50,937 nt of DNA from a virus. Of the stretch, positions 1-50,937 are shown in pieces; position 1 is the stretch's first letter; each line of letters begins with the position of its first letter. The stretch covers positions 1 through 50,937 of IMG/VR virus record IMGVR_UViG_3300050011_000306; one strand, written 5' to 3'. The notes beneath the pieces are model-generated. The model worked only from the letters and a program-made list of their open reading frames with translations. It made no database searches and was not told the DNA's origin. The translations under genes were made by a program, and so were the position numbers.

Positions 1-1127
1 GCTTTGACCGTCCAAACACCCCGGCAATACTCCTTCAAGGGGTTGGTTTCGGACGCGGCCCCAATCAAAGTGCCGTAATAGTCTGGAACCTTGCCGCTAA
101 AATAGCGGGTTCCAACAATGTCTGTGAAGCCGTGACCGCCAACGATGAACTTCGAGGAATCGATCTTAGCCTTGAGGGATTTGCGCGCGTCCTCGTTTTC
201 CGAGTTCGAGTTGGTCACAACGTCGTCCATCTTACGGACGTCGGCGTGCTTACCTGAGATACCTTGCTTGATCGAGCGGACCCAGAGAGACGCGTCCTTC
301 TGGTGATTGATCGCCGCGGGGCACCACATGTCCTCATTCGACGTGCCCTTAATGCCGGTCAAGATGTACTCAGGAAACAAAAGATGAAAGTCTGTAGGGT
401 CTTCGTTACTCTGAAGATTGAACCGTTTCTTAACTTCTCCCAAAAAGTCGTCGGCCAACTCTTCCGTACCCGACAGAATCGAGATCATACAATCTGGAGC
501 GTTCAAGAACCACTGTACGCAATCCGCGCAATTGATAACCGTCTTGTAGAAACCGCGAGGAAACAGAAGCAGCATGCGCTTCTCGCGAGGGAAACGGTGA
601 ATCGCTTCACGCATATCCTCAAGCGTATAACCCTCGTAGTACACCCCGTCGAAGTCCTTCTTGACGAACATGTCGCACACAGGCCCGTGCACCCTTTGAT
701 TCAAGGAGCGGAGCCGCAACAGTTCATAACACAGCCAAAACAAATTCTTGCGTGCCTTATCGCGGAGTTCAAGCCACTCGTCGAACGTGACGCGTCGACC
801 CAATATCTTGGCTGAGCAGGGCTTCAGCACACGTTTCTTTTTCTTTTTCTTGTCTTCCTCTTCCTCGTCGCGTTCCGGCATGATGCCGAGAAAGATCATA
901 GCCAACTGCGTGCATGAGCGAACTTCGGACCTGTATCGATAGTGGATCTCAGGACGAGCGTCCTGAATCAGTACCCGGTCGTCGTCCATAAGCGCGGCGT
1001 GCGCGAGTACGTCCTGCACATCCTGTGCTGGCTCAAGTTCTACTTTTTCCGTTAACGCGCGAGTCGCCTTCTTGATGGCCCACGCTTTCTTATTTGCTTC
1101 CCGCTTTGCATCGCCTGTGATAGGCAT
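1..1127 (-). CDS. terL: Terminase large subunit, N-terminal ATPase part (cut by window edge)
   Basis: The motor ATPase that packages DNA into the prohead. The reading frame is open from the ATG at 1127 through the window edge, giving 375 residues. After an acidic/lysine-rich insert (residues about 87-99, EEE then a K run) there is a Walker A-like PRGFYKT (190-196), of the PRGxxKT type seen in phage terminases, and a Walker B candidate MDDVV (300-304). The nuclease domain lies outside the window. A GGAG ribosome site sits about 8 nt before the start. The identification rests on motifs and phage context. The poly-lysine insert is unusual and may be a surface loop. Confidence 0.8.
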   Translation of the reverse strand, partial: MPITGDAKREANKKAWAIKKATRALTEKVELEPAQDVQDVLAHAALMDDDRVLIQDARPEIHYRYRSEVRSCTQLAMIFLGIMPERDEEEEDKKKKKKRVLKPCSAKILGRRVTFDEWLELRDKARKNLFWLCYELLRLRSLNQRVHGPVCDMFVKKDFDGVYYEGYTLEDMREAIHRFPREKRMLLLFPRGFYKTVINCADCVQWFLNAPDCMISILSGTEELADDFLGEVKKRFNLQSNEDPTDFHLLFPEYILTGIKGTSNEDMWCPAAINHQKDASLWVRSIKQGISGKHADVRKMDDVVTNSNSENEDARKSLKAKIDSSKFIVGGHGFTDIVGTRYFSGKVPDYYGTLIGAASETNPLKEYCRGVWTVK

Positions 1128-1186
1128 GTCCTTTCTCCATTGATTGTGCTGCAACATCTATTGTACTGCGGTAGGGCGTGCTGCGA

Positions 1187-1423
1187 CTACTGAGCGTCTT
1201 TATACGCCTTGATGTTTGCTGCTTTGTCACCGAGCGATTTTCCAGTGTCTTCTACTTCGTCGTCTGGTTTTGCTGGCACGGCCACCGTGGCCTTACGGGC
1301 CATCTTGTACGGCGCTGCGGCGTGCTGGCCTGAAGGCTTAGGCGAAGGAAATTTGTCGTTAGCTTCTTTCAACGTGTTCTTTGCACCTGCCAATGCTGCT
1401 GTGATTCCTGATGCTGCGCCCAT
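1187..1423 (-). CDS. Small uncharacterised phage protein, 78 aa
   Basis: Not recognised. An alanine/lysine/proline-rich soluble protein starting MGAASGITAA, with an ideal AGGAG site 5 nt before the ATG. Its middle carries PYKMARKA, which resembles AYAMARKARN-like endings of the small protein at 5657-5857. Its Pro/Ala/Lys-rich plan resembles the protein at 5413-5655. All three may belong to one family of minor virion or scaffold proteins; this is inference from composition. Confidence 0.6.
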   Translation of the reverse strand: MGAASGITAALAGAKNTLKEANDKFPSPKPSGQHAAAPYKMARKATVAVPAKPDDEVEDTGKSLGDKAANIKAYKDAQ

Positions 1424-1524
1424 GTGGACTCCTAGAAAAAGTTGAGGCTGTGTTCATGTCGAGGGGAGTGCTCACCTTCGCGGCTTAACCGGCCTCTGCG
1501 GTATCGCGCTTTCCCTGAACAATC

Positions 1525-2217
1525 TTATTTCTTCGGTGCGACTACGGGCACGTAGGTCTGTGCCTGTTTCAAATCGTCAGCAGAAAATTTGAATGCGAAT
1601 CCGTACATCATCTTCATGGCGGTGGTTTCGCCGTCACGCTCTGCGTCTTTCTTTGTCTGGGTATCGACGAGACTCAGGACGCCGGAGACTTCACCGGCCT
1701 CATTGAACACCGCGGCGCCCGAATCGCCGAAATACCCGTTGATGTCGTAAGCAATCGCCGTGGACGCGTCCTCGCCCGCTAAAGCTGCTTCGAGTGCATT
1801 GGGCTGGTTCACCAACGAAACATATCCGTGCCGGTATATGTGGTTCAACTCGCCGGGATTGCCGATGATAAAAATGCCGTCTCCCATCTCTGGGATAGAT
1901 TCGTTGACTGTGGCCCACGACTTAAATCCGAGATCCACGAAATAGATCGTGTGATCGCCGCCGTCACGTTTCAGAAACAAAATCGTGGCGTCCTTACCGT
2001 CAATCTGAATATCATTCGTCGGCTGCTCACAGTGTGAGGCCGTCAAAAGAGCGTGCGGCCCGATAGCCGTCGCCGAACACTTGGCGCCCGAAACGAGCGT
2101 AGACATCTCGATCTCGTGCGTGGTGGAAGCAGCCGTGGATACCACAGTGCCTTTTGCACATACCGCGGGCGCAAACAATAACAGAAGTGCTATCGTCGCG
2201 ACTGCGAATATTTTCAT
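1525..2217 (-). CDS. Secreted trypsin-like serine protease
   Basis: A chymotrypsin-fold (S1-like) protease of 230 aa. Residues 1-22 form a signal peptide with a hydrophobic core (ALLLLFAPAV) and Ala-x-Ala-type cleavage near AVCAKG. The catalytic triad is visible: His62 in TASHC, a likely Asp88 in GGDHTIY, and Ser166 in GYFGDSGAAVF. Cys47 and Cys63 are placed like the conserved disulphide around the active His. I prefer the ATG at 2217; a GTG at 2220 is also possible behind AAGGA. A secreted trypsin-like enzyme is rare among phage structural genes. Substrate unknown; host surface protein or virion processing are both possible. Confidence 0.8.
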   Translation of the reverse strand: MKIFAVATIALLLLFAPAVCAKGTVVSTAASTTHEIEMSTLVSGAKCSATAIGPHALLTASHCEQPTNDIQIDGKDATILFLKRDGGDHTIYFVDLGFKSWATVNESIPEMGDGIFIIGNPGELNHIYRHGYVSLVNQPNALEAALAGEDASTAIAYDINGYFGDSGAAVFNEAGEVSGVLSLVDTQTKKDAERDGETTAMKMMYGFAFKFSADDLKQAQTYVPVVAPKK

Positions 2218-2231
2218 CACTGGGTCGTCCT

Positions 2232-2528
2232 TTACTGCTGTGGGGTTGGTGCTGGTGCCGTAGGCACAGCCGCCGGTGCCGTAGGTGTGACTGGATTCTG
2301 ACTGAATGACTGGGCCACTGTTGCGATCTTGTTCGCAGAGTACGGCCCGATAACAAAAGCTGTTATGCCGTCGAGAGCAGGCAGGCCGTGCGTCAAGATC
2401 AGAATTCTACTTACCCAAATGATCGCAGCGACGCCGAAAACCGCAGACATGACGTGGCCCAAAGAAATGACGCCCTTGGAATCCCCGAATGCCTCCCGAG
2501 AAATCTTCTTGATGCCCGCTACGCTCAT
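2232..2528 (-). CDS. Small membrane protein, possible holin
   Basis: 98 aa with two probable membrane helices (about 20-48, VMSAVFGVAAIIWVSRILIL; and 52-75) and a Pro/Ala/Thr-rich tail ending PAPTPQQ. It lies 14 nt upstream of the protease gene and 3 nt after the preceding gene, so the three are co-transcribed. Size and topology fit a class II holin, but no family signature is visible and a virion membrane protein is equally possible. Confidence 0.55.
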   Translation of the reverse strand: MSVAGIKKISREAFGDSKGVISLGHVMSAVFGVAAIIWVSRILILTHGLPALDGITAFVIGPYSANKIATVAQSFSQNPVTPTAPAAVPTAPAPTPQQ

Positions 2529-2531
2529 TTG

Positions 2532-2735
2532 TTACTTCCCGTGCTTGAATTTACCCATCGTCGCGGCAAAGTTCGCCATGTGGGCGACGTGAGCATTCTT
2601 GCTGCCCTTCGCGGCCTCAATCTTTTCCTTGGGAATCGTTTCGTCCTCAGAGATACCGAGTGCGCGATGGAGCCCGCCATGTCGAAGTCCATGGATAGCC
2701 CTGTAAAGTGAGACGTTATGTTTCTTTTCAGCCAT
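2532..2735 (-). CDS. Small uncharacterised protein, 67 aa
   Basis: Not recognised. I chose the internal ATG at 2735 (MAEKKHNVSLYRA) because AGGAG lies 8 nt before it; the longer frame from 2777 has no ribosome site. The product is basic and His-rich (HGLRHGGLHRALG), with a C-terminal helix ending KFKHGK. Its start overlaps the stop of the upstream HNH gene by 8 nt, which suggests the HNH gene was inserted directly ahead of it. Confidence 0.6.
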   Translation of the reverse strand: MAEKKHNVSLYRAIHGLRHGGLHRALGISEDETIPKEKIEAAKGSKNAHVAHMANFAATMGKFKHGK

Positions 2736-3342
2736 TTGCTTCGCTCCTAAATTCCGAAACTTTAGATAACCACACATCGAACTCGCTCATGGTCATGTCT
2801 GACCTAGCCTTATTACAACGGTTGTGAGCAGGAGCCACATTCTCTTTCACGTTAGTACCTCCGCGTGATAGCGGAAGGATATGGTCCAGACTTAACCGAT
2901 TTGGAGAACCGATCTCAAAACAAACTTCGTTACCGCAAATGTGACATATAAAATTCGCGGTTTGAACAACGCCTTTCCATTCTTCCGCGGTTAACGTAGA
3001 ATCTACACCCAAATCACGAGATCTGTTTCTTGCGGCTGTCATAGCCACAACAAACGGATTACTCTGTCGCCACCGACGATTCTGTGCCCGTTCTTTTTCT
3101 GGACTCTTAGCACGACGAACGCGGGCTCGCGCATTTGCTTGAAGCCGATTAGACTCACTTCTCTTATCCCACGGATCAGTTTTCTCTAACCAAAGGTGGC
3201 CGCGCCTAGCTCGGCATGCCTTGCTAGCAATAGACATGCATTTCTTACATCGATATTGCAGGCCGTCTGGCGCTGCTCGATTCTTTTGAAACGAATCTAA
3301 TGATAATTCTTCCTTGCAGTGACAACACTTCTTAGTATCCAT
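2728..3342 (-). CDS. HNH endonuclease, homing type
   Basis: 204 aa. The N-terminus has a zinc-binding pair CCHC...CKKC (about 6-34), then a basic helical linker, then a complete HNH core: CHICG, LSLDHILPLSRGG and HNRCNKARSD. Free-standing HNH genes of this kind are mobile and cut unoccupied alleles. The start at 3342 is supported by GAGGAG 6 nt upstream; a longer frame to 3447 has no such site. It ends 8 nt inside the next gene and is preceded 26 nt upstream by the hairpin at 3369-3391. Confidence 0.85.
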   Translation of the reverse strand: MDTKKCCHCKEELSLDSFQKNRAAPDGLQYRCKKCMSIASKACRARRGHLWLEKTDPWDKRSESNRLQANARARVRRAKSPEKERAQNRRWRQSNPFVVAMTAARNRSRDLGVDSTLTAEEWKGVVQTANFICHICGNEVCFEIGSPNRLSLDHILPLSRGGTNVKENVAPAHNRCNKARSDMTMSEFDVWLSKVSEFRSEANG

Positions 3343-3368
3343 CTTATTCTCCTCAATAGAATCGACAA

Positions 3369-3391
3369 GGGACGTGATTGAGGCACGCCCC
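3369..3391 (-). promoter_or_regulatory. HNH leader hairpin, copy 1
   Basis: On the minus strand a GGGGCGTG / CACGTCCC stem (one mismatch) with the 7-nt loop CCTCAAT. It starts 26 nt before the HNH start codon. Two other HNH genes have the same arrangement (5229-5251 and 23006-23026). No T-run follows, so it is not a classical intrinsic terminator. Confidence 0.6.
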
Positions 3392-3424
3392 GAGTCTGCG
3401 CCCCGGTAATGAGCCGAGGAATGA

Positions 3425-3646
3425 CTATGAACTTTGAACCTTTGCATCGGCCTTGATCTTGGCGGCTGCCAGCACGGCGTCCGCGAGTAGCAAAGCGGCT
3501 GCCAGTTTAGCGTCAGCCAAGACTTCGGCTTTCAGTTTCTCCGGCATCGCCTTCAGCTTGAAGTGCCCTATAAGGGCGGCAATCAAACCGACCAGAGCCG
3601 TGATGAATGCAAGGATCGCAATGGTGAGTTGTAAATGCTCTCCCAT
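3425..3646 (-). CDS. Small membrane-anchored helical protein
   Basis: 73 aa. One N-terminal membrane helix (about 7-30, LTIAILAFITALVGLIAALIG) is followed by an amphipathic Ala/Lys-rich helix. AGAGGTGG precedes the ATG. The plan matches the 77-aa protein at 19395-19628, so these may be paralogues. Roles such as holin, antiholin or spanin component are possible, but there is no decisive motif. Confidence 0.6.
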   Translation of the reverse strand: MGEHLQLTIAILAFITALVGLIAALIGHFKLKAMPEKLKAEVLADAKLAAALLLADAVLAAAKIKADAKVQSS

Positions 3647-3660
3647 GTTACCACCTCTAT

Positions 3661-3984
3661 TTACATTCCTGCGGGGCCTGCGCCTGCTGCCGGGCCCGCA
3701 CCAGCTGCGGGTGCTGCTCCTGCTGCTTGCGCTTCCGGCATACCGGACTGACCGCCATCGGCCTCGGCCTCACCCGGATTGGGTGTACCAAGGTTGTCCT
3801 GCATGCTGTCATGAACTGAATCCAGACCGGCTCCGGCGTGCTTCACGTCGTGCTCAGGTCCGTCTTCGTGCATGTGATGGATCGTGTGCGAACCATCCGT
3901 GTGGTGCTCAATGTGCGTGGACTTAAAACCGTGTCCGGCATGAGCCTTCTTTTTCTTTGCGTGTTCTTTCTTTTCTTCGGCCAT
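3661..3984 (-). CDS. Histidine-rich protein, short paralogue
   Basis: 107 aa. A basic start is followed by a His-rich module (about 15-66): HAGHGFKSTHIEHH, DGSHTIHHMHEDGPEHDV and LDSVHDSMQDNL. It ends in an Ala/Gly/Pro-rich tail. The same module opens the next gene upstream (4005-4784), so this is a tandem duplication. The spacing of His and acidic residues suggests divalent metal binding or pH-sensitive structure, which is inference. Family not recognised. Confidence 0.65.
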   Translation of the reverse strand: MAEEKKEHAKKKKAHAGHGFKSTHIEHHTDGSHTIHHMHEDGPEHDVKHAGAGLDSVHDSMQDNLGTPNPGEAEADGGQSGMPEAQAAGAAPAAGAGPAAGAGPAGM

Positions 3985-4004
3985 ATTACCCTCGTAAAAA
4001 GTTG

Positions 4005-4784
4005 TTATTTAACTCCGGGCGAAATAGCCCCCGACGCGTCTTCTGGATGAGACGGCGTTCCACGCCCGCCCCCGCCACCGCCGCCACCACCTGAACCATC
4101 TCCCTCACCGCCCGTTCCGCATGCGCCGGGCCCGTCGCCGCTCTTAACATCCGCGCTCTTCGCGTCGGATGCGCCGCTCGTTGCGCCGGAATTGATGGTG
4201 ATATTTATGGGGCCACCACCCTTGGGTTCTTTACCTTTTCCTTTGCTGCCTTTAGAACCCGTTGACGTTTCCGTGCTCGAACTTCCTGAAATGGTTATCG
4301 TCGTGGTGCCGCCAGTTGCTGCGCCGCCAGTTGATGTCGATGCGCCGCCAGTTGCCGCGCCGCCCGTTCCTGCGCCGCCAATTCCGCTTCCTACGCCGCC
4401 CGTGGACGCGCCGCCCGGCGAAGAGCCGCCCGTCTCCGTAGATGTATGAGTCGGAGAGTTCCCTGTTCCGGCGTCTTTATCTTCTGCCGCCGCGGGAGTC
4501 CCACCGGCCAACGATGCCACTTTATCGTGGATGCCCGGCGAAACTTTCTCTTCCAAGGCTTCGGGATCTTTGCCCTCGTCCTTCAGACCCTTCTCCATCT
4601 TCTCGGGGTCAAGATGATCCTGTAAACTGTCGTGAATGCCGTCGAGATTGCCGACAGCGTGCTCGACATCATGATCTGGGCCGCCCTCATGCTCGTGTTT
4701 TATGGCAGCACTCCCGTCATCAAAATGAGTAATGTGAGTCGATTTGAAGCCGTGACCCGCGTGGGCTTGTAGTTTTTCCGCCAT
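4005..4784 (-). CDS. Histidine-rich protein, long paralogue with Gly/Thr repeats
   Basis: 259 aa. It begins with the His-rich module of its neighbour (HAGHGFKSTHITHF, GGPDHDVEHA, HDSLQDHL). An acidic linker follows, then a long low-complexity region of TGGAxTGG/STGG units (about 110-175), a Lys/Gly tract and a glycine run (about 238-246). GGAG lies 9 nt before the ATG. The disordered, repeat-rich tail suggests a virion surface or fibre-like role. The first 65 nt are overlapped by the end of the upstream endonuclease gene. Confidence 0.65.
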   Translation of the reverse strand: MAEKLQAHAGHGFKSTHITHFDDGSAAIKHEHEGGPDHDVEHAVGNLDGIHDSLQDHLDPEKMEKGLKDEGKDPEALEEKVSPGIHDKVASLAGGTPAAAEDKDAGTGNSPTHTSTETGGSSPGGASTGGVGSGIGGAGTGGAATGGASTSTGGAATGGTTTITISGSSSTETSTGSKGSKGKGKEPKGGGPINITINSGATSGASDAKSADVKSGDGPGACGTGGEGDGSGGGGGGGGGRGTPSHPEDASGAISPGVK

Positions 4785-5199
4785 CTAAATCTCCGTGTTT
4801 CTTTAAATACAGAATTGACTTCTCTAAAATATCGATGCTGTCGTGAGCGCCACCCAAAACCCAATTACAAAGTCTACAAAGCAACTCACGGTTCTTTCCT
4901 GTCTTATGGTCGTGATCCACATACGGGCTCTTTAGAAGAAGGGAGCATATAGCACATCTGCCGCCTTGTGCCCTAAGCATCTTGTCAAAATCTTCTTGAG
5001 AAATTCCATATTTTCTAAGTCTATGTCTTGCTGCGGTCTTCGCCGGATTTAGATGGTATTTTCTCCTGTTGCGAGCATTCACTTTCTCTTTATTACGACG
5101 CTCGTAACTTCGACGGAGTTCCGCTGCTTTCTCGGGGTGATTCAAACGCCATCGACGACTGGCGGCCCTACGCGATTCAAGATTCTTTTCTTTTTGCAT
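4720..5199 (-). CDS. Endonuclease VII-like HNH nuclease
   Basis: 159 aa. A basic N-terminal DNA-binding region (about 8-60) leads into an endonuclease VII-type core: GGRCAICS, YVDHDHKTG and LLCRLCNWVLGGAHDS. This fold serves in T4 as a Holliday-junction resolvase and in many phages as a homing nuclease. Its last ~21 residues are read from the start of the next gene in another frame, as expected if the gene was inserted without its own stop. I chose the ATG at 5199 (AGGA just upstream). A leader hairpin lies 29 nt ahead. Confidence 0.8.
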   Translation of the reverse strand: MQKEKNLESRRAASRRWRLNHPEKAAELRRSYERRNKEKVNARNRRKYHLNPAKTAARHRLRKYGISQEDFDKMLRAQGGRCAICSLLLKSPYVDHDHKTGKNRELLCRLCNWVLGGAHDSIDILEKSILYLKKHGDLDGGKTTSPRGSRLQIDSHYSF

Positions 5200-5228
5200 T
5201 GTCCTGTTCTCTCCACTATAGAGATGAC

Positions 5229-5251
5229 GGGGAGTGATAGTGGCACTCCCC
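5229..5251 (-). promoter_or_regulatory. HNH leader hairpin, copy 2
   Basis: A perfect stem GGGGAGTG / CACTCCCC with the minus-strand loop CCACTAT, 29 nt before the start of the endonuclease VII-like gene. It is the same motif class as the hairpins at 3369-3391 and 23006-23026, sharing GTGCC-C-A-CAC around the loop. Confidence 0.65.
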
Positions 5252-5326
5252 ATCTTATGTAGCTACAAAATTTGCGGCACTCGTGTCGGATGCTCTTCTG
5301 CACCCACTTGAGGTAGGGCTTAGGAA

Positions 5327-5342
5327 GACGGCGGTAGCCGTC
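5327..5342 (-). terminator. Possible terminator hairpin between 5412 and the HNH leader
   Basis: GACGGC-TACC-GCCGTC, read on the minus strand and followed by TTCCT. It could end transcripts from the gene at 5413. The stretch 5256-5412 also holds a 38-codon minus-strand frame ending SAANFVAT without a convincing ribosome site, so it is left unannotated. Confidence 0.35.
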
Positions 5343-5412
5343 CCGGCATCATTTCCGGGGTGCGCTGGCATGCCGCGAGGAGCCAGTTCTTCTCCTACAC
5401 GAGCCCGTCTCG

Positions 5413-5655
5413 TTAAGCGTCCATGCCCCCACCGGGCTCCTGACTAGGAACGGCGCCGGGCGCGCCCATGCCATATGGCGCATCTGCAAATTGACCTGCT
5501 GGTTTCGCAGGCGTAAGTTTCGCAGGCGTAAGTTTCGCAGGCGTAAGTTTCGTGGGCTTCGCTGGCTTATTACCCTTGTCCTTGAACGACTTTATGGCGT
5601 CCGTGATTCCCGGACCCAGCCCTTCTGCTGATGCTTGTCCGTTTCCAAATGCCAT
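5413..5655 (-). CDS. Pro/Lys-rich small protein with LTPAK repeats
   Basis: 80 aa from MAFGNGQASAEG. A short helical N-terminus is followed by three to four tandem TPAKL units, encoded by a 15-bp DNA repeat at about 5512-5555, and a Gly/Pro-rich end (GAPGAVPSQEPGGG). It starts 1 nt after the stop of the upstream gene, with AAGGCGAG inside that gene as ribosome site. The plan resembles the protein at 1187-1423. Function unknown; a minor virion protein is plausible. Confidence 0.6.
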   Translation of the reverse strand: MAFGNGQASAEGLGPGITDAIKSFKDKGNKPAKPTKLTPAKLTPAKLTPAKPAGQFADAPYGMGAPGAVPSQEPGGGMDA

Positions 5656-5656
5656 G

Positions 5657-5857
5657 TTAGTTTCTCGCCTTGCGTGCCATAGCGTACGAGGCATGCTTAT
5701 GTACGTGTTGTGGCAAACCCTTCTCGGGTACTGCCGCGAATTCGTGGAGTTGTTTGTGGCTCATACTCTTGAGTCCGGCGTTCTTGGCCGACAACTCTTC
5801 GGGGTGATGCTCTGCGATTGCCATGACTTCGCGTTGTGCTACGCTGACTGCTGGCAT
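5657..5857 (-). CDS. DUF3008-like small protein
   Basis: 66 aa. The pattern VSVAQREVMAIAEHHPEEL...KSMSHKQLHEFAAVPEKGLPQ matches the small DUF3008 family often seen in phages, in which KAQQRFMG-like and S-x-E-x-L-x-x-FA-x-T-x-x-x-GLP blocks recur. Function of the family is unknown. It is tightly packed between its neighbours (1 nt on each side), so it is part of the same mRNA. Confidence 0.65.
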   Translation of the reverse strand: MPAVSVAQREVMAIAEHHPEELSAKNAGLKSMSHKQLHEFAAVPEKGLPQHVHKHASYAMARKARN

Positions 5858-5858
5858 G

Positions 5859-6230
5859 TTACCCCCTCGTCTTCTTACGCTTCTCTCTCGACGTATTTTC
5901 GAGGTGGTTCATAAGTGAGGTGTGGAGTTGGCCCACCGATTTCTCTACTCCATCTTGGCGCTCACCGAATCGAATCATCTGGTCGCCCAATCTCACGTGA
6001 CCGGCCTTCAGGTCACTTAGTACAACGTCTTGACTATCCAAAGAATGCTGAAGCGTGGGGATGCAATTTGTGTCCAACTTGTCGATTGTTGAACTAATGT
6101 GAACAACCTTACGAACTACAGGCGCAACCAACTTCTGATACAGAAAGGTGATCACCGAAACAAACGCCATCGCGGCGCCGGTTATTTTTCCCCAAAATAG
6201 AAACTGATGAATCAAGTTGTGTTGGATCAT
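5859..6230 (-). CDS. Membrane-anchored coiled-coil protein
   Basis: 123 aa from the ATG at 6230. A membrane segment (about 14-36, KITGAAMAFVSVITFLYQKLV) is followed by a helical, coiled-coil-like domain (about 42-110) and a basic tail KRKKTRG. No strong ribosome site is visible at this start. The frame extends to 6380, but that would overlap the structural gene and its terminator. It could be a spanin- or holin-associated protein. Confidence 0.5.
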   Translation of the reverse strand: MIQHNLIHQFLFWGKITGAAMAFVSVITFLYQKLVAPVVRKVVHISSTIDKLDTNCIPTLQHSLDSQDVVLSDLKAGHVRLGDQMIRFGERQDGVEKSVGQLHTSLMNHLENTSREKRKKTRG

Positions 6231-6240
6231 GGTGGTGTTG

Positions 6241-6267
6241 AGAAAGGGAGGACGGTTTTGCCCTCCC
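6241..6267 (-). terminator. Rho-independent terminator after the 6337-6975 gene
   Basis: On the minus strand GGGAGGG-CAAAACCG-TCCTCCC is followed by TTTCTC. It lies about 70 nt past the stop of the structural gene at 6337, a position that fits ending a highly expressed virion transcript. Confidence 0.6.
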
Positions 6268-6336
6268 TCACCCAGTTGACCGTACAGACCGAGGCCGTCG
6301 CATGTGCGGCGCGCTCCCGAATGTCGTGCGATTTTG

Positions 6337-6975
6337 TTAGTTGACGATTTGGAAGTTGAACAGGTTTGCACTGTTTCCAACTACCGACGTACCGAACGTC
6401 ACACCCAGCACGAGACCGAACACCGGCTCGACCACAAACGTCGGAGGAGGCGGATTCAGACCCTGATAGGAATTGCTGGTTGAAGGCAGGAGCCCGGCCA
6501 GCGTGCTGGTCAGAGCCGTGCCTGCGGTGCTGATCGTGTTATCGATCAGGAACGTCTGGGTGCCCTGAATCAGGTTGGACTGAGAGTCGCCCTGAATCTT
6601 GACATCCATATCGAACGGATAGAACACGCCGTCCGAGACTTCTGCCGCGTATGCGCCAGACGCCGCGATGGTCGTGTAAACCGGAGCTGCCACGGTACCC
6701 GTGTTGGCCTTCAACGTGAAGGTCACAGTGGACGAGCCGCCGCCGACGCCGACCAAGAAGTTACCGGAAGCGATAACGTGGAACGGCTGGCCGTTCAGGC
6801 GATTCGAGCCCGGAGTCAGCAACTGACCCGACGCATTCGTTGCCGAAGGAGTCAGGTTCGCAACCCCAATCGAAGGACCGGGGAGGTTCGGAAAATACTT
6901 GATGAGGGTTCCGGTTCCGCCAACTGTGGACGGATTGGAGCCATTGATGCTGTACTGCGTAAGTGCTTGTGCCAT
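6337..6975 (-). CDS. Beta-rich virion protein
   Basis: 212 aa, starting MAQALTQYSINGSNP, with no Cys, Met only at the start and near the middle, and many Gly/Thr/Ser/Val residues in beta-strand patterns (FLVGVGGGSSTVTFTLKANTG). It looks like a capsid, decoration or tail structural protein. A good AGAGGA site precedes the start and a terminator follows the stop, typical of an abundant product. No family recognised. Confidence 0.6.
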   Translation of the reverse strand: MAQALTQYSINGSNPSTVGGTGTLIKYFPNLPGPSIGVANLTPSATNASGQLLTPGSNRLNGQPFHVIASGNFLVGVGGGSSTVTFTLKANTGTVAAPVYTTIAASGAYAAEVSDGVFYPFDMDVKIQGDSQSNLIQGTQTFLIDNTISTAGTALTSTLAGLLPSTSNSYQGLNPPPPTFVVEPVFGLVLGVTFGTSVVGNSANLFNFQIVN

Positions 6976-7099
6976 GTTTGTTTCCTCTTTGTTATGTACC
7001 TAGAATGCAACGGATCACGCTGCAACTAAGCTTTAGTGAAGAGCAGCACGCATGTACGCGCTACTCGATTGTCCAGCGTTCGTTTGCTGGATCAAAATT

Positions 7100-7483
7100 T
7101 TAGACGAATGTCATGGCGACGACAACAGGGTTCGCCGGAGACGTAGTGCCGCCCGTTCCGCCTGTGGTAACGGCAGCCATCGAGAGAGCAGTCCCGAACG
7201 TGATGCCGGAACTGGCCCCCGTGAAAAAGTCGTGAGTTACAACGGCGCCTGCCGGAACGTACACGATGTGATCTGGGTCGGTCGTGCCGACTATGACGGA
7301 GCCCGAAGCCATGTTGTAAAACTTGACGTACACAGGCGCTCCGAGGTTCGCCGAGTTATCAATCTTTATCGAGTAAGCGACCGCGGAACTTGGCTTGATT
7401 GAGTTCACGACATTGTTCGCAGCCGTGTTCTGAAAAATAGACTGACTGCTGGGCGTGCCGATGTTCGTTATGGTTACTGCCAC
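7100..7483 (-). CDS. Small beta-rich virion protein
   Basis: 127 aa. Alternating beta-strand pattern (AYSIKIDNSANLGAPVYVKF; VYVPAGAVVTHDFF) with a Gly/Thr linker near the end. It resembles small tail or fibre-associated phage proteins in style. An AAGGAG site lies upstream. It is the last gene after the glycan cassette in transcription order. A TCCAGC/GCTGGA hairpin at 7072-7091 follows the stop but lacks a T-run. Confidence 0.55.
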   Translation of the reverse strand: MAVTITNIGTPSSQSIFQNTAANNVVNSIKPSSAVAYSIKIDNSANLGAPVYVKFYNMASGSVIVGTTDPDHIVYVPAGAVVTHDFFTGASSGITFGTALSMAAVTTGGTGGTTSPANPVVVAMTFV

Positions 7484-7494
7484 GATGAGTCTCC

Positions 7495-8151
7495 TTAAAG
7501 CCTATAAAGTCGTTCGACGAATTCCGGGGCGTCGTAGGGACAAACCACGGAAGCATTCTGGCGGGTGATCTCGCAATTCATACAATTTTCCCAACCCGTC
7601 GCGGACGGGCGACAATGCGCTCGACACCTATAGCCGCATTGCGATCTAAAGATTAATCGGTTCGGACTGTCTTGGGGCATAATACCCCGGGCTGCGAGAA
7701 CACCGCCAACCCACCGATCCTCAGCCGGATCTCCGTCCCACGTAGCCGCCGCTACGGCCTCCGCGGAACGCCGACTCAACGTATAGCCGAACCCACTGCA
7801 ATATATCTTGTTGGAGTGTCCGACATAATCCCCCAACTCTTTCAGGAGATTGTGCGGCTTCACGAGCGTGTCGTCGTCGGTCTTCAAAACGTAATCGTAA
7901 CCCCGCTTGACGGCCCATGCGAACATGGCCTGAACCTTGAGCGGAAGATTCGGGTAGTCGTCCGAGACCGGCAGTTGCACCGTATTAGGCAGCAGCACCT
8001 TCAACTCCGTCGTGTGTATTCCGGGGCGCTCGCCCACAAAGAACCTGACATCGATCCCCGCGGCTTCAGCATCTGGAACCCATGTGAAACGCTGCATGCT
8101 CGCGCGCTCTTGAAACTTGTGGCACGTTGTCACGCCGATTAAGAAGCGCAC
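7495..8151 (-). CDS. Glycosyltransferase, GT31/fringe-like (left paralogue)
   Basis: 218 aa with a GTG start behind GCGGAGAGA, overlapping gmd by 13 nt. The sequence follows the galactosyltransferase/fringe plan: [20 protein letters not shown] at the N-terminus, [26 protein letters not shown], then the metal-binding [13 protein letters not shown] (about 92-104). A later Cys-rich region ([13 protein letters not shown]) is unusual and may bind zinc. It likely transfers a sugar from a nucleotide-sugar donor. It is a paralogue of the gene at 15124-15783 on the far side of the cassette. Confidence 0.75.
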
Positions 8152-9095
8152 TGTCTCTCCGCGTTAACCATCAAGTGAACCAATTCATGAAACTTGACTT
8201 TGGGCTCCCAGTTCAGAATCCTACGGGCTTTCGAGGCATCGCCTTGGAGCAAGTCCACTTCGGCGGGGCGGAAATACTTTTCGTCTGCCACCACATACCC
8301 ATGCCAGTCCAAGCCCACAAACCCAAATGCCGCGTCCAGAAATTCTCGGACAGAGTGCGTCTCGCCGGTTGCGATCACAAAATCATCGGGCGCGTTCTGC
8401 TGCATCATCAGCCACATGGCCTCAACGTATTCTTTGGCGTAGCCCCAGTCGCGCTTGGCGTCCAAGTTACCCAGAAACAACTTGTCCTGATCTCCGGCTG
8501 CGATACGTACTGCGGCCTTGATGATCTTCCGGGTCACGAACGTCTCGCCGCGGCGAGGTGACTCGTGGTTGAACAGAATGCCGTTGCACGCGAACATATT
8601 ATAGGCTTCGCGATAATTCACGGTAGTCCAGAACGCAAACTGCTTCGCGATCCCATAGGGGCTGCGGGGGTAGAACGGCGTCGTCTCGCTCTGCGGCGTT
8701 TCCAATACCTTGCCGTACAGTTCGCTGCTGCTGGCTTGATAGAACCTCGCCGGGCAGATCAAATTCCTATTGGCTTCCAACAATCGCAGGGTGCCTAGCG
8801 CATCCGCGTCTGCCGTGTACTCTGGTATTTCGAAACTCACACGCACGTGGCTCTGAGCGCCGAGGTTATAAATCTCGTCGGGCTCTATTGTCGCCACAAT
8901 TCTGTTCACTGATCCCGCGTCGGTCAGATCGCCAAAGTGCAAGTGCAATTGATCGAATACGTGATCGATCCTTTGGGTGTTGATGCTGCTTGACCGGCGA
9001 ACGATGCCATGAACTTCGTAGCCCTTCTCCAACAGGAGTTCGGCCAGATAGCTGCCGTCTTGGCCCGTGATCCCTGTGATGAGCGCGCGTTTCAT
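8139..9095 (-). CDS. gmd: GDP-mannose 4,6-dehydratase
   Basis: 318 aa, from the ATG at 9095 that overlaps the previous stop by 4 nt. It converts GDP-D-mannose to GDP-4-keto-6-deoxymannose, the entry step to GDP-fucose, GDP-rhamnose, perosamine and colitose. The sequence has the Rossmann [17 protein letters not shown], the [13 protein letters not shown] segment typical of Gmd, ASSSELYG, the active-site YxxxK in YGIAK, and [16 protein letters not shown]. Length is close to normal for the family (about 320-370). Family-level assignment is secure. Confidence 0.95.
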
Positions 9096-9808
9096 GATCC
9101 CCATTCTTTCTTTAGCTGCTCGAACACCGATGTGCTGGGATAAGTTCCGTTCTTGTCCCGACCGGCCTGTCTCCACAATTCGTTGAAGAAATGAACTGAA
9201 TAGGCATCCTTGAAATCTATAGACGCCCCTGCTCTCGTAAAGTCGTTTGGCACGCCCGCCCAGAATATGGGAAAGAACAATCGTCCGGGTATGATGTACT
9301 TCTGATATCCGAAATGGTGAACTGCTTCTGTGATCAAAGGAGGGCCTGCTTGGCCCCACGTCATAGTCGCCGGATTCATTTGCTGACACTGCGCCCAGCC
9401 CCACTCCATAATCGGACTGTGCGCGGGCGCCTTGAACAACCCACTCGTAATGCAATCGTCTGATCCCGGTTTCCCCAAACCACCGATGAACACGTATTCA
9501 GAATCGAACACGAAGGGCTTGAGGCACACGGCGTCGGTATCAACCCACCAGCCGCCCTTTTCCAGAACCAGTTTCCATCGGAAGAAATCCGAGAAACTTG
9601 AATAGCCACCGCGGACCAAGAACAACTGCTCACGCGGAATAATCTCGTTCGCGTCCTTGACGATCACGCCATCGGGTATGCGACCTACAGAATCGTACAC
9701 GTACAGAACATACTCGTGTCCGTTCTTCAAAAAGGAATTGATGCTCAGCCTCTCCATGTTGGAGAGATCGCCCGTCACCCACAACCCCTGAACTATGTCG
9801 TGTATCAT
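9092..9808 (-). CDS. Glycosyltransferase, GT32/DXD sugar-transferase type
   Basis: 238 aa. The N-terminus is [19 protein letters not shown]. The core [28 protein letters not shown] (about 72-99) is the classic D-x-x-R...GG-x-[YW]-x-D-x-D signature of Gly_transf_sug/GT32 enzymes that bind UDP- or GDP-sugars through Mn. It sits between gmd (4-nt overlap) and the GIY-YIG gene (5 nt apart). Acceptor unknown. Confidence 0.85.
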
Positions 9809-9813
9809 AAAGT

Positions 9814-10416
9814 CTAAGAAAAAGCAACTATCAGATTTCGTTCGCTACAAAGAACGCAACGAGGATTTGCACGATTTCGATCTTCGTGAAATCGTTTATG
9901 GGTTTGAGATCGAGCAGCTGCCGCCTGATGCTCTGGATTTCTTAGACGAGCGAGATGCCCGCTTTCGACATTTCTACGCCCGCCGATACGACCCCCGCTT
10001 CGACCGTTAACGGGACCAGAAGCTTTACCGCCCTTAATAGAGTCCGACGTAGAGAACTTATAAAGTTTTCCTGACTCTAGCGTTTTGCGTCCCCCAACCC
10101 TGCCGCCCATCTGGGCTATGTTCTTATAATTTTTATCTTCCGGGAGTCTAAGATTCATCCCACCATCATAGCCGTACCACGTATGATATTGAAACATCCA
10201 AATAGTTTCCAGTTCGTTCAGCTCAAGGTAATCCTGTACTTCAATCTTCTCTCGAATCGGCTGAGGCAAAGCTATACCCGGAAATTCTTTCCTAAACCGC
10301 TTTCCAAAAGACGAAAGCGCCGAGCGATGAGATTTATCCCGTTTTGGTCCTTGGCCTACGTAAATAAACGCATCCGATTTATACGGATGGGGATAACGAT
10401 ACAGCGTTCCCAACAT
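9814..10416 (-). CDS. GIY-YIG homing endonuclease
   Basis: 200 aa. The N-terminus has a GIY-YIG core (GTLYRYPHP...IYVGQG), followed by a catalytic-domain Glu-rich region NELETIWMFQYHTW. The C-terminal half carries NUMOD3-like DNA-binding repeats (GGRVGGRKTLESGKL and GGRIGGRRNVESGHL). It is inserted within the glycan operon: its ATG overlaps the GT2 stop (TAATG) and its stop lies 5 nt before the next gene. AGAAAGGA is the ribosome site. Confidence 0.8.
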   Translation of the reverse strand: MLGTLYRYPHPYKSDAFIYVGQGPKRDKSHRSALSSFGKRFRKEFPGIALPQPIREKIEVQDYLELNELETIWMFQYHTWYGYDGGMNLRLPEDKNYKNIAQMGGRVGGRKTLESGKLYKFSTSDSIKGGKASGPVNGRSGGRIGGRRNVESGHLARLRNPEHQAAAARSQTHKRFHEDRNRANPRCVLCSERNLIVAFS

Positions 10417-11117
10417 TATTTTTCCTTTCTATAAATAGATTGGATTCGGGCTAATGTCTCTGAAAAGGGGGCCATTGTTTTTGACCTGCACATTGAGTTT
10501 TTATGAACTCGGTAATGAAACAGATATTCCGGAATCACATCTATCTTCCACTTATTCAAAGCCACAATCGAACACCACAAAGCCCAGTCCTCTGAGCCCC
10601 GCGTAAAGTCCTCGGGCCAGCCGCCAACTTCCAGAAGCGTCTCGCGCCGAATCAAGGAGCATACTGCCAAGGTGTTTCCTGAAGTGATCTGCTCCAGCGT
10701 GGGAACAAATATCGGGTAACTCGAACCCGGCGCGCCAGTGCTTTCGCGGCCCAGTCCAAAAATGTGAATCCATGTCGAGACAACACCCACACCATCCATC
10801 ATGCGCGCCACTGTCTTCTCTAAGTAATCGGGCTCGATCCAATCGTCGGAGTCCAGCGGAAGGATCAGATCCCCAACGGAGTGGCCTAAGGCGATGTTTC
10901 TCGTCGCGGGTAATCCGCGGTTCACCTTGTTGCTCATCACCCGGATCTGGGAATGTTTGTCTGCGTACTTTGCGGCCACTTCAAGACTGTTGTCCGTGCT
11001 GGCGTCATTCACACAAATTATTTCCCAATCTATATATGTTTGCGCAAGAATAGAATCAAACGTTTCCGCTACAAACGACGCTTGATTATAGAGCGGCACC
11101 AAAATTGATACGGTCAT
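10416..11117 (-). CDS. Glycosyltransferase family 2
   Basis: 233 aa. Canonical GT2: SILVPLYNQASFVAETFDSILAQTY at the N-terminus, VNDASTDNSLEVA, the nucleotide-sugar site LPLDSDDWIEP (about 86-97), and a later GSEDWALW acceptor-side acidic motif. It probably adds a sugar to a growing glycan or virion acceptor. Its first 32 nt overlap the end of the upstream HNH gene. Confidence 0.9.
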   Translation of the reverse strand: MTVSILVPLYNQASFVAETFDSILAQTYIDWEIICVNDASTDNSLEVAAKYADKHSQIRVMSNKVNRGLPATRNIALGHSVGDLILPLDSDDWIEPDYLEKTVARMMDGVGVVSTWIHIFGLGRESTGAPGSSYPIFVPTLEQITSGNTLAVCSLIRRETLLEVGGWPEDFTRGSEDWALWCSIVALNKWKIDVIPEYLFHYRVHKNSMCRSKTMAPFSETLARIQSIYRKEK

Positions 11118-11613
11118 ATTTTTCTTTCAGCGGTCTTTGAGATAGATATTTCTTAACCACATCACTTTGTAAATCTGAGTCCCGCTCCAACACAGGCAAC
11201 ACAACTCGATTACAATTGGAACACAACAAACCCCGAATACACTCTATGCAACCCGCCGCAGCACCATCTGAGTGAATTACATGTTTGTGGTCGTGGTCTA
11301 CTGATAATTTCAAGAGTTTAGAATCGAACGCCCTCTTACACAAAGCGCATCGGCCATCTTGGGCGTCCAAAAGATATTCATAATCTTCCGGGGACATTCT
11401 AAACTTTCTTTTCAAGGACGTTTTGAAAAGGCTCGTTTGAGCATTCGGGCTTTGACGATACGCGTTCCTCTTCAGACGACTTTCGGGAGTCTTACTCGCG
11501 ATACGAATACACAAAATACATCGAGACCACAAACCATTGAGTCGTCGCCCATCTTTATAAAACTCGTCTAATGACCTCGGCTCTTTGCAGCCGACACAAA
11601 TTTTAGTTGTCAT
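11086..11613 (-). CDS. Endonuclease VII-like HNH homing nuclease
   Basis: 175 aa. N-terminal zinc pair CVGCKEP...CILC (about 5-36), basic linker, then the endonuclease VII core: GRCALCKRAF, LSVDHDHKHV and GLLCSNCNRVV. A Cys pair inside the insert (GCIEC) is extra. The ATGA overlap with the ColD-like gene and a tail that runs 32 nt into the GT2 gene show a seamless insertion between two glycan genes. Confidence 0.85.
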   Translation of the reverse strand: MTTKICVGCKEPRSLDEFYKDGRRLNGLWSRCILCIRIASKTPESRLKRNAYRQSPNAQTSLFKTSLKRKFRMSPEDYEYLLDAQDGRCALCKRAFDSKLLKLSVDHDHKHVIHSDGAAAGCIECIRGLLCSNCNRVVLPVLERDSDLQSDVVKKYLSQRPLKEKYDRINFGAAL

Positions 11614-12794
11614 CGATACACCGGGTTGTATTCATGAAAGACCTCAGAGACATAATCTAAGTCCTCCTTAGTAAGACCCTGATGGCACCCGATGAAAAAG
11701 CCGTGTTTCGCCAATCTCTGTGCCACAGGATACTTTTCGGCTTCTCCTGGGAACAGTTTCTCATAAATTGGCTGCGAAAGCAAGGGAAAAAGATGTCTAG
11801 TTTCTATGCCGCGCTCTTCCAAAAGCAGCAGCAGCTTATCGCGATCCAAGTGCGGGCTCAGCACCATGGGGTACATCATGAAACTGTGAGTGTAGTTCTC
11901 TGGGATGAACGGGAGCTGCAAAATGTTGTCTTCGTCTCGCAACAGAGACGTAAGGTACGCTGCGTTCTGGCGACGACGGGTGATGTTCTCTTCCCAGCGT
12001 TCCAATTCTGACAGTGCAATTGCTGCTTCCAACTCCGTCGCCCGATACGAGTAGCCCAGACGATCAAACTTGTAGCGGCGTTCGATGATGTTCTGAAGGC
12101 CGCTGCCGACGTTGTTGTCGTCATCGATGCTCGTGTAGATCGAGTCTCGACCATGAGCCATGAGGCTCTTGCAAATCTTAGCCAGCTTGTCGTCGTCCGT
12201 GAGAACAAGCCCGCCGACGCCGCCAACTACGAGATGGGCTACGTACGTGCTGAAGCAAGACAGATGCCCGAACGAACCTACAGATCGGCCATTCGTCTGC
12301 GCGAACATGGTCTCACAACTGTCTTCAATCACCTGAAGGTCGTTGTCTGATGCGATGTTCTGGATCATCCGCATATCCGCGGGGAGCCCGAACAAATGCA
12401 CCGGGATGATCGCGCGCGTACGAGATGTAATCTTCTCCCGAATCATCTCGGGATCAATGTTGTACGTAAGTGGGTGCACGTCCACAAACACCGGTTTCAA
12501 GTTGTTCTGCAACACGATGTTCGATGTGGCGATGAAGGTCGTGGCCGGAACCAGCACCTCGTCCCCATCCTGATATCCGTGAACTTCCTTCAGTGCGGCC
12601 AGCGCCACCTGAAGGGCGCTCGTTCCGCTGTTCATGAAGATGCCGTGCTTGGACTGGTGCAGATGCGCGAACTCGCGTTCGAAAGTTTCCGTGTACTTGC
12701 CGCGGGACAAACGGTTGTTGTCCAGAGCGTCGTTCACGTACTCTCGACCCTTCGAACTGATGCCGAGGTGGCCTAGCGTGATTGGACGTACCAT
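11610..12794 (-). CDS. DegT-family PLP enzyme with His at the lysine site (ColD-like 3-dehydratase?)
   Basis: 394 aa, fold type I PLP enzyme of the DegT/DnrJ/EryC1/StrS family (SGTSALQVAL, PATTFIATSN, VIEDSCE). At the site where aminotransferases have the PLP-binding Lys, it has His187 in FSTYVAHLVVGGVGG. Known family members with His here are sugar 3-dehydratases, such as ColD in colitose and RfbH/E1 in CDP-dideoxysugar synthesis. With Gmd next door the predicted reaction is GDP-4-keto-6-deoxymannose to the 3,6-dideoxy form. This is inference; an atypical aminotransferase is not excluded. Confidence 0.75.
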   Translation of the reverse strand: MVRPITLGHLGISSKGREYVNDALDNNRLSRGKYTETFEREFAHLHQSKHGIFMNSGTSALQVALAALKEVHGYQDGDEVLVPATTFIATSNIVLQNNLKPVFVDVHPLTYNIDPEMIREKITSRTRAIIPVHLFGLPADMRMIQNIASDNDLQVIEDSCETMFAQTNGRSVGSFGHLSCFSTYVAHLVVGGVGGLVLTDDDKLAKICKSLMAHGRDSIYTSIDDDNNVGSGLQNIIERRYKFDRLGYSYRATELEAAIALSELERWEENITRRRQNAAYLTSLLRDEDNILQLPFIPENYTHSFMMYPMVLSPHLDRDKLLLLLEERGIETRHLFPLLSQPIYEKLFPGEAEKYPVAQRLAKHGFFIGCHQGLTKEDLDYVSEVFHEYNPVYR

Positions 12795-13702
12795 TCGATG
12801 GTCTCTTTCAGCCCTTGTTCGAGCAACGTCTTTGGTGCAAATCCGAACTGACGAGCACGAGTAATATCCAGAACCCGGCGGGCTTGCCCATCGGGCTTGC
12901 TGGCGTCCCAGACAACATCGCCGTGGAAACCGACTATGCTCTTAACTCTATCGACAATATATGAAATTGAATTCTCGTTGCCCGATCCCAAGTTGATGGG
13001 CATGGACTCGTTGTAGGATTCCGCGGCTTGGATGATTCCTTCCGCGGCGTCCTTCACGAACATGAAGTCTCTTGTTGCTCGCCCTGTTCCCCACATCGTA
13101 ATAAAGGAGGCGTTTGTTTCTTTAGCTGTCACGCACCGACTGATTATCGCCGGAATAACGTGGGACGTTCCCAGATCAAAATTGTCGCCGGGCCCGTACA
13201 GGTTCGTGGACAGGATGTGAATGACGTTCATGCCGTATTGCACGCGATACGCTTGGCCCTGAACCAGAAGGGCGCGTTTGGCTATTCCGTAAGGAGCGTT
13301 GCTGCCCTCGGGGAAACCGCTCCACACATCCGTCTCTTGCGTGGGTATCGGCGCGTTCGCGGGATACTCGCATGCGCTGCCCATCTGCACAAACTTCTGA
13401 ATGCCGAACTGCTGCCCGACGTCCATCAACTGCATCCCCATTATTGCGTTGTCGTAGAAAAACTTTCCGGGGAGGGCTCGGTTCGCACCGATGCCGCCTA
13501 CGAGCGCCGCCAAATGAATGACAACATCCGGCTGCGCGTGGTGATACATCCTCACTGCGTCCTCGCGTTGGCGCAAATCGTAGTCCTGAATGCGGGGTAT
13601 AAAAACTTTGGAACAACCCATCGCCCACAAACGATTGACGACATGCGATCCCAGAAAGCCAGCGCCGCCAGTTACGCAAACCCGCTTATCCCTGAGATTC
13701 AT
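12773..13702 (-). CDS. fcl: GDP-L-fucose synthase-like epimerase/reductase
   Basis: 309 aa SDR enzyme. Rossmann TGGAGFLGSHVV at 11-22. Catalytic residues of GDP-fucose synthase are conserved: Ser109 and Cys111 in MGSACEYP, Tyr138-x3-Lys142 in YGIAK, and the His of NLYGPGDNF...SHVIPA. It should epimerise and reduce GDP-4-keto-6-deoxymannose to GDP-L-fucose. A ColC-like role on the dideoxy product of the neighbouring enzyme is also possible. It overlaps both neighbours (22 and 17 nt), so it is translationally coupled. Confidence 0.85.
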   Translation of the reverse strand: MNLRDKRVCVTGGAGFLGSHVVNRLWAMGCSKVFIPRIQDYDLRQREDAVRMYHHAQPDVVIHLAALVGGIGANRALPGKFFYDNAIMGMQLMDVGQQFGIQKFVQMGSACEYPANAPIPTQETDVWSGFPEGSNAPYGIAKRALLVQGQAYRVQYGMNVIHILSTNLYGPGDNFDLGTSHVIPAIISRCVTAKETNASFITMWGTGRATRDFMFVKDAAEGIIQAAESYNESMPINLGSGNENSISYIVDRVKSIVGFHGDVVWDASKPDGQARRVLDITRARQFGFAPKTLLEQGLKETIEWYVQSR

Positions 13703-14348
13703 CTCGGGCTCTTTTCTTGAGGTAATTATCCTCAGCCAGCAAACGTCCAATCTCTTCTTGATGCGCCGGAGGGCAAGCAGCGATAACCGCGGCCATCTCA
13801 CTCGACGCGCGAGGGATGTCGTAGCCTGTACTGTTTGGGTGATAGGCCTTGAACCGATAGTCTCGAACCACCTTCAATCCCATAAGTCGCGCGGTGGCGA
13901 TGGCGATGAAGTCCATACCCCACATGAAAGATACTTGGGGGTCTATGCGCGGCATCCGTCGTACAACATCTCCGCGAATCGCGATGCACAAAGAATCAGT
14001 GTTGGGAACTTCGTAGACGCAGGGCTCAACAAGTTTCAGATCAGTAAGATTATAGATGTAGCTCGTCCACGCGATATCCGGGGCATACCAACCCACATCC
14101 CAGCGAGAGAAAATTCTCTCCATCTCTGAAAACATTGTTTCGAAATCAACGGGCAGCGTGACATCAGCCATAACCCACAGGAGAACATCACCGGTGAACT
14201 GCGCGCGCGCCTTCTTCCACTGCGCGTTGAAGTAGTCGGAGGGATCGTCCAGAACCGTTACCCCACAGTGCGGAATGATTCTATTTGCAACCTCTTGCGC
14301 ATGCTGTTTGGGGCCGGGCCAGTCTGGAACGAATGCTTCGAACTTCAT
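13686..14348 (-). CDS. Putative glycosyltransferase, GT-A-like
   Basis: 220 aa. The N-terminus (FVPDWPGPKQHAQEVANRII) and a central LLWVMADVTLPVDFE with an acidic motif resemble GT-A enzymes that act on nucleotide sugars, followed by SYIYNLTDLKL and an MGMDFIAIATARLMGL segment like the acceptor region of GT2 enzymes. No exact family can be named. It overlaps the fucosyltransferase by 4 nt and fcl by 17 nt. Confidence 0.6.
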   Translation of the reverse strand: MKFEAFVPDWPGPKQHAQEVANRIIPHCGVTVLDDPSDYFNAQWKKARAQFTGDVLLWVMADVTLPVDFETMFSEMERIFSRWDVGWYAPDIAWTSYIYNLTDLKLVEPCVYEVPNTDSLCIAIRGDVVRRMPRIDPQVSFMWGMDFIAIATARLMGLKVVRDYRFKAYHPNSTGYDIPRASSEMAAVIAACPPAHQEEIGRLLAEDNYLKKRARDESQG

Positions 14349-15127
14349 ATCCTAAGCCATCTTTCTGGGACGATATCCGTGTCGTCCGCTTTGTCTTTCT
14401 CAACAGCAAACCAACGACGGGGTGCGATCACCGTTCTGCCCGCTTGATCGTCGCCGATCCACGCGCCCCACCAAGAGAAAGAGGAGTTGGCAACAATGGC
14501 ATGCTTGCAGGAGGCCATGAGCCTCAAGTCTTCGTGCTTGTCCGTGCCTTCCACGATGCGGAAGTCAGACGGGAAATGCTCTTTACACCAGTCCGTGTCG
14601 TCGGAGAAGACAAAGAACTTGGGGTTGATGTGTTGGTCACGAATCGTATCCACGGCCCCGGCGTAGTAGTCGAGTCCCGGCATCCCGTGAAAATGTTGTA
14701 GACCCACATAGTCCTGACGACGGACGTGAATGAACACACTGTTCTGTTTCAATATCTCGGTACTTATTGATTTCGTGTAGGGCTGAAGAGGCTTGAACAT
14801 CCAATGAGAGTTGAATCGCTTTCGAATGCTGTACGATTGAGCCTCAAAGTACTTTTCGGATTGCCAGTACCCCACCATAGTGCGGTCATAGGGCGGCTCC
14901 AACATCTGGGAGTCGAACCTCAAACTCTTCTCATACAGGGGCTGGTTCGTTGAGTTGTCTCTGAACTGGAGATCGAAATACTCTTCGAGTGAATACTCGC
15001 GATGCGTGCCCTCGATAAGTTCAGATCTATCGAAAGCAACTTCGAAGCCGTGGCTCTCCAATGCGAAACCGTACGCTCTCTGGAAGAGCTGATTGCCCAT
15101 CCCGCCTAAAAGCTTGACGACGATCAT
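14345..15127 (-). CDS. Alpha-1,2-fucosyltransferase, GT11
   Basis: 260 aa from the ATG at 15127 (4-nt overlap with the upstream stop). GT11 signatures are complete: N-terminal GGMGNQLFQRAYGFAL, the GDP-fucose-binding IHVRRQDYVG (about 145-154), and ANSSFSWWGAWIG near residue 215. It transfers L-fucose from GDP-fucose to a hexose acceptor. Its presence beside gmd and an fcl-like gene gives the phage both donor synthesis and use. Confidence 0.9.
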   Translation of the reverse strand: MIVVKLLGGMGNQLFQRAYGFALESHGFEVAFDRSELIEGTHREYSLEEYFDLQFRDNSTNQPLYEKSLRFDSQMLEPPYDRTMVGYWQSEKYFEAQSYSIRKRFNSHWMFKPLQPYTKSISTEILKQNSVFIHVRRQDYVGLQHFHGMPGLDYYAGAVDTIRDQHINPKFFVFSDDTDWCKEHFPSDFRIVEGTDKHEDLRLMASCKHAIVANSSFSWWGAWIGDDQAGRTVIAPRRWFAVEKDKADDTDIVPERWLRI

Positions 15128-15783
15128 TTGGTAGCCCCGTGCAATGACTGCATGGCTTTCATCCAACCCGCAAGATAGTCAACTACGAAATGACTTCGGG
15201 GATAGTGCCAAGAGATGTGCCCGACAAAATCTATCAGATCCGCGGCACGGATCACGCCGCCTTGAATCCACGGACCCAGTACTTGGCCCACGTACATGTC
15301 TTCTGCCCAGACGTGCGGTTCGGTATCGACGATAACGCGAGCTGCTTTGGCTGAGACGAAATAGCCTCTACCGCCAGAGGGCCACGAATAAACTCCACGA
15401 TACTCCCCGCGCTCATCCTTGTAATCGAAAGGCAGGCTTCCCACCGGATGGCCTACACAAAACTTACCGGCCACATCATGGGACTCAAATCCACAAGCCA
15501 TCAACCCCCGTGGGATGATGAAGGTGTCGGTGTCGCAAAGAAACGTGAACTCGTATGCGGCGGCTACCGACCACCGCAAAATCTCGCGTGTCTTCTGCGG
15601 CAACGAATCATAATCGTCTGGCGCGTCTACAGACACTTCGTCTGTTTTCGATGGCGTGCCCCGGCCAATGAAGAAACGTAAATCAGCGTCTCGCACATCA
15701 CGACCCCACGTTTGCCTGATGGTTTCGTGACTGCCTCTTTCTAAATCGCGCTGACACGACTTCACTGCCAGAAGAAGTCTCAT
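15124..15783 (-). CDS. Glycosyltransferase, GT31/fringe-like (right paralogue)
   Basis: 219 aa from the ATG at 15783, behind AGGAG. It shares the plan of the gene at 7495-8151: MRLLLAVKSCQRDLERGSHETIRQTW, DLRFFIG, DDYDSLPQKTREILRWSV, then FLCDTDTFIIP with the DxD motif (about 101-111). The C-terminal GGRGYFVSAKAA and EDMYVGQVL are typical of galactosyltransferase/fringe enzymes. It opens the glycan cassette in transcription order. Confidence 0.75.
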   Translation of the reverse strand: MRLLLAVKSCQRDLERGSHETIRQTWGRDVRDADLRFFIGRGTPSKTDEVSVDAPDDYDSLPQKTREILRWSVAAAYEFTFLCDTDTFIIPRGLMACGFESHDVAGKFCVGHPVGSLPFDYKDERGEYRGVYSWPSGGRGYFVSAKAARVIVDTEPHVWAEDMYVGQVLGPWIQGGVIRAADLIDFVGHISWHYPRSHFVVDYLAGWMKAMQSLHGATK

Positions 15784-15791
15784 AAGGACTC

Positions 15792-17438
15792 CTAGAAATT
15801 GCCCTTGTTGTAACTCATTTCGAACTTGGTCAAGTAGGCTTGGAATAAATCCGGCCCGCTGATGGTCCCGCCGAACTGCACACCCAAACTCAACTGTATG
15901 ATGGGCTCTCGGTGACGACTCGGGCGCGAATGGCCCGAAATAGTCTGGGGCGGATTGATTGAGTATCCGCTTCCGTAGTACTGCGTCCCGCCAATCCACA
16001 AGCGGCCAGCGCAACTAACGACCGGCGTACCCACGCCGTTTCCGGCGAGCGTAGCAATCAGCGTCCAACTATTCATTGTACCCGGCACCAGAGCCGTGGG
16101 GCTCACCAAAGTAAACAGGGTGTCGATAACCTGCGCCTGACCGAAGCCAAAATAGTTCTGTGACAGAATGATATTGACAGTCGGACTAACCGCAGAGGCA
16201 GGAATGAAAACCATTCCCTGCGCGGTCACTGTGTAAACCTTGCCTGAGAGGCGAAGGTTGTCGGGCGCGACTAAGAGTTCGCCCGGCGCCTGCACGCGTC
16301 CCTGAAAACCTTGGTTGTCCGGGGTTCCCGGAGTTGACCAACGTGGCGGCAGCACAGAGCCCGCATTCACATTGGGGAGAAAACTTGGCTGGTGAAACAA
16401 CTGCAACGTATTGGAGTTCGTGTCCAGATACGCAGGATTCGATAACGTGACTCCGAACTCTCTCAAGATGTACGGAGACGGCTGACTCCCCACCGGGTTC
16501 GACGAGAACACACCCATGCTGCCACGACCTGCCATGGCGCACGCAAGCGACACCACAACCTCGCCCGTCAAATTTCCGATAAGAGAACCCTGCCCCGCCA
16601 TAGCTGCGGCCAAAGAGGCCGAAGCGGATAGTGTGGCCGAGAGCGAACCCGTTCCAGCCATTGCGGCAACGAGGTTCGGACTGATAAATGTAGTGAGGTT
16701 TGCAACAACCGAGCCATGTCCTGCAAGAACTGCGGCTAAAGATCCGGTACCGGAAAGTGTTCCGCTAAGAGATCCGGCCCCGGCCATCGCTGCCACAATA
16801 TTCGAGAGCGATGCTCCTGCCTTGAACGCGACGCCAACAATCCCTCCGGCTGGGGAACCTGCAGTCGATATGCCGAGAACTGCGCCCGTCTGCGGCGAGC
16901 TGTACGTTGTATAGGCCCCTGCTTGACGAACGTTTTGAAAGGATGAAGTCTCAAGGATCATCGGCGGTGTCGCGCTCCACCCGCCAACTCCATTCCGATC
17001 ATATATGCCGCAGAACGCTATTTCGTCTGTGCCCGACGTGTTTGCCGAGGCGGTATTGCTGAGACCTGCCGAAACCAGCGCCCCCTCTAGGAATAGCACG
17101 TCGAATATAGGCGTGCCGCCCGTGATGGGAACGACCCAGACATACAGAAGTGCTGTACCGGAATTTGGCTGCCAATTCGCCGTAACAACTAGCGCGGCGT
17201 TTGCGGGCGCGCCGAAAGTGTAACCGAACTGATAGTCGTCAGTCCCGTCCGATATCAACGTAGTTGACGCGTACACGTTCGAACTTGAGTCCGTGACGAC
17301 GACGGGTGTATCAACAGTAGGCGCGACAGCAAGAAAGCAAATCATCGCACCCGAAGGAACGTTGATAGCGTTCGAAGTCACAGGTGAGAAAGCTGAGCCA
17401 CCCGTAAAACTTACAAGAGGAGTCCCGAAAATACTCAT
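15792..17438 (-). CDS. Large virion or fibre protein with AMAGxGSL repeats
   Basis: 548 aa. A beta-rich N-terminal domain (about 1-205) is followed by five imperfect repeats of A-A-M-A-G-x-G-S-L-x-x-x-L (about 213-305), hydrophobic and glycine-containing. A second beta domain (about 320-548) follows, with PPRWSTPGTPDNQGFQG and LSLGVQFGGTISGPD. It looks like a tail fibre or head-surface protein. It is immediately upstream of the glycan genes and so is a candidate acceptor. Start supported by AAGGAGCG. Confidence 0.6.
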   Translation of the reverse strand: MSIFGTPLVSFTGGSAFSPVTSNAINVPSGAMICFLAVAPTVDTPVVVTDSSSNVYASTTLISDGTDDYQFGYTFGAPANAALVVTANWQPNSGTALLYVWVVPITGGTPIFDVLFLEGALVSAGLSNTASANTSGTDEIAFCGIYDRNGVGGWSATPPMILETSSFQNVRQAGAYTTYSSPQTGAVLGISTAGSPAGGIVGVAFKAGASLSNIVAAMAGAGSLSGTLSGTGSLAAVLAGHGSVVANLTTFISPNLVAAMAGTGSLSATLSASASLAAAMAGQGSLIGNLTGEVVVSLACAMAGRGSMGVFSSNPVGSQPSPYILREFGVTLSNPAYLDTNSNTLQLFHQPSFLPNVNAGSVLPPRWSTPGTPDNQGFQGRVQAPGELLVAPDNLRLSGKVYTVTAQGMVFIPASAVSPTVNIILSQNYFGFGQAQVIDTLFTLVSPTALVPGTMNSWTLIATLAGNGVGTPVVSCAGRLWIGGTQYYGSGYSINPPQTISGHSRPSRHREPIIQLSLGVQFGGTISGPDLFQAYLTKFEMSYNKGNF

Positions 17439-17447
17439 GGGCGCTCC

Positions 17448-17888
17448 TTAGGATTCTGTAATCGTCAGCGCGCCGATGGCGAAGCTCGGAGTTATCCCCG
17501 AACTAACCGCCAAAGGCGTAGTCAAGGCTCCGAACCAAAGCAGGTTGCCCGTGCCGGACGCGAGGGTTCCGATAGCGGCGTACGTTTCTGATTCGCTGCC
17601 GCCTGTTGCTGCCGGGAAAGTCACCGCGGCGACGTTCGAAATCGTCTCGCCCGTAATTGCCCAGCCGCCGGACGTGCGCGCGACTGGCACGCGGGAATAA
17701 CTCGTGTAGGCCGCTTCGCTCGTGGTCTGGTTGCCGGTAGCGCCCGGGTTCGCAGTATGCAAGCTGACGTACAAGTTAGTCAGCGGGCTGCCCGCGTTCG
17801 CGAGCAAGCTAGCGATCTCTGAGAACGTTGCTTGAAAGATTGCTTCAAGGAACAAGATGCTGTTGGTGTTTCCTTTTCCGGTTGCCAT
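17448..17888 (-). CDS. Phage structural protein of the LYVSLHTA type
   Basis: 146 aa. The pattern LTNLYVSLHTANPG...NQTTSEAAYTSYSRVPVAR, GWAITG, VTFPAATGGSE and LLWFGALTTPLAVSSG is shared by a widespread family of small phage virion/tail proteins known mainly as hypothetical. Function unproven. It lies 9 nt upstream of the large fibre gene and 8 nt after the membrane protein gene. Confidence 0.65.
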   Translation of the reverse strand: MATGKGNTNSILFLEAIFQATFSEIASLLANAGSPLTNLYVSLHTANPGATGNQTTSEAAYTSYSRVPVARTSGGWAITGETISNVAAVTFPAATGGSESETYAAIGTLASGTGNLLWFGALTTPLAVSSGITPSFAIGALTITES

Positions 17889-17896
17889 GATGCTCC

Positions 17897-18241
17897 TTAT
17901 TTCTTTGCGTTGTTAATCGCGTTGTTGCCCTTAGCCGCCAACAGCCCTGTGACGCCCATCGCTACCTGCGTCCCGGCAATCATCACTTGAAGAATCATGA
18001 GGCCAGTGTGATCAGGAGCTATGTGGGGTGCAGCGAACAAACCCAAACACCCTGCCAGAAGCGGGCCACCTGTTTTCACGATGAAGTTAAGTGCAGGATG
18101 AGCAACAAGCCACGTTGCCGAGGAGTTTGTTTCCACTGCGATCTTCTTGACGTCCACGCCAATGTATGTGGTGTATGCGTCAAGAAATTGACCAGTAGTT
18201 CCCAAAGCGGTCGCTGCCGCCAAAACGATGAAGGTGACCAT
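17897..18241 (-). CDS. Membrane protein with three predicted helices
   Basis: 114 aa. Hydrophobic segments at about 3-28 (FIVLAAATALGTTGQFLDAY), 53-72 (FIVKTGGPLLAGCLGLFAA) and 80-102 (LMILQVMIAGTQVAMGVTGLL), with a basic C-terminus. AGGAGCACC precedes the ATG. Topology fits a class I holin, but it is surrounded by virion genes and no family signature is visible. Confidence 0.55.
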   Translation of the reverse strand: MVTFIVLAAATALGTTGQFLDAYTTYIGVDVKKIAVETNSSATWLVAHPALNFIVKTGGPLLAGCLGLFAAPHIAPDHTGLMILQVMIAGTQVAMGVTGLLAAKGNNAINNAKK

Positions 18242-18249
18242 GGTGCTCC

Positions 18250-19290
18250 TTAGGAGTAGTACGCGACCCCGAGGTGATCGAGGTGGTACACAGCCTTGCC
18301 GCCCTGAACCGTCACTTGAAGAATGTCCTGCAACTGTGCGTTTTCCGAGAACACGTCGGCGAAATAGCCCGCGAGTGTGTTGGTAAGACCCTGACCCAAA
18401 CGGGTGTAGTACTTACCGAACAGAACCTGCTTCGTGGTGCCGCTGCCGTTGCCCGGTGAAGTAGCAGTCGTAGCCGCCGCGATAGTAACTGCGCCGCTCG
18501 ACGTAACGATACCAGCCAGCGCGCGACCGGCCAAGACACCGCCGCCCAGCGTGATGGAGGTGTTGGCGAGAATGTTTCCGCCCATCGTGGAAGTGGCAAC
18601 GGAAGTGAACGAACTGCCGACCAACCAAACCACGTTAGAGGGGTCCGCGCCGTTCTCGAACGTCACTGCTTGGCCTGAGGCCAAGTTGATGGTCGATGAT
18701 CCCTTGAACACATACAGACCGGCGCCGTTCAGGACGAGACCTGTCGTCATGAGCGCAGCACCGAAACTGTAGTTGCCCGGGGTGACGACATTCCCACCCG
18801 AGAAGGCAGTGCTCAAGTTGATTGATCCGCCCAAGGATGTGAAAGACAGACCAGTGTAATAATTGTACGCGATTAAAGCCGCGGCCTGCGCCGCTGCTGC
18901 GTCGGTGTTATCGATGGAGTACGGAGCTGTGACTACGCCCGGAGGAAAGCCGGTAATCGATGGTGTCGGAAATGATCCGATGTTCCCGCCTTTGATCACA
19001 GTGCCCGGGGTAGCGTTGGTGATGCCTGCCGCCGCGAGTATCGTGTAATTTGCAGCCGCGCCCAATTTGGAAGCAACGCTTGAGCCACCGCCGCCAGCAC
19101 CGTTGGACGGAAACAGCGTGACAACACCCAACTTGTTGACGTTAACAACGATGTCGCCGCCTTCATCTATGATTTGCAGGAGGTCCAGCCCGAGAGGATT
19201 TGGTAAAGAGGCGAGTGCGGGAATCGAGCCCGGAGTCAAGAAGAGACGACCCCAATCGGCCTGCGTTCCTTTCGTTATCGTTGCTGACAT
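18250..19290 (-). CDS. Virion protein with DUF3494 ice-binding-type domain
   Basis: 346 aa. An N-terminal phage segment (1-75, with a GGGGSS linker) leads into a DUF3494-like beta-solenoid (about 76-270): LGAAANYTILAAAGITN, GTVIKGGNIGSFP, GFPPGVV, DAAAAQAAALIAYN, TPGNYSF, LVLNGAGLYVFK, NVVWLVGSSF, GGNILANTSITLG and GRALAGIVTSSGAVTI. These blocks match the order seen in bacterial and fungal ice-binding proteins. A C-terminal segment (about 285-346, VTVQGGKAVYHLDHLGV) resembles a virion attachment or trimerisation end. Acts probably on the particle surface; ice binding itself is not shown. Confidence 0.8.
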   Translation of the reverse strand: MSATITKGTQADWGRLFLTPGSIPALASLPNPLGLDLLQIIDEGGDIVVNVNKLGVVTLFPSNGAGGGGSSVASKLGAAANYTILAAAGITNATPGTVIKGGNIGSFPTPSITGFPPGVVTAPYSIDNTDAAAAQAAALIAYNYYTGLSFTSLGGSINLSTAFSGGNVVTPGNYSFGAALMTTGLVLNGAGLYVFKGSSTINLASGQAVTFENGADPSNVVWLVGSSFTSVATSTMGGNILANTSITLGGGVLAGRALAGIVTSSGAVTIAAATTATSPGNGSGTTKQVLFGKYYTRLGQGLTNTLAGYFADVFSENAQLQDILQVTVQGGKAVYHLDHLGVAYYS

Positions 19291-19394
19291 GCTGAATCTC
19301 CTGTGGTTCTATAAGTGCCCGGCGATATTCTGCGTGGTGTGCACCACCGCATGAAGGGGGCCCTTCGCGCCGGACCGGCCCCGCAGAGTTTCAA
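19291..19394. other. Intergenic with two GC-rich hairpins
   Basis: Contains GAAGGG-GG-CCCTTC (19353-19366) and GTGGTG-TG-CACCAC (19334-19347). No T-run follows on either strand. They may slow or process the virion transcript; no gene seen. Confidence 0.35.
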
Positions 19395-19628
19395 TTACAG
19401 AAGCGACTTGATCTTGGCGACGAATGCGGTCAGATCGGCGGAAGCTGTAGTCTCGACCTTCGAAACTTCGGTCGTGACATCGAGCTTCAACTTTGCGATC
19501 TCAGCCTTCACCTTGACTTCCTCGGACTTCGCCCAAGCTTCGGCAACTGCTCCGAACACGCCCTTCAAGGTCGCGTACACGCCGATGCCTGCCAACCCAG
19601 CAATTACTCCTGCGATTACGATAAACAT
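19395..19628 (-). CDS. Small membrane-anchored helical protein
   Basis: 77 aa. One N-terminal membrane helix (about 2-22, FIVIAGVIAGLAGIGVYATL) then a long charged amphipathic helix (KSEEVKVKAEIAKLKLDV). AAGGAG precedes the ATG. It resembles the 73-aa protein at 3425-3646 in design. Possible holin/antiholin or virion protein; not recognised. Confidence 0.6.
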   Translation of the reverse strand: MFIVIAGVIAGLAGIGVYATLKGVFGAVAEAWAKSEEVKVKAEIAKLKLDVTTEVSKVETTASADLTAFVAKIKSLL

Positions 19629-19640
19629 TGTGGTCTCCTT

Positions 19641-19961
19641 TTAGATGACTGCGAGAATTTCATTCTCTTTCAAAATCAGCATCTCAACGCCATCAAGTTT
19701 GATGTCGTTGCCGCTGTACTTCCCGAACAGGATTTGATCTCCGACGATGACTTCCATCGGAATGCGCTTGAAGGTAACGGGGTCGATTGCACCGTTGCCG
19801 ACAGCCAACACTTTGCCCATCTGCGGTTTTTCTTTTGCCGACTCCGGGATGAACAACCCACTGGCCGTCTTCTCGTCATCTTGAACGGGTGAAACGAGCA
19901 CGCGGTCTTGGAGAGGACGCGGGTACGACTTTTTTGCCGTCTTGCTTGATGCCTTGCTCAT
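19641..19961 (-). CDS. groES: GroES-type co-chaperonin
   Basis: 106 aa Cpn10. Conserved blocks: RPLQDRVLVSPV, the mobile loop region EKTASGLFIPESAKEKPQ, GKVLAVGNGA, VIVGDQILFGKYSG and ILKENEILAVI. It caps a GroEL ring and helps fold proteins; several phages carry a GroES analogue for capsid folding (T4 gp31 is a functional parallel). No GroEL gene is visible, so it should work with host GroEL. AAAGGA lies before the ATG; a tRNA cluster is directly upstream. Confidence 0.95.
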   Translation of the reverse strand: MSKASSKTAKKSYPRPLQDRVLVSPVQDDEKTASGLFIPESAKEKPQMGKVLAVGNGAIDPVTFKRIPMEVIVGDQILFGKYSGNDIKLDGVEMLILKENEILAVI

Positions 19962-19999
19962 TGTGTTTCCTTTCGTGTGGTGCGATTGTACTTCTCAAA

Positions 20000-20073
20000 T
20001 GGCAGGCCGGGAGAGACTTGAACTCCCAAGTCCCGGGTTGGAGCCGGGCAGTTTGCATTAAGCTTACCAGCCT
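20000..20073 (-). tRNA. tRNA-Trp (CCA)
   Basis: Acceptor AGGCTGG/CCGGCCT with G discriminator and an encoded CCA end. Anticodon stem CCCGG/CCGGG with loop CTCCAAC, so anticodon CCA. T-loop TTCAAGT. The D-stem has a C-A mismatch. Length 74. Confidence 0.9.
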
Positions 20074-20080
20074 ATCGATG

Positions 20081-20156
20081 TGGTTGGCGGGCTAGGATTC
20101 GAACCCAGACTCGTTGGTTCAGAGCCAACTGTGCTACCGGATTACACTACCTGCCA
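20081..20156 (-). tRNA. tRNA-Gln (CTG)
   Basis: Acceptor TGGCAGG/CCCGCCA with one A-C mismatch, encoded CCA. Anticodon stem GTTGG/CCAAC, loop CTCTGAA, anticodon CTG. T-loop TTCGAAT. Length 76. Confidence 0.9.
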
Positions 20157-20165
20157 AGAAAAAAT

Positions 20166-20244
20166 TGGTAGGGTGAGGTGGATTTGAACCACCGTTCTCC
20201 TCTGTCCGAGAGAGGCGAGGACAACCAGACTCCTCTATCACCCT
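20166..20244 (-). tRNA. tRNA-Pro (CGG)
   Basis: Acceptor AGGGTGA/TCACCCT, encoded CCA. Anticodon stem CCTCT/AGAGG, loop CTCGGAC, anticodon CGG. T-stem GGTGG/CCACC with loop TTCAAAT. Only 2 nt separate it from tRNA-His. Confidence 0.9.
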
Positions 20245-20246
20245 AG

Positions 20247-20320
20247 TGGGGTGACGGGAGGGTGTTGGTCCCTCGTACCGCGATTCACAATCGCGTGCTC
20301 TGCCGTTGAGCTACCGTCAC
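20247..20320 (-). tRNA. tRNA-His (GTG), with non-canonical T-loop
   Basis: Acceptor GTGACGG/CCGTCAC, C73 and encoded CCA. Anticodon stem CGCGA/TCGCG, loop TTGTGAA, anticodon GTG. The T-stem GAGGG/CCCTC is perfect but the loop is ACCAACA rather than TTCRANY, and position -1 is T where bacterial tRNA-His genes normally encode G. It may need repair or may be weakly functional. Confidence 0.8.
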
Positions 20321-20386
20321 ACTCGTTTGGACTGGCTGCGCATCTTGTGGATGCTGCGGCTGCTGTCCGAGTGTGAATGCTTTCAT
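20285..20386 (-). CDS. 33-aa ORF running into tRNA-His
   Basis: MKAFTLGQQPQHPQDAQPVQ and 13 more residues. It has a near-perfect GAGGAG site 5 nt before the ATG at 20386, yet its last 12 codons lie inside the tRNA-His sequence. Either the tRNA was inserted and truncated an older gene, or a true small ORF overlaps the tRNA. Confidence 0.4.
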   Translation of the reverse strand: MKAFTLGQQPQHPQDAQPVQTSVTVAQRQSTRL

Positions 20387-20520
20387 GTTACTCCTCAAAT
20401 GGTGCGGCCATTCATATCGCCCCGGGTACGCTTGGAAGTGGCCCGGCGTTTCGTGGGAGGGTTCATCAGTGAGACGTAGACCGCGACGTTGATCTCACCA
20501 TCTTGACCTCGGCAAATCTC

Positions 20521-20742
20521 TTACTGCAAATTCGAACGTGTTCTCTGGTCCATAGTGGTGTTCATCCCACAAGTGATCATGGGGTAGTTCGGCGTCCACG
20601 GATACGGAGCCGCTGGTGCGGGAGCCGGATTCGGGATGTAGATCGGAATAGCCTGAGGCTGCCGCAAGGACAGATCCAAAAGTTGACGCCGGAGTTCCTT
20701 CACTTCCCTTTCCAACTCTTCGATACGCTGTTTCTGATTCAT
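20521..20742 (-). CDS. Coiled-coil, Pro-rich small protein
   Basis: 73 aa. The N-terminus is a heptad coiled coil (NQKQRIEELEREVKELRRQLLDL), then a Pro-rich segment (IPNPAPAPAAPYPWTPNYP). The ATG at 20742 has AGAGGA 5 nt upstream and overlaps the stop of the membrane-protein gene at 20739 (ATGA). Possibly a lysis or virion accessory protein that oligomerises. Confidence 0.6.
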   Translation of the reverse strand: MNQKQRIEELEREVKELRRQLLDLSLRQPQAIPIYIPNPAPAPAAPYPWTPNYPMITCGMNTTMDQRTRSNLQ

Positions 20743-20891
20743 TGCTTCCTCTTGAAACTTTCTCCACAACCACATCGCGGTCGGGAACACGGCTTGTTGC
20801 GTCTTGGGAACAACTTCTGCCACGCGACAATTCCCCACGCGTAGACTATGATCCAAAGCGAAAATGCGTAACCGAACAGGGATGCGATCAT
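20739..20891 (-). CDS. 50-aa membrane protein
   Basis: MIASLFGYAFSLWIIVYAWG then IVAWQKLFPRR and a Cys/Arg-rich tail (CSRPRCGCGESFKRKQ). One membrane helix at about 4-24. It is coupled to the coiled-coil gene by an ATGA overlap and starts 12 nt after the upstream gene's stop. The pairing of a membrane protein with a coiled-coil protein recalls lysis-type pairs, but this is only a suggestion. Confidence 0.5.
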   Translation of the reverse strand: MIASLFGYAFSLWIIVYAWGIVAWQKLFPRRNKPCSRPRCGCGESFKRKQ

Positions 20892-20903
20892 AGCGCCTCG
20901 CAA

Positions 20904-21227
20904 TTATCCAATTCGCGTGGACTCGAACTTCTCGCCCTTGCCCGGCTCTTCCAAATCGCCGCCCGGGGGCGTGTCCTTGCCCAGTTTACTGAGGTTCTGG
21001 CCTTCCTGCAATTCGACCGCGCGCTTGTGCGCGCCTGCGTCGGCCTTGGCCTCTGTTACCGCGGTGTCGGTCGAGAAGCGGTACTTGAACGGGCCGGGCT
21101 CGACGGACTTGCCTGTCGAACGCGTGCCCGCGTTGGGAGCACCATCCATCATATCCGCAGCGTCGATTGCTTCCGGCGCGGTTTTCTTCATGGCCTCAAC
21201 GGCCTCCTGCGAATTCTTGACCTTCAT
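20904..21227 (-). CDS. Uncharacterised charged protein, 107 aa
   Basis: From MKVKNSQEAVEAMKKTAPEA; AGGAG 6 nt before the ATG at 21227. Soluble, charged and probably largely disordered, with KAGAHKRAVELQEGQN-like helical and Pro/Gly/Glu-rich ends. A longer frame using GTG at 21290 is less likely. Not recognised. Confidence 0.55.
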   Translation of the reverse strand: MKVKNSQEAVEAMKKTAPEAIDAADMMDGAPNAGTRSTGKSVEPGPFKYRFSTDTAVTEAKADAGAHKRAVELQEGQNLSKLGKDTPPGGDLEEPGKGEKFESTRIG

Positions 21228-21314
21228 GGTGGCTCCTAAAATAAGCGCCCGTCTCTCCGGGCCCGTCAAGCCTAGTAGGTCGGCTTTCACCAGATGCTTG
21301 CGTGTATCAACGGC

Positions 21315-21357
21315 TTATAGCCGGTTCACTTCGTTCATCAGTCACCTCCGTAGGTGA
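21315..21357 (-). promoter_or_regulatory. 7-codon leader ORF with ribosome site inside a hairpin
   Basis: On the minus strand TCACCT-ACGG-AGGTGA forms a 6-bp stem that buries the AGGTGA ribosome site, followed by the mini-ORF MNEVNRL (21315-21338). It lies about 90 nt ahead of the gene starting at 21227. This has the form of a translational control leader. Confidence 0.35.
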
Positions 21358-21392
21358 ATCTAACCGAACACGGACTTGACAGCTTTTTGCAG

Positions 21393-21878
21393 TCACGCGA
21401 CGGCAGTCACAACCATTGTGGCCGACTGTGCGACTGGCGGCGGGGGAGGCGGTGGTGCGGCTGCGTTAACAGTAACCGTATCCGACGCGCTAAGATTGTT
21501 GCCACTGTCTATGGCAGAGATAACTGCTGCTCCGGGAGCCACAGCGGTAATATTGCCGCTCTGATCCACGGTTGCGATAGTCGTATCGCTGGATGAGAAC
21601 ACTGGCGCCAAGATCGGCGCGATCACGTTTCCTGTTCCGTTGAGTCCTGTGAACTCAGTGAAGACGGCCTTCGCGCCGTTTCCGCCTACGAGAATGGTTG
21701 CTGGCATGTCTTTGTCTCCTATGGTCAGAATCACGGATCGTGCTACTAGCATCCCCCGTGACTTCTTCAATTCGTATTCTTCGATCAGATGGACTTGCTT
21801 TTCGAGTTTTTCTATTCGCTCCAACTCGTCCTGCTTTTCGTCCTTCTTCATATCCAAGCGATCACGACTCCTCAACAT
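21393..21878 (-). CDS. Virion protein with coiled coil and Ig-like domain
   Basis: 161 aa from MLRSRDRLDMKKDEK (AAAGGAG, spacing 6). An N-terminal coiled coil (about 10-45) is followed by a BIG2-like immunoglobulin fold (about 55-140: SSSDTTIATVDQSGNITAVAPGAAVISA, typical TATVD..GxVTAVxxGxATI pattern) and a proline run. Such domains occur on phage surfaces and weakly bind host glycans. The exact virion role is unknown. Confidence 0.7.
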   Translation of the reverse strand: MLRSRDRLDMKKDEKQDELERIEKLEKQVHLIEEYELKKSRGMLVARSVILTIGDKDMPATILVGGNGAKAVFTEFTGLNGTGNVIAPILAPVFSSSDTTIATVDQSGNITAVAPGAAVISAIDSGNNLSASDTVTVNAAAPPPPPPPVAQSATMVVTAVA

Positions 21879-21896
21879 GGATACTCCTTTCGGCAA

Positions 21897-22172
21897 CTAT
21901 TTACCGACTCGCGACAATCGTTCTCTCTCGGTCCCCAGCATGCGATTCACTTTCAAGGGCGGGGCGTTACGGATCTGGGCCTGTTTCAGCGAAGACCGCG
22001 GACAGGGCTTCACGAACTTGACGTCTCCATCTTGGCGCGCGGGCTGAACCATCAACTTGCCTCTTTCGTCCAGTTGGCGACCGGCCTCGTCGTGGAGGCG
22101 ACCGCAATAGGGACAGGGCTCTCCGGCCTTAGTCAGCTCCCAATAGATGTTCTTGGGAGGACTTGACCGCAT
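21897..22172 (-). CDS. Small protein with CPYC motif
   Basis: 91 aa from MRSSPPKNIYWELTK, with GGAG 9 nt before the ATG. EPCPYCGRLHDE near residue 20 could be half of a zinc site. The rest is basic and charged. Not recognised. Confidence 0.5.
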   Translation of the reverse strand: MRSSPPKNIYWELTKAGEPCPYCGRLHDEAGRQLDERGKLMVQPARQDGDVKFVKPCPRSSLKQAQIRNAPPLKVNRMLGTERERLSRVGK

Positions 22173-22309
22173 TGTGTTCTCCGCAGGGGGGCGATGTCGA
22201 ATCATAATCTCTCATTCGGGGAGGTGCACGACCGTCCCCCAGTTTCCCGGGCACATGGTGCGTCTTCGTCAGGGGCTCTCACCACTCTGTCCCTTCCGAA
22301 TGAAACTTG

Positions 22310-22500
22310 GCGGCTCCGACCCATTCGTTTGCACACAGGGTGTTGGCAGGCCGCATGCTCTACCACTGATCTACACGACGTAGTGGGGCGGGATGCCCGT
22401 AGGGCGCGCCTGTTCGGTCGAAGTGGGGATCGAACCCACGCACTATCAATACCCCGAGAACATGCAACACATTACCTGTTGCAGCGGTCGCATCGGGGCT
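22310..22500 (-). other. tRNA-like fragments (possibly degenerate or split tRNA)
   Basis: Minus strand 22416-22440 has a perfect T-arm GTGGG-TTCGATC-CCCAC followed by TTCGACC. About 60-100 nt further along, 22325-22380 has a D-arm-like GATCAGTGGTAGAGC and GCGGCCTGCCAA, resembling a Gly-type anticodon arm. A stem GCCCCGA/TCGGGGT also lies at 22499-22450. I cannot assemble a complete cloverleaf in normal or permuted order, so I call these remnants. Confidence 0.35.
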
Positions 22501-22610
22501 TACAAAATCACGGCGAAGGTGACGAACAATACGGACTTTCCGACTGAGTACGGTCTCGCGTGAAAACTCAATATGGTGGGGCCACCTTTCGGTAAGCCCC
22601 GCAGTGAAAC

Positions 22611-22979
22611 TCAATTTCTTAATCTGTCTTCCTCTTCGGCGTGGCAGTTTGCGCAAAGAAGAGTACACTTGTCTAATTCTTGCTGTATGACGTCCCAAGA
22701 ACGAACGTGACGCCAACAACTTGAGATAGTGAACTTCTTCATCTCTGGGTCTCGGTGATGAAACTGCAAGGCCCACATGCACTTGCTATAACCGCATCGG
22801 GCGCATTTGCCGCCGAGGTATTCAACTGCGCGTATCTTAGTTCGCTCTCTCCACTTGTCAACTCTGAGATTGCTATTACAAGTTTTAGAGCAGAACTTCG
22901 ATTTCTTAGGACCGCGCTTAGGCAATCCCGTTTCCGGGTTCACGTCCGAATCACAATACAAACACTTGAAAACTTCCAT
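22611..22979 (-). CDS. HNH endonuclease, homing type
   Basis: 122 aa. N-terminal zinc ribbon CLYCDSD...FCSKTCNS (about 6-34), then a typical phage HNH: GGKCARCGYSKC, LQFHHRDPEMK and CTLLCANCHAEEE. Start at 22979 has GAGGAGGG 6 nt upstream. It lies between the tRNA-Asn gene and the tRNA-like fragments, and a leader hairpin of the HNH class is 26 nt ahead. Confidence 0.85.
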   Translation of the reverse strand: MEVFKCLYCDSDVNPETGLPKRGPKKSKFCSKTCNSNLRVDKWRERTKIRAVEYLGGKCARCGYSKCMWALQFHHRDPEMKKFTISSCWRHVRSWDVIQQELDKCTLLCANCHAEEEDRLRN

Positions 22980-23005
22980 CTGGCCCTCCTCTAAAGGGTT
23001 TGATC

Positions 23006-23026
23006 GGGGGTGTTAGAGGCACCCCC
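23006..23026 (-). promoter_or_regulatory. HNH leader hairpin, copy 3
   Basis: A perfect stem GGGGGTG/CACCCCC with minus-strand loop CCTCTAA, 26 nt before the HNH start. It matches the hairpins at 3369-3391 and 5229-5251 in stem, loop length and GTGCC start. Confidence 0.65.
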
Positions 23027-23050
23027 AATCGGTACTACGATATAATCGAC

Positions 23051-23126
23051 TGGCTGGGGCGGTTGGACTCGAACCAACAACCTTTCGGGTAACAGCCGAA
23101 TGCTCTACCGATTGCGCTACACCCCA
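23051..23126 (-). tRNA. tRNA-Asn (GTT)
   Basis: Acceptor TGGGGTG/CGCCCCA with G discriminator and encoded CCA. Anticodon stem TTCGG/CCGAA, loop CTGTTAC, anticodon GTT. T-stem GTTGG/CCAAC, loop TTCGAGT. Length 76. Confidence 0.92.
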
Positions 23127-23144
23127 CTTGAACTATTTCAAAAT

Positions 23145-23221
23145 TGGTGGACCCGGAGGGATTCGAACCCCCGACATCCTGCTTGCAAAGCAGGCGTTCT
23201 CCCGGGCTGAACTACGAGCCC
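23145..23221 (-). tRNA. tRNA-Ala (TGC)
   Basis: Acceptor GGGCTCG/CGGGTCC (two G-U pairs), encoded CCA. Anticodon stem CCTGC/GCAGG, loop TTTGCAA, anticodon TGC. T-loop TTCGAAT. Length 77. Confidence 0.9.
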
Positions 23222-23267
23222 ATCCTGTGGACCGCAGCCGACTCGCACGGCCATCTGTCCTTTCGGA

Positions 23268-23420
23268 CTACTCATGCTGAGTAACGTTCCACGAATCGCT
23301 GTGAGGTAGGCGCGCGATGGCGCCTCGTTCGAGTTGATTAGCAATCCCCGCGTCGGAACGCGACTTCCGAACCTGCCCCTTGACGGGGATGTTCGCTTTG
23401 AACTTCGCAGGGAATCCCAT
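23268..23420 (-). CDS. Hypothetical 50-aa basic protein
   Basis: MGFPAKFKANIPVKGQVRKS then SRSDAGIANQLERGAIAR and PHSDSWNVTQHE. The ribosome site is weak (GAGGAG about 17 nt upstream). Composition looks natural, but the frame may be chance. Confidence 0.35.
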   Translation of the reverse strand: MGFPAKFKANIPVKGQVRKSRSDAGIANQLERGAIARLPHSDSWNVTQHE

Positions 23421-23454
23421 GTGAGATTAGCCTAACCACTCCTCACGATTCCTT

Positions 23455-23694
23455 CTACAGACATATATGTCGTTTTGCGGCATTATGACTGTGGAAAACT
23501 TTGTCGCAAGCCAAACACGTGCGGGTTTTGATTGACTGCTCCCGGCGTTGTTTGCAATGCGCGATCAGGTTGGCGTAGGTAGACCAGCGCGAGTGCGCGA
23601 CCTTCCTGACACCTTTCCCGATCTTACGTCCCTTCCGGCCCTTTTTGGGTTCGGCATTTTTGGGACGCTTCGAAACTATTACGGGTGATACCAC
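23455..23694 (-). CDS. Lys/Arg-rich protein with C-terminal zinc finger
   Basis: 79 aa with a GTG start 6 nt after AGGAGG. The N-terminal half is very basic (KRPKNAEPKKGRKGRKIGKGV); the C-terminus CLACDKVFHSHNAAKRHIC has a C2HC/C2H2-type zinc pattern. It probably binds DNA or RNA. The ribosome site contains the stop of a 5-codon leader (see 23705-23722). Confidence 0.6.
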   Translation of the reverse strand: MVSPVIVSKRPKNAEPKKGRKGRKIGKGVRKVAHSRWSTYANLIAHCKQRREQSIKTRTCLACDKVFHSHNAAKRHICL

Positions 23695-23704
23695 ATGACA
23701 CCTC

Positions 23705-23722
23705 CTAAAGTGCTAGGGTCAT
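23705..23722 (-). promoter_or_regulatory. 5-codon leader ORF coupled to the zinc-finger gene
   Basis: MTLAL, with a strong AGGAGGTGA site of its own 4 nt upstream. Its TAG stop is the first part of the next gene's AGGAGG. Ribosomes finishing the mini-ORF would sit on the next ribosome site. Confidence 0.35.
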
Positions 23723-23967
23723 CGGTTCACCTCCTATGTAAAGTTGGCCTCGTTTTCCAGACGTCTCGCCGGGTCGCGGCGTTCGGAATTGCTCACCGAA
23801 ATAGTCATGCGGCCTGAAGCTACGTGTTTGCCGCCGAGTCCGTCGCCTGAGGCGAGCGGTAATACTTCGCTGACTGCGAAAATTTGCCCTTTACTTCGGG
23901 TCCGAAGTACTTGGGGCGATGTGAATTCTGTCGCCTTGTATCCGGTTGTTATTCGAGCCCGGCTCTC

Positions 23968-24234
23968 TTAGAACAACAGACCGGCGATTATGCCGATCTC
24001 GTACATCGAGAAGTCCAAGAGGTTGCTACCCCTCGTATCGACAGTCTCGTAATTCTGGTCGTACCAAAACTCTTTCAAGGCCGCGGCGACAGTGCCGACG
24101 GCTGCCGCGATTAGGGCCGCGTGCATACCGTGATGCTGCTTGACCTTCGTGACCACGATGTATCCCGCCATGGCGTGGCCGGACTGGGCTGTGAAATCCC
24201 AAATCCATTTCGTGACCGTAATCTGGCTACTCAT
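23968..24234 (-). CDS. Small membrane protein, first leftward gene
   Basis: 88 aa from MSSQITVTKWIWDF. Segments at about 18-32 and 38-58 are hydrophobic; the C-terminus ALKEFWYDQNYETVDTRGSN then LLDFSMYEIGIIAGLLF resembles membrane proteins with a KE-x-x-YD...D-x-x-x-D-x-x-G pattern. GGAG lies 9 nt upstream; METSTM- and MALG-starts are alternatives. After the TAA the same frame stays open for 77 more codons (see findings). Confidence 0.55.
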   Translation of the reverse strand: MSSQITVTKWIWDFTAQSGHAMAGYIVVTKVKQHHGMHAALIAAAVGTVAAALKEFWYDQNYETVDTRGSNLLDFSMYEIGIIAGLLF

Positions 24235-25084
24235 CGTCGATGTCTCCATCCCAAGGGCCATCCGCGCGCTCTGGGATCTCTCGACCGTAAAGGGAATCTA
24301 TCGGCTTCGCGATTTGAGCACCCGGGCGTTCAAAGGCTGTTGCCACCTGTCGTCTCTGGCTCATGTCGTCGCTCGCTTACATTTCGGAATGTCGTCGTAC
24401 GCTTACAGGGCGGGAGAAGTTCACTCCCTCTCAAAACCTGTTTGTATGCAGGCATGTATTATGCTAAGTCCTTTGTCTTGTATCCCGGGGAGGGGCCGCG
24501 CCGGACGCTCAATTGTGTGGTATATGTTGGACGGTCTTGTGCGCGGGTACGTGATTGTGTGTGCGCCTCCGGCGCCGCGGCGGCGGGGTGGGGTGGGTGG
24601 GGGCGACCCTACCCACGGCCAAGCCCTTTAGAATGAGAGCCTTACGAGGAAACCACGCAAGCCTCGACGACTCAACAACATACAGAGCAGCCTCCTAAGT
24701 ATATGAGGACAAACCATTTAGCAGCGCGACATCGGCGCGAGCGTACCAGTACTACCTATTGCAAACCGTTGCACGTTGCTTGCAACCCGTTGCGAATCAA
24801 CGCGATACAATCAATGCTCTATTGATTATGTTGCCCGATTTGGCCTGATTCGTTGCGTAAACCCTTTAGAATCAAGGCGCGAGTATTTTCGTGTACATTT
24901 TACACGATTTTTTCGTGATTTTCGGGCAAGTTTTGAAAATTGTGCGAATCACGGTGAATCAATGAATCGAGCGGCCTAACACGCAATCTATAACTCTATT
25001 GCTTGCATCATCATACAACCGAGCGCGCGCTCCGGCGATTCCACGGGCAATTTCTGTGGTCTGCCGAGCCATCTTGTAGAGTTT

Positions 25085-25206
25085 GGTGACAGCATTCTCA
25101 AAATTTGGTGACAGCATTCTCAAAATTTGGTGACAGCATTCTCAAAATTTGGTGACAGCATTCTCCAAAAGTTTGGTGACAGCATTCTGTAATCTGGTGA
25201 CAGCAT
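25085..25206 (+). repeat. Iteron array, GGTGACAGCAT x6
   Basis: Copies start at 25085, 25107, 25129, 25151, 25175 and 25196. The first four are exactly 22 bp apart (two DNA turns) and share TTT-GGTGACAGCATTCTCAAAA; the last two are 24 and 21 bp apart with changed flanks. Same-face binding of an initiator or repressor is expected. Confidence 0.9.
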
Positions 25207-25248
25207 AAACTATTGATAGCACACGATTTAAGTGTGTTTTCGATGAAA

Positions 25249-25259
25249 ATGCTGTCACC
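25249..25259 (-). repeat. Single inverted iteron
   Basis: ATGCTGTCACC, the reverse complement of the array unit, 42 bp after the forward array. It starts the region between the two arrays. Confidence 0.8.
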
Positions 25260-25280
25260 ATTGGGGCGGAAAGCCAAAAG

Positions 25281-25316
25281 TTAAGCATTAATTATGGAAG
25301 TTAAGCGTTAATTATG
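25281..25316 (+). repeat. TTAAGCRTTAATTATG direct repeat pair
   Basis: Two 16-bp copies (25281-25296 and 25301-25316) with 20-bp period. An inverted near-copy lies at 25559-25574, so this family brackets the AT-rich centre. Confidence 0.75.
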
Positions 25317-25443
25317 TTTCGCCTTGTTATCTCTTCTCTCGTAACGTATCGTCTTACAAGTATATGTATATAAAAGAGTTATAATGCGTTCAGGCCCATC
25401 TAAAATAAGGAATTGCGTGTTTTACCGGGGAAGGCCCTATTTT

Positions 25444-25454
25444 GGTGACAGCAT
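25444..25454 (+). repeat. Isolated forward iteron
   Basis: GGTGACAGCAT, with TTT before and TTT after, halfway between the AT tract and the inverted array. Confidence 0.75.
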
Positions 25455-25494
25455 TTTGCTAACTCCAATAAGCCCATATAGATAACCCCTAAAA

Positions 25495-25542
25495 ATGCTG
25501 TCACCAATGCTGTCACCAATGCTGTCACCAATGCTGTCACCA
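25495..25542 (-). repeat. Inverted iteron array, 12-bp period x4
   Basis: ATGCTGTCACCA repeated at 25495, 25507, 25519 and 25531. The unit equals the forward iteron in reverse, but the spacing is 12 bp rather than 22, so adjacent sites are almost one turn apart. Confidence 0.9.
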
Positions 25543-25558
25543 ACCCCTTGTCGGGTCA

Positions 25559-25600
25559 CATAATCAATGCTTAACTCGTCAAAACTCGTCAAAACACGTC
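25559..25600. repeat. Inverted TTAAGC element plus CTCGTCAAAA repeats
   Basis: CATAATCAATGCTTAA (25559-25574) is the inverted partner of the pair at 25281. It is followed by three near-copies of A-CTCGTCAAAA at 11-bp spacing, each holding TTGACG on the minus strand, possible -35 elements for leftward transcription. Confidence 0.5.
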
Positions 25601-25757
25601 AATCGGCACCCCGCACGCGCCATTTGGCGTGTATCGGGAGCAAAAACAGGCGCATTGCATAATTATACGTCTTTTTGGCACATATTACAGTGAAACTGCA
25701 TAAAATATGGGAATCAATGCCCGCTGCCCGGCGAGCCGCACACGCTCCCGAATTAGC

Positions 25758-25786
25758 TTGCAATCCACGTTTGAGGCGTGTATGCT
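25758..25786 (+). promoter_or_regulatory. Promoter, sigma-70 type
   Basis: TTGCAA, 17-bp spacer, TATGCT. It lies 20 nt before the ATG of the 52-aa gene and would start rightward transcription. Confidence 0.55.
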
Positions 25787-25806
25787 TCCTCTTGAGGTAA
25801 CACGCC

Positions 25807-25965
25807 ATGACGTTCCAAGAGCACACGGCGCACGCCAAAAGCATCGAAAACCCCACCAACCCCGTAGCGGCCTTCATTGTGGGTTGGGCTATCCAAATTG
25901 GGGTTTGCGCATTCATTCTGTGGGGCGTGGTTGCCCTTGTAAAGTTCTTTTGGATGCACTCTTAA
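25807..25965 (+). CDS. 52-aa membrane protein
   Basis: MTFQEHTAHAKSIENPTNPV then a single membrane helix (about 24-47, VGWAIQIGVCAFILWGVVALV) and KFFWMHS. GAGG lies 9 nt before the ATG. It is the first rightward gene after the control region. Function unknown; small early membrane proteins can interfere with host functions or superinfection. Confidence 0.6.
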   Translation: MTFQEHTAHAKSIENPTNPVAAFIVGWAIQIGVCAFILWGVVALVKFFWMHS

Positions 25966-26161
25966 CGGGTTTGCTCGCGCGCGTGAACTGGTCTAATGAT
26001 CGAGGGCGCGCCGACAGAACAACGTTGGGTACGGTAGGCGCATCTTGTCCACAACGGCAGGACCCTACGCTTACCGGACGCTAATCAACGTCAAGACTGG
26101 CGAGCCTATTTTTCCCTCTCAAAACAAACAAGTTACGCCTCAAAATAGCTTACGAATTCTC

Positions 26162-26190
26162 TTGACAAACACGTGCCTGTTTGTTAGCAT
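26162..26190 (+). promoter_or_regulatory. Promoter, sigma-70 type
   Basis: Consensus TTGACA, 17-bp spacer, TAGCAT. It precedes the 60-aa gene at 26216. Confidence 0.7.
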
Positions 26191-26215
26191 TCTATCAGCA
26201 TCAATGGAGACGATA

Positions 26216-26398
26216 ATGGAAAACAAATGGGAAGACTTGACAAGCGAACAGCGGGCGTGGATTGACGCCAATTTTACACGATGCGGAAACGAATTTCTAC
26301 CCCGCCGTCGCACGTATTCCACGCCTAGCGCATGGGGTAGCTGGCATTTTTGGGCTGTCCTAAGCATTGTGATTCTCGTTTTGTGGATGTGCCTGTAG
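26216..26398 (+). CDS. 60-aa tail-anchored membrane protein
   Basis: MENKWEDLTSEQRAWIDANF, a charged region with RRRTYS, and a C-terminal membrane helix (about 41-60, SWHFWAVLSIVILVLWMCL) ending right at the stop. GGAG lies 7 nt before this ATG; an in-frame ATG 12 nt earlier is possible. Not recognised; it has its own promoter. Confidence 0.6.
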   Translation: MENKWEDLTSEQRAWIDANFTRCGNEFLPRRRTYSTPSAWGSWHFWAVLSIVILVLWMCL

Positions 26399-26417
26399 TA
26401 CTAGGCCGAAAGTACCA

Positions 26418-26445
26418 TTGACTCCAAAACGGGATATGCTAGAAT
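26418..26445 (+). promoter_or_regulatory. Promoter, sigma-70 type
   Basis: TTGACT, 16-bp spacer, TAGAAT. The predicted transcription start, 7 nt after the -10, coincides with the ATG at 26452. Confidence 0.6.
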
Positions 26446-26451
26446 CGTCTC

Positions 26452-26556
26452 ATGGTAGCCAAACACAATTCGAAACTGAGGGTTAACACAGTCCGCAAAA
26501 CGGACGGTAAACTCGCAATCATCGTGCAAGGCACGAAAACGATTCGTCAATCCTAG
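26452..26556 (+). CDS. 34-aa basic peptide, possibly leaderless
   Basis: MVAKHNSKLRVNTVRKTDGK then LAIIVQGTKTIRQS. There is no ribosome site because the -10 element ends 6 nt before the ATG; the mRNA would begin at or near the start codon. Alternatively the transcript is a small RNA. Confidence 0.4.
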   Translation: MVAKHNSKLRVNTVRKTDGKLAIIVQGTKTIRQS

Positions 26557-26566
26557 CGGGCAATGC

Positions 26567-26590
26567 CTGTCAGTTCTGGCGGACTGACAG
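26567..26590 (+). terminator. Strong hairpin after the 34-aa ORF
   Basis: CTGTCAGT, 8-nt loop, ACTGACAG: an 8-bp perfect stem. No T-run follows, so it may be a processing or weak pause site rather than a full terminator. Confidence 0.4.
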
Positions 26591-26656
26591 ACGGAGCACA
26601 CAAGGAAAGTGTTTTTGAATCCGTCCGGGCAGGACGTTAAACACGGAGGAAATACA

Positions 26657-27220
26657 ATGGACTATCAGAAACAAGCAACAGATTTTCTAGCGGCTAGTGG
26701 ATTAGAATTTCGCGCGGTTCTTATCGGCGACGATTGCCCTACGTTCTGCGAAGATGCGCTAGCAGAACGCGACATGGACAAAATCAACGTATTCCCACGC
26801 AAAACTCATATCCACGGGAAGCACTACCGTTGCACAATCTCCGGCAAGGATCGCGGACACCTTTCGTTTGATTTCTGGAACAGTTATTCAGACGAAAAAT
26901 TTAATCATGTTCGCAAGAATCCGGGCGTTTGTTCCTATCAAACTCTTGACCGTGTGCTAGGCAAGAAAGGCTACAGCGACGGTGCGTTAGGCATTCTCCC
27001 GCGATTAAAACAACCCGCGCGGATTCCAACTCCGTATGATTTACTCGCCTGTGTCCAGAAGCATGATGTTGGCACGCTTGCTGATTTCTGCGGCGATTTT
27101 GGGTATGACACAGACTCAAAACGAGCAGAGCAAACCTATATTGCAGTCTGCAAAGAGTACCAGAAGATACGCAAATTCTTTACGGACGCAGAATTAGAAG
27201 CATTGCAAGAAATCGCCTAG
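26657..27220 (+). CDS. Uncharacterised phage protein, 187 aa
   Basis: From MDYQKQATDFLAASGLEFRA, with GGAGG 8 nt upstream. It has GDDCPTFCEDA, RKTHIHGKHYRCTISGK and a C-terminal helical part (TPYDLLACVQKHDVGTL, FCGDFGYDTDSKRAEQ). This protein type is recurrent in phages and mobile elements as a hypothetical protein; its function is unknown to me. Confidence 0.65.
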   Translation: MDYQKQATDFLAASGLEFRAVLIGDDCPTFCEDALAERDMDKINVFPRKTHIHGKHYRCTISGKDRGHLSFDFWNSYSDEKFNHVRKNPGVCSYQTLDRVLGKKGYSDGALGILPRLKQPARIPTPYDLLACVQKHDVGTLADFCGDFGYDTDSKRAEQTYIAVCKEYQKIRKFFTDAELEALQEIA

Positions 27221-27305
27221 ACTGTCCAGCGTCGCGCGCCTTTGAGGGGCGTGCGGCGAAGTATAGACTAGATAGGCCGCGAACGCGGAAAGGACGGATA
27301 AGACG

Positions 27306-27587
27306 ATGCCCAAGGCAAAACGCAATCCAGCAAAGAATCGAATTTTGAAAATTACGATCAGGCGAATGATGGATGATTCGCCGGATACATCATGGCTTGG
27401 CGAATACAGCGACCGCGCAAGCTCGGAGTTTTCGATTGACCGCTACCACGATTTTGATTGCGCCATTAACACAAGCAAGGCCGCTGGTACTAGCCCCCAA
27501 AATCTTTATAGCATTTTGAAAATCGTTTCTCAGTTAGGAATTTTGAGTCCGGGAGAAACGTACTTCGCAATACCCCTCCCATATTGA
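27306..27587 (+). CDS. Uncharacterised protein, 93 aa
   Basis: MPKAKRNPAKNRILKITIRR, with SPDTSWLGEYSDRASSEFSI and an end LSPGETYFAIPLPY. AAGGACGG precedes the ATG. A 21-bp DNA stretch from its end (27547-27567) reappears with one change at 30199-30219, a likely paralogue remnant. Confidence 0.55.
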   Translation: MPKAKRNPAKNRILKITIRRMMDDSPDTSWLGEYSDRASSEFSIDRYHDFDCAINTSKAAGTSPQNLYSILKIVSQLGILSPGETYFAIPLPY

Positions 27588-27639
27588 GGCGAGGAGGGTC
27601 CAAGAATTTGGAATCCAGAATTGAAAGGAGGGGGAGCCA

Positions 27640-27792
27640 GTGAAAAACGGAAAAGGGGTACCTAATCTGCCCATCCCACGTAATCAGGAGGGTCAGACAT
27701 TCGAGCAAGAACAAGATCATGAATTGGAAAGCGAGTTGTTGCGTGAAATCTTTGGGCTTGACAAACAGGCACGAGTGAGTTATCCTGAATAG
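27640..27792 (+). CDS. 50-aa acidic protein
   Basis: GTG start 9 nt after AAGGAGG. MKNGKGVPNLPIPRNQEGQT then FEQEQDHELESELLREIFGL and DKQARVSYPE. Acidic helical middle. Its 3' end contains the promoter at 27758. Not recognised. Confidence 0.5.
   Translation: MKNGKGVPNLPIPRNQEGQTFEQEQDHELESELLREIFGLDKQARVSYPE
27758..27786 (+). promoter_or_regulatory. Promoter inside the end of the 50-aa gene
   Basis: TTGACA, 17-bp spacer, TATCCT. It would drive 27809 and the RlpA-like gene. Confidence 0.6.
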
Positions 27793-27808
27793 GTATAAAG
27801 GAGGTATC

Positions 27809-27982
27809 ATGGGTTGGATTCTTTCGCAGTTGTTTCCGGTAACACTACCGAAGGTTGTGCTCGAATTCGAGGAGCCGAAGCCAACACCACACGATCCTTT
27901 TTCGACGCCAGTCACAGAGTGCGGCGTCACGATGGTGGCTTACGATGTGCGCCGTCTCGGAATCGAGAGACACCATGCGTAA
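27809..27982 (+). CDS. 57-aa protein
   Basis: MGWILSQLFPVTLPKVVLEF then EEPKPTPHDPFSTPVTECGV and a basic end. AAAGGAGG with ideal spacing. It overlaps the next start by 8 nt. Not recognised. Confidence 0.55.
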   Translation: MGWILSQLFPVTLPKVVLEFEEPKPTPHDPFSTPVTECGVTMVAYDVRRLGIERHHA

Positions 27983-28535
27983 ATGGATCATCATAATTGC
28001 AGTCGAGGCCACATTAGGACTCGCACTATCATTCGTCGCATTTATCTCCGGCTATAACACGGGATTCAAGGACGAGCAGACGGTTTGCATTCAATGGGCC
28101 ACACAGCAACGGATCACATGCGGTTTGGTTTCCGCAGACAGGAGGCTCCATGAGACGCTTAACAGTTCTGATTCTTATTCTCGCGAGCACAACATTAGCA
28201 GCGCCCCCAGACCAACCTATAAGATTAGGCAAGGCCAGTTGGTATGGATACGAATGGACAACGGGAAAACGCGGCACAATGGCGAACGGACAGCGTTTCA
28301 ATCCCCGCGCATGGACGGCGGCGAGTTACGATTATCCGCTTGGCACAGTTCTGGAAGTCACCAATCAAGCCAACGGTCAACGGGTAGCAGTTATGGTTAC
28401 AGACCGAGGGCCAGCAAAACGACTAGGGCGGCTTCTGGATCTAAGCGAGGCAGCGGCAACAGCACTAGGCTACCATCGGGACGGGATCGCAGTCGTAGCA
28501 GTAAGGGTACTCGTACTACCCCATACCACTACTAG
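27975..28535 (+). CDS. Membrane ORF overlapping the RlpA-like gene
   Basis: 186 aa frame from MRKWIIIIAVEATLGLALSF, with a good N-terminal membrane helix (about 4-27) and a plausible domain to about residue 58. The remaining ~128 residues are Ser/Arg-rich and overlap the RlpA-like gene in another frame, where they look like a shadow. No earlier stop exists, so either the two genes truly overlap by 386 nt or only the N-terminal part matters. Confidence 0.45.
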   Translation: MRKWIIIIAVEATLGLALSFVAFISGYNTGFKDEQTVCIQWATQQRITCGLVSADRRLHETLNSSDSYSREHNISSAPRPTYKIRQGQLVWIRMDNGKTRHNGERTAFQSPRMDGGELRLSAWHSSGSHQSSQRSTGSSYGYRPRASKTTRAASGSKRGSGNSTRLPSGRDRSRSSKGTRTTPYHY

Positions 28536-28539
28536 GTAA
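28150..28539 (+). CDS. RlpA-like secreted double-psi beta-barrel protein
   Basis: 129 aa. Signal peptide MRRLTVLILILASTTLA, then the RlpA core: GKASWYGYEW, MANGQRFNPRAWTAAS, YPLGTVLEVTNQANGQRVAVMVTDRGP and GRLLDLSEAAATALGY. RlpA proteins cleave or bind denuded peptidoglycan glycan strands in the periplasm. The catalytic Asp (VTDRGP) is present, but the His usual in TAAH is Ser here. AGGAGG site. Possible entry, lysis or host cell-wall modifying role. Confidence 0.85.
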   Translation: MRRLTVLILILASTTLAAPPDQPIRLGKASWYGYEWTTGKRGTMANGQRFNPRAWTAASYDYPLGTVLEVTNQANGQRVAVMVTDRGPAKRLGRLLDLSEAAATALGYHRDGIAVVAVRVLVLPHTTTR

Positions 28540-28577
28540 CAGAACCAAAATTCGAGTCAAACATAGGAGGCAACACA

Positions 28578-28718
28578 GTGACAAACGAAGAGAGATACCC
28601 AAAAGGTGACTGGCAGTACGACGTTGCAAACGGCGACACTGTTCTCGGCTACGCGGATTGGTTGGCACATAACATCGAAATTGACAAGATTTTAGTCAAG
28701 TACGAGGCCACGTCATGA
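28578..28718 (+). CDS. 46-aa acidic protein
   Basis: GTG start after AGGAGG. MTNEERYPKGDWQYDVANGD then TVLGYADWLAHNIEIDKILV and KYEATS. Stop overlaps the next start (ATGA). Not recognised. Confidence 0.5.
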   Translation: MTNEERYPKGDWQYDVANGDTVLGYADWLAHNIEIDKILVKYEATS

Positions 28719-28888
28719 GACACGAATTCAAGGATCAACCGCAAGAGAGGTTCGCGTATACCGACAGATGGGAAGCCAAGATGCGCGACAAAGAGCGCGG
28801 CGCAGCACGCAAGGCCAAGAACGCGATACAGTTCGAAGGCCACGCTAAGTCCAAGAGCGAACGCGAAGATCAATATGGCTCGCGCTAA
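28715..28888 (+). CDS. 57-aa highly charged protein
   Basis: MRHEFKDQPQERFAYTDRWE then KMRDKERGAARKAKNAIQFE. Helical, rich in Lys/Arg/Glu. Coupled to the previous gene by ATGA. Not recognised. Confidence 0.5.
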   Translation: MRHEFKDQPQERFAYTDRWEAKMRDKERGAARKAKNAIQFEGHAKSKSEREDQYGSR

Positions 28889-28979
28889 GGTCGAGGAGGC
28901 AATCAAGAAGCTGGAGGCCGCTGGTCTCAAGATAACTGCGGCAATCCTTCGCGAGAAACTGGCCGAGGTCACACGTTAG
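28875..28979 (+). CDS. 34-aa helix-turn-helix-like peptide
   Basis: MARAKVEEAIKKLEAAGLKI then TAAILREKLAEVTR. Two helices joined by GLKIT resemble the N-terminal DNA-binding motif of KfrA-type proteins (A-x-x-x-L-x-x-x-G-x-x-x-T-x-x-x-I/LRE). No strong ribosome site, so expression is uncertain. Confidence 0.4.
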   Translation: MARAKVEEAIKKLEAAGLKITAAILREKLAEVTR

Positions 28980-28996
28980 TCGTTATCGGAATTTTG

Positions 28997-29095
28997 ATGT
29001 TCGTGCCATTGTACTCCATGGCCGACATCGTACTACAATACTGGCTCGACAGGAGGGAACATGAAAGATTCAAAGATGAATTTACTGCTACTTAA
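28997..29095 (+). CDS. Possible 32-aa ORF
   Basis: MFVPLYSMADIVLQYWLDRR then EHERFKDEFTAT. Short hydrophobic start, charged end, weak CGGA ribosome site, 35-nt overlap with the next gene. Marginal. Confidence 0.25.
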   Translation: MFVPLYSMADIVLQYWLDRREHERFKDEFTAT

Positions 29096-29405
29096 AATCG
29101 GAGATCCTGTTATCCACAAAGCCACCGGCCTATGCGGTACAGTCGAGGCCGTGGAGTTCTACGGCACCACGACCGGCCAGATGCTCACGGTAGCGATGCT
29201 GTGCGGTAGACGCATGCGTGGCATTTCGCGCGATGAGTTTGGCCTGCACACTCCGGGCGCCGCGCAGATCAAGGCGCAGACACCCCCACAATGGGCCGTG
29301 CCCACTGCCGAAAATTCACAGCCGATAACTGTAGACCAGATGGGCAACGTGTTCCATAATATGGGGTCGATCAGTGACAAAAGCATTCTCGACGAAATTT
29401 GCTAA
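29061..29405 (+). CDS. Uncharacterised 114-aa protein, SH3-like start
   Basis: From MKDSKMNLLLLKIGDPVIHK with AGGAGG. The segment KIGDPVIHKATGLCGTVEAVE resembles small beta-barrels (KOW/SH3-like) in nucleic-acid-associated proteins. The rest is Pro/Gln-rich. Function unknown. Confidence 0.5.
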   Translation: MKDSKMNLLLLKIGDPVIHKATGLCGTVEAVEFYGTTTGQMLTVAMLCGRRMRGISRDEFGLHTPGAAQIKAQTPPQWAVPTAENSQPITVDQMGNVFHNMGSISDKSILDEIC

Positions 29406-29415
29406 GGAGGAAACA

Positions 29416-29700
29416 ATGGCAGAACAGAACGCATATGAGAAATTTACTCAGAAGGAATGGGCCTTGGCGCTCATGGGTCTCATGGGTCTCACGCCTAGCG
29501 GTAGCGAATTCCTTACGCCGGATGAATGCACATCCTACGTGCGGCGACGCCTCAACTATCCTCGCATAATCATCGAACTGCGCGAAGAGAACGCCACGCT
29601 CCGCAGGCTGCTAGGAGTCGCGTTAGAGGATTATGACGACGAGAACTGCGTCTCGCGGGCCAACACTATACGCGAAGCGTTGGCAAAGGCGGCACGCTAA
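29416..29700 (+). CDS. Uncharacterised 94-aa helical protein
   Basis: From MAEQNAYEKFTQKEWALALM with AAGGAGG 6 nt upstream. Possible short coiled coil at IIIELREENATLRRLLG. Ends NTIREALAKAAR. Not recognised. Confidence 0.5.
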   Translation: MAEQNAYEKFTQKEWALALMGLMGLTPSGSEFLTPDECTSYVRRRLNYPRIIIELREENATLRRLLGVALEDYDDENCVSRANTIREALAKAAR

Positions 29701-29870
29701 TGACCATCATCGAGAAGGGCCACATCAATCTCTGGAGTGGTGAGGTCACATCTGTGTTTCGTGTCGTGGACCCCCGCACGCAAAAAGTCTTAGCCATTTT
29801 CAGTAGCTATGAAGCGGCAAAACGCTACGTGAGCGTGAGCAACCCCACGGCGGTGCGCTATGGCCTATGA
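29700..29870 (+). CDS. 56-aa protein
   Basis: MTIIEKGHINLWSGEVTSVF then RVVDPRTQKVLAIFSSYEAA. Starts in TAATG overlap with the previous stop. Alternating hydrophobics suggest a small beta/alpha fold. Not recognised. Confidence 0.5.
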   Translation: MTIIEKGHINLWSGEVTSVFRVVDPRTQKVLAIFSSYEAAKRYVSVSNPTAVRYGL

Positions 29871-30111
29871 GGTCCGCCACGGCGAAGTAGGCTTCGACAT
29901 ATTCGAGGGTGGACGTGTGCACAGTACGGGCTACAGTAACCGGGTCCACGCATGGGCAGCCATCCGCAGGGCTAACAAAGCAGCCGAGCAATTGGCCTAT
30001 GCGCGGGCCACGCTGCGCCATGTGTGCGATTCCTTCGAGGATGACGGCATGTCCCGCGCGACTGTGGCTAAGGTACTGGGACAGGAAAAGGACTGGAGGG
30101 AACGGCCATGA
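29860..30111 (+). CDS. 83-aa protein
   Basis: MAYEVRHGEVGFDIFEGGRV with a helical C-terminal half (AWAAIRRANKAAEQLAYARA) and DGMSRATVAKVLGQEK, which could be a helix-turn-helix. It overlaps the previous gene by 11 nt. Not recognised. Confidence 0.5.
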   Translation: MAYEVRHGEVGFDIFEGGRVHSTGYSNRVHAWAAIRRANKAAEQLAYARATLRHVCDSFEDDGMSRATVAKVLGQEKDWRERP

Positions 30112-30182
30112 AAATGCGGGCGAAGAACTTTCGTACCAGTACCCTTAGTACTCCAGTCGGCCCGATGAAAACAAATCCGTAA
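30108..30182 (+). CDS. Possible 24-aa peptide
   Basis: MKMRAKNFRTSTLSTPVGPM then KTNP. GGAGGGAA site and ATGA coupling favour translation, but the product is tiny and unrecognised. Confidence 0.3.
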   Translation: MKMRAKNFRTSTLSTPVGPMKTNP

Positions 30183-30252
30183 ACCGGACAATTCCAATCC
30201 GGGAGAATCGTACTTCGCGGGAGAGCCTCAAAATTCAGCAAAGGGAGGGACT

Positions 30253-30666
30253 ATGAAAATCGAATTGACAGAGGACGAAATAGCGATCTGCTTGGTGGCT
30301 TTGAGATGGTGGAGTACCGTATCATCTGCAATTGTCGCGGCAAAAATAAGTGGTCAAACTAGGGTAGATTTGCCCCCACGTTGTCCTGTTGCAAAAGCTT
30401 GCCGTTGCAACGACGGATACGAGACTATCTTGCAGGAATTCTTCGAGACGTTTCCCGAGGGCGCGGGGGACCATGATGAGGTCGTAATCGAGGATGCGCA
30501 CCAGTTCGAGAAGCGTATCGTAGCGGGGCACGATCTTCCCCGACTCGATGCCGGAGACGTGCCTCTGGGCGATCCCGAGATGGCGTCCCAGTTCCCTCTG
30601 GCTCCAGCCGCGCTTCTTCCGCGCATCTCTCAGCGCCCGGCGCAGTTCATCGGGCAGTCCAAGTGA
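30253..30666 (+). CDS. 137-aa ORF, real N-terminus with antisense-overlapped C-terminus
   Basis: MKIELTEDEIAICLVALRWW begins behind a clear GGGAGGG site. The N-terminal ~40 residues look natural. The C-terminal ~70 residues are encoded by DNA that on the opposite strand reads as an intact XRE helix-turn-helix domain, so this end may be chance read-through across an acquired fragment. Confidence 0.4.
   Translation: MKIELTEDEIAICLVALRWWSTVSSAIVAAKISGQTRVDLPPRCPVAKACRCNDGYETILQEFFETFPEGAGDHDEVVIEDAHQFEKRIVAGHDLPRLDAGDVPLGDPEMASQFPLAPAALLPRISQRPAQFIGQSK
30322..30657 (-). pseudogene. Antisense XRE/HipB-like DNA-binding domain without normal start
   Basis: The minus-strand frame reads LPDELRRALRDARKKRGWSQ, RELGRHLGIAQRHVSGIESG, KIVPRYDTLLELVRILDYDL, IMVPRALG: a complete XRE domain of the HipB antitoxin type ending in the usual L-x-x-VPR. 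Only non-standard starts (CTG at 30657, ATT further out) are available after the upstream in-frame stop, and no ribosome site is seen. It is probably a remnant of an acquired antitoxin or repressor gene. Confidence 0.55.
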
Positions 30667-31115
30667 CGAGGGAGGAATTCATTCGCACATGGCTCCGTCT
30701 TCACGAGTCCCGTTGCTTTTATTGTGGAACGGGATTCGGCGCGAAGGACACGCTGCTGGCTACGTCCATCGAACACGTGTACCCCAAGCATCGGTTCCCG
30801 AAGTTGGAACTGAATGAGGTGAAGGCGTGCCGGGGCTGCAACTTTGCGAAGAACGGGTTCATGCCCGAAGAGTTTCGCGACTGGCTGACGCAGGGTGACG
30901 TTTTCTACAGCGAGTGGCGATTGGGCGAGCCCCTGCCGCCCGTCAAAGACCCCTTGCGTACCGCGCTACGATTGATGATCGATGCCCACTTCGATGCGGA
31001 GATCAAAAGGATTCGCGGCAAGAATAGCCCGAGATACCAGATTACGACCCAGCGGTTAAGGGAGATCATGCGCAACGCCCGAAAGAAAGTGCTTGACATT
31101 CGGGCCCAAGTATAG
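30663..31115 (+). CDS. HNH endonuclease
   Basis: 150 aa with a GTG start overlapping the previous stop. The HNH core is CFYCGTGFG, SIEHVYPKHRFPKLE and ACRGCNFAKNGFMPEEF, a Cys-pair type similar to McrA/phage HNH nucleases. The C-terminal half is basic and helical. The ribosome site is poor. It lies next to the antisense XRE remnant, consistent with a locus of recent exchange. Confidence 0.75.
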   Translation: MTREEFIRTWLRLHESRCFYCGTGFGAKDTLLATSIEHVYPKHRFPKLELNEVKACRGCNFAKNGFMPEEFRDWLTQGDVFYSEWRLGEPLPPVKDPLRTALRLMIDAHFDAEIKRIRGKNSPRYQITTQRLREIMRNARKKVLDIRAQV

Positions 31116-31121
31116 TAGACT
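31093..31121 (+). promoter_or_regulatory. Promoter, sigma-70 type
   Basis: TTGACA, 17-bp spacer, TAGACT, 22 nt before the Pth2-like start. It should feed the replication gene run. Confidence 0.65.
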
Positions 31122-31142
31122 GCTCACAGTCAAGGAGACCCA

Positions 31143-31547
31143 ATGGAAGAGAAGCGAATTTACAGCGTATCACCCTCAGTTATCGTACCGAGCGTGAGCG
31201 GACCTACGAAAACGGTCCAGCCACTAGGCCGACAGGCTGCGCAACTCGCGCACGCTGTTGGCAAAGTGAGGTTCCAGCAAGCGCGCTTAGCTGTCGATAG
31301 CATTGGGTACGAACCCATCACGACAATTCTTCTCTCTTGTCGCGATACCAGAGAACTGCTGCACGTGATCGATCTTCTGACGCGCGCACGAATTCAACAT
31401 GAACGTTTCTACGACAAGAACGAACCGGCCTATGGATTGGGTACGGGCCACATCCTCACCGCAGTGGCGACGCATCCGATCCAACCCTCAAAGGTCGATC
31501 ATATTCTCGGCTATCTCCCACTCTTCCTCGAAGGAGTGAATCGATGA
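31143..31547 (+). CDS. Pth2-like protein (peptidyl-tRNA hydrolase type 2 fold)
   Basis: 134 aa with AAGGAG before the ATG. GRQAAQLAHAVGKVRFQ matches the Pth2 helix (K/R-x-AAQ-x-AHA), followed by TTILLSCRDTRELLHVIDLL, an acidic F-Y-D-K-N, and GLGTGHILTAVATHP, like the G-x-T-x-TAIGP strand. Pth2 releases peptides from stalled peptidyl-tRNA; a phage copy might rescue translation or have been recruited for other uses. Divergent, so the reaction is uncertain. Confidence 0.5.
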   Translation: MEEKRIYSVSPSVIVPSVSGPTKTVQPLGRQAAQLAHAVGKVRFQQARLAVDSIGYEPITTILLSCRDTRELLHVIDLLTRARIQHERFYDKNEPAYGLGTGHILTAVATHPIQPSKVDHILGYLPLFLEGVNR

Positions 31548-32446
31548 GTTTCAAGCCCATGCTCGCAGGCAAGTGTACAGATGTGACGAAGCTGACGTTC
31601 CCAGTGCTGGCATCCCTGAAGCTGGACGGCGTGCGGTGTCTCGTGATCGGCGGGCGGCTAATGAGCCGAACTCTGAAGCCCATCCCGAACTCCAAAGTTC
31701 AGGCCTTGTTCAAGGGACTACCCGATGGCACGGACGGCGAGTTGATTCTGGGAGATCCCACGGCGCCGGACGCGTATCGCAAGACTGTCTCCGCAGTCAT
31801 GGGCGACGGCAATCCCATCGAGGGCCTGCGCTATTGGGTATTTGACAACTTCAATCTTCCCGGTGGTTTTCAAATGCGTTTCAATTATTTGAAAACACTT
31901 TTGCTTGATGGGATGTCGGGCGTCAAATTGCTTACTCATAGCCTGTGTCCCAACGTCGAAAGTTTGAATCTTGTCGAAGAGTTAGCAGTTGCAGAGGGCC
32001 ACGAAGGCATAATGGTGCGCAGCCTTGACGGGCCCTACAAGCAAGGTCGCAGCACCGAGAAGGAAGGCTACCTCCTCAAGATTAAACGCTTCGAGGACGC
32101 CGAGGCCATCATCATCGGCTACGAAGAGCGAATGCACAACGGCAACGAGGCCAAGAAGAACGCAGTGGGCCGCACAGAGCGCAGCACCGCGCAGGACGGT
32201 CTGACGGGCCGGGGCGATCTTGGTGCGCTAATCGTGCGCGGCATCAACGGCACGTATAAATACGTAGAGTTCAAGATTGGCACGGGTTTCGACGACAAAG
32301 AAAGACTTGACATCTGGTCCAAACGTGATATAATGATGGGTATGATAATCAAATACCAATACTTCCCAACAGGCAGCAAGGACAAACCCCGCTTCCCCAC
32401 GTGGCTGGGTTTCCGATACAAAATCGATATGGACGAGGAGGACTAA
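31544..32446 (+). CDS. ATP-dependent DNA ligase
   Basis: 300 aa, T7-like compact ligase. Motif I SLKLDGVR with the adenylated Lys26, motif III-like YWVFDNF, motif IV HEGIMVRS, motif V LLKIKRFEDAEA, then an OB-fold with LGALIVRG and VEFKIGTGF. It seals nicks in replicating phage DNA. Starts in an ATGA overlap with the Pth2-like gene. Confidence 0.95.
   Translation: MSFKPMLAGKCTDVTKLTFPVLASLKLDGVRCLVIGGRLMSRTLKPIPNSKVQALFKGLPDGTDGELILGDPTAPDAYRKTVSAVMGDGNPIEGLRYWVFDNFNLPGGFQMRFNYLKTLLLDGMSGVKLLTHSLCPNVESLNLVEELAVAEGHEGIMVRSLDGPYKQGRSTEKEGYLLKIKRFEDAEAIIIGYEERMHNGNEAKKNAVGRTERSTAQDGLTGRGDLGALIVRGINGTYKYVEFKIGTGFDDKERLDIWSKRDIMMGMIIKYQYFPTGSKDKPRFPTWLGFRYKIDMDEED
32307..32334 (+). promoter_or_regulatory. 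Consensus promoter inside the ligase gene
   Basis: TTGACA, 16-bp spacer, TATAAT: both hexamers perfect. It lies 110 nt before the membrane-protein gene at 32446 and could boost downstream genes. Confidence 0.55.
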
Positions 32447-32688
32447 TGATCGTAGGGTCTACAAAGATCGATATGGTGACTGGCCGAGTGAAGCATTTCC
32501 CACCCGAGCCCGAGAAGAAGGGCATGAGCCTGCACAAGAAGATTAGCTTCTTCAAGAGCGGGGTACGCATCGTGGCTTACTTAATCGGCTGCGCCGCATT
32601 CGTCCACAACACAGCCGCGTTTATGGCTTTCTACGTTCTGGTTCTGAGCGAGATCGTTGGCATCTACGAAGAAGTGGGTGAGAAATGA
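32446..32688 (+). CDS. 80-aa membrane protein
   Basis: From MIVGSTKIDMVTGRVKHFPP. Two hydrophobic segments (about 42-57, VRIVAYLIGCAAFVH; and 59-74, AAFMAFYVLVLSEIVG). GAGGAGG in the end of the ligase gene. Not recognised. Confidence 0.55.
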   Translation: MIVGSTKIDMVTGRVKHFPPEPEKKGMSLHKKISFFKSGVRIVAYLIGCAAFVHNTAAFMAFYVLVLSEIVGIYEEVGEK

Positions 32689-32942
32689 ACGAGACACCCG
32701 ACAGGCGCGAGCGTCCCCGGACGCCCGGCAACTTCAAGAATGCGGAAGACGCGACGTATAAAATCTTACGAGAACACGAGAGGGGAAAAATGGAATTCCG
32801 CATAGAAAAGATTAATAGCAAGTATGTGATTTTCGATCAAGATGGCGCGGCGTATGGCAGCTATGATAACAAGGCTGACGTCGAGGTGGCGATTGAAGGT
32901 TGGATTAAGTATTATCAAGAGGACACCAATGTTGCTGACTAA
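32685..32942 (+). CDS. 85-aa uncharacterised protein
   Basis: MNETPDRRERPRTPGNFKNA, then MEFRIEKINSKYVIFDQDGA. ATGA coupling to the previous gene. The second part (from residue 36) looks like a small beta domain. Not recognised. Confidence 0.5.
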   Translation: MNETPDRRERPRTPGNFKNAEDATYKILREHERGKMEFRIEKINSKYVIFDQDGAAYGSYDNKADVEVAIEGWIKYYQEDTNVAD

Positions 32943-33198
32943 GAAAGATATCGAGAGGATGACTCGCCTCCTGTTGTGGGTGAACGAGCGGGTGCTGCGC
33001 ACGTGGGTTGCAGATCTGATACATACGCTCAACGATGCGGAATCCCAACTCACTACGGCGCGCGATGTCATCGCGCAACTTGAGAGGGACGTTGCGGGTT
33101 GGCGCGGGGTAGCAGAACGGTTCGCGGTTAAGCCTCTGCCAGTCGCGAGCTGCGTGTGCGGCGGCATCGGATGCCTTGGGTGCTGTGGTCAATCATGA
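32929..33198 (+). CDS. 89-aa helical protein with C-terminal Cys cluster
   Basis: From MLLTKKDIERMTRLLLWVNE; helical through AERFAVKP, ending SCVCGGIGCLGCCG, which may bind metal. GAGG site 5 nt upstream. Not recognised. Confidence 0.45.
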   Translation: MLLTKKDIERMTRLLLWVNERVLRTWVADLIHTLNDAESQLTTARDVIAQLERDVAGWRGVAERFAVKPLPVASCVCGGIGCLGCCGQS

Positions 33199-33326
33199 TC
33201 TTCACGCATGTAGTGTGGGAGTATAAAAAACGAACTGATGGAACATTGACGAGATCACGAGTAAAGATACCACCGCACATGGGTTCAGCTTCAGTACAAC
33301 ATCCTGATGACGACAAGGAGGCATCA

Positions 33327-34292
33327 ATGCCCTACGTAGACGGCGAATATGTATCGTCAGCAATAGCAGATCGGTTGCAGTCCAAGAAGCCTCGGTCGGG
33401 CTGGGTCTCCGAGTCAGGCTATCGCTTCAAGCCTGTCGCAATCATGGAGAAGAGTCTGCCGGTTGGGATTTACACCTTCCACAATTCGCAGAACGACGGC
33501 ATCGTTTTCCAGACTCAGATGTTCCCTACGGACCAGTTGATTTCGTTGCCCGGGCTCCCGTCGGATTACATTCTGAAGCAGATGCAAAAGTTCTGGGAGA
33601 GTGGCGCCATATACAAGTCACGCGGATTCGTCCATAAGCGCGGCATCCTTCTCTATGGCCGTCCGGGCTGCGGCAAGACATCGGTCGCGCGCCAGATGTG
33701 TGACGAGGTGATGAAGGTCGGCGGCGTCGTGTTCTCCATCTCTGATTTCTCATTGGCGACCGCGGCCATCTCAATGTTCCGATCTGCGGAGCCCGACCGC
33801 CCAATCCTCACTCTGCAAGAAGATATCGAAGGGCTGTTCACGGGGGACGAGGGCGAGCATCAGGTCAAGTGCGCTCTTTCGTTTTTGGATGGTCAAGACC
33901 AGTTCAACAATATCGTCCACCTTGCGACGACCAACAAACCCGAAATGCTTGAGGATCGATTTATCAAGCGTCCCGGACGTTTCGATCTAGTCATCGGCGT
34001 CAAGTCTCCCACCGAAGCAACGCGCGAGGCCTACATAAGATTCACGTGCAAGAATCAGGTCTCGGATGCGGAACTGGACGAGCTGGTTGAGAAGACCAAG
34101 GGATTGGAACTGGCCTATCTTCGCGAGATCGCGGCTTCATTCCTTTGCTTGGGGATTCCAATCGAGGAAAGCGTGGCACGCCTGAGGGCCAACTCGAAGA
34201 TCAAGTACTTGAAAAACGATTCTGACAAGGGCGGCGAGATGGGTTTCGTGTTGGGTTACGATTCGAAAAACATGAAGGATCTATCGCTGTGA
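33327..34292 (+). CDS. AAA+ ATPase
   Basis: 321 aa from MPYVDGEYVSSAIADRL, with AAGGAGG 6 nt upstream (longer in-frame starts exist from 33195). Walker A LYGRPGCGKTS (about 110-119), Walker B-like LTLQEDIEGLF, sensor 1 HLATTNKPE and arginine finger RFIKRPGRFD. It is closest in style to classical AAA proteins of the BCS1/FtsH type. Walker B has Q-E-D rather than D-E. Likely remodels a protein or DNA complex; target unknown. Confidence 0.85.
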   Translation: MPYVDGEYVSSAIADRLQSKKPRSGWVSESGYRFKPVAIMEKSLPVGIYTFHNSQNDGIVFQTQMFPTDQLISLPGLPSDYILKQMQKFWESGAIYKSRGFVHKRGILLYGRPGCGKTSVARQMCDEVMKVGGVVFSISDFSLATAAISMFRSAEPDRPILTLQEDIEGLFTGDEGEHQVKCALSFLDGQDQFNNIVHLATTNKPEMLEDRFIKRPGRFDLVIGVKSPTEATREAYIRFTCKNQVSDAELDELVEKTKGLELAYLREIAASFLCLGIPIEESVARLRANSKIKYLKNDSDKGGEMGFVLGYDSKNMKDLSL

Positions 34293-34660
34293 TCAACGTC
34301 TGGCACATTCGGAAAGCGCCTAAGGACGCGCAGTACATCGGGCGTGAGAGCGGCGGCTATCCCCGTTCGCCATTCTGCAATCCGTGTTCGATGCGTCGGT
34401 TCATGCCGAGTGGTCGCCCACCTACGCGTGAAGATGTATTGATTGAGTTTGCGCTGTACTGGTTCGCGCCCGAGCAGAAGAATCTGCGCAAGCAGGCTGT
34501 CACTGATCTGCCGGACGACATCATGTGCTGGTGCGCGCCGCTGTGGTGTCACGGCCACATCATCGCAGGATACGTGGAATGGGTGAGGCGGAACGAAGGC
34601 GAGCGAGCCCTAAGAGACTACGACAGTTTTCTGTGGCCCAGCCACTTGTGGGAGGAATAA
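34289..34660 (+). CDS. DUF4326 domain protein
   Basis: 123 aa, GTG start overlapping the previous stop. The sequence VWHIRKAPKDAQYIGRESGG, SPFCNPCS, PPTREDVLIEFALYWF and IMCWCAPLWCHGHIIAGY matches the DUF4326 pattern (YIGR, NP, TREEVI, CWCAPL-x-CHG). Family function unknown, common in phages. Confidence 0.75.
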   Translation: MINVWHIRKAPKDAQYIGRESGGYPRSPFCNPCSMRRFMPSGRPPTREDVLIEFALYWFAPEQKNLRKQAVTDLPDDIMCWCAPLWCHGHIIAGYVEWVRRNEGERALRDYDSFLWPSHLWEE

Positions 34661-34815
34661 TGCACATTTGCGAAATTTGCGAGCATGGTTGGTGTAGGTG
34701 GTGCGCGCGGGGAATCTGCGAGTGCTTTCCCGACGTAGTACAGCTACTTCCGAAAAAGGAGCCTAGTCTATGGAAAACTTTTCTCAATACGGTTTCCAAT
34801 ATCCTAAATCGCTAA
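34660..34815 (+). CDS. 51-aa Cys-rich protein
   Basis: MHICEICEHGWCRWCARGIC then ECFPDVVQLLPKKEPSLWKT. Seven Cys in the first 22 residues suggest a zinc knuckle. GGAGGAATAATG start. Overlaps the next gene by 46 nt. Confidence 0.55.
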   Translation: MHICEICEHGWCRWCARGICECFPDVVQLLPKKEPSLWKTFLNTVSNILNR

Positions 34816-35531
34816 TCATGACGTACATCGGCGGCAGCCACGCCCATGGCGCCAAGGTGGGCGGCACGGACGACACTGATTGGTATGGGGTCTTCATAGA
34901 GCCGCCCCAGCTGGCTCTGGGGCTCGACAAGTCGGAGCACTTCGTCACCTCGACGGGCGGCGGGCCGGGTGGCAACGGGCCCACGGACGTGGACGTGTGC
35001 CTCTATAGCCTGCGCAAGTGGGCCGGACTGGCAGCCAAGGGCAACCCATCGTCTCTGCACTTCCTGTTCGCTCCCTTGGAATACGAAGAGGGTGCATGGA
35101 AAGTAATTCAGTGGCATGGTGAGAAGTTCCTTAGCCGCGGACACGTGCGTCCGTTCTTGGGATTCGCTGACGATCAGATGAAGCGACTCTTCGGCGAGAA
35201 GGGCCAGAAGAACGTGCACCGCGCAGCAGACGAAGAAAAATATGGCTACGACACCAAGTACGCCATGCACGTGATTCGTCTCTATGGCGAGGCCAAGGAA
35301 CTGATGGAGACAGGCCATATCACTTTGCCCCGGCCCAACAAGGACGAACTGATCGCGATTCGCGAAGGCAAGTTCAAGTTAACCGAGATTCGAACCATGG
35401 GCCGGGATCTGGAAGCCGATGCTCTGCGCGCCTCGGACGCATCACCCCTGCCAGCAATGATCGACAGGCCCGCGGTCTCAAAAATTATCGCCGATGTGTA
35501 TCGTGAATTCTGGAGTGGGAGTCATCAATGA
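34770..35531 (+). CDS. Nucleotidyltransferase, Pol-beta superfamily
   Basis: 253 aa. YIGGSHAHGAKVGGTDDTDWYGVFIEP is the G-S...T/S-D-x-D active site of minimal nucleotidyltransferases often carried by phages (COG3541-like), followed by VDVCLYSLRKWAGLAAKGNPS and a helical C-terminus (AMHVIRLYGEAKELMETG). Substrate unknown; relatives have been linked to RNA repair. AAGGAG site upstream. Confidence 0.8.
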   Translation: MENFSQYGFQYPKSLIMTYIGGSHAHGAKVGGTDDTDWYGVFIEPPQLALGLDKSEHFVTSTGGGPGGNGPTDVDVCLYSLRKWAGLAAKGNPSSLHFLFAPLEYEEGAWKVIQWHGEKFLSRGHVRPFLGFADDQMKRLFGEKGQKNVHRAADEEKYGYDTKYAMHVIRLYGEAKELMETGHITLPRPNKDELIAIREGKFKLTEIRTMGRDLEADALRASDASPLPAMIDRPAVSKIIADVYREFWSGSHQ

Positions 35532-35755
35532 ACTGCATCTTAGTTGTGTTTCTCGCGATGATAGCATTTGTTGTAGGCGAAGGTTTTTTGATTTGGGTAG
35601 GAGAGACGTTATTTACATGGGCGTTTGATAATCGCTGGCTACGCGATCATCATTTGTTTATGGCGACCTGTTTTCCAGCAGTCATCGTTCTTTTTCTAAT
35701 AGGGATTGGCATACTTATGGCGTGCGCTGGGTCCATCGCGGTATTTTGCCGATGA
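35528..35755 (+). CDS. 75-aa membrane protein
   Basis: Two membrane helices (about 4-20 and 44-68) with WVGETLFTWAFDNRWLRDHH between. AT-richer codons than its neighbours. ATGA-coupled. Not recognised. Confidence 0.55.
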   Translation: MNCILVVFLAMIAFVVGEGFLIWVGETLFTWAFDNRWLRDHHLFMATCFPAVIVLFLIGIGILMACAGSIAVFCR

Positions 35756-35979
35756 CGCTCTCGAAGGCACAGATCGAAATCGATAAGCTGCGCTTTCGTA
35801 AATGGTTCTGGATTTGGGAGCGTGACCTGCTGGAGTGCGCCCGACAGTTCCCGATGTGGCTTCACGTTGCGCGAGGGCAGGGATTCACAGACGAGAAGAT
35901 TATGGCCCCGTGGACGCACGGGGACGAGGGGCGGCACATCCGGTACATGGAGAATCCGTGGTTCGAGGAGGCAACATGA
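35752..35979 (+). CDS. 75-aa uncharacterised protein
   Basis: From MTLSKAQIEIDKLRFRKWFW; helical, Trp-rich, ends RYMENPWFEEAT. Overlaps the previous stop by 4 nt and the next start by 4 nt. Not recognised. Confidence 0.5.
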   Translation: MTLSKAQIEIDKLRFRKWFWIWERDLLECARQFPMWLHVARGQGFTDEKIMAPWTHGDEGRHIRYMENPWFEEAT

Positions 35980-36146
35980 GCGACAACAGCAGTAGCAACA
36001 TAGGAACTTTCGGAATCATAGGCGACGTTTTTGCCGGTATTCTTTCCTACCTCAAGTGGGGAAGTTTGAAGCTAGCGTTTTGGCATGTGCTGTGTGGCTG
36101 GATCTACGTGGTCTACTACACGATCCGATATCACTGGCCGAGCTAA
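35976..36146 (+). CDS. 56-aa membrane-associated protein
   Basis: MSDNSSSNIGTFGIIGDVFA then GILSYLKWGSLKLAFWHVLC and GWIYVVYYTIRYHWPS. One or two hydrophobic stretches. GAGGAGG site. Not recognised. Confidence 0.5.
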   Translation: MSDNSSSNIGTFGIIGDVFAGILSYLKWGSLKLAFWHVLCGWIYVVYYTIRYHWPS

Positions 36147-36147
36147 C

Positions 36148-36354
36148 ATGAAGAGATATCTCGTATTTTCATACCCGCAGTGGTATCCAAATGGCGGATG
36201 GAGCGATCTTGCCGGGCGTTTCGATACCGTCGATGAGGCTGTAGTCTTCGCGCGTGAACAAGGTGCGGAATTGCTCAGCACTTGGGGCTCCGGCGGTCTC
36301 TATACCGTTCAGGTGATCGACGCCGAGACGGGCGAAAAAGTGTACGAAGCATAA
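36148..36354 (+). CDS. 68-aa uncharacterised protein
   Basis: From MKRYLVFSYPQWYPNGGWSD. Compact alpha/beta pattern (TVDEAVVFAREQGAELL; YTVQVIDAETGEKVYE). Such small proteins recur in phages without known role. Weak GAG ribosome site. Confidence 0.55.
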   Translation: MKRYLVFSYPQWYPNGGWSDLAGRFDTVDEAVVFAREQGAELLSTWGSGGLYTVQVIDAETGEKVYEA

Positions 36355-36377
36355 TCAATAGGAGATTAGCTATAAAG

Positions 36378-36404
36378 CATGCCTGTGTAGGAACAGGTTT
36401 TGAG
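36378..36404 (+). repeat. 27-bp hairpin-bearing direct repeat, copy 1
   Basis: Begins CATGCCTGTG and ends GGTTTTGAG. It contains CCTGT-GTAGGA-ACAGG, a 5-bp hairpin. It is directly followed by the HNH start codon at 36405. An identical copy is at 36896-36922. Confidence 0.9.
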
Positions 36405-36893
36405 ATGACTCCACAAGAAAAATCACGGGACAAGAGACTTCAGAAGACATATGGGTGGACGCTCGAAATGGTCAACGCCCTCTCCGAGGCGCAGGGCCAT
36501 CGATGCGCGGCCTGCGGACGATTCGCTAAGGACATGCCTCTGAATGTTGACCACAAGCACTTCAAGGTCACGGCGCGCCGACTGACTGACGAAGGCTACG
36601 CGTTGCCGTCGCAGTCAAAGCTGGTGAAGTATTGGCTGGCCCAGACTACAATAAACGGCCAGACGTTCGGAGGAACTGCGAAAACCAAGACCGAGGCTAT
36701 AGCGATAGTGAAGAAGGCCGCGATGCCGTACAGCGTCCGAGGGTTGCTTTGCGCCGGACGGTACGCAGGGTGCAACCGGAAGTTAGGCCGGATTGACGAT
36801 TCCCAGTGGCTGAGGCGATGCGCCGATTATGTCGATAATTGGCCGTCCCGGGCGGTATTCCCAGCCAAAACAGTGCAAAAAGTACACGAATAA
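36405..36893 (+). CDS. Endonuclease VII-like HNH nuclease with insert
   Basis: 162 aa from MTPQEKSRDKRLQKTYGWTL. The first half of the core is HRCAACGRF...LNVDHKHF, the second RGLLCAGRYAGCNRKLG. Between them lies a ~50-residue insert (GYALPSQSKLVKYWLAQTTI and following) longer than usual for the family. The start codon touches repeat copy 1, whose AGG serves as ribosome site. The whole gene lies between two identical 27-bp repeats, as if it arrived with a duplicated leader. Confidence 0.8.
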   Translation: MTPQEKSRDKRLQKTYGWTLEMVNALSEAQGHRCAACGRFAKDMPLNVDHKHFKVTARRLTDEGYALPSQSKLVKYWLAQTTINGQTFGGTAKTKTEAIAIVKKAAMPYSVRGLLCAGRYAGCNRKLGRIDDSQWLRRCADYVDNWPSRAVFPAKTVQKVHE

Positions 36894-36895
36894 TT

Positions 36896-36922
36896 CATGC
36901 CTGTGTAGGAACAGGTTTTGAG
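36896..36922 (+). repeat. 27-bp hairpin-bearing direct repeat, copy 2
   Basis: Identical to 36378-36404. It lies 2 nt after the HNH stop and 8 nt before the start of the membrane coiled-coil gene, where GAGGAG provides the ribosome site. Confidence 0.9.
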
Positions 36923-36930
36923 GAGACCAC

Positions 36931-37698
36931 ATGAGCGCCACAGCATCAACGCTAACGCCAACCCCGCAGCCCGTAGGGCCGGTTGTAGTCAAGCCTGTAT
37001 CGACGCTGCCCGCATGGGTACAGAGCTGGGAGACCCTGATTAAGGCTCACGAGAAACTGATCATCGTCGCCATTCTGGCGTTCACGGCGTTTCATTTCTA
37101 CTCCCGGGCCATAGACGCTTGGGATCGTAGGGATTCGAAAGTGGCGCAAGTCGCCGCACAAGTGGTGAAGGTTGACGACACCACCACGAAGGCCGACACC
37201 GCGACATTGGTGGCCTTACAGAAGACGGTGGCCGCGCAGCAGATGCTGCTCGCGCAGCAGATCGTGAAACAGAAGCAGGTCACACAGACGCAGCAGGCAA
37301 CGGACGCAACATTGCCTCTCCCCGATCTGGGTGCCCGCCTCGCCTTGATCGCACAGCTAACTCCGGCAGATGTGAACTCCTCGCAAGTGCCGGGCTCGTT
37401 GGTTGTCTCCGCTCCGGGCGCGTTGAAGATTACGCAAGAACTTGAAACCATTCCGAGTCTCGAAGCCCAAAACGTGGCTCTGAACACAGAGTTGACGAAC
37501 GACGGCACCATCATTGCAAAGCAGACGCTGGTTATCGCCGATCTGAATACGGAGCTGACCGATGAGAAGAAGTCCCATGTCGCCGACGTCAACGCCCAAA
37601 AAGTCAAGACCAAGCACGCTTTCGTTCGAGGGCTCAAGATTGGCTTCGGCTTTGGATTCGTCGCAGGAATCTTTGGCGCTCATGCTGCCGGATACTAA
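36931..37698 (+). CDS. Membrane-anchored coiled-coil protein, 255 aa
   Basis: A Pro/Thr-rich N-terminus, a membrane helix (about 43-60, LIIVAILAFTAFHFY), long Gln/Ala/Thr-rich coiled coil (about 70-130), a second helical region (QELETIPSLEAQNVALNTEL), and a Gly-rich hydrophobic C-terminus (LKIGFGFGFVAGIFGAH). It could span the envelope as a lysis or injection protein; not recognised as a known family. Confidence 0.6.
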   Translation: MSATASTLTPTPQPVGPVVVKPVSTLPAWVQSWETLIKAHEKLIIVAILAFTAFHFYSRAIDAWDRRDSKVAQVAAQVVKVDDTTTKADTATLVALQKTVAAQQMLLAQQIVKQKQVTQTQQATDATLPLPDLGARLALIAQLTPADVNSSQVPGSLVVSAPGALKITQELETIPSLEAQNVALNTELTNDGTIIAKQTLVIADLNTELTDEKKSHVADVNAQKVKTKHAFVRGLKIGFGFGFVAGIFGAHAAGY

Positions 37699-38008
37699 GT
37701 ATGGGTACTTCGGCTGTGCTCATTGTGCGCGACCGAACAACACAATTTTCAAGTATTGCGAAGCGTGTAGGATAGCACGACGTAGAAGAAGTGCAAAGTA
37801 CGACAAGACCCCGAAGAGCAAAGCAGTCAATGATCGCTGGAACGGGAGCCTAAGACGAAAGCACAGTACCGCTAAATACGCCGTAGACAAAATGGTTGAA
37901 CGTAACCGTAAGAGCGTCACATGGAGCGGACATAGATTGAATCCAATACAAATGTTCTGCCGTTTGACGGGTATGACCGAAGAACAGTTGAACTTCCCAC
38001 GGAGATAA
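37682..38008 (+). CDS. Zinc-finger protein, 108 aa
   Basis: From MLPDTKYGYFGCAHCARPNN. CAHC...CEAC zinc pair (about 12-30) then Arg/Lys-rich region (RIARRRRSAKYDK) and basic helices. This N-terminus resembles zinc-ribbon ends of HNH genes, but no HNH core follows; it may be a truncated homing gene or a DNA-binding protein. Overlaps the previous gene by 17 nt. Confidence 0.5.
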   Translation: MLPDTKYGYFGCAHCARPNNTIFKYCEACRIARRRRSAKYDKTPKSKAVNDRWNGSLRRKHSTAKYAVDKMVERNRKSVTWSGHRLNPIQMFCRLTGMTEEQLNFPRR

Positions 38009-38009
38009 C

Positions 38010-38858
38010 ATGACGAAGAAAGTCAAGATTCAGACAGAGTTGCAGAGGGTTCAAAGTACGTTCCTCGAATCATCCCTTGATATCGAGCGCCCCAAGTCCG
38101 AGTTCCCAGAGTTGTTCGTGGAACTGGACGACAATCTCGACACCATCCAACTGGCGCCACTGTTCGATGTGCACATCGGCAACCCCTCATTCGACGAGAA
38201 ACTTTTCCTAAAGCACCGACAGTGGATCGCCGAGACCCCCAACGTCGTATCGTGGCTGGGCGGCGACATGATCGAGAACATCACTGCGGCCAAGATGGGC
38301 CACACGCCGCTCTCGAACGAAGAGCAAATCGAAAGGGCGACCGTGTTGCTGGCGCCAATGCAGCACAAGATCGCGTTCTCGCTCCCGGGCAACCATGAAG
38401 CACGCACGTACGCGGCCACGCACACCTCGACCGGCAAGAGGCTGGCCGACAACCTTCAGGTCCAATACTTCAACGACTACTGCTTCGCAACCTTTCGGTG
38501 GCGCGGCAACAACTTCCGTCTCCTGACCCATCACGGTGCAGGCGGCGCGCAAACGGCGGGCGCACAGCGTAACGCGGCGCGTAAGGAATTGTCGTGGGCC
38601 AAGCCGGACATCCTCTGGACCGGCCACCTTCACGCCACGCTGAACGATACGGTATACCTCACGGACTACGACCAAAGCACGGGCCGGGTTTACGAACGCG
38701 GTTGCGCTGTGATTATCTCGCCGAGTTACCTGAAGTATTTTGGAAGTTGGGCATCCAGCATGCGCATGACGCCGGGCCTTCGAGGCCTGTCGGTTTGCGA
38801 ACTGAAAGACAACGGAACTATTTTGATTGCATCTCACGCAAGGGGGAAGAGGCTCTAA
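38010..38858 (+). CDS. Metallophosphoesterase
   Basis: 282 aa. The calcineurin-type motifs are in order: PLFDVHIGN (D-x-H), LGGDMIEN (GGD), LPGNHEART (GNHE), LLTHHGAGG and WTGHLHAT (G-H-x-H). It binds two metals and hydrolyses phosphomonoesters or diesters; the DNA-metabolism setting suggests a nucleic acid or nucleotide substrate. GGAG site 7 nt upstream. Confidence 0.85.
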   Translation: MTKKVKIQTELQRVQSTFLESSLDIERPKSEFPELFVELDDNLDTIQLAPLFDVHIGNPSFDEKLFLKHRQWIAETPNVVSWLGGDMIENITAAKMGHTPLSNEEQIERATVLLAPMQHKIAFSLPGNHEARTYAATHTSTGKRLADNLQVQYFNDYCFATFRWRGNNFRLLTHHGAGGAQTAGAQRNAARKELSWAKPDILWTGHLHATLNDTVYLTDYDQSTGRVYERGCAVIISPSYLKYFGSWASSMRMTPGLRGLSVCELKDNGTILIASHARGKRL

Positions 38859-39421
38859 TGTTGATTCTAGCATTCGGCAACAAGGCGCGCCACGGCAAGG
38901 ACACAGCCGGTGAGGCCGTGGTCAACCACTTCATCTTTCAGCGCAGCATCCTGCAAAGGCACTATGGCGCCAAGCAGGTAAGGCCCGCAGCCATGTTGTA
39001 CAAGTTCGCGGACGCTCTCTACAAGGAATGTCGCGAGTTGCACGGCATGACGGAGAAGGATTCGCCCCTGCTCCAGCGAGTAGGCACGGCCCGCCGCTAC
39101 GAGAACTATGACTACTGGGCCGACAAGTGCTTTGCGCAGATTGACAGGGAGCAGCCAGACGTCGCGGTCATCACGGACATCCGCTACAAGAATGAGGCCC
39201 GGGGAGTCAAGGCCCGGGGTGGTTTCATCATCAACGTCTCGCGCATGAATCCCGACGGCACGCCTTACGTGGACCCGTCACGAGACGCCACGCATTCCAG
39301 CGAAGTGGACTTGGACGACTACTTGTTCGACCATTTTATCAAAGCGTACACGGGCGAGGTTGCCTTGATTCAAGAGCAGGCCATCACAATCGCCGAGTAT
39401 GCAAGGGGGTTGAAATCATGA
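38858..39421 (+). CDS. Deoxynucleoside monophosphate kinase-like protein
   Basis: 187 aa. P-loop GNKARHGKDTA (7-17) and a T4 gp1-like layout: FADALYKECRE, YWADKCFAQID, AVITDIRYKNEARGV, NVSRMNPDGTPY and ATHSSEVDLDDY. These enzymes phosphorylate dNMPs, sometimes hypermodified ones. TAATG overlap with the previous gene. Confidence 0.75.
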   Translation: MLILAFGNKARHGKDTAGEAVVNHFIFQRSILQRHYGAKQVRPAAMLYKFADALYKECRELHGMTEKDSPLLQRVGTARRYENYDYWADKCFAQIDREQPDVAVITDIRYKNEARGVKARGGFIINVSRMNPDGTPYVDPSRDATHSSEVDLDDYLFDHFIKAYTGEVALIQEQAITIAEYARGLKS

Positions 39422-40173
39422 AGCAGCGAGATTATGAGCCCGGCGAAATCATGGAAATACCGACCGCGACGAATCCGATGGTGGTCCCAAAGCAAGCCAC
39501 GGCGAGTAGAATAATTGACGGGAAGCCGATTGGTCAACGTCAAATCTTTAATTACGAGGACTTAGTGGTCCCAAAGACAGCCACCGGTTTCGTTCAAGAC
39601 GGCAAAGTGATCAAAGTGGGTTGTAGCGTCGATGTTGACAAGGCTTGGATTCAGACCGCTGGCGGCGGGATCTTTCACATCCTCGACCCCCGGCAGAACG
39701 AGATTCTGATCACGGATATCGGACACGCGCTCTCGATGATGTGCCGATTCACGGGCCACGTCCGTCGGTTTTACTCTGTCGCGGAGCATTCTGTTCTCGC
39801 TAGCCGGATCGTGCCGCAAGAGGACGCTCTTTGGGCTCTCTTGCACGACGCATCCGAGGCCTACATCGCAGACCTGAACCGGCCACTGAAACACTACACC
39901 GCCGTGGGCCCGACATACATGGGCGTCGAAGAGAAGATCATGAAGGCCGTTTGCCTCAAGTTTCATCTATCGGAGACGCAGCCCGAGAGCGTACACAAAG
40001 CCGACACGATGATGCTGTACGCGGAGAAAGAACAGTTGATGCCCGCCAAAGAATGGGGCACCAAGTGGAGCGAGGACCAAGTAGCAGCGGACGTGGAAGT
40101 AAGGTGCTGGGCGCCGGACGTAGCCAAGACGATGTTCATGCACAGGTTTTACCAATTGACGGAGCAACTTTAA
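39418..40173 (+). CDS. HD-domain nucleotide phosphohydrolase
   Basis: 251 aa. A ~95-residue N-terminal extension precedes an HD domain: RRFYSVAEHSVLAS, ALLHDASEAYIADLNRPLK and a later KADTMMLYAEKEQ Asp. This matches YfbR/HD hydrolases acting on dNMPs. With the kinase and polymerase it fits nucleotide pool control. ATGA-coupled. Confidence 0.8.
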   Translation: MKQRDYEPGEIMEIPTATNPMVVPKQATASRIIDGKPIGQRQIFNYEDLVVPKTATGFVQDGKVIKVGCSVDVDKAWIQTAGGGIFHILDPRQNEILITDIGHALSMMCRFTGHVRRFYSVAEHSVLASRIVPQEDALWALLHDASEAYIADLNRPLKHYTAVGPTYMGVEEKIMKAVCLKFHLSETQPESVHKADTMMLYAEKEQLMPAKEWGTKWSEDQVAADVEVRCWAPDVAKTMFMHRFYQLTEQL

Positions 40174-40183
40174 GGAGATAACA

Positions 40184-40537
40184 ATGCCAGTAATGGACGT
40201 GCAGGTTCGAACCATCAGCTGTGAGCAGTGCGATAAGACGGTGACCTTCAGTATGAAGGACCACCAGCAAGTCGTCAAGGATAACTCGTGGCTCAATACG
40301 TCGCGCGTCATCCAGACCGGCGACGGACGCAATTTCCTCTATTGCTCCGACGAGTGCGAGATCAAGGGCGTCGGAACGAGCAAGCACAACGTGCCGGAAC
40401 CCAAGAAGATCATCGAGACCCCGCAGGTTGGCGCCGCGCAGGCCATCAAGATCGCAGCACAGGCCGCGGAGCAAGCCAAGGCGGGAACGAAGGCCATCAA
40501 GGAAGGTAAACCCGCGTCACTGAAGGTCGTTCGATAG
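40184..40537 (+). CDS. Zinc-binding small protein, 117 aa
   Basis: Starts MPVMDVQVRTISCEQCDKTV; C-x-x-C at 13-16 pairs with FLYCSDECE near 55, a treble-clef-like zinc site. The C-terminus is Ala/Lys-rich and helical. AAGGAG site. Common phage hypothetical type. Confidence 0.6.
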   Translation: MPVMDVQVRTISCEQCDKTVTFSMKDHQQVVKDNSWLNTSRVIQTGDGRNFLYCSDECEIKGVGTSKHNVPEPKKIIETPQVGAAQAIKIAAQAAEQAKAGTKAIKEGKPASLKVVR

Positions 40538-40546
40538 GAGGACACA

Positions 40547-40819
40547 ATGGCGTCACCAGCAAGCGGCAAGAAGAGGGGTATGAGTGTCGAGACCGCGCAT
40601 AAACTATTCTCTACGTGCGGCCTTCTTTTGAATCCCAACTTCCAGACCATCCTCGAAGGAAGCGGATACGTTCTCGACGAGCTAGCAGTAGAGTCTATGC
40701 GCGCCGAAGCGGCTCTCGTGATTGCGAAGGACGTGGTTAAGGAAGCCGGATACAAATTTGACAAAGTTCTCAAAGGCGGTCCTGCGCCAGAGACACCAAT
40801 CGACACTTTGGAGGCATAA
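40547..40819 (+). CDS. 90-aa uncharacterised protein
   Basis: MASPASGKKRGMSVETAHKL, helical with LDELAVESMRAEAALVIAKD. AGGAGG site. Not recognised. Confidence 0.55.
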   Translation: MASPASGKKRGMSVETAHKLFSTCGLLLNPNFQTILEGSGYVLDELAVESMRAEAALVIAKDVVKEAGYKFDKVLKGGPAPETPIDTLEA

Positions 40820-41152
40820 ATGGCCGCGACCACAACGTACATGATTGAGTACATCGGTCAAGTAAAAGAGCCCCGGCCACCCAACTGGCCCGCATTCGTC
40901 CGGCAGGACGTAATTGTCGAAGTCGAGGGGATGCCGGGATTGAAGGTCGCAACGGAGACGCACTTGATTCATATCATGAGGGTCAACCAAGGGATGGTTT
41001 GTCGCAAAGATCCCGACGCGCCCTTGAACGCGGTATACGTTCCTGACGAGCAATTCTTTGTGCCTTTGCATATGATCCAAAGCATCAGTACTCGCACAAG
41101 GCGCATCGTTGGGACCATGCCGGACGAGAAAGGGAGTTACATAAAACAATGA
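40820..41152 (+). CDS. 110-aa uncharacterised protein
   Basis: MAATTTYMIEYIGQVKEPRP; beta-rich with VIVEVEGMPGLKVATETH. Ribosome site TTGGAGG lies at the previous gene's end. Stop overlaps the exonuclease start (ATGA). Not recognised. Confidence 0.55.
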   Translation: MAATTTYMIEYIGQVKEPRPPNWPAFVRQDVIVEVEGMPGLKVATETHLIHIMRVNQGMVCRKDPDAPLNAVYVPDEQFFVPLHMIQSISTRTRRIVGTMPDEKGSYIKQ

Positions 41153-41883
41153 TTCTCATGGGGTTTGACATGGAGACAACCGGGCTGGACTTTCAGAATG
41201 ACAGGCCCATCGAGGTCGGCGCGATCCTTTACTCCACCGGCCAGAAGCGTACGATGGAATCAACGGGCTTCCTCGTCAAGACTGACGTGGCGATCTCGTC
41301 TTTCATCACGGGCCTGACGGGCCTCACACAAGCAGCGGTAAATAAGTTCGGCTACGACAGTTTTGATGCACTCGATATCGTAATCGATATGATGAAAGAA
41401 GCAGAAGCAATCGTGGGCCAGAACGTGATTCGCTTCGACAAGCACATGTTGGGGGCTTGGGCGTCACGGCACGGTAGGACGGTTCCAGAAAAGTTGTGGA
41501 TCGACACTCGCACGGATCTCCCGGGAGTGGAGTCGAAGGGTTTGACGTACATGGCTGCGGATCACGGGTTCTTGAACCTGTTCCCGCACGGCGCGCTGAC
41601 CGACGTTCAGACGTGTCTCAAGATCGTATCCATGTACGACATCGATGCGGTTGTGGCAAGGGCCAAGGAGCCCATCGTAATCCTCAAGGCCCACACAGGC
41701 TTTAAGGATAGCGGGCTCCCCGATAATGCTTTGGCGAAGGCCCGGAAGTTTGGTTGGAATCCAACCTATCGGCTCTGGTACAAAGTTGTGAAGCAGAGTG
41801 ATGTGGCGGCAGAAACAAGCCACGGTGAGTTCGACGTATCCTTTGTCACGGATATCCCGGTCGAAAAGCTGTGGTATTCATAG
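41149..41883 (+). CDS. DnaQ-like 3'-5' exonuclease
   Basis: 244 aa. Exo I FDMETTGLD (Asp7, Glu9), Exo II VGQNVIRFDKHML, Exo III HGALTDVQTCLKI (H-x4-D), the DEDDh arrangement of proofreading exonucleases and RNase T. A ~60-residue C-terminal domain (AKARKFGWNPTYRLWYK) is also found in phage DnaQ-like proteins. Likely processes DNA ends or proofreads with the polymerase. Confidence 0.85.
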   Translation: MILMGFDMETTGLDFQNDRPIEVGAILYSTGQKRTMESTGFLVKTDVAISSFITGLTGLTQAAVNKFGYDSFDALDIVIDMMKEAEAIVGQNVIRFDKHMLGAWASRHGRTVPEKLWIDTRTDLPGVESKGLTYMAADHGFLNLFPHGALTDVQTCLKIVSMYDIDAVVARAKEPIVILKAHTGFKDSGLPDNALAKARKFGWNPTYRLWYKVVKQSDVAAETSHGEFDVSFVTDIPVEKLWYS

Positions 41884-41901
41884 CCAATAAAGGAGACTCA
41901 A

Positions 41902-42534
41902 ATGGCGTTAATCGTTGAAGACAAGAAAAAGGTGTACGAGAAGCCGGACTCGGGAACGTTCGTCGGCGTGATTGCTGACGTTGTGGACTTGGGACCGAAG
42001 CCCACGAAGTACGGGATCAAGAACAAGATCCGCATTGTTTGGCTTCTGGGCAAGCAGGCATCGGCTGGCGGCGGATATGCGAATGACACGGAAGGCAACC
42101 CATTTCGCGTTATGAGCAGCTTCAACGCCACGATGAACGAAGGCGGCGATCTGTTCAAGATGGTTCGCAGCATTTTGGGAACCGCGCCTCCGGCACCATA
42201 CGACGTGGAGAAGGTGTTGGGCATTTCGAATTTGCTCTTCATCGTCAAGGAAGAGGACGCGAACAAGAAGGGTACGTTTTACGCGAATGTGAAGGGCGTT
42301 CTGCCGCTGGGCACCGAAGCGGCACTGGCGATCCCGGCCACCTTCATTCGTAGCAAGGACCGTAAGGACACTCGTACGGCGGCTCCGGCACAGGCTCCTG
42401 CTGCGCCAGTGTCAAACATCAGTGCGAATCTGACAGGCGTGGCGACTGCGGGAACCCCCGTAGCCCCTGTTGCAACTCCGGCCCCCGCCGCAGTTGCGGC
42501 GCCTGCCGAAGTCGTGCTGGACGCAAAGTTCTAA
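41902..42534 (+). CDS. OB-fold-like phage protein, possible ssDNA-binding
   Basis: 210 aa. EKPDSGTFVGVIADVVDLGP and KNKIRIVWLL follow the pattern of a phage family with an OB-fold (P-x-G-x-Y/F-x-A-x-x-x-x-V-x-DLG...K-x-R-I-x-W-L) encoded near replication genes. The tail is Ala/Pro-rich (APAQAPAAPVS) and flexible. The ssDNA-binding role is inferred from context. Confidence 0.5.
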   Translation: MALIVEDKKKVYEKPDSGTFVGVIADVVDLGPKPTKYGIKNKIRIVWLLGKQASAGGGYANDTEGNPFRVMSSFNATMNEGGDLFKMVRSILGTAPPAPYDVEKVLGISNLLFIVKEEDANKKGTFYANVKGVLPLGTEAALAIPATFIRSKDRKDTRTAAPAQAPAAPVSNISANLTGVATAGTPVAPVATPAPAAVAAPAEVVLDAKF

Positions 42535-42540
42535 TGAATA

Positions 42541-42607
42541 GCCGGGAGAGCCTGCGTTCGACTCGCAGGAGTAACATTCGTCTAGCGGCTAGGACACCCG
42601 GCATTTC
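42541..42607 (+). ncRNA. Permuted tRNA-Glu-like element without acceptor stem
   Basis: In the gap between two genes, the order is: anticodon-stem 3' strand GCCGGG, variable AGAG, T-arm CCTGCG-TTCGACT-CGCAGG, linker AGTAACAT, a tRNA-Glu-type D-arm TCGTCTAGCGGCTAGGACAC, anticodon-stem 5' strand CCGGC, then ATTTC, which holds U33 and a TTC anticodon. The halves are therefore in reversed order and joined where the acceptor stem should be. No acceptor pairing or CCA is present. It may be a non-coding tRNA mimic or a relic. Confidence 0.55.
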
Positions 42608-42619
42608 TTAGGAGGCAGA

Positions 42620-42793
42620 ATGAAGACCCTTTATTGTTTGATCTGCGGGAAAGCTTGCGAAGCAATGGACTGCACGGACGGCATCATTTGCGACGACTGT
42701 CCGCTGCCGTATACAGGAGACTTAAATGAGCGTGAATCTGAAAAGGATGCTGTTCAGGCGAGTGATCCGAACGATACGGTTCAACCTTCTTAG
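42620..42793 (+). CDS. 57-aa zinc-binding protein
   Basis: MKTLYCLICGKACEAMDCTD then GIICDDCPLPYTGDLNERES. C-x-x-C...C-x-x-C treble clef-like. AGGAGG site. Overlaps the next gene by 68 nt. Confidence 0.55.
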   Translation: MKTLYCLICGKACEAMDCTDGIICDDCPLPYTGDLNERESEKDAVQASDPNDTVQPS

Positions 42794-43229
42794 GACGTAT
42801 CACGGCATCCTGAATGACGTCGAGTACTACCAACTGTGCTTGAAACTGAAGTTGCACCAGTACGTGCCGAAGTACTTCACTCGCACCGCCGAAGAGCACA
42901 ACGAAATTCGCTTGAAGATCCGGCGTCGCCAGAACGAATGTCAACACCTGAAAGGCGGCCATGTCCGCAGCTTGGCCTTCAAAGATTACGCTGTGACAGA
43001 TCATACTTACATCGACGGCTCCCGTCTTGTTCGCTGCATGATCTGTCGGAAGCGTTGGGCACCGGAGACCCGGGAGTGGACTTTGGCCCTCGAAATGGTT
43101 CAGCAAAGTTCGAACCGAGCGTCTTCATCGGAAGTTCCGATGCTCGTGACCGAGCACGATGAGACAACTGGTGCGGCACGAGGCTATCGCAGCGTTGCCG
43201 AGGCTCGTAAGGCCGGTATCAAGATTTAA
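42726..43229 (+). CDS. 167-aa basic protein with zinc site
   Basis: From MSVNLKRMLFRRVIRTIRFN; Arg-rich helices, then NECQHLKGG...VRCMICRKRW, a C-H...C-x-x-C zinc pattern, and a C-terminus with RSVAEARKAGIKI. AGGAG 7 nt upstream. Not recognised. Confidence 0.55.
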   Translation: MSVNLKRMLFRRVIRTIRFNLLRTYHGILNDVEYYQLCLKLKLHQYVPKYFTRTAEEHNEIRLKIRRRQNECQHLKGGHVRSLAFKDYAVTDHTYIDGSRLVRCMICRKRWAPETREWTLALEMVQQSSNRASSSEVPMLVTEHDETTGAARGYRSVAEARKAGIKI

Positions 43230-43257
43230 TACGCAATTTTTCGAACAAAAGGACACC

Positions 43258-45330
43258 ATGAACTTCCTTGAACGTGCGACGGCGACCGTCGCGAAGGGCG
43301 CTCCTGTCATCCGGCTCCGGCCACGTACGAAGATCGCGGCAGACAGCGATTGGCCCTCCCTCGCCACAAAAGATCCCGTAGTTCTCGCACAATGGAACGA
43401 AGAGTCACCCGAAGCCAACTGCGCCGCAGTAGCCAGCGCCACGCTGGACGGCGTGTGGTTCTTCGAGATCGACGACCCATCCGTGCCGGGGCGCATCGAA
43501 GCCGAGACCGGCCAGAAGATTCCCCTCACCTATCGTGTCCGCAGCCGTCCGGGGCGCGGCCACTATTACTGGAAACAGAACGCCGTATCCGTCGCCATGG
43601 GCAACGTGGCCCAAGGCTTCGTCAAGAACGGGGACTTCTCTGTTCGCGTGGATCGAGAGTACGTGGTCGCGGCAGGTTCGATTCACCCCATCTCAGGAGA
43701 CCCCTACGAGGTTGTTTGCACGGCGCCCATCATCGAGGCCCCGCTCTTTTTGACTGATTGGATCAAGGCCCAACGAATCGAGAAGGCCAAGATAGGAACA
43801 CGCCTGCCGGGAGACCCCAAGATTCCGCACGGCCAGATCAACAGTCATCTCGTCTCGATCATCGGGACGTTCATCGCCAAGGCCGTCCCTCAGGAAGCAG
43901 CCGAGGCCGCGATATTGGCGTGGACCCACGAGAACTGCGAGGAGCCGATCAACGAGGACAAGGTTCTTCAAGACGTGCGCGGCATGTACGGTCGGTATCC
44001 TCTCGGAAGTCTGATGAAAGACACAGTGTTGTTCGGCGACAAGCCTGCGGGGCAAACCGCATACGGCATCGCGCCCGCCACGCCCCTCGCTCCGCTCACA
44101 GAGGAAGAGGCTGAAGAGCAACTTGAACTGAAGCTGCCGCCCTATCCCATCTTCCCCAAGTGGGTGATGCTTGGCACCTCGATCTATGATGGGCTGGTAG
44201 AACCATTTTGCAGAGTCAACAGTCGGTATGAAGAGTACATGTTCATGCCCGCCATGGCCCTGATGTTGAATTATGTCGCCAACAAAATTCGCGTGGAGCA
44301 GAAGCAATTAATCCCGTCGCTCTTTATGGTCCTCATTGGCCGAAAGGGGAAGATCATCAAATCCAGTTCGGTCGAGAGCGCCATCGAGTATTTCAAGTAT
44401 GCGGGGATGGTCGAGCACGGTAACACCTCGATGGAGAACGCGAACAGCAAGGCTCTCGTGTGGGAGATCGGATCGCCCGAAGGATTGGGCCTTGAGATGT
44501 CGCGGCTCAAGTGCCGCAATGGAATTCTATTTTACGACGAACTGAGCACGCTGACCAATAAAGCTGGCATCGACGGCAGCACACTGACGTCCCGGCTACT
44601 GGCGCTCTACGAATCTGGCAAGTTCCAGAACCTGATCAAATCCAAGAAGGAAAGTTTCTCGTTCGATCCCGGGAGTTATTGCGTGTCTCTGATCGCGTGC
44701 TGCACCGACAAGAACTTCACCACGCACTGGTCAAAGTTGTCGGGCCGGTCCTCAGGACTCGATGAAAGGTTCTTCTTTTTGTATCAACCCGAGAAGTTCA
44801 AGGCTCTGTCCCCTCAGATTCATGTGGCGACTCAGGAGGGCGCGCTGATCACACGCAAGCGTGTGGATGCGGCTATTGCGCAAGGCGTATTCAAGATCGA
44901 GAACCTTACACCATTACAGGAAGCTATGGCAAAGGGCGTCGAGAACCGCGAAGAAATCCGGGCCGAGAAGTTCGCGTTGTATTTCGCCATTGACTTGGGC
45001 CGGGACGAGATCGACTGTGATTGCATCGAACGAGCCCTCGCGCTTGTCGAGTATGAGAAAGCTGTCAAGAAATATGTACAGACGTATGAAGCAACAACGA
45101 AAGAGGGCGCTGTGCAAATGGAATTGCGTCTTCTCCTAAAGCGCAGTGGTGGCGAAATGTCGATGCGCAACGTTACACGCGCGATGCATCCCGAGCGGGG
45201 CGGCACCTCGCTATGGAATCAGGCGTATCAAGGACTGCTCAAGAACCGCATCATCAAGGAAGTAGGCACTGGCAAGAGGGGCGACCCCAAGCGAGTGGTT
45301 CTTTTGCAGGACATTGAAGACGAAGACTAA
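43258..45330 (+). CDS. Primase-polymerase fused to helicase-like domain
   Basis: 690 aa. The N-terminus is a prim-pol domain: IRLRPRTKIAADSDWPS, VWFFEIDDPS (Asp72/Asp73), SRPGRGHYYWK (His102), DREYVVAAGSIHPISG. A linker region (about 195-300) leads to a DUF3987/D5-like ATPase-type domain (about 320-600) with LIGRKGKIIKSSS at the Walker A position and GILFYDELSTL as Walker B-like. The Walker A lacks the normal G-x-GK-S/T. It should prime replication at the fork. GGAC ribosome site. Confidence 0.8.
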   Translation: MNFLERATATVAKGAPVIRLRPRTKIAADSDWPSLATKDPVVLAQWNEESPEANCAAVASATLDGVWFFEIDDPSVPGRIEAETGQKIPLTYRVRSRPGRGHYYWKQNAVSVAMGNVAQGFVKNGDFSVRVDREYVVAAGSIHPISGDPYEVVCTAPIIEAPLFLTDWIKAQRIEKAKIGTRLPGDPKIPHGQINSHLVSIIGTFIAKAVPQEAAEAAILAWTHENCEEPINEDKVLQDVRGMYGRYPLGSLMKDTVLFGDKPAGQTAYGIAPATPLAPLTEEEAEEQLELKLPPYPIFPKWVMLGTSIYDGLVEPFCRVNSRYEEYMFMPAMALMLNYVANKIRVEQKQLIPSLFMVLIGRKGKIIKSSSVESAIEYFKYAGMVEHGNTSMENANSKALVWEIGSPEGLGLEMSRLKCRNGILFYDELSTLTNKAGIDGSTLTSRLLALYESGKFQNLIKSKKESFSFDPGSYCVSLIACCTDKNFTTHWSKLSGRSSGLDERFFFLYQPEKFKALSPQIHVATQEGALITRKRVDAAIAQGVFKIENLTPLQEAMAKGVENREEIRAEKFALYFAIDLGRDEIDCDCIERALALVEYEKAVKKYVQTYEATTKEGAVQMELRLLLKRSGGEMSMRNVTRAMHPERGGTSLWNQAYQGLLKNRIIKEVGTGKRGDPKRVVLLQDIEDED

Positions 45331-45347
45331 ACCAGAAAAGAGCGCAA

Positions 45348-46181
45348 ATGAAAAAAGACAAAAGTAAGCGAGCGCCCGAAAAAGACGAAGTCGAAATTCA
45401 AACCTGTTTCGCTGTGGGAAAAGAATCTTTTGAATACGTAAAGAGACCCCCACAACCGTTTATGACGGGAATTATAGACCCGGATTGGCCGTATACAGTG
45501 GCTCCGGGAATGAAAGACGGTGCAGGTAAACTCTCGGGGTTTACACGCAATCGAGACACCGAGAAAAACCAATACAAAGAAATCGAACCACTCTCTATAG
45601 AAGATTTGGGTAAGTTGCCGGTCGGCGATCTAATAGGTGGATACCTATTTATGTGGACAGTCTCTCCTTTTTTGATCGGAGGGTTGAAAGGCCACGATGA
45701 ATCGGCGACTAATTATCTGATTAAGTCGTGGGGCTTCGAAGCATGTTCCACCATTACATGGGCGAAGTGGGATAAGGATAGGAATGCTGGTTACGGAGGT
45801 GTGGGATTTTGGTTTTTGGGAAATGCTGAGTTTTGTATCGTAGCTAAAAAATCGGGAATGCCATCTATTCGAACAGGAACTTCTAGCCTATTAGTAGAGG
45901 GAGAAAATTCTAGCCCTTTGTTAGTCGAGTCGAAACAAAGACACTCGTCCAAGCCTCGGAGTATTCATGCTTTGGCAGAACGTCGTTTCCCGGGGCCGTA
46001 TTTAGAGATTTTCGGTCGCTACGGCGGCGTTCAAATACCCAAGACAAAAAATGGAGTAACGGAAAAAATAACAGTAGACTTCGGACCCCCTCCTTCAGGG
46101 TGGCGTGTTATGGGTAGCGAAGCCCCGGGAGACGGACAGGACATACGAAAATCGATGGACGATGCTATTTTATTTCCTTGA
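45348..46181 (+). CDS. MT-A70-type adenine methyltransferase, stand-alone
   Basis: 277 aa. The catalytic motif is GIIDPDWPY (44-49), a DPDW variant of DPPW, then LFMWTVSPFLIGG, SWGFEACSTITWAKW, NAEFCIVAKKSG and the C-terminal KPRSIHALAERRFPGPYLEIFGR. MT-A70 enzymes transfer methyl to adenine N6 in DNA or RNA, here probably protecting phage DNA. Its DNA is distinctly AT-richer than the flanking primase and polymerase genes, suggesting recent transfer. Confidence 0.85.
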   Translation: MKKDKSKRAPEKDEVEIQTCFAVGKESFEYVKRPPQPFMTGIIDPDWPYTVAPGMKDGAGKLSGFTRNRDTEKNQYKEIEPLSIEDLGKLPVGDLIGGYLFMWTVSPFLIGGLKGHDESATNYLIKSWGFEACSTITWAKWDKDRNAGYGGVGFWFLGNAEFCIVAKKSGMPSIRTGTSSLLVEGENSSPLLVESKQRHSSKPRSIHALAERRFPGPYLEIFGRYGGVQIPKTKNGVTEKITVDFGPPPSGWRVMGSEAPGDGQDIRKSMDDAILFP

Positions 46182-46206
46182 CAAAAAGGCAAAAAAGGAG
46201 TAGATT
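46178..46206 (+). promoter_or_regulatory. Promoter, sigma-70 type
   Basis: TTGACA, 17-bp spacer, TAGATT, starting in the stop region of the first methyltransferase. It would drive the next two genes separately from the operon. Confidence 0.65.
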
Positions 46207-46240
46207 GGTCTTGTATGAAATCTTCGGCTAGGAGGACAAA

Positions 46241-46822
46241 ATGAATACGAGAGTAGGACATCCAAAATACCCCGAACTCGGTGTAGGCGAAGTAATCAAC
46301 GAAACGAACGGCAAAGCAACAGTGGAGTTCGAAGACAAAACGATTGTGTTTCCTTTAGTGGATTTAGAAGTCATCCCGTCGCGTGATGTGGTATACGCCT
46401 ACCGAGACGGAGAAAAAATAGCGCTGGGGGAAGTGAAGAAAGAGCAGATCGACTTCGTGGTCGCGCAATCGCAAGACTGGGTATCAGTAGACGATCTAGT
46501 CAAGAAAGTAACAAAGCATTTTTCCGAATACACAATGGAGGACGGGTCTCCCCTGAACCAAGGCGGCTTTGACCCAATGTTTTGTGTGTCGCGTAAGAAT
46601 CCCGGTATTCTCATACGAACGGGTAAACTTATTTTTAGTAAGGCCCCGAAAAATAGCGGCTGCCAGTGGTTGTTTAAGTCTAGGGCGGCAGCATCACAGC
46701 AGGAAATATTGGCAGCGGTAGATTGCGCACTAGCAAAAGACAAATTCGTTTTCGCGGAGACCACTGATGCAAATAGCGATAGACTCGGAGTTCAAGCGGT
46801 TGATTCCTGCGTTACTGCCTGA
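46241..46822 (+). CDS. 193-aa protein with CarD-like start
   Basis: From MNTRVGHPKYPELGVGEVIN, with AGGAGG. VGHPKYPELGVGEVI and TVEFEDKTIVFPLVDLEVIP resemble the beta-barrel at the start of CarD/TRCF-type RNA polymerase-interacting domains. The rest (about 60-193) is unrecognised and helical. It overlaps the ParB-methyltransferase gene by 56 nt. AT-rich like its neighbours. Confidence 0.5.
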   Translation: MNTRVGHPKYPELGVGEVINETNGKATVEFEDKTIVFPLVDLEVIPSRDVVYAYRDGEKIALGEVKKEQIDFVVAQSQDWVSVDDLVKKVTKHFSEYTMEDGSPLNQGGFDPMFCVSRKNPGILIRTGKLIFSKAPKNSGCQWLFKSRAAASQQEILAAVDCALAKDKFVFAETTDANSDRLGVQAVDSCVTA

Positions 46823-48014
46823 GGAGTTCAGGCAACTAGAAGCGAACATTCTTCAAGACGGCGAGATTACGGTGCCGCTCGCTATCTGGAAGTCGGGGGG
46901 CAAGAATATCTTGCTCGACGGTCACAACCGCTTCAAGATTGCCGAGAAGAATGGTCTCAAGTTCTCTACAACCGAGATCAAAAAGCCCGACCGCGACAAC
47001 GCGAAACTTTGGGTTTTGAACCACCAACTAGGGCGTAGAAACCTGACCGATGATGTACGGCTCGTTTTAGTGGGTAAGCGATTGGACTCAGAGGTAGCCA
47101 TATCCAATAGCGAGCGTGCAGCTAAAGCAGGAAAAACCGGAGGAAAAGGCCGCCCTAAAAACAATAACTCGGAGGCCCAAAAGTCCCCCAAGCTAAAAAC
47201 GGCAACCATTAGGAAACGAAAAAGGATAGCAAAGGAAGAAAATGTTTCAGAAAAACGGCTTCGCGCTCTTCAAAAAGTTAAAAAAGACGCCCCTGAGCTA
47301 GAGTCTCTCGTTCAAGACCAGATTATTACGTTCAACGAAGCTAAAAAATTATCTTCTCTGTCCGGTGTCGCCCGCACGACTGCGGTTTCTCTAGTAAAGA
47401 CAGGAACAGACGTGCGTGCGGCTATTCGAACAGCCAAGAAAGAAGACTACAACACAGCGGTCGCGGCAGCTAAGCCGAAGGAGTTAGAGGGTACTTATCG
47501 TATTCTTTATGCCGATCCGCCGTGGAAGTACATCGGCCTGAATAAAATGGACGAACACGGGCATGCCGAGCGGCATTACGACTGTTTAGATGACGATCAA
47601 CTCAAGAAGTATAAGGTGAGCGGAAAGCGACTGGTGCGCGACATGGCCGACAAGAACGCCGTACTCTTCCTGTGGGTTACATCGCCTTTACTTGAGCGGT
47701 GTTTTGCGATCATCGAAGCGTGGGGTTTTGAGTATAAGTCTTCGTTTGTGTGGGACAAGGTGAAACACAATATGGGCCATTACAACTCTGTCCGTCACGA
47801 ACTACTTTTGATTGCAACACGGGGTTCTTGTAAGCCCGATGTATCGAAGTTGGTGGATTCGGTGCAATCAATAGGGCGCACAAAACATTCGGAGAAGCCG
47901 GAAGAGTTCCGCAAAATCATTGAGGGCTTATATGACCACGGCAGAAAGCTTGAGCTGTTTCGGCGCGGTACAGCTCCTGCGGGATGGGATATTGCAGGAA
48001 ACGAAGCGGTTTAA
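46767..48014 (+). CDS. ParB-like nuclease/binding domain fused to MT-A70 methyltransferase
   Basis: 415 aa. Residues 1-80 form a ParB/Srx-type domain (LEANILQDGEITVPLAIW, LLDGHNRFKIAEKNG). Residues 85-235 are a basic helix-turn-helix region (SEKRLRALQKVKKDAPELES). Residues 245-415 are MT-A70 with ADPPWKY (DPPW 250-253), VLFLWVTSPLLERCFAI and KPEEFRKIIEGLYDHGRKLELF. The fusion may target methylation to certain sites. The middle part (about 47090-47460) is AT-rich while the start is not, suggesting a mosaic. Confidence 0.85.
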   Translation: MQIAIDSEFKRLIPALLPEEFRQLEANILQDGEITVPLAIWKSGGKNILLDGHNRFKIAEKNGLKFSTTEIKKPDRDNAKLWVLNHQLGRRNLTDDVRLVLVGKRLDSEVAISNSERAAKAGKTGGKGRPKNNNSEAQKSPKLKTATIRKRKRIAKEENVSEKRLRALQKVKKDAPELESLVQDQIITFNEAKKLSSLSGVARTTAVSLVKTGTDVRAAIRTAKKEDYNTAVAAAKPKELEGTYRILYADPPWKYIGLNKMDEHGHAERHYDCLDDDQLKKYKVSGKRLVRDMADKNAVLFLWVTSPLLERCFAIIEAWGFEYKSSFVWDKVKHNMGHYNSVRHELLLIATRGSCKPDVSKLVDSVQSIGRTKHSEKPEEFRKIIEGLYDHGRKLELFRRGTAPAGWDIAGNEAV

Positions 48015-48030
48015 GGTATAAGGGGCCGCA

Positions 48031-50190
48031 GTGAAGACTCTGTACATCGACTTCGAAACCAGATCGACTGCGCAGTTGAGCGGACCCAAATCCGTGGGGT
48101 TGTACAACTACGCCACCGACCCGTCCACGAAAGCCCTGATGCTGGGCTGGGCGATTGACGAAGGCGAAGTTCAGATGTGGCTTTGCGAAGAAGAGCCCGT
48201 CCCGAAGGAACTGTACCACGCGCTTAACGATCCTCTCGTGCAGATCGTCGCGTTCAACAGCGCGTTCGAGCGTTACATCTTCAAGTTTGTGTTGGGCGTC
48301 ACACTTCCCGTTCGTCGTTTCCAAGACCCGCAGGCCAGCGCGCGTTACTTATCGTTGCCCGCATCTTTGGAAGATGTCTCCATCATTCTGGGTCTGCCGC
48401 GCGACTACGCCAAGGAAGCGGACGGCAAGCGCCTAATCAACATTTTCTGTATGCCCTCGAAGCGCAAGAAGAAAAGGGGCGAGCCCGTCGAGTACTATTT
48501 CCGCGATAAGGAAACGGACCCCGAGGATTGGGCGAAGTTCATCGAGTACTGTCGGCAGGACGTGGTAGCCGAGCGCGAAGTCATGCGCCGCGAGGTGCTG
48601 CTGGGCGTGATGCCTCTGCCGCCCAAGGAGCGCGAAGTCTGGATATTCGACCAGACGGTCAATGACCGAGGCATGCCGACGAACGTGGAGTTCGTTACCA
48701 AGGCATTCAAGATCGCCGGAATCGCGAAAAAAGCCGCCTTGGACACCCAGAACAAACTCACGGGATTGGCGAACGCGAATTCGGGCGACCAGTTGATACC
48801 TTGGTTGACAGAGCGAGGCTACGCCGAGGAGTCCATCGAGAAAGATTTCGTGGCTTCGGAGTTGAAGAACAACACGAACTTGACTCCACTATGCCGAGAA
48901 GTTCTGCTCAACAGGCAGACGGCAGCCAGCACATCCTATACGAAGTTCGCGACGATTCTCCGACAAGTCTCCCCGGATAAGAGATTGCGGAACCTGTTCA
49001 CATTCATGGGCAGCGCGCGCTGCGGTCGATGGTCAAGCACGGCGCTCCAATTCCACAACATGGCGCGACCCGACGAACGATTCGAGGACGAGGACAACGT
49101 CAACATGGCCCGTGCCATGGTTATGGCCGACGATTATGAAGCCATAGAGAAACAATTCGGGCATCCGACGCCTGAGAAGCCGGACCCGGGCGCGGTGTTA
49201 TCGGTAATCAAGTCACTTCTGCGTACGGCATTCGAAACCCAAGACGGCAACGAGTTCGCGGTGGCCGACGAGAACGCAATCGAAACGCGCGTGGGCGCAT
49301 GGGTATCGGGGTGCCAGCCTCTGCTAGATGTGTTCCACAAGGGTCGCGACCCGTATATCGATTTCGCGATGAAGACGACTCAGATTCCGTACGAGACTTT
49401 GGAGTTCGATCTCAAAAACAAGAAGGACCCCATTCGGCGCGGCGCGGCGAAGAAGCACAGGCAGCAGGCCAAGCCGGGCGTGCTGGGCTGTGTCTATCGC
49501 ATGGGCGCTGCGACCCTCCGAGAATACGCAGAAGGCTATGGCGTCGTAATGTCGCTGGAACAGGCTCAGATCATCGTAGACGTGTTCCGCGAGTCGTACA
49601 AGGAGATCGTCCAGTTCTGGTACATCTTGGAAGAGGCCGTTGACGACGTGCTCAAGGGCGCGAATACGGTTCGCAACGTAGGCCCCAACGGCTGCATCAA
49701 GATTGACAAGATTCCTATCCGAAGTCGGCACCCCATCCTTCGGATTCAGTTGCCCAGCGGTCGCTATCTGCACTATATGGACGCGCGCATCGAGAGCACC
49801 AAGATGCCTTGGACGCGCGAGACTAACGATCTGGATACTCTCGGTGTTCCGATCCGTGTGGATGTTTACAAACCCACGCTGGTATACGCAGGTCAGGACC
49901 AGAAGACGCACGGCTGGGGCGTAGTCACATCGCACGGCGGCAAGGTTTTCGAAAACATTGTGCAGGGCATCGCGCGAGACGTGCTGGCGCATGTGCTCCT
50001 GAAGTTCGAGAACGAACGAGGGCTGCCGATTTGCGGGCATGTGCATGACGAAGGGGTAACAGAGAAAAGTACCGATCCTTTTGCGCCCGGGGTGAGGGAG
50101 ATGGAGTGGGAGATGTCCCAGCCGATTTACTGGGCACCGGGTCTTCCTCTGAAGGGCGACGGTTTTGAAAGCACGTATTATCACAAATAA
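48031..50190 (+). CDS. polA: DNA polymerase, family A, with 3'-5' exonuclease
   Basis: 719 aa with a GTG start (AAGGGG upstream). The exonuclease domain begins LYIDFETRS and has FNSAFERYIF and EYCRQDVVAERE. The polymerase domain has motif A VADENAIETR (Asp413), motif B RQQAKPGVLGCVYRMG (477-492, Lys481) and motif C GHVHDEG (Asp673, Glu674). It replicates the phage genome. There is no 5'-3' exonuclease domain, as is usual for phage family A enzymes. Confidence 0.95.
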   Translation: MKTLYIDFETRSTAQLSGPKSVGLYNYATDPSTKALMLGWAIDEGEVQMWLCEEEPVPKELYHALNDPLVQIVAFNSAFERYIFKFVLGVTLPVRRFQDPQASARYLSLPASLEDVSIILGLPRDYAKEADGKRLINIFCMPSKRKKKRGEPVEYYFRDKETDPEDWAKFIEYCRQDVVAEREVMRREVLLGVMPLPPKEREVWIFDQTVNDRGMPTNVEFVTKAFKIAGIAKKAALDTQNKLTGLANANSGDQLIPWLTERGYAEESIEKDFVASELKNNTNLTPLCREVLLNRQTAASTSYTKFATILRQVSPDKRLRNLFTFMGSARCGRWSSTALQFHNMARPDERFEDEDNVNMARAMVMADDYEAIEKQFGHPTPEKPDPGAVLSVIKSLLRTAFETQDGNEFAVADENAIETRVGAWVSGCQPLLDVFHKGRDPYIDFAMKTTQIPYETLEFDLKNKKDPIRRGAAKKHRQQAKPGVLGCVYRMGAATLREYAEGYGVVMSLEQAQIIVDVFRESYKEIVQFWYILEEAVDDVLKGANTVRNVGPNGCIKIDKIPIRSRHPILRIQLPSGRYLHYMDARIESTKMPWTRETNDLDTLGVPIRVDVYKPTLVYAGQDQKTHGWGVVTSHGGKVFENIVQGIARDVLAHVLLKFENERGLPICGHVHDEGVTEKSTDPFAPGVREMEWEMSQPIYWAPGLPLKGDGFESTYYHK

Positions 50191-50199
50191 GGAGACAAA

Positions 50200-50937
50200 A
50201 TGGCAAACAAGAAAAAATTCATCCCGCTCACAAGTCTGGATAATCTGAGCGACGCACAGAAGACTGAGTACAAGGTTAACGCGTGCGAGTATTTCGAGAT
50301 TCCGCCCGAGTTGAGCCTGCTAGAATTCATGTGGCTGGACTCAGGTGACGCCGGTCGCCACCTCGTGCTCTACGCCAAGAAGGGCGCTACGGATATCATG
50401 AGGGGCAACCGCGGAATCTCTGTTGACGAGATCCGGGAAGTGGTGGGCGACGGCTCCATCATGTTCATCGCCAAGGGCCACGACAAGACAGGCCGCACAG
50501 ACGTGGCCGTAGGCGCCGCAGACACCCGGGGCCGCAGTGGCAAGTATCTGTCGGACGCAATCATGACAGCGCAAACGCGCGCTACCCGCCGCCTCACGCT
50601 TCAATTCGTAGGCGGGGGCCTGCTCGACGAGTCAGAAGTTCAGAACACGACCACGGACATCTCCCGCGCAACTCAGCCCTTGGCCGAAATCGCAGCCCCG
50701 GCTTCGCTCTCACCCAATCCTTCGGCGGGCCGCGATGTGACTCCTATGAAAGTTGGAGACACGGTGCAGATGCCAAACGGGCAAGTCTTGCCGGTTGTCG
50801 AAGCCGGAACGTCCTCCATCGATCCGAAAATCATTGCTGCGGGCGACAGTCTAGTGAAAAATATTATCGAAGCCACCAACGCGACTATTGCCGCCGCAAT
50901 CGCAGAAGAGCCCAAGAAACGTCGTCGCCGGAAGAAG
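50200..50937 (+). CDS. Putative recombination-associated protein (cut by window edge)
   Basis: 246 codons open to the end. SLLEFMWLDSGDAGRHLVLY, AKKGATDIMRGNRGISVDEI and SDAIMTAQTRATRRLTLQFV then GGGLLDESEV resemble phage proteins found where ssDNA-annealing recombinases (Erf/Rad52/RecT class) occur, with the A-x-T-x-A-x-RR-x-x-L...GLLDE signature. The visible end is a basic run (KKRRRRKK) after a Pro/Ala linker. Family not certain. GGAG 6 nt upstream. Confidence 0.5.
   Translation, partial: MANKKKFIPLTSLDNLSDAQKTEYKVNACEYFEIPPELSLLEFMWLDSGDAGRHLVLYAKKGATDIMRGNRGISVDEIREVVGDGSIMFIAKGHDKTGRTDVAVGAADTRGRSGKYLSDAIMTAQTRATRRLTLQFVGGGLLDESEVQNTTTDISRATQPLAEIAAPASLSPNPSAGRDVTPMKVGDTVQMPNGQVLPVVEAGTSSIDPKIIAAGDSLVKNIIEATNATIAAAIAEEPKKRRRRKK

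Follow-up and report, generated by a model that had tools for sequence, protein, structure and literature searches.

A DUF3494 ice-binding-type domain inserted in a phage late-gene protein, a putative mobile display domain of uncultivated phage particles

The window locus and its DUF3494 domain

The window, i.e. the whole stretch of DNA analysed here, comprises 50,937 nt of the IMG/VR virus record IMGVR_UViG_3300050011_000306. It contains a gene for a 346-aa DUF3494 fusion protein (Table 1), which begins with an ATG codon 7 nt downstream of an AGGAG sequence and is separated from the next gene by 8 nt. An earlier note on this DNA had placed a DUF3494 domain at residues about 76-270, and this placement was borne out by a search with the Pfam profile PF11999 (Ice_binding), which matched residues 84-272 over profile positions 1-204 of 208 (E = 3.2e-26) and scored 92.7 bits against a curated cut-off of 28.7, making the protein a member of the DUF3494 family. 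Comparison with the PDB using phmmer revealed matches to 23 ice-binding, antifreeze or DUF3494 chains, led by 7bwx (1.1e-15). A DUF3494 profile built from cellular sequences only gave the window protein 127.9 bits; the maximum among 2000 shuffled sequences was 13.9 bits, and a chance match was thus ruled out. No signal-peptide-like start was detected in the window protein using a crude rule.

The fold was examined by AlphaFold and Foldseek, and the prediction agreed with the beta-solenoid that the same note had anticipated. Residues 71-282 were modelled mostly with pLDDT above 90, and both ends with values below 50. The predicted fold, with a helix at residues 131-146 and strands, fits an irregular triangular beta-solenoid with a long alpha-helix. 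Foldseek analysis of the model revealed 31 PDB matches below 1e-3, every one an ice-binding protein; 7bwx was superposed with a TM-score of 0.83 (by target length) and an rmsd of 2.3 A. Only two significant viral structure matches were obtained, both to DUF3494 proteins of giant viruses. The window protein therefore contains a complete DUF3494 domain, for which a solenoid is predicted with confidence. The same domain is found in AnpIBP (7bwx), EfcIBP (6eio) and FfIBP (4nu2), which the window domain resembles in its predicted irregular triangular solenoid and in the composition of the ice-site B-face.

Table 1. Features of the DUF3494 locus in the window.
Feature	Position	Strand	Evidence
DUF3494 fusion protein gene, 346 aa	18250..19290	-	ORF, PF11999, AlphaFold, Foldseek
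AGGAG, likely ribosome-binding site	19298..19302	-	sequence
Carrier N-half, residues ~34-60, LDLLQIIDEGG..NVN..GVV	19111..19191	-	DUF3494-less family HMM, duplicated motif
Inserted DUF3494 / Ice_binding domain, residues ~75-273	18472..19068	-	profile and PDB matches, model
Carrier C-half, residues ~285-343, FADVFSEN..DILQV..GG..LDHLGVA	18262..18438	-	DUF3494-less family HMM
Small membrane-like protein, next gene in operon	17897..18241	-	sub-threshold DUF5658 match
Gp80-like phage fibre / head protein	17448..17888	-	PF23140, phrog_240; beside DUF3494 gene in two relatives, 70-78%
548-aa repeat-rich protein	15792..17438	-	C-part conserved in same two relatives, 47-52%
Large terminase, N-terminal part, cut by window end	3..1157	-	phrog_38 and homology; strand as DUF3494 gene

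The integrity of the locus was examined by comparison with other records. A second IMG/VR record of 64.5 kb was 99.99% identical across window positions 5235-50937 (45.7 kb) and prolonged the same phage by 18.8 kb. The architecture of the window protein was repeated in two more relatives, L008 and L166 (54-60% identity), in which the neighbouring genes also matched those of the window, namely the Gp80-like protein, the 548-aa protein and a glycosyltransferase. Host contamination or a lone assembly was ruled out by the second record, by these relatives and by the placement of the domain in a phage-only clade (see below).

Several other genes were identified around the locus. A GroES-like cpn10 gene lies just upstream of the DUF3494 gene (19641-19961, minus strand; PF00166, 1.3e-29), and six tRNA genes form two groups (20000-20320 and 23051-23221, minus strand). 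A protein with a Big_2 Ig-like domain is encoded at 21393-21896 (minus strand), so that the window phage also holds a classical phage accessory domain. Beyond the window, the same phage (G001 46001-64505, locus L193) encodes a polynucleotide kinase, helicases and an RNA ligase of the T4 tail-fibre-attachment type (phrog_562, 1.7e-53).

Insertion between the halves of a small late-gene protein

The earlier note had described the two ends of the protein as resembling particle segments. Analysis of these ends revealed one motif present at both, DLLQI..GG...N...GV and DILQV..GG....LD.LGV. A search with the end motif (a three-row alignment), followed by a search with a resulting match, identified 13 loci of the carrier family. 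Twelve of the 13, representing 10 distinct loci after removal of duplicates, encode a protein of 117-131 aa that lacks DUF3494 and has the two halves next to each other. The profile of this DUF3494-less family matched the window protein colinearly, at residues 34-60 and then at about 285-343. Since the DUF3494-less homologues join both halves directly, the domain represents an insertion into a pre-existing phage protein, a small late-gene product of ~120 aa whose two halves it now separates. The description of the ends thus stands to the extent that the flanks form a phage late-gene protein family. No PHROG or Pfam name was found for this family, and neither half had a significant match in cultured phages.

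A different arrangement was observed in the thirteenth locus (L192) and in L010, where DUF3494 lies ahead of the first carrier half. In both proteins a repeated segment, VYTGT..GG.SNA..G....GFTN.GNNG...TASTATTI, lies between the carrier halves, i.e. in the slot taken by DUF3494 in the window. Similar repeats are also present in L011 and L029.

The gene context of the carrier was examined in two phages that encode it without DUF3494. In both, a terminase gene (phrog_38, 7.7e-38 and 1.5e-42) was identified on the same strand as the carrier, about 5 kb downstream, together with a portal gene (phrog_1216, 8.3e-25 and 1.8e-20); in the one phage tested, this same-strand stretch also gave a weak major-head match (0.0012). 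No terminase was detected via phrog_2 or PF03237 in ten records, and the terminases were found instead via phrog_38 and homology. Taken together, the gene context and the carrier family make a particle role for the window protein likely.

Directly downstream of the late genes lies a glycan cluster (8139-16014, minus strand), largely common to two relatives, which encodes nucleotide-sugar epimerases, a DegT aminotransferase, GT2, GT11 and a GT31-like galactosyltransferase. These enzymes might add sugars to the virion or to the DUF3494 protein.

Exchange between phages and use in tail sheaths and baseplate proteins

To place the window domain among its relatives, its identity to other phage copies was compared with the relatedness of the phages that carry them. 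The window domain was 74% identical to those of L006 and L007, which sit in unrelated flanks, versus 64% identical to that of the close relative L008. The contig holding L008 (G003) has about 20 proteins in common with the window at 50-80% identity, whereas the contig holding L007 (G002) matched the window, in the 40 kb compared, in nothing but the DUF3494 protein and a stretch of terminase at 28% identity. The domain is therefore closer to that of a near-unrelated phage than to that of a close relative, which shows that DUF3494 is exchanged between phages. In a tree of 126 rows, the window domain fell in a phage-only clade of ten that spans several carrier types (support 100/100). A second phage-only group of 19, with sheath, baseplate and fibre-like carriers, was less well supported (84/68).

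Two further empty sites were identified. A segment of 230 residues with DUF3494 in a 1635-aa protein (L009) faces an 8-residue gap in a 1253-aa late protein (G008), for which PHROG and Pfam gave no usable function. The third involves the tail sheaths of L078 and L084, which are 39-45% identical over most of their length to the sheath of Mx1, an isolated Myxococcus phage (OR576727); the Mx1 sheath differs in lacking DUF3494, and other sequence occupies the variable region. Three carriers are thus known both with and without the domain (the window type, the L009 type and the sheath).

The window domain is no one-off; it is one case of a widespread module in phages. Pattern-based scans of IMG/VR revealed at least 80 loci with the DUF3494 profile and at least 59 with a permuted form, which combine to at least 116 distinct viral ORFs, including ORFs cut by contig ends. 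Among these carriers are at least 18 tail sheaths (17 of the Mx1 type and one of another type), at least eight baseplate-J proteins and at least 13 fibre-like proteins, with classes set by homology to sheath and baseplate representatives and to three N-termini that we labelled fibre-like, a name given by no profile. Representative DUF3494-bearing ORFs matched tail sheath families (phrog_2839/279, 1.7e-27 to 5.9e-24) and Baseplate_J (1.2e-11). Some carriers have additional Chitobiase C-terminal, PKD or fn3 domains. At least 12 contigs hold two or more distinct DUF3494 ORFs, and two are present in G005, a relative of the window. DUF3494 has thus been used repeatedly inside tail sheaths and baseplate proteins. 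Fusion shows a virion location for the sheath and baseplate cases; for the window protein we infer one.

Cellular DUF3494 proteins are mostly secreted, whereas the DUF3494 domain of the window sits as an insert within a phage late-gene protein. By the crude rule, a signal-peptide-like start was detected in 54 of 80 cellular and 13 of 80 viral DUF3494 ORFs, and the signal-bearing viral ORFs included in the tree fell mostly among cellular DUF3494. Viral-contig ORFs such as L069/L076, L027/L028, L035/L036 and L051/L063 mostly have signal-peptide-like starts and may represent auxiliary genes of a host-like kind or host DNA misclassified as viral. The signal-bearing viral ORFs as a group may be host-like or auxiliary.

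All DUF3494-carrying phages in this set are uncultivated contigs. No match was detected by tblastn of the window protein, L053 and L035 against 50,697 phage records, a search whose reach does not extend to distant homologues. No paper naming DUF3494 together with phages was found among the open-licence papers searched, and in the part of the eCIS catalogue covered (PMC12923769) an ice-binding adhesin appears in the references only. The earlier note knew of no described phage function for the domain; previous work had listed PF11999 in viruses as an auxiliary metabolic gene (PMC11515562).

Circular permutation of the domain was observed in 17 of the sheaths. In L061, L070, L078 and L084, profile positions ~44-197 were matched first and ~2-58 second, and in all 17 Mx1-type sheaths the C-part of the domain precedes the N-part, an order that in 13 of the 17 was read from the match table, the automatic flag being silent mostly since the second match extends past position 75. 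Permuted order was found in none of 124 cellular DUF3494 ORFs. The permuted segment of L078 was modelled with a pLDDT of 78.5, and its main part significantly matched ice-binding proteins only. Sheath and non-sheath carriers have similar permuted domains, with 61-66% identity among the four. The solved structure of AnpIBP shows coil stacking in the order 1-6-5-4-3-2 (PMC7277481); a permuted chain that starts with coil 2 and ends with coil 1 would therefore run sequentially along the solenoid. Such a sequential form should suit insertion into a loop, and a naturally permuted DUF3494 is a possible template for protein engineering.

Candidate ligands of the displayed domain

To assess the putative ice-binding face, the B-face positions published for AnpIBP (PMC7277481) were mapped onto the window protein by alignment. 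On this basis the B-face coils read AGIT, GAVT, TSIT, SSFT, STIN and a partly gapped AAL-MT, a pattern resembling that of FfIBP (TGIT, TGIN, GAVT, GNLN). The outward positions carry small residues, 50% of them Ser/Thr and 0% charged. The mean charged share was 4% and 1.5% in the two phage clades and 6% in cellular proteins, a low-charge B-face being a trait of the whole DUF3494 family. The composition of the window B-face is consistent with ice binding, short of proof, and an intact face by composition makes ice a reasonable first ligand.

We lean, with somewhat better than even confidence, towards reading DUF3494 as a mobile domain displayed on virions, comparable to the Ig-like domains of phages and probably tethering the particle to ice. 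The Ig-like domains (Fraser et al. 2006, as reported in PMC9022992) are alike in being optional and mobile, in occurring in several virion classes and in having carriers without the domain; they differ in their unrelated fold, and it is the cellular relatives of DUF3494 that bind ice. In the proposed mechanism, a DUF3494 beta-solenoid entered a small late-gene protein between its halves, and the resulting protein would be built into the particle with the domain exposed on the surface. The flat B-face of small and Ser/Thr residues would bind ice as in cellular DUF3494 proteins, and the particle would adsorb to ice surfaces. Freezing soil, peat or ice would then hold virions close to the unfrozen veins where hosts are concentrated, a retention comparable to that by which Ig-like domains are thought to keep other phages on surfaces. 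The presence of DUF3494 in the sheaths, baseplates and fibre-like proteins of many phages suggests that some particles may stick to ice. The wider proposal, that many uncultivated phages display ice-binding domains outside the particle, including the permuted copies in the sheath, which coats the contractile tail, and that whole virions adsorb to and partition with ice, is more tentative and falls a little short of an even chance.

The main rival, which we consider unlikely, accepts display and replaces ice with host or environmental glycans or minerals, the domain aiding adsorption as Ig-like domains do. The sheath, baseplate and fibre-like carriers parallel the virion classes that bear Ig-like domains (PMC9022992), and the Chitobiase C-terminal, PKD or fn3 domains of some carriers point the same way, whereas the B-face retains the Ser/Thr-rich, uncharged and flat pattern of an ice site and every solved structure matched is an ice-binding protein. 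Cryoprotection, in which the domain reduces the damage that ice does to the virion or an auxiliary gene shields the infected host, appears less probable again. The PF11999 "ice-binding like" genes of Arctic vOTUs, which belong to the same Pfam family, were interpreted as host cryoprotection (PMC11515562), with no virion-protein fusion described in the part of that paper covered, and the signal-bearing viral ORFs noted above agree with such a role. The window protein, in contrast, lacks a signal-like start and forms part of a fusion with a late-gene carrier, and a secreted auxiliary protein was rejected for this gene on these grounds. Direct cryoprotection is also less favoured because a polymer that inhibits ice recrystallisation gave phages no freeze-thaw benefit in one study (PMC8672357). 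A passive spacer, i.e. a stable solenoid acquired to make virion proteins larger and lacking a specific ligand, would account for the many unrelated contexts and for carriers that exist without the domain; we regard it as highly unlikely, as both phage-only clades largely keep charge off the outward positions of the B-face and one and the same phage uses this domain family in several of its proteins. An artefact (host DNA, misassembly or chance match) is a concern for metagenomic sequence from an uncultivated source and is extremely improbable given the agreement of two records, the identical architecture in two further phages, the phage-only clade and the shuffled control.

Among the candidate benefits, ice anchoring fits a displayed domain best. 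If correct, it would define the first described class of ice-binding virus particles, as far as the open-licence literature searched shows, and would explain persistence or host finding by some phages in freezing ground. Viral DUF3494 genes would then shift from host-helping auxiliary genes to parts of the particle surface.
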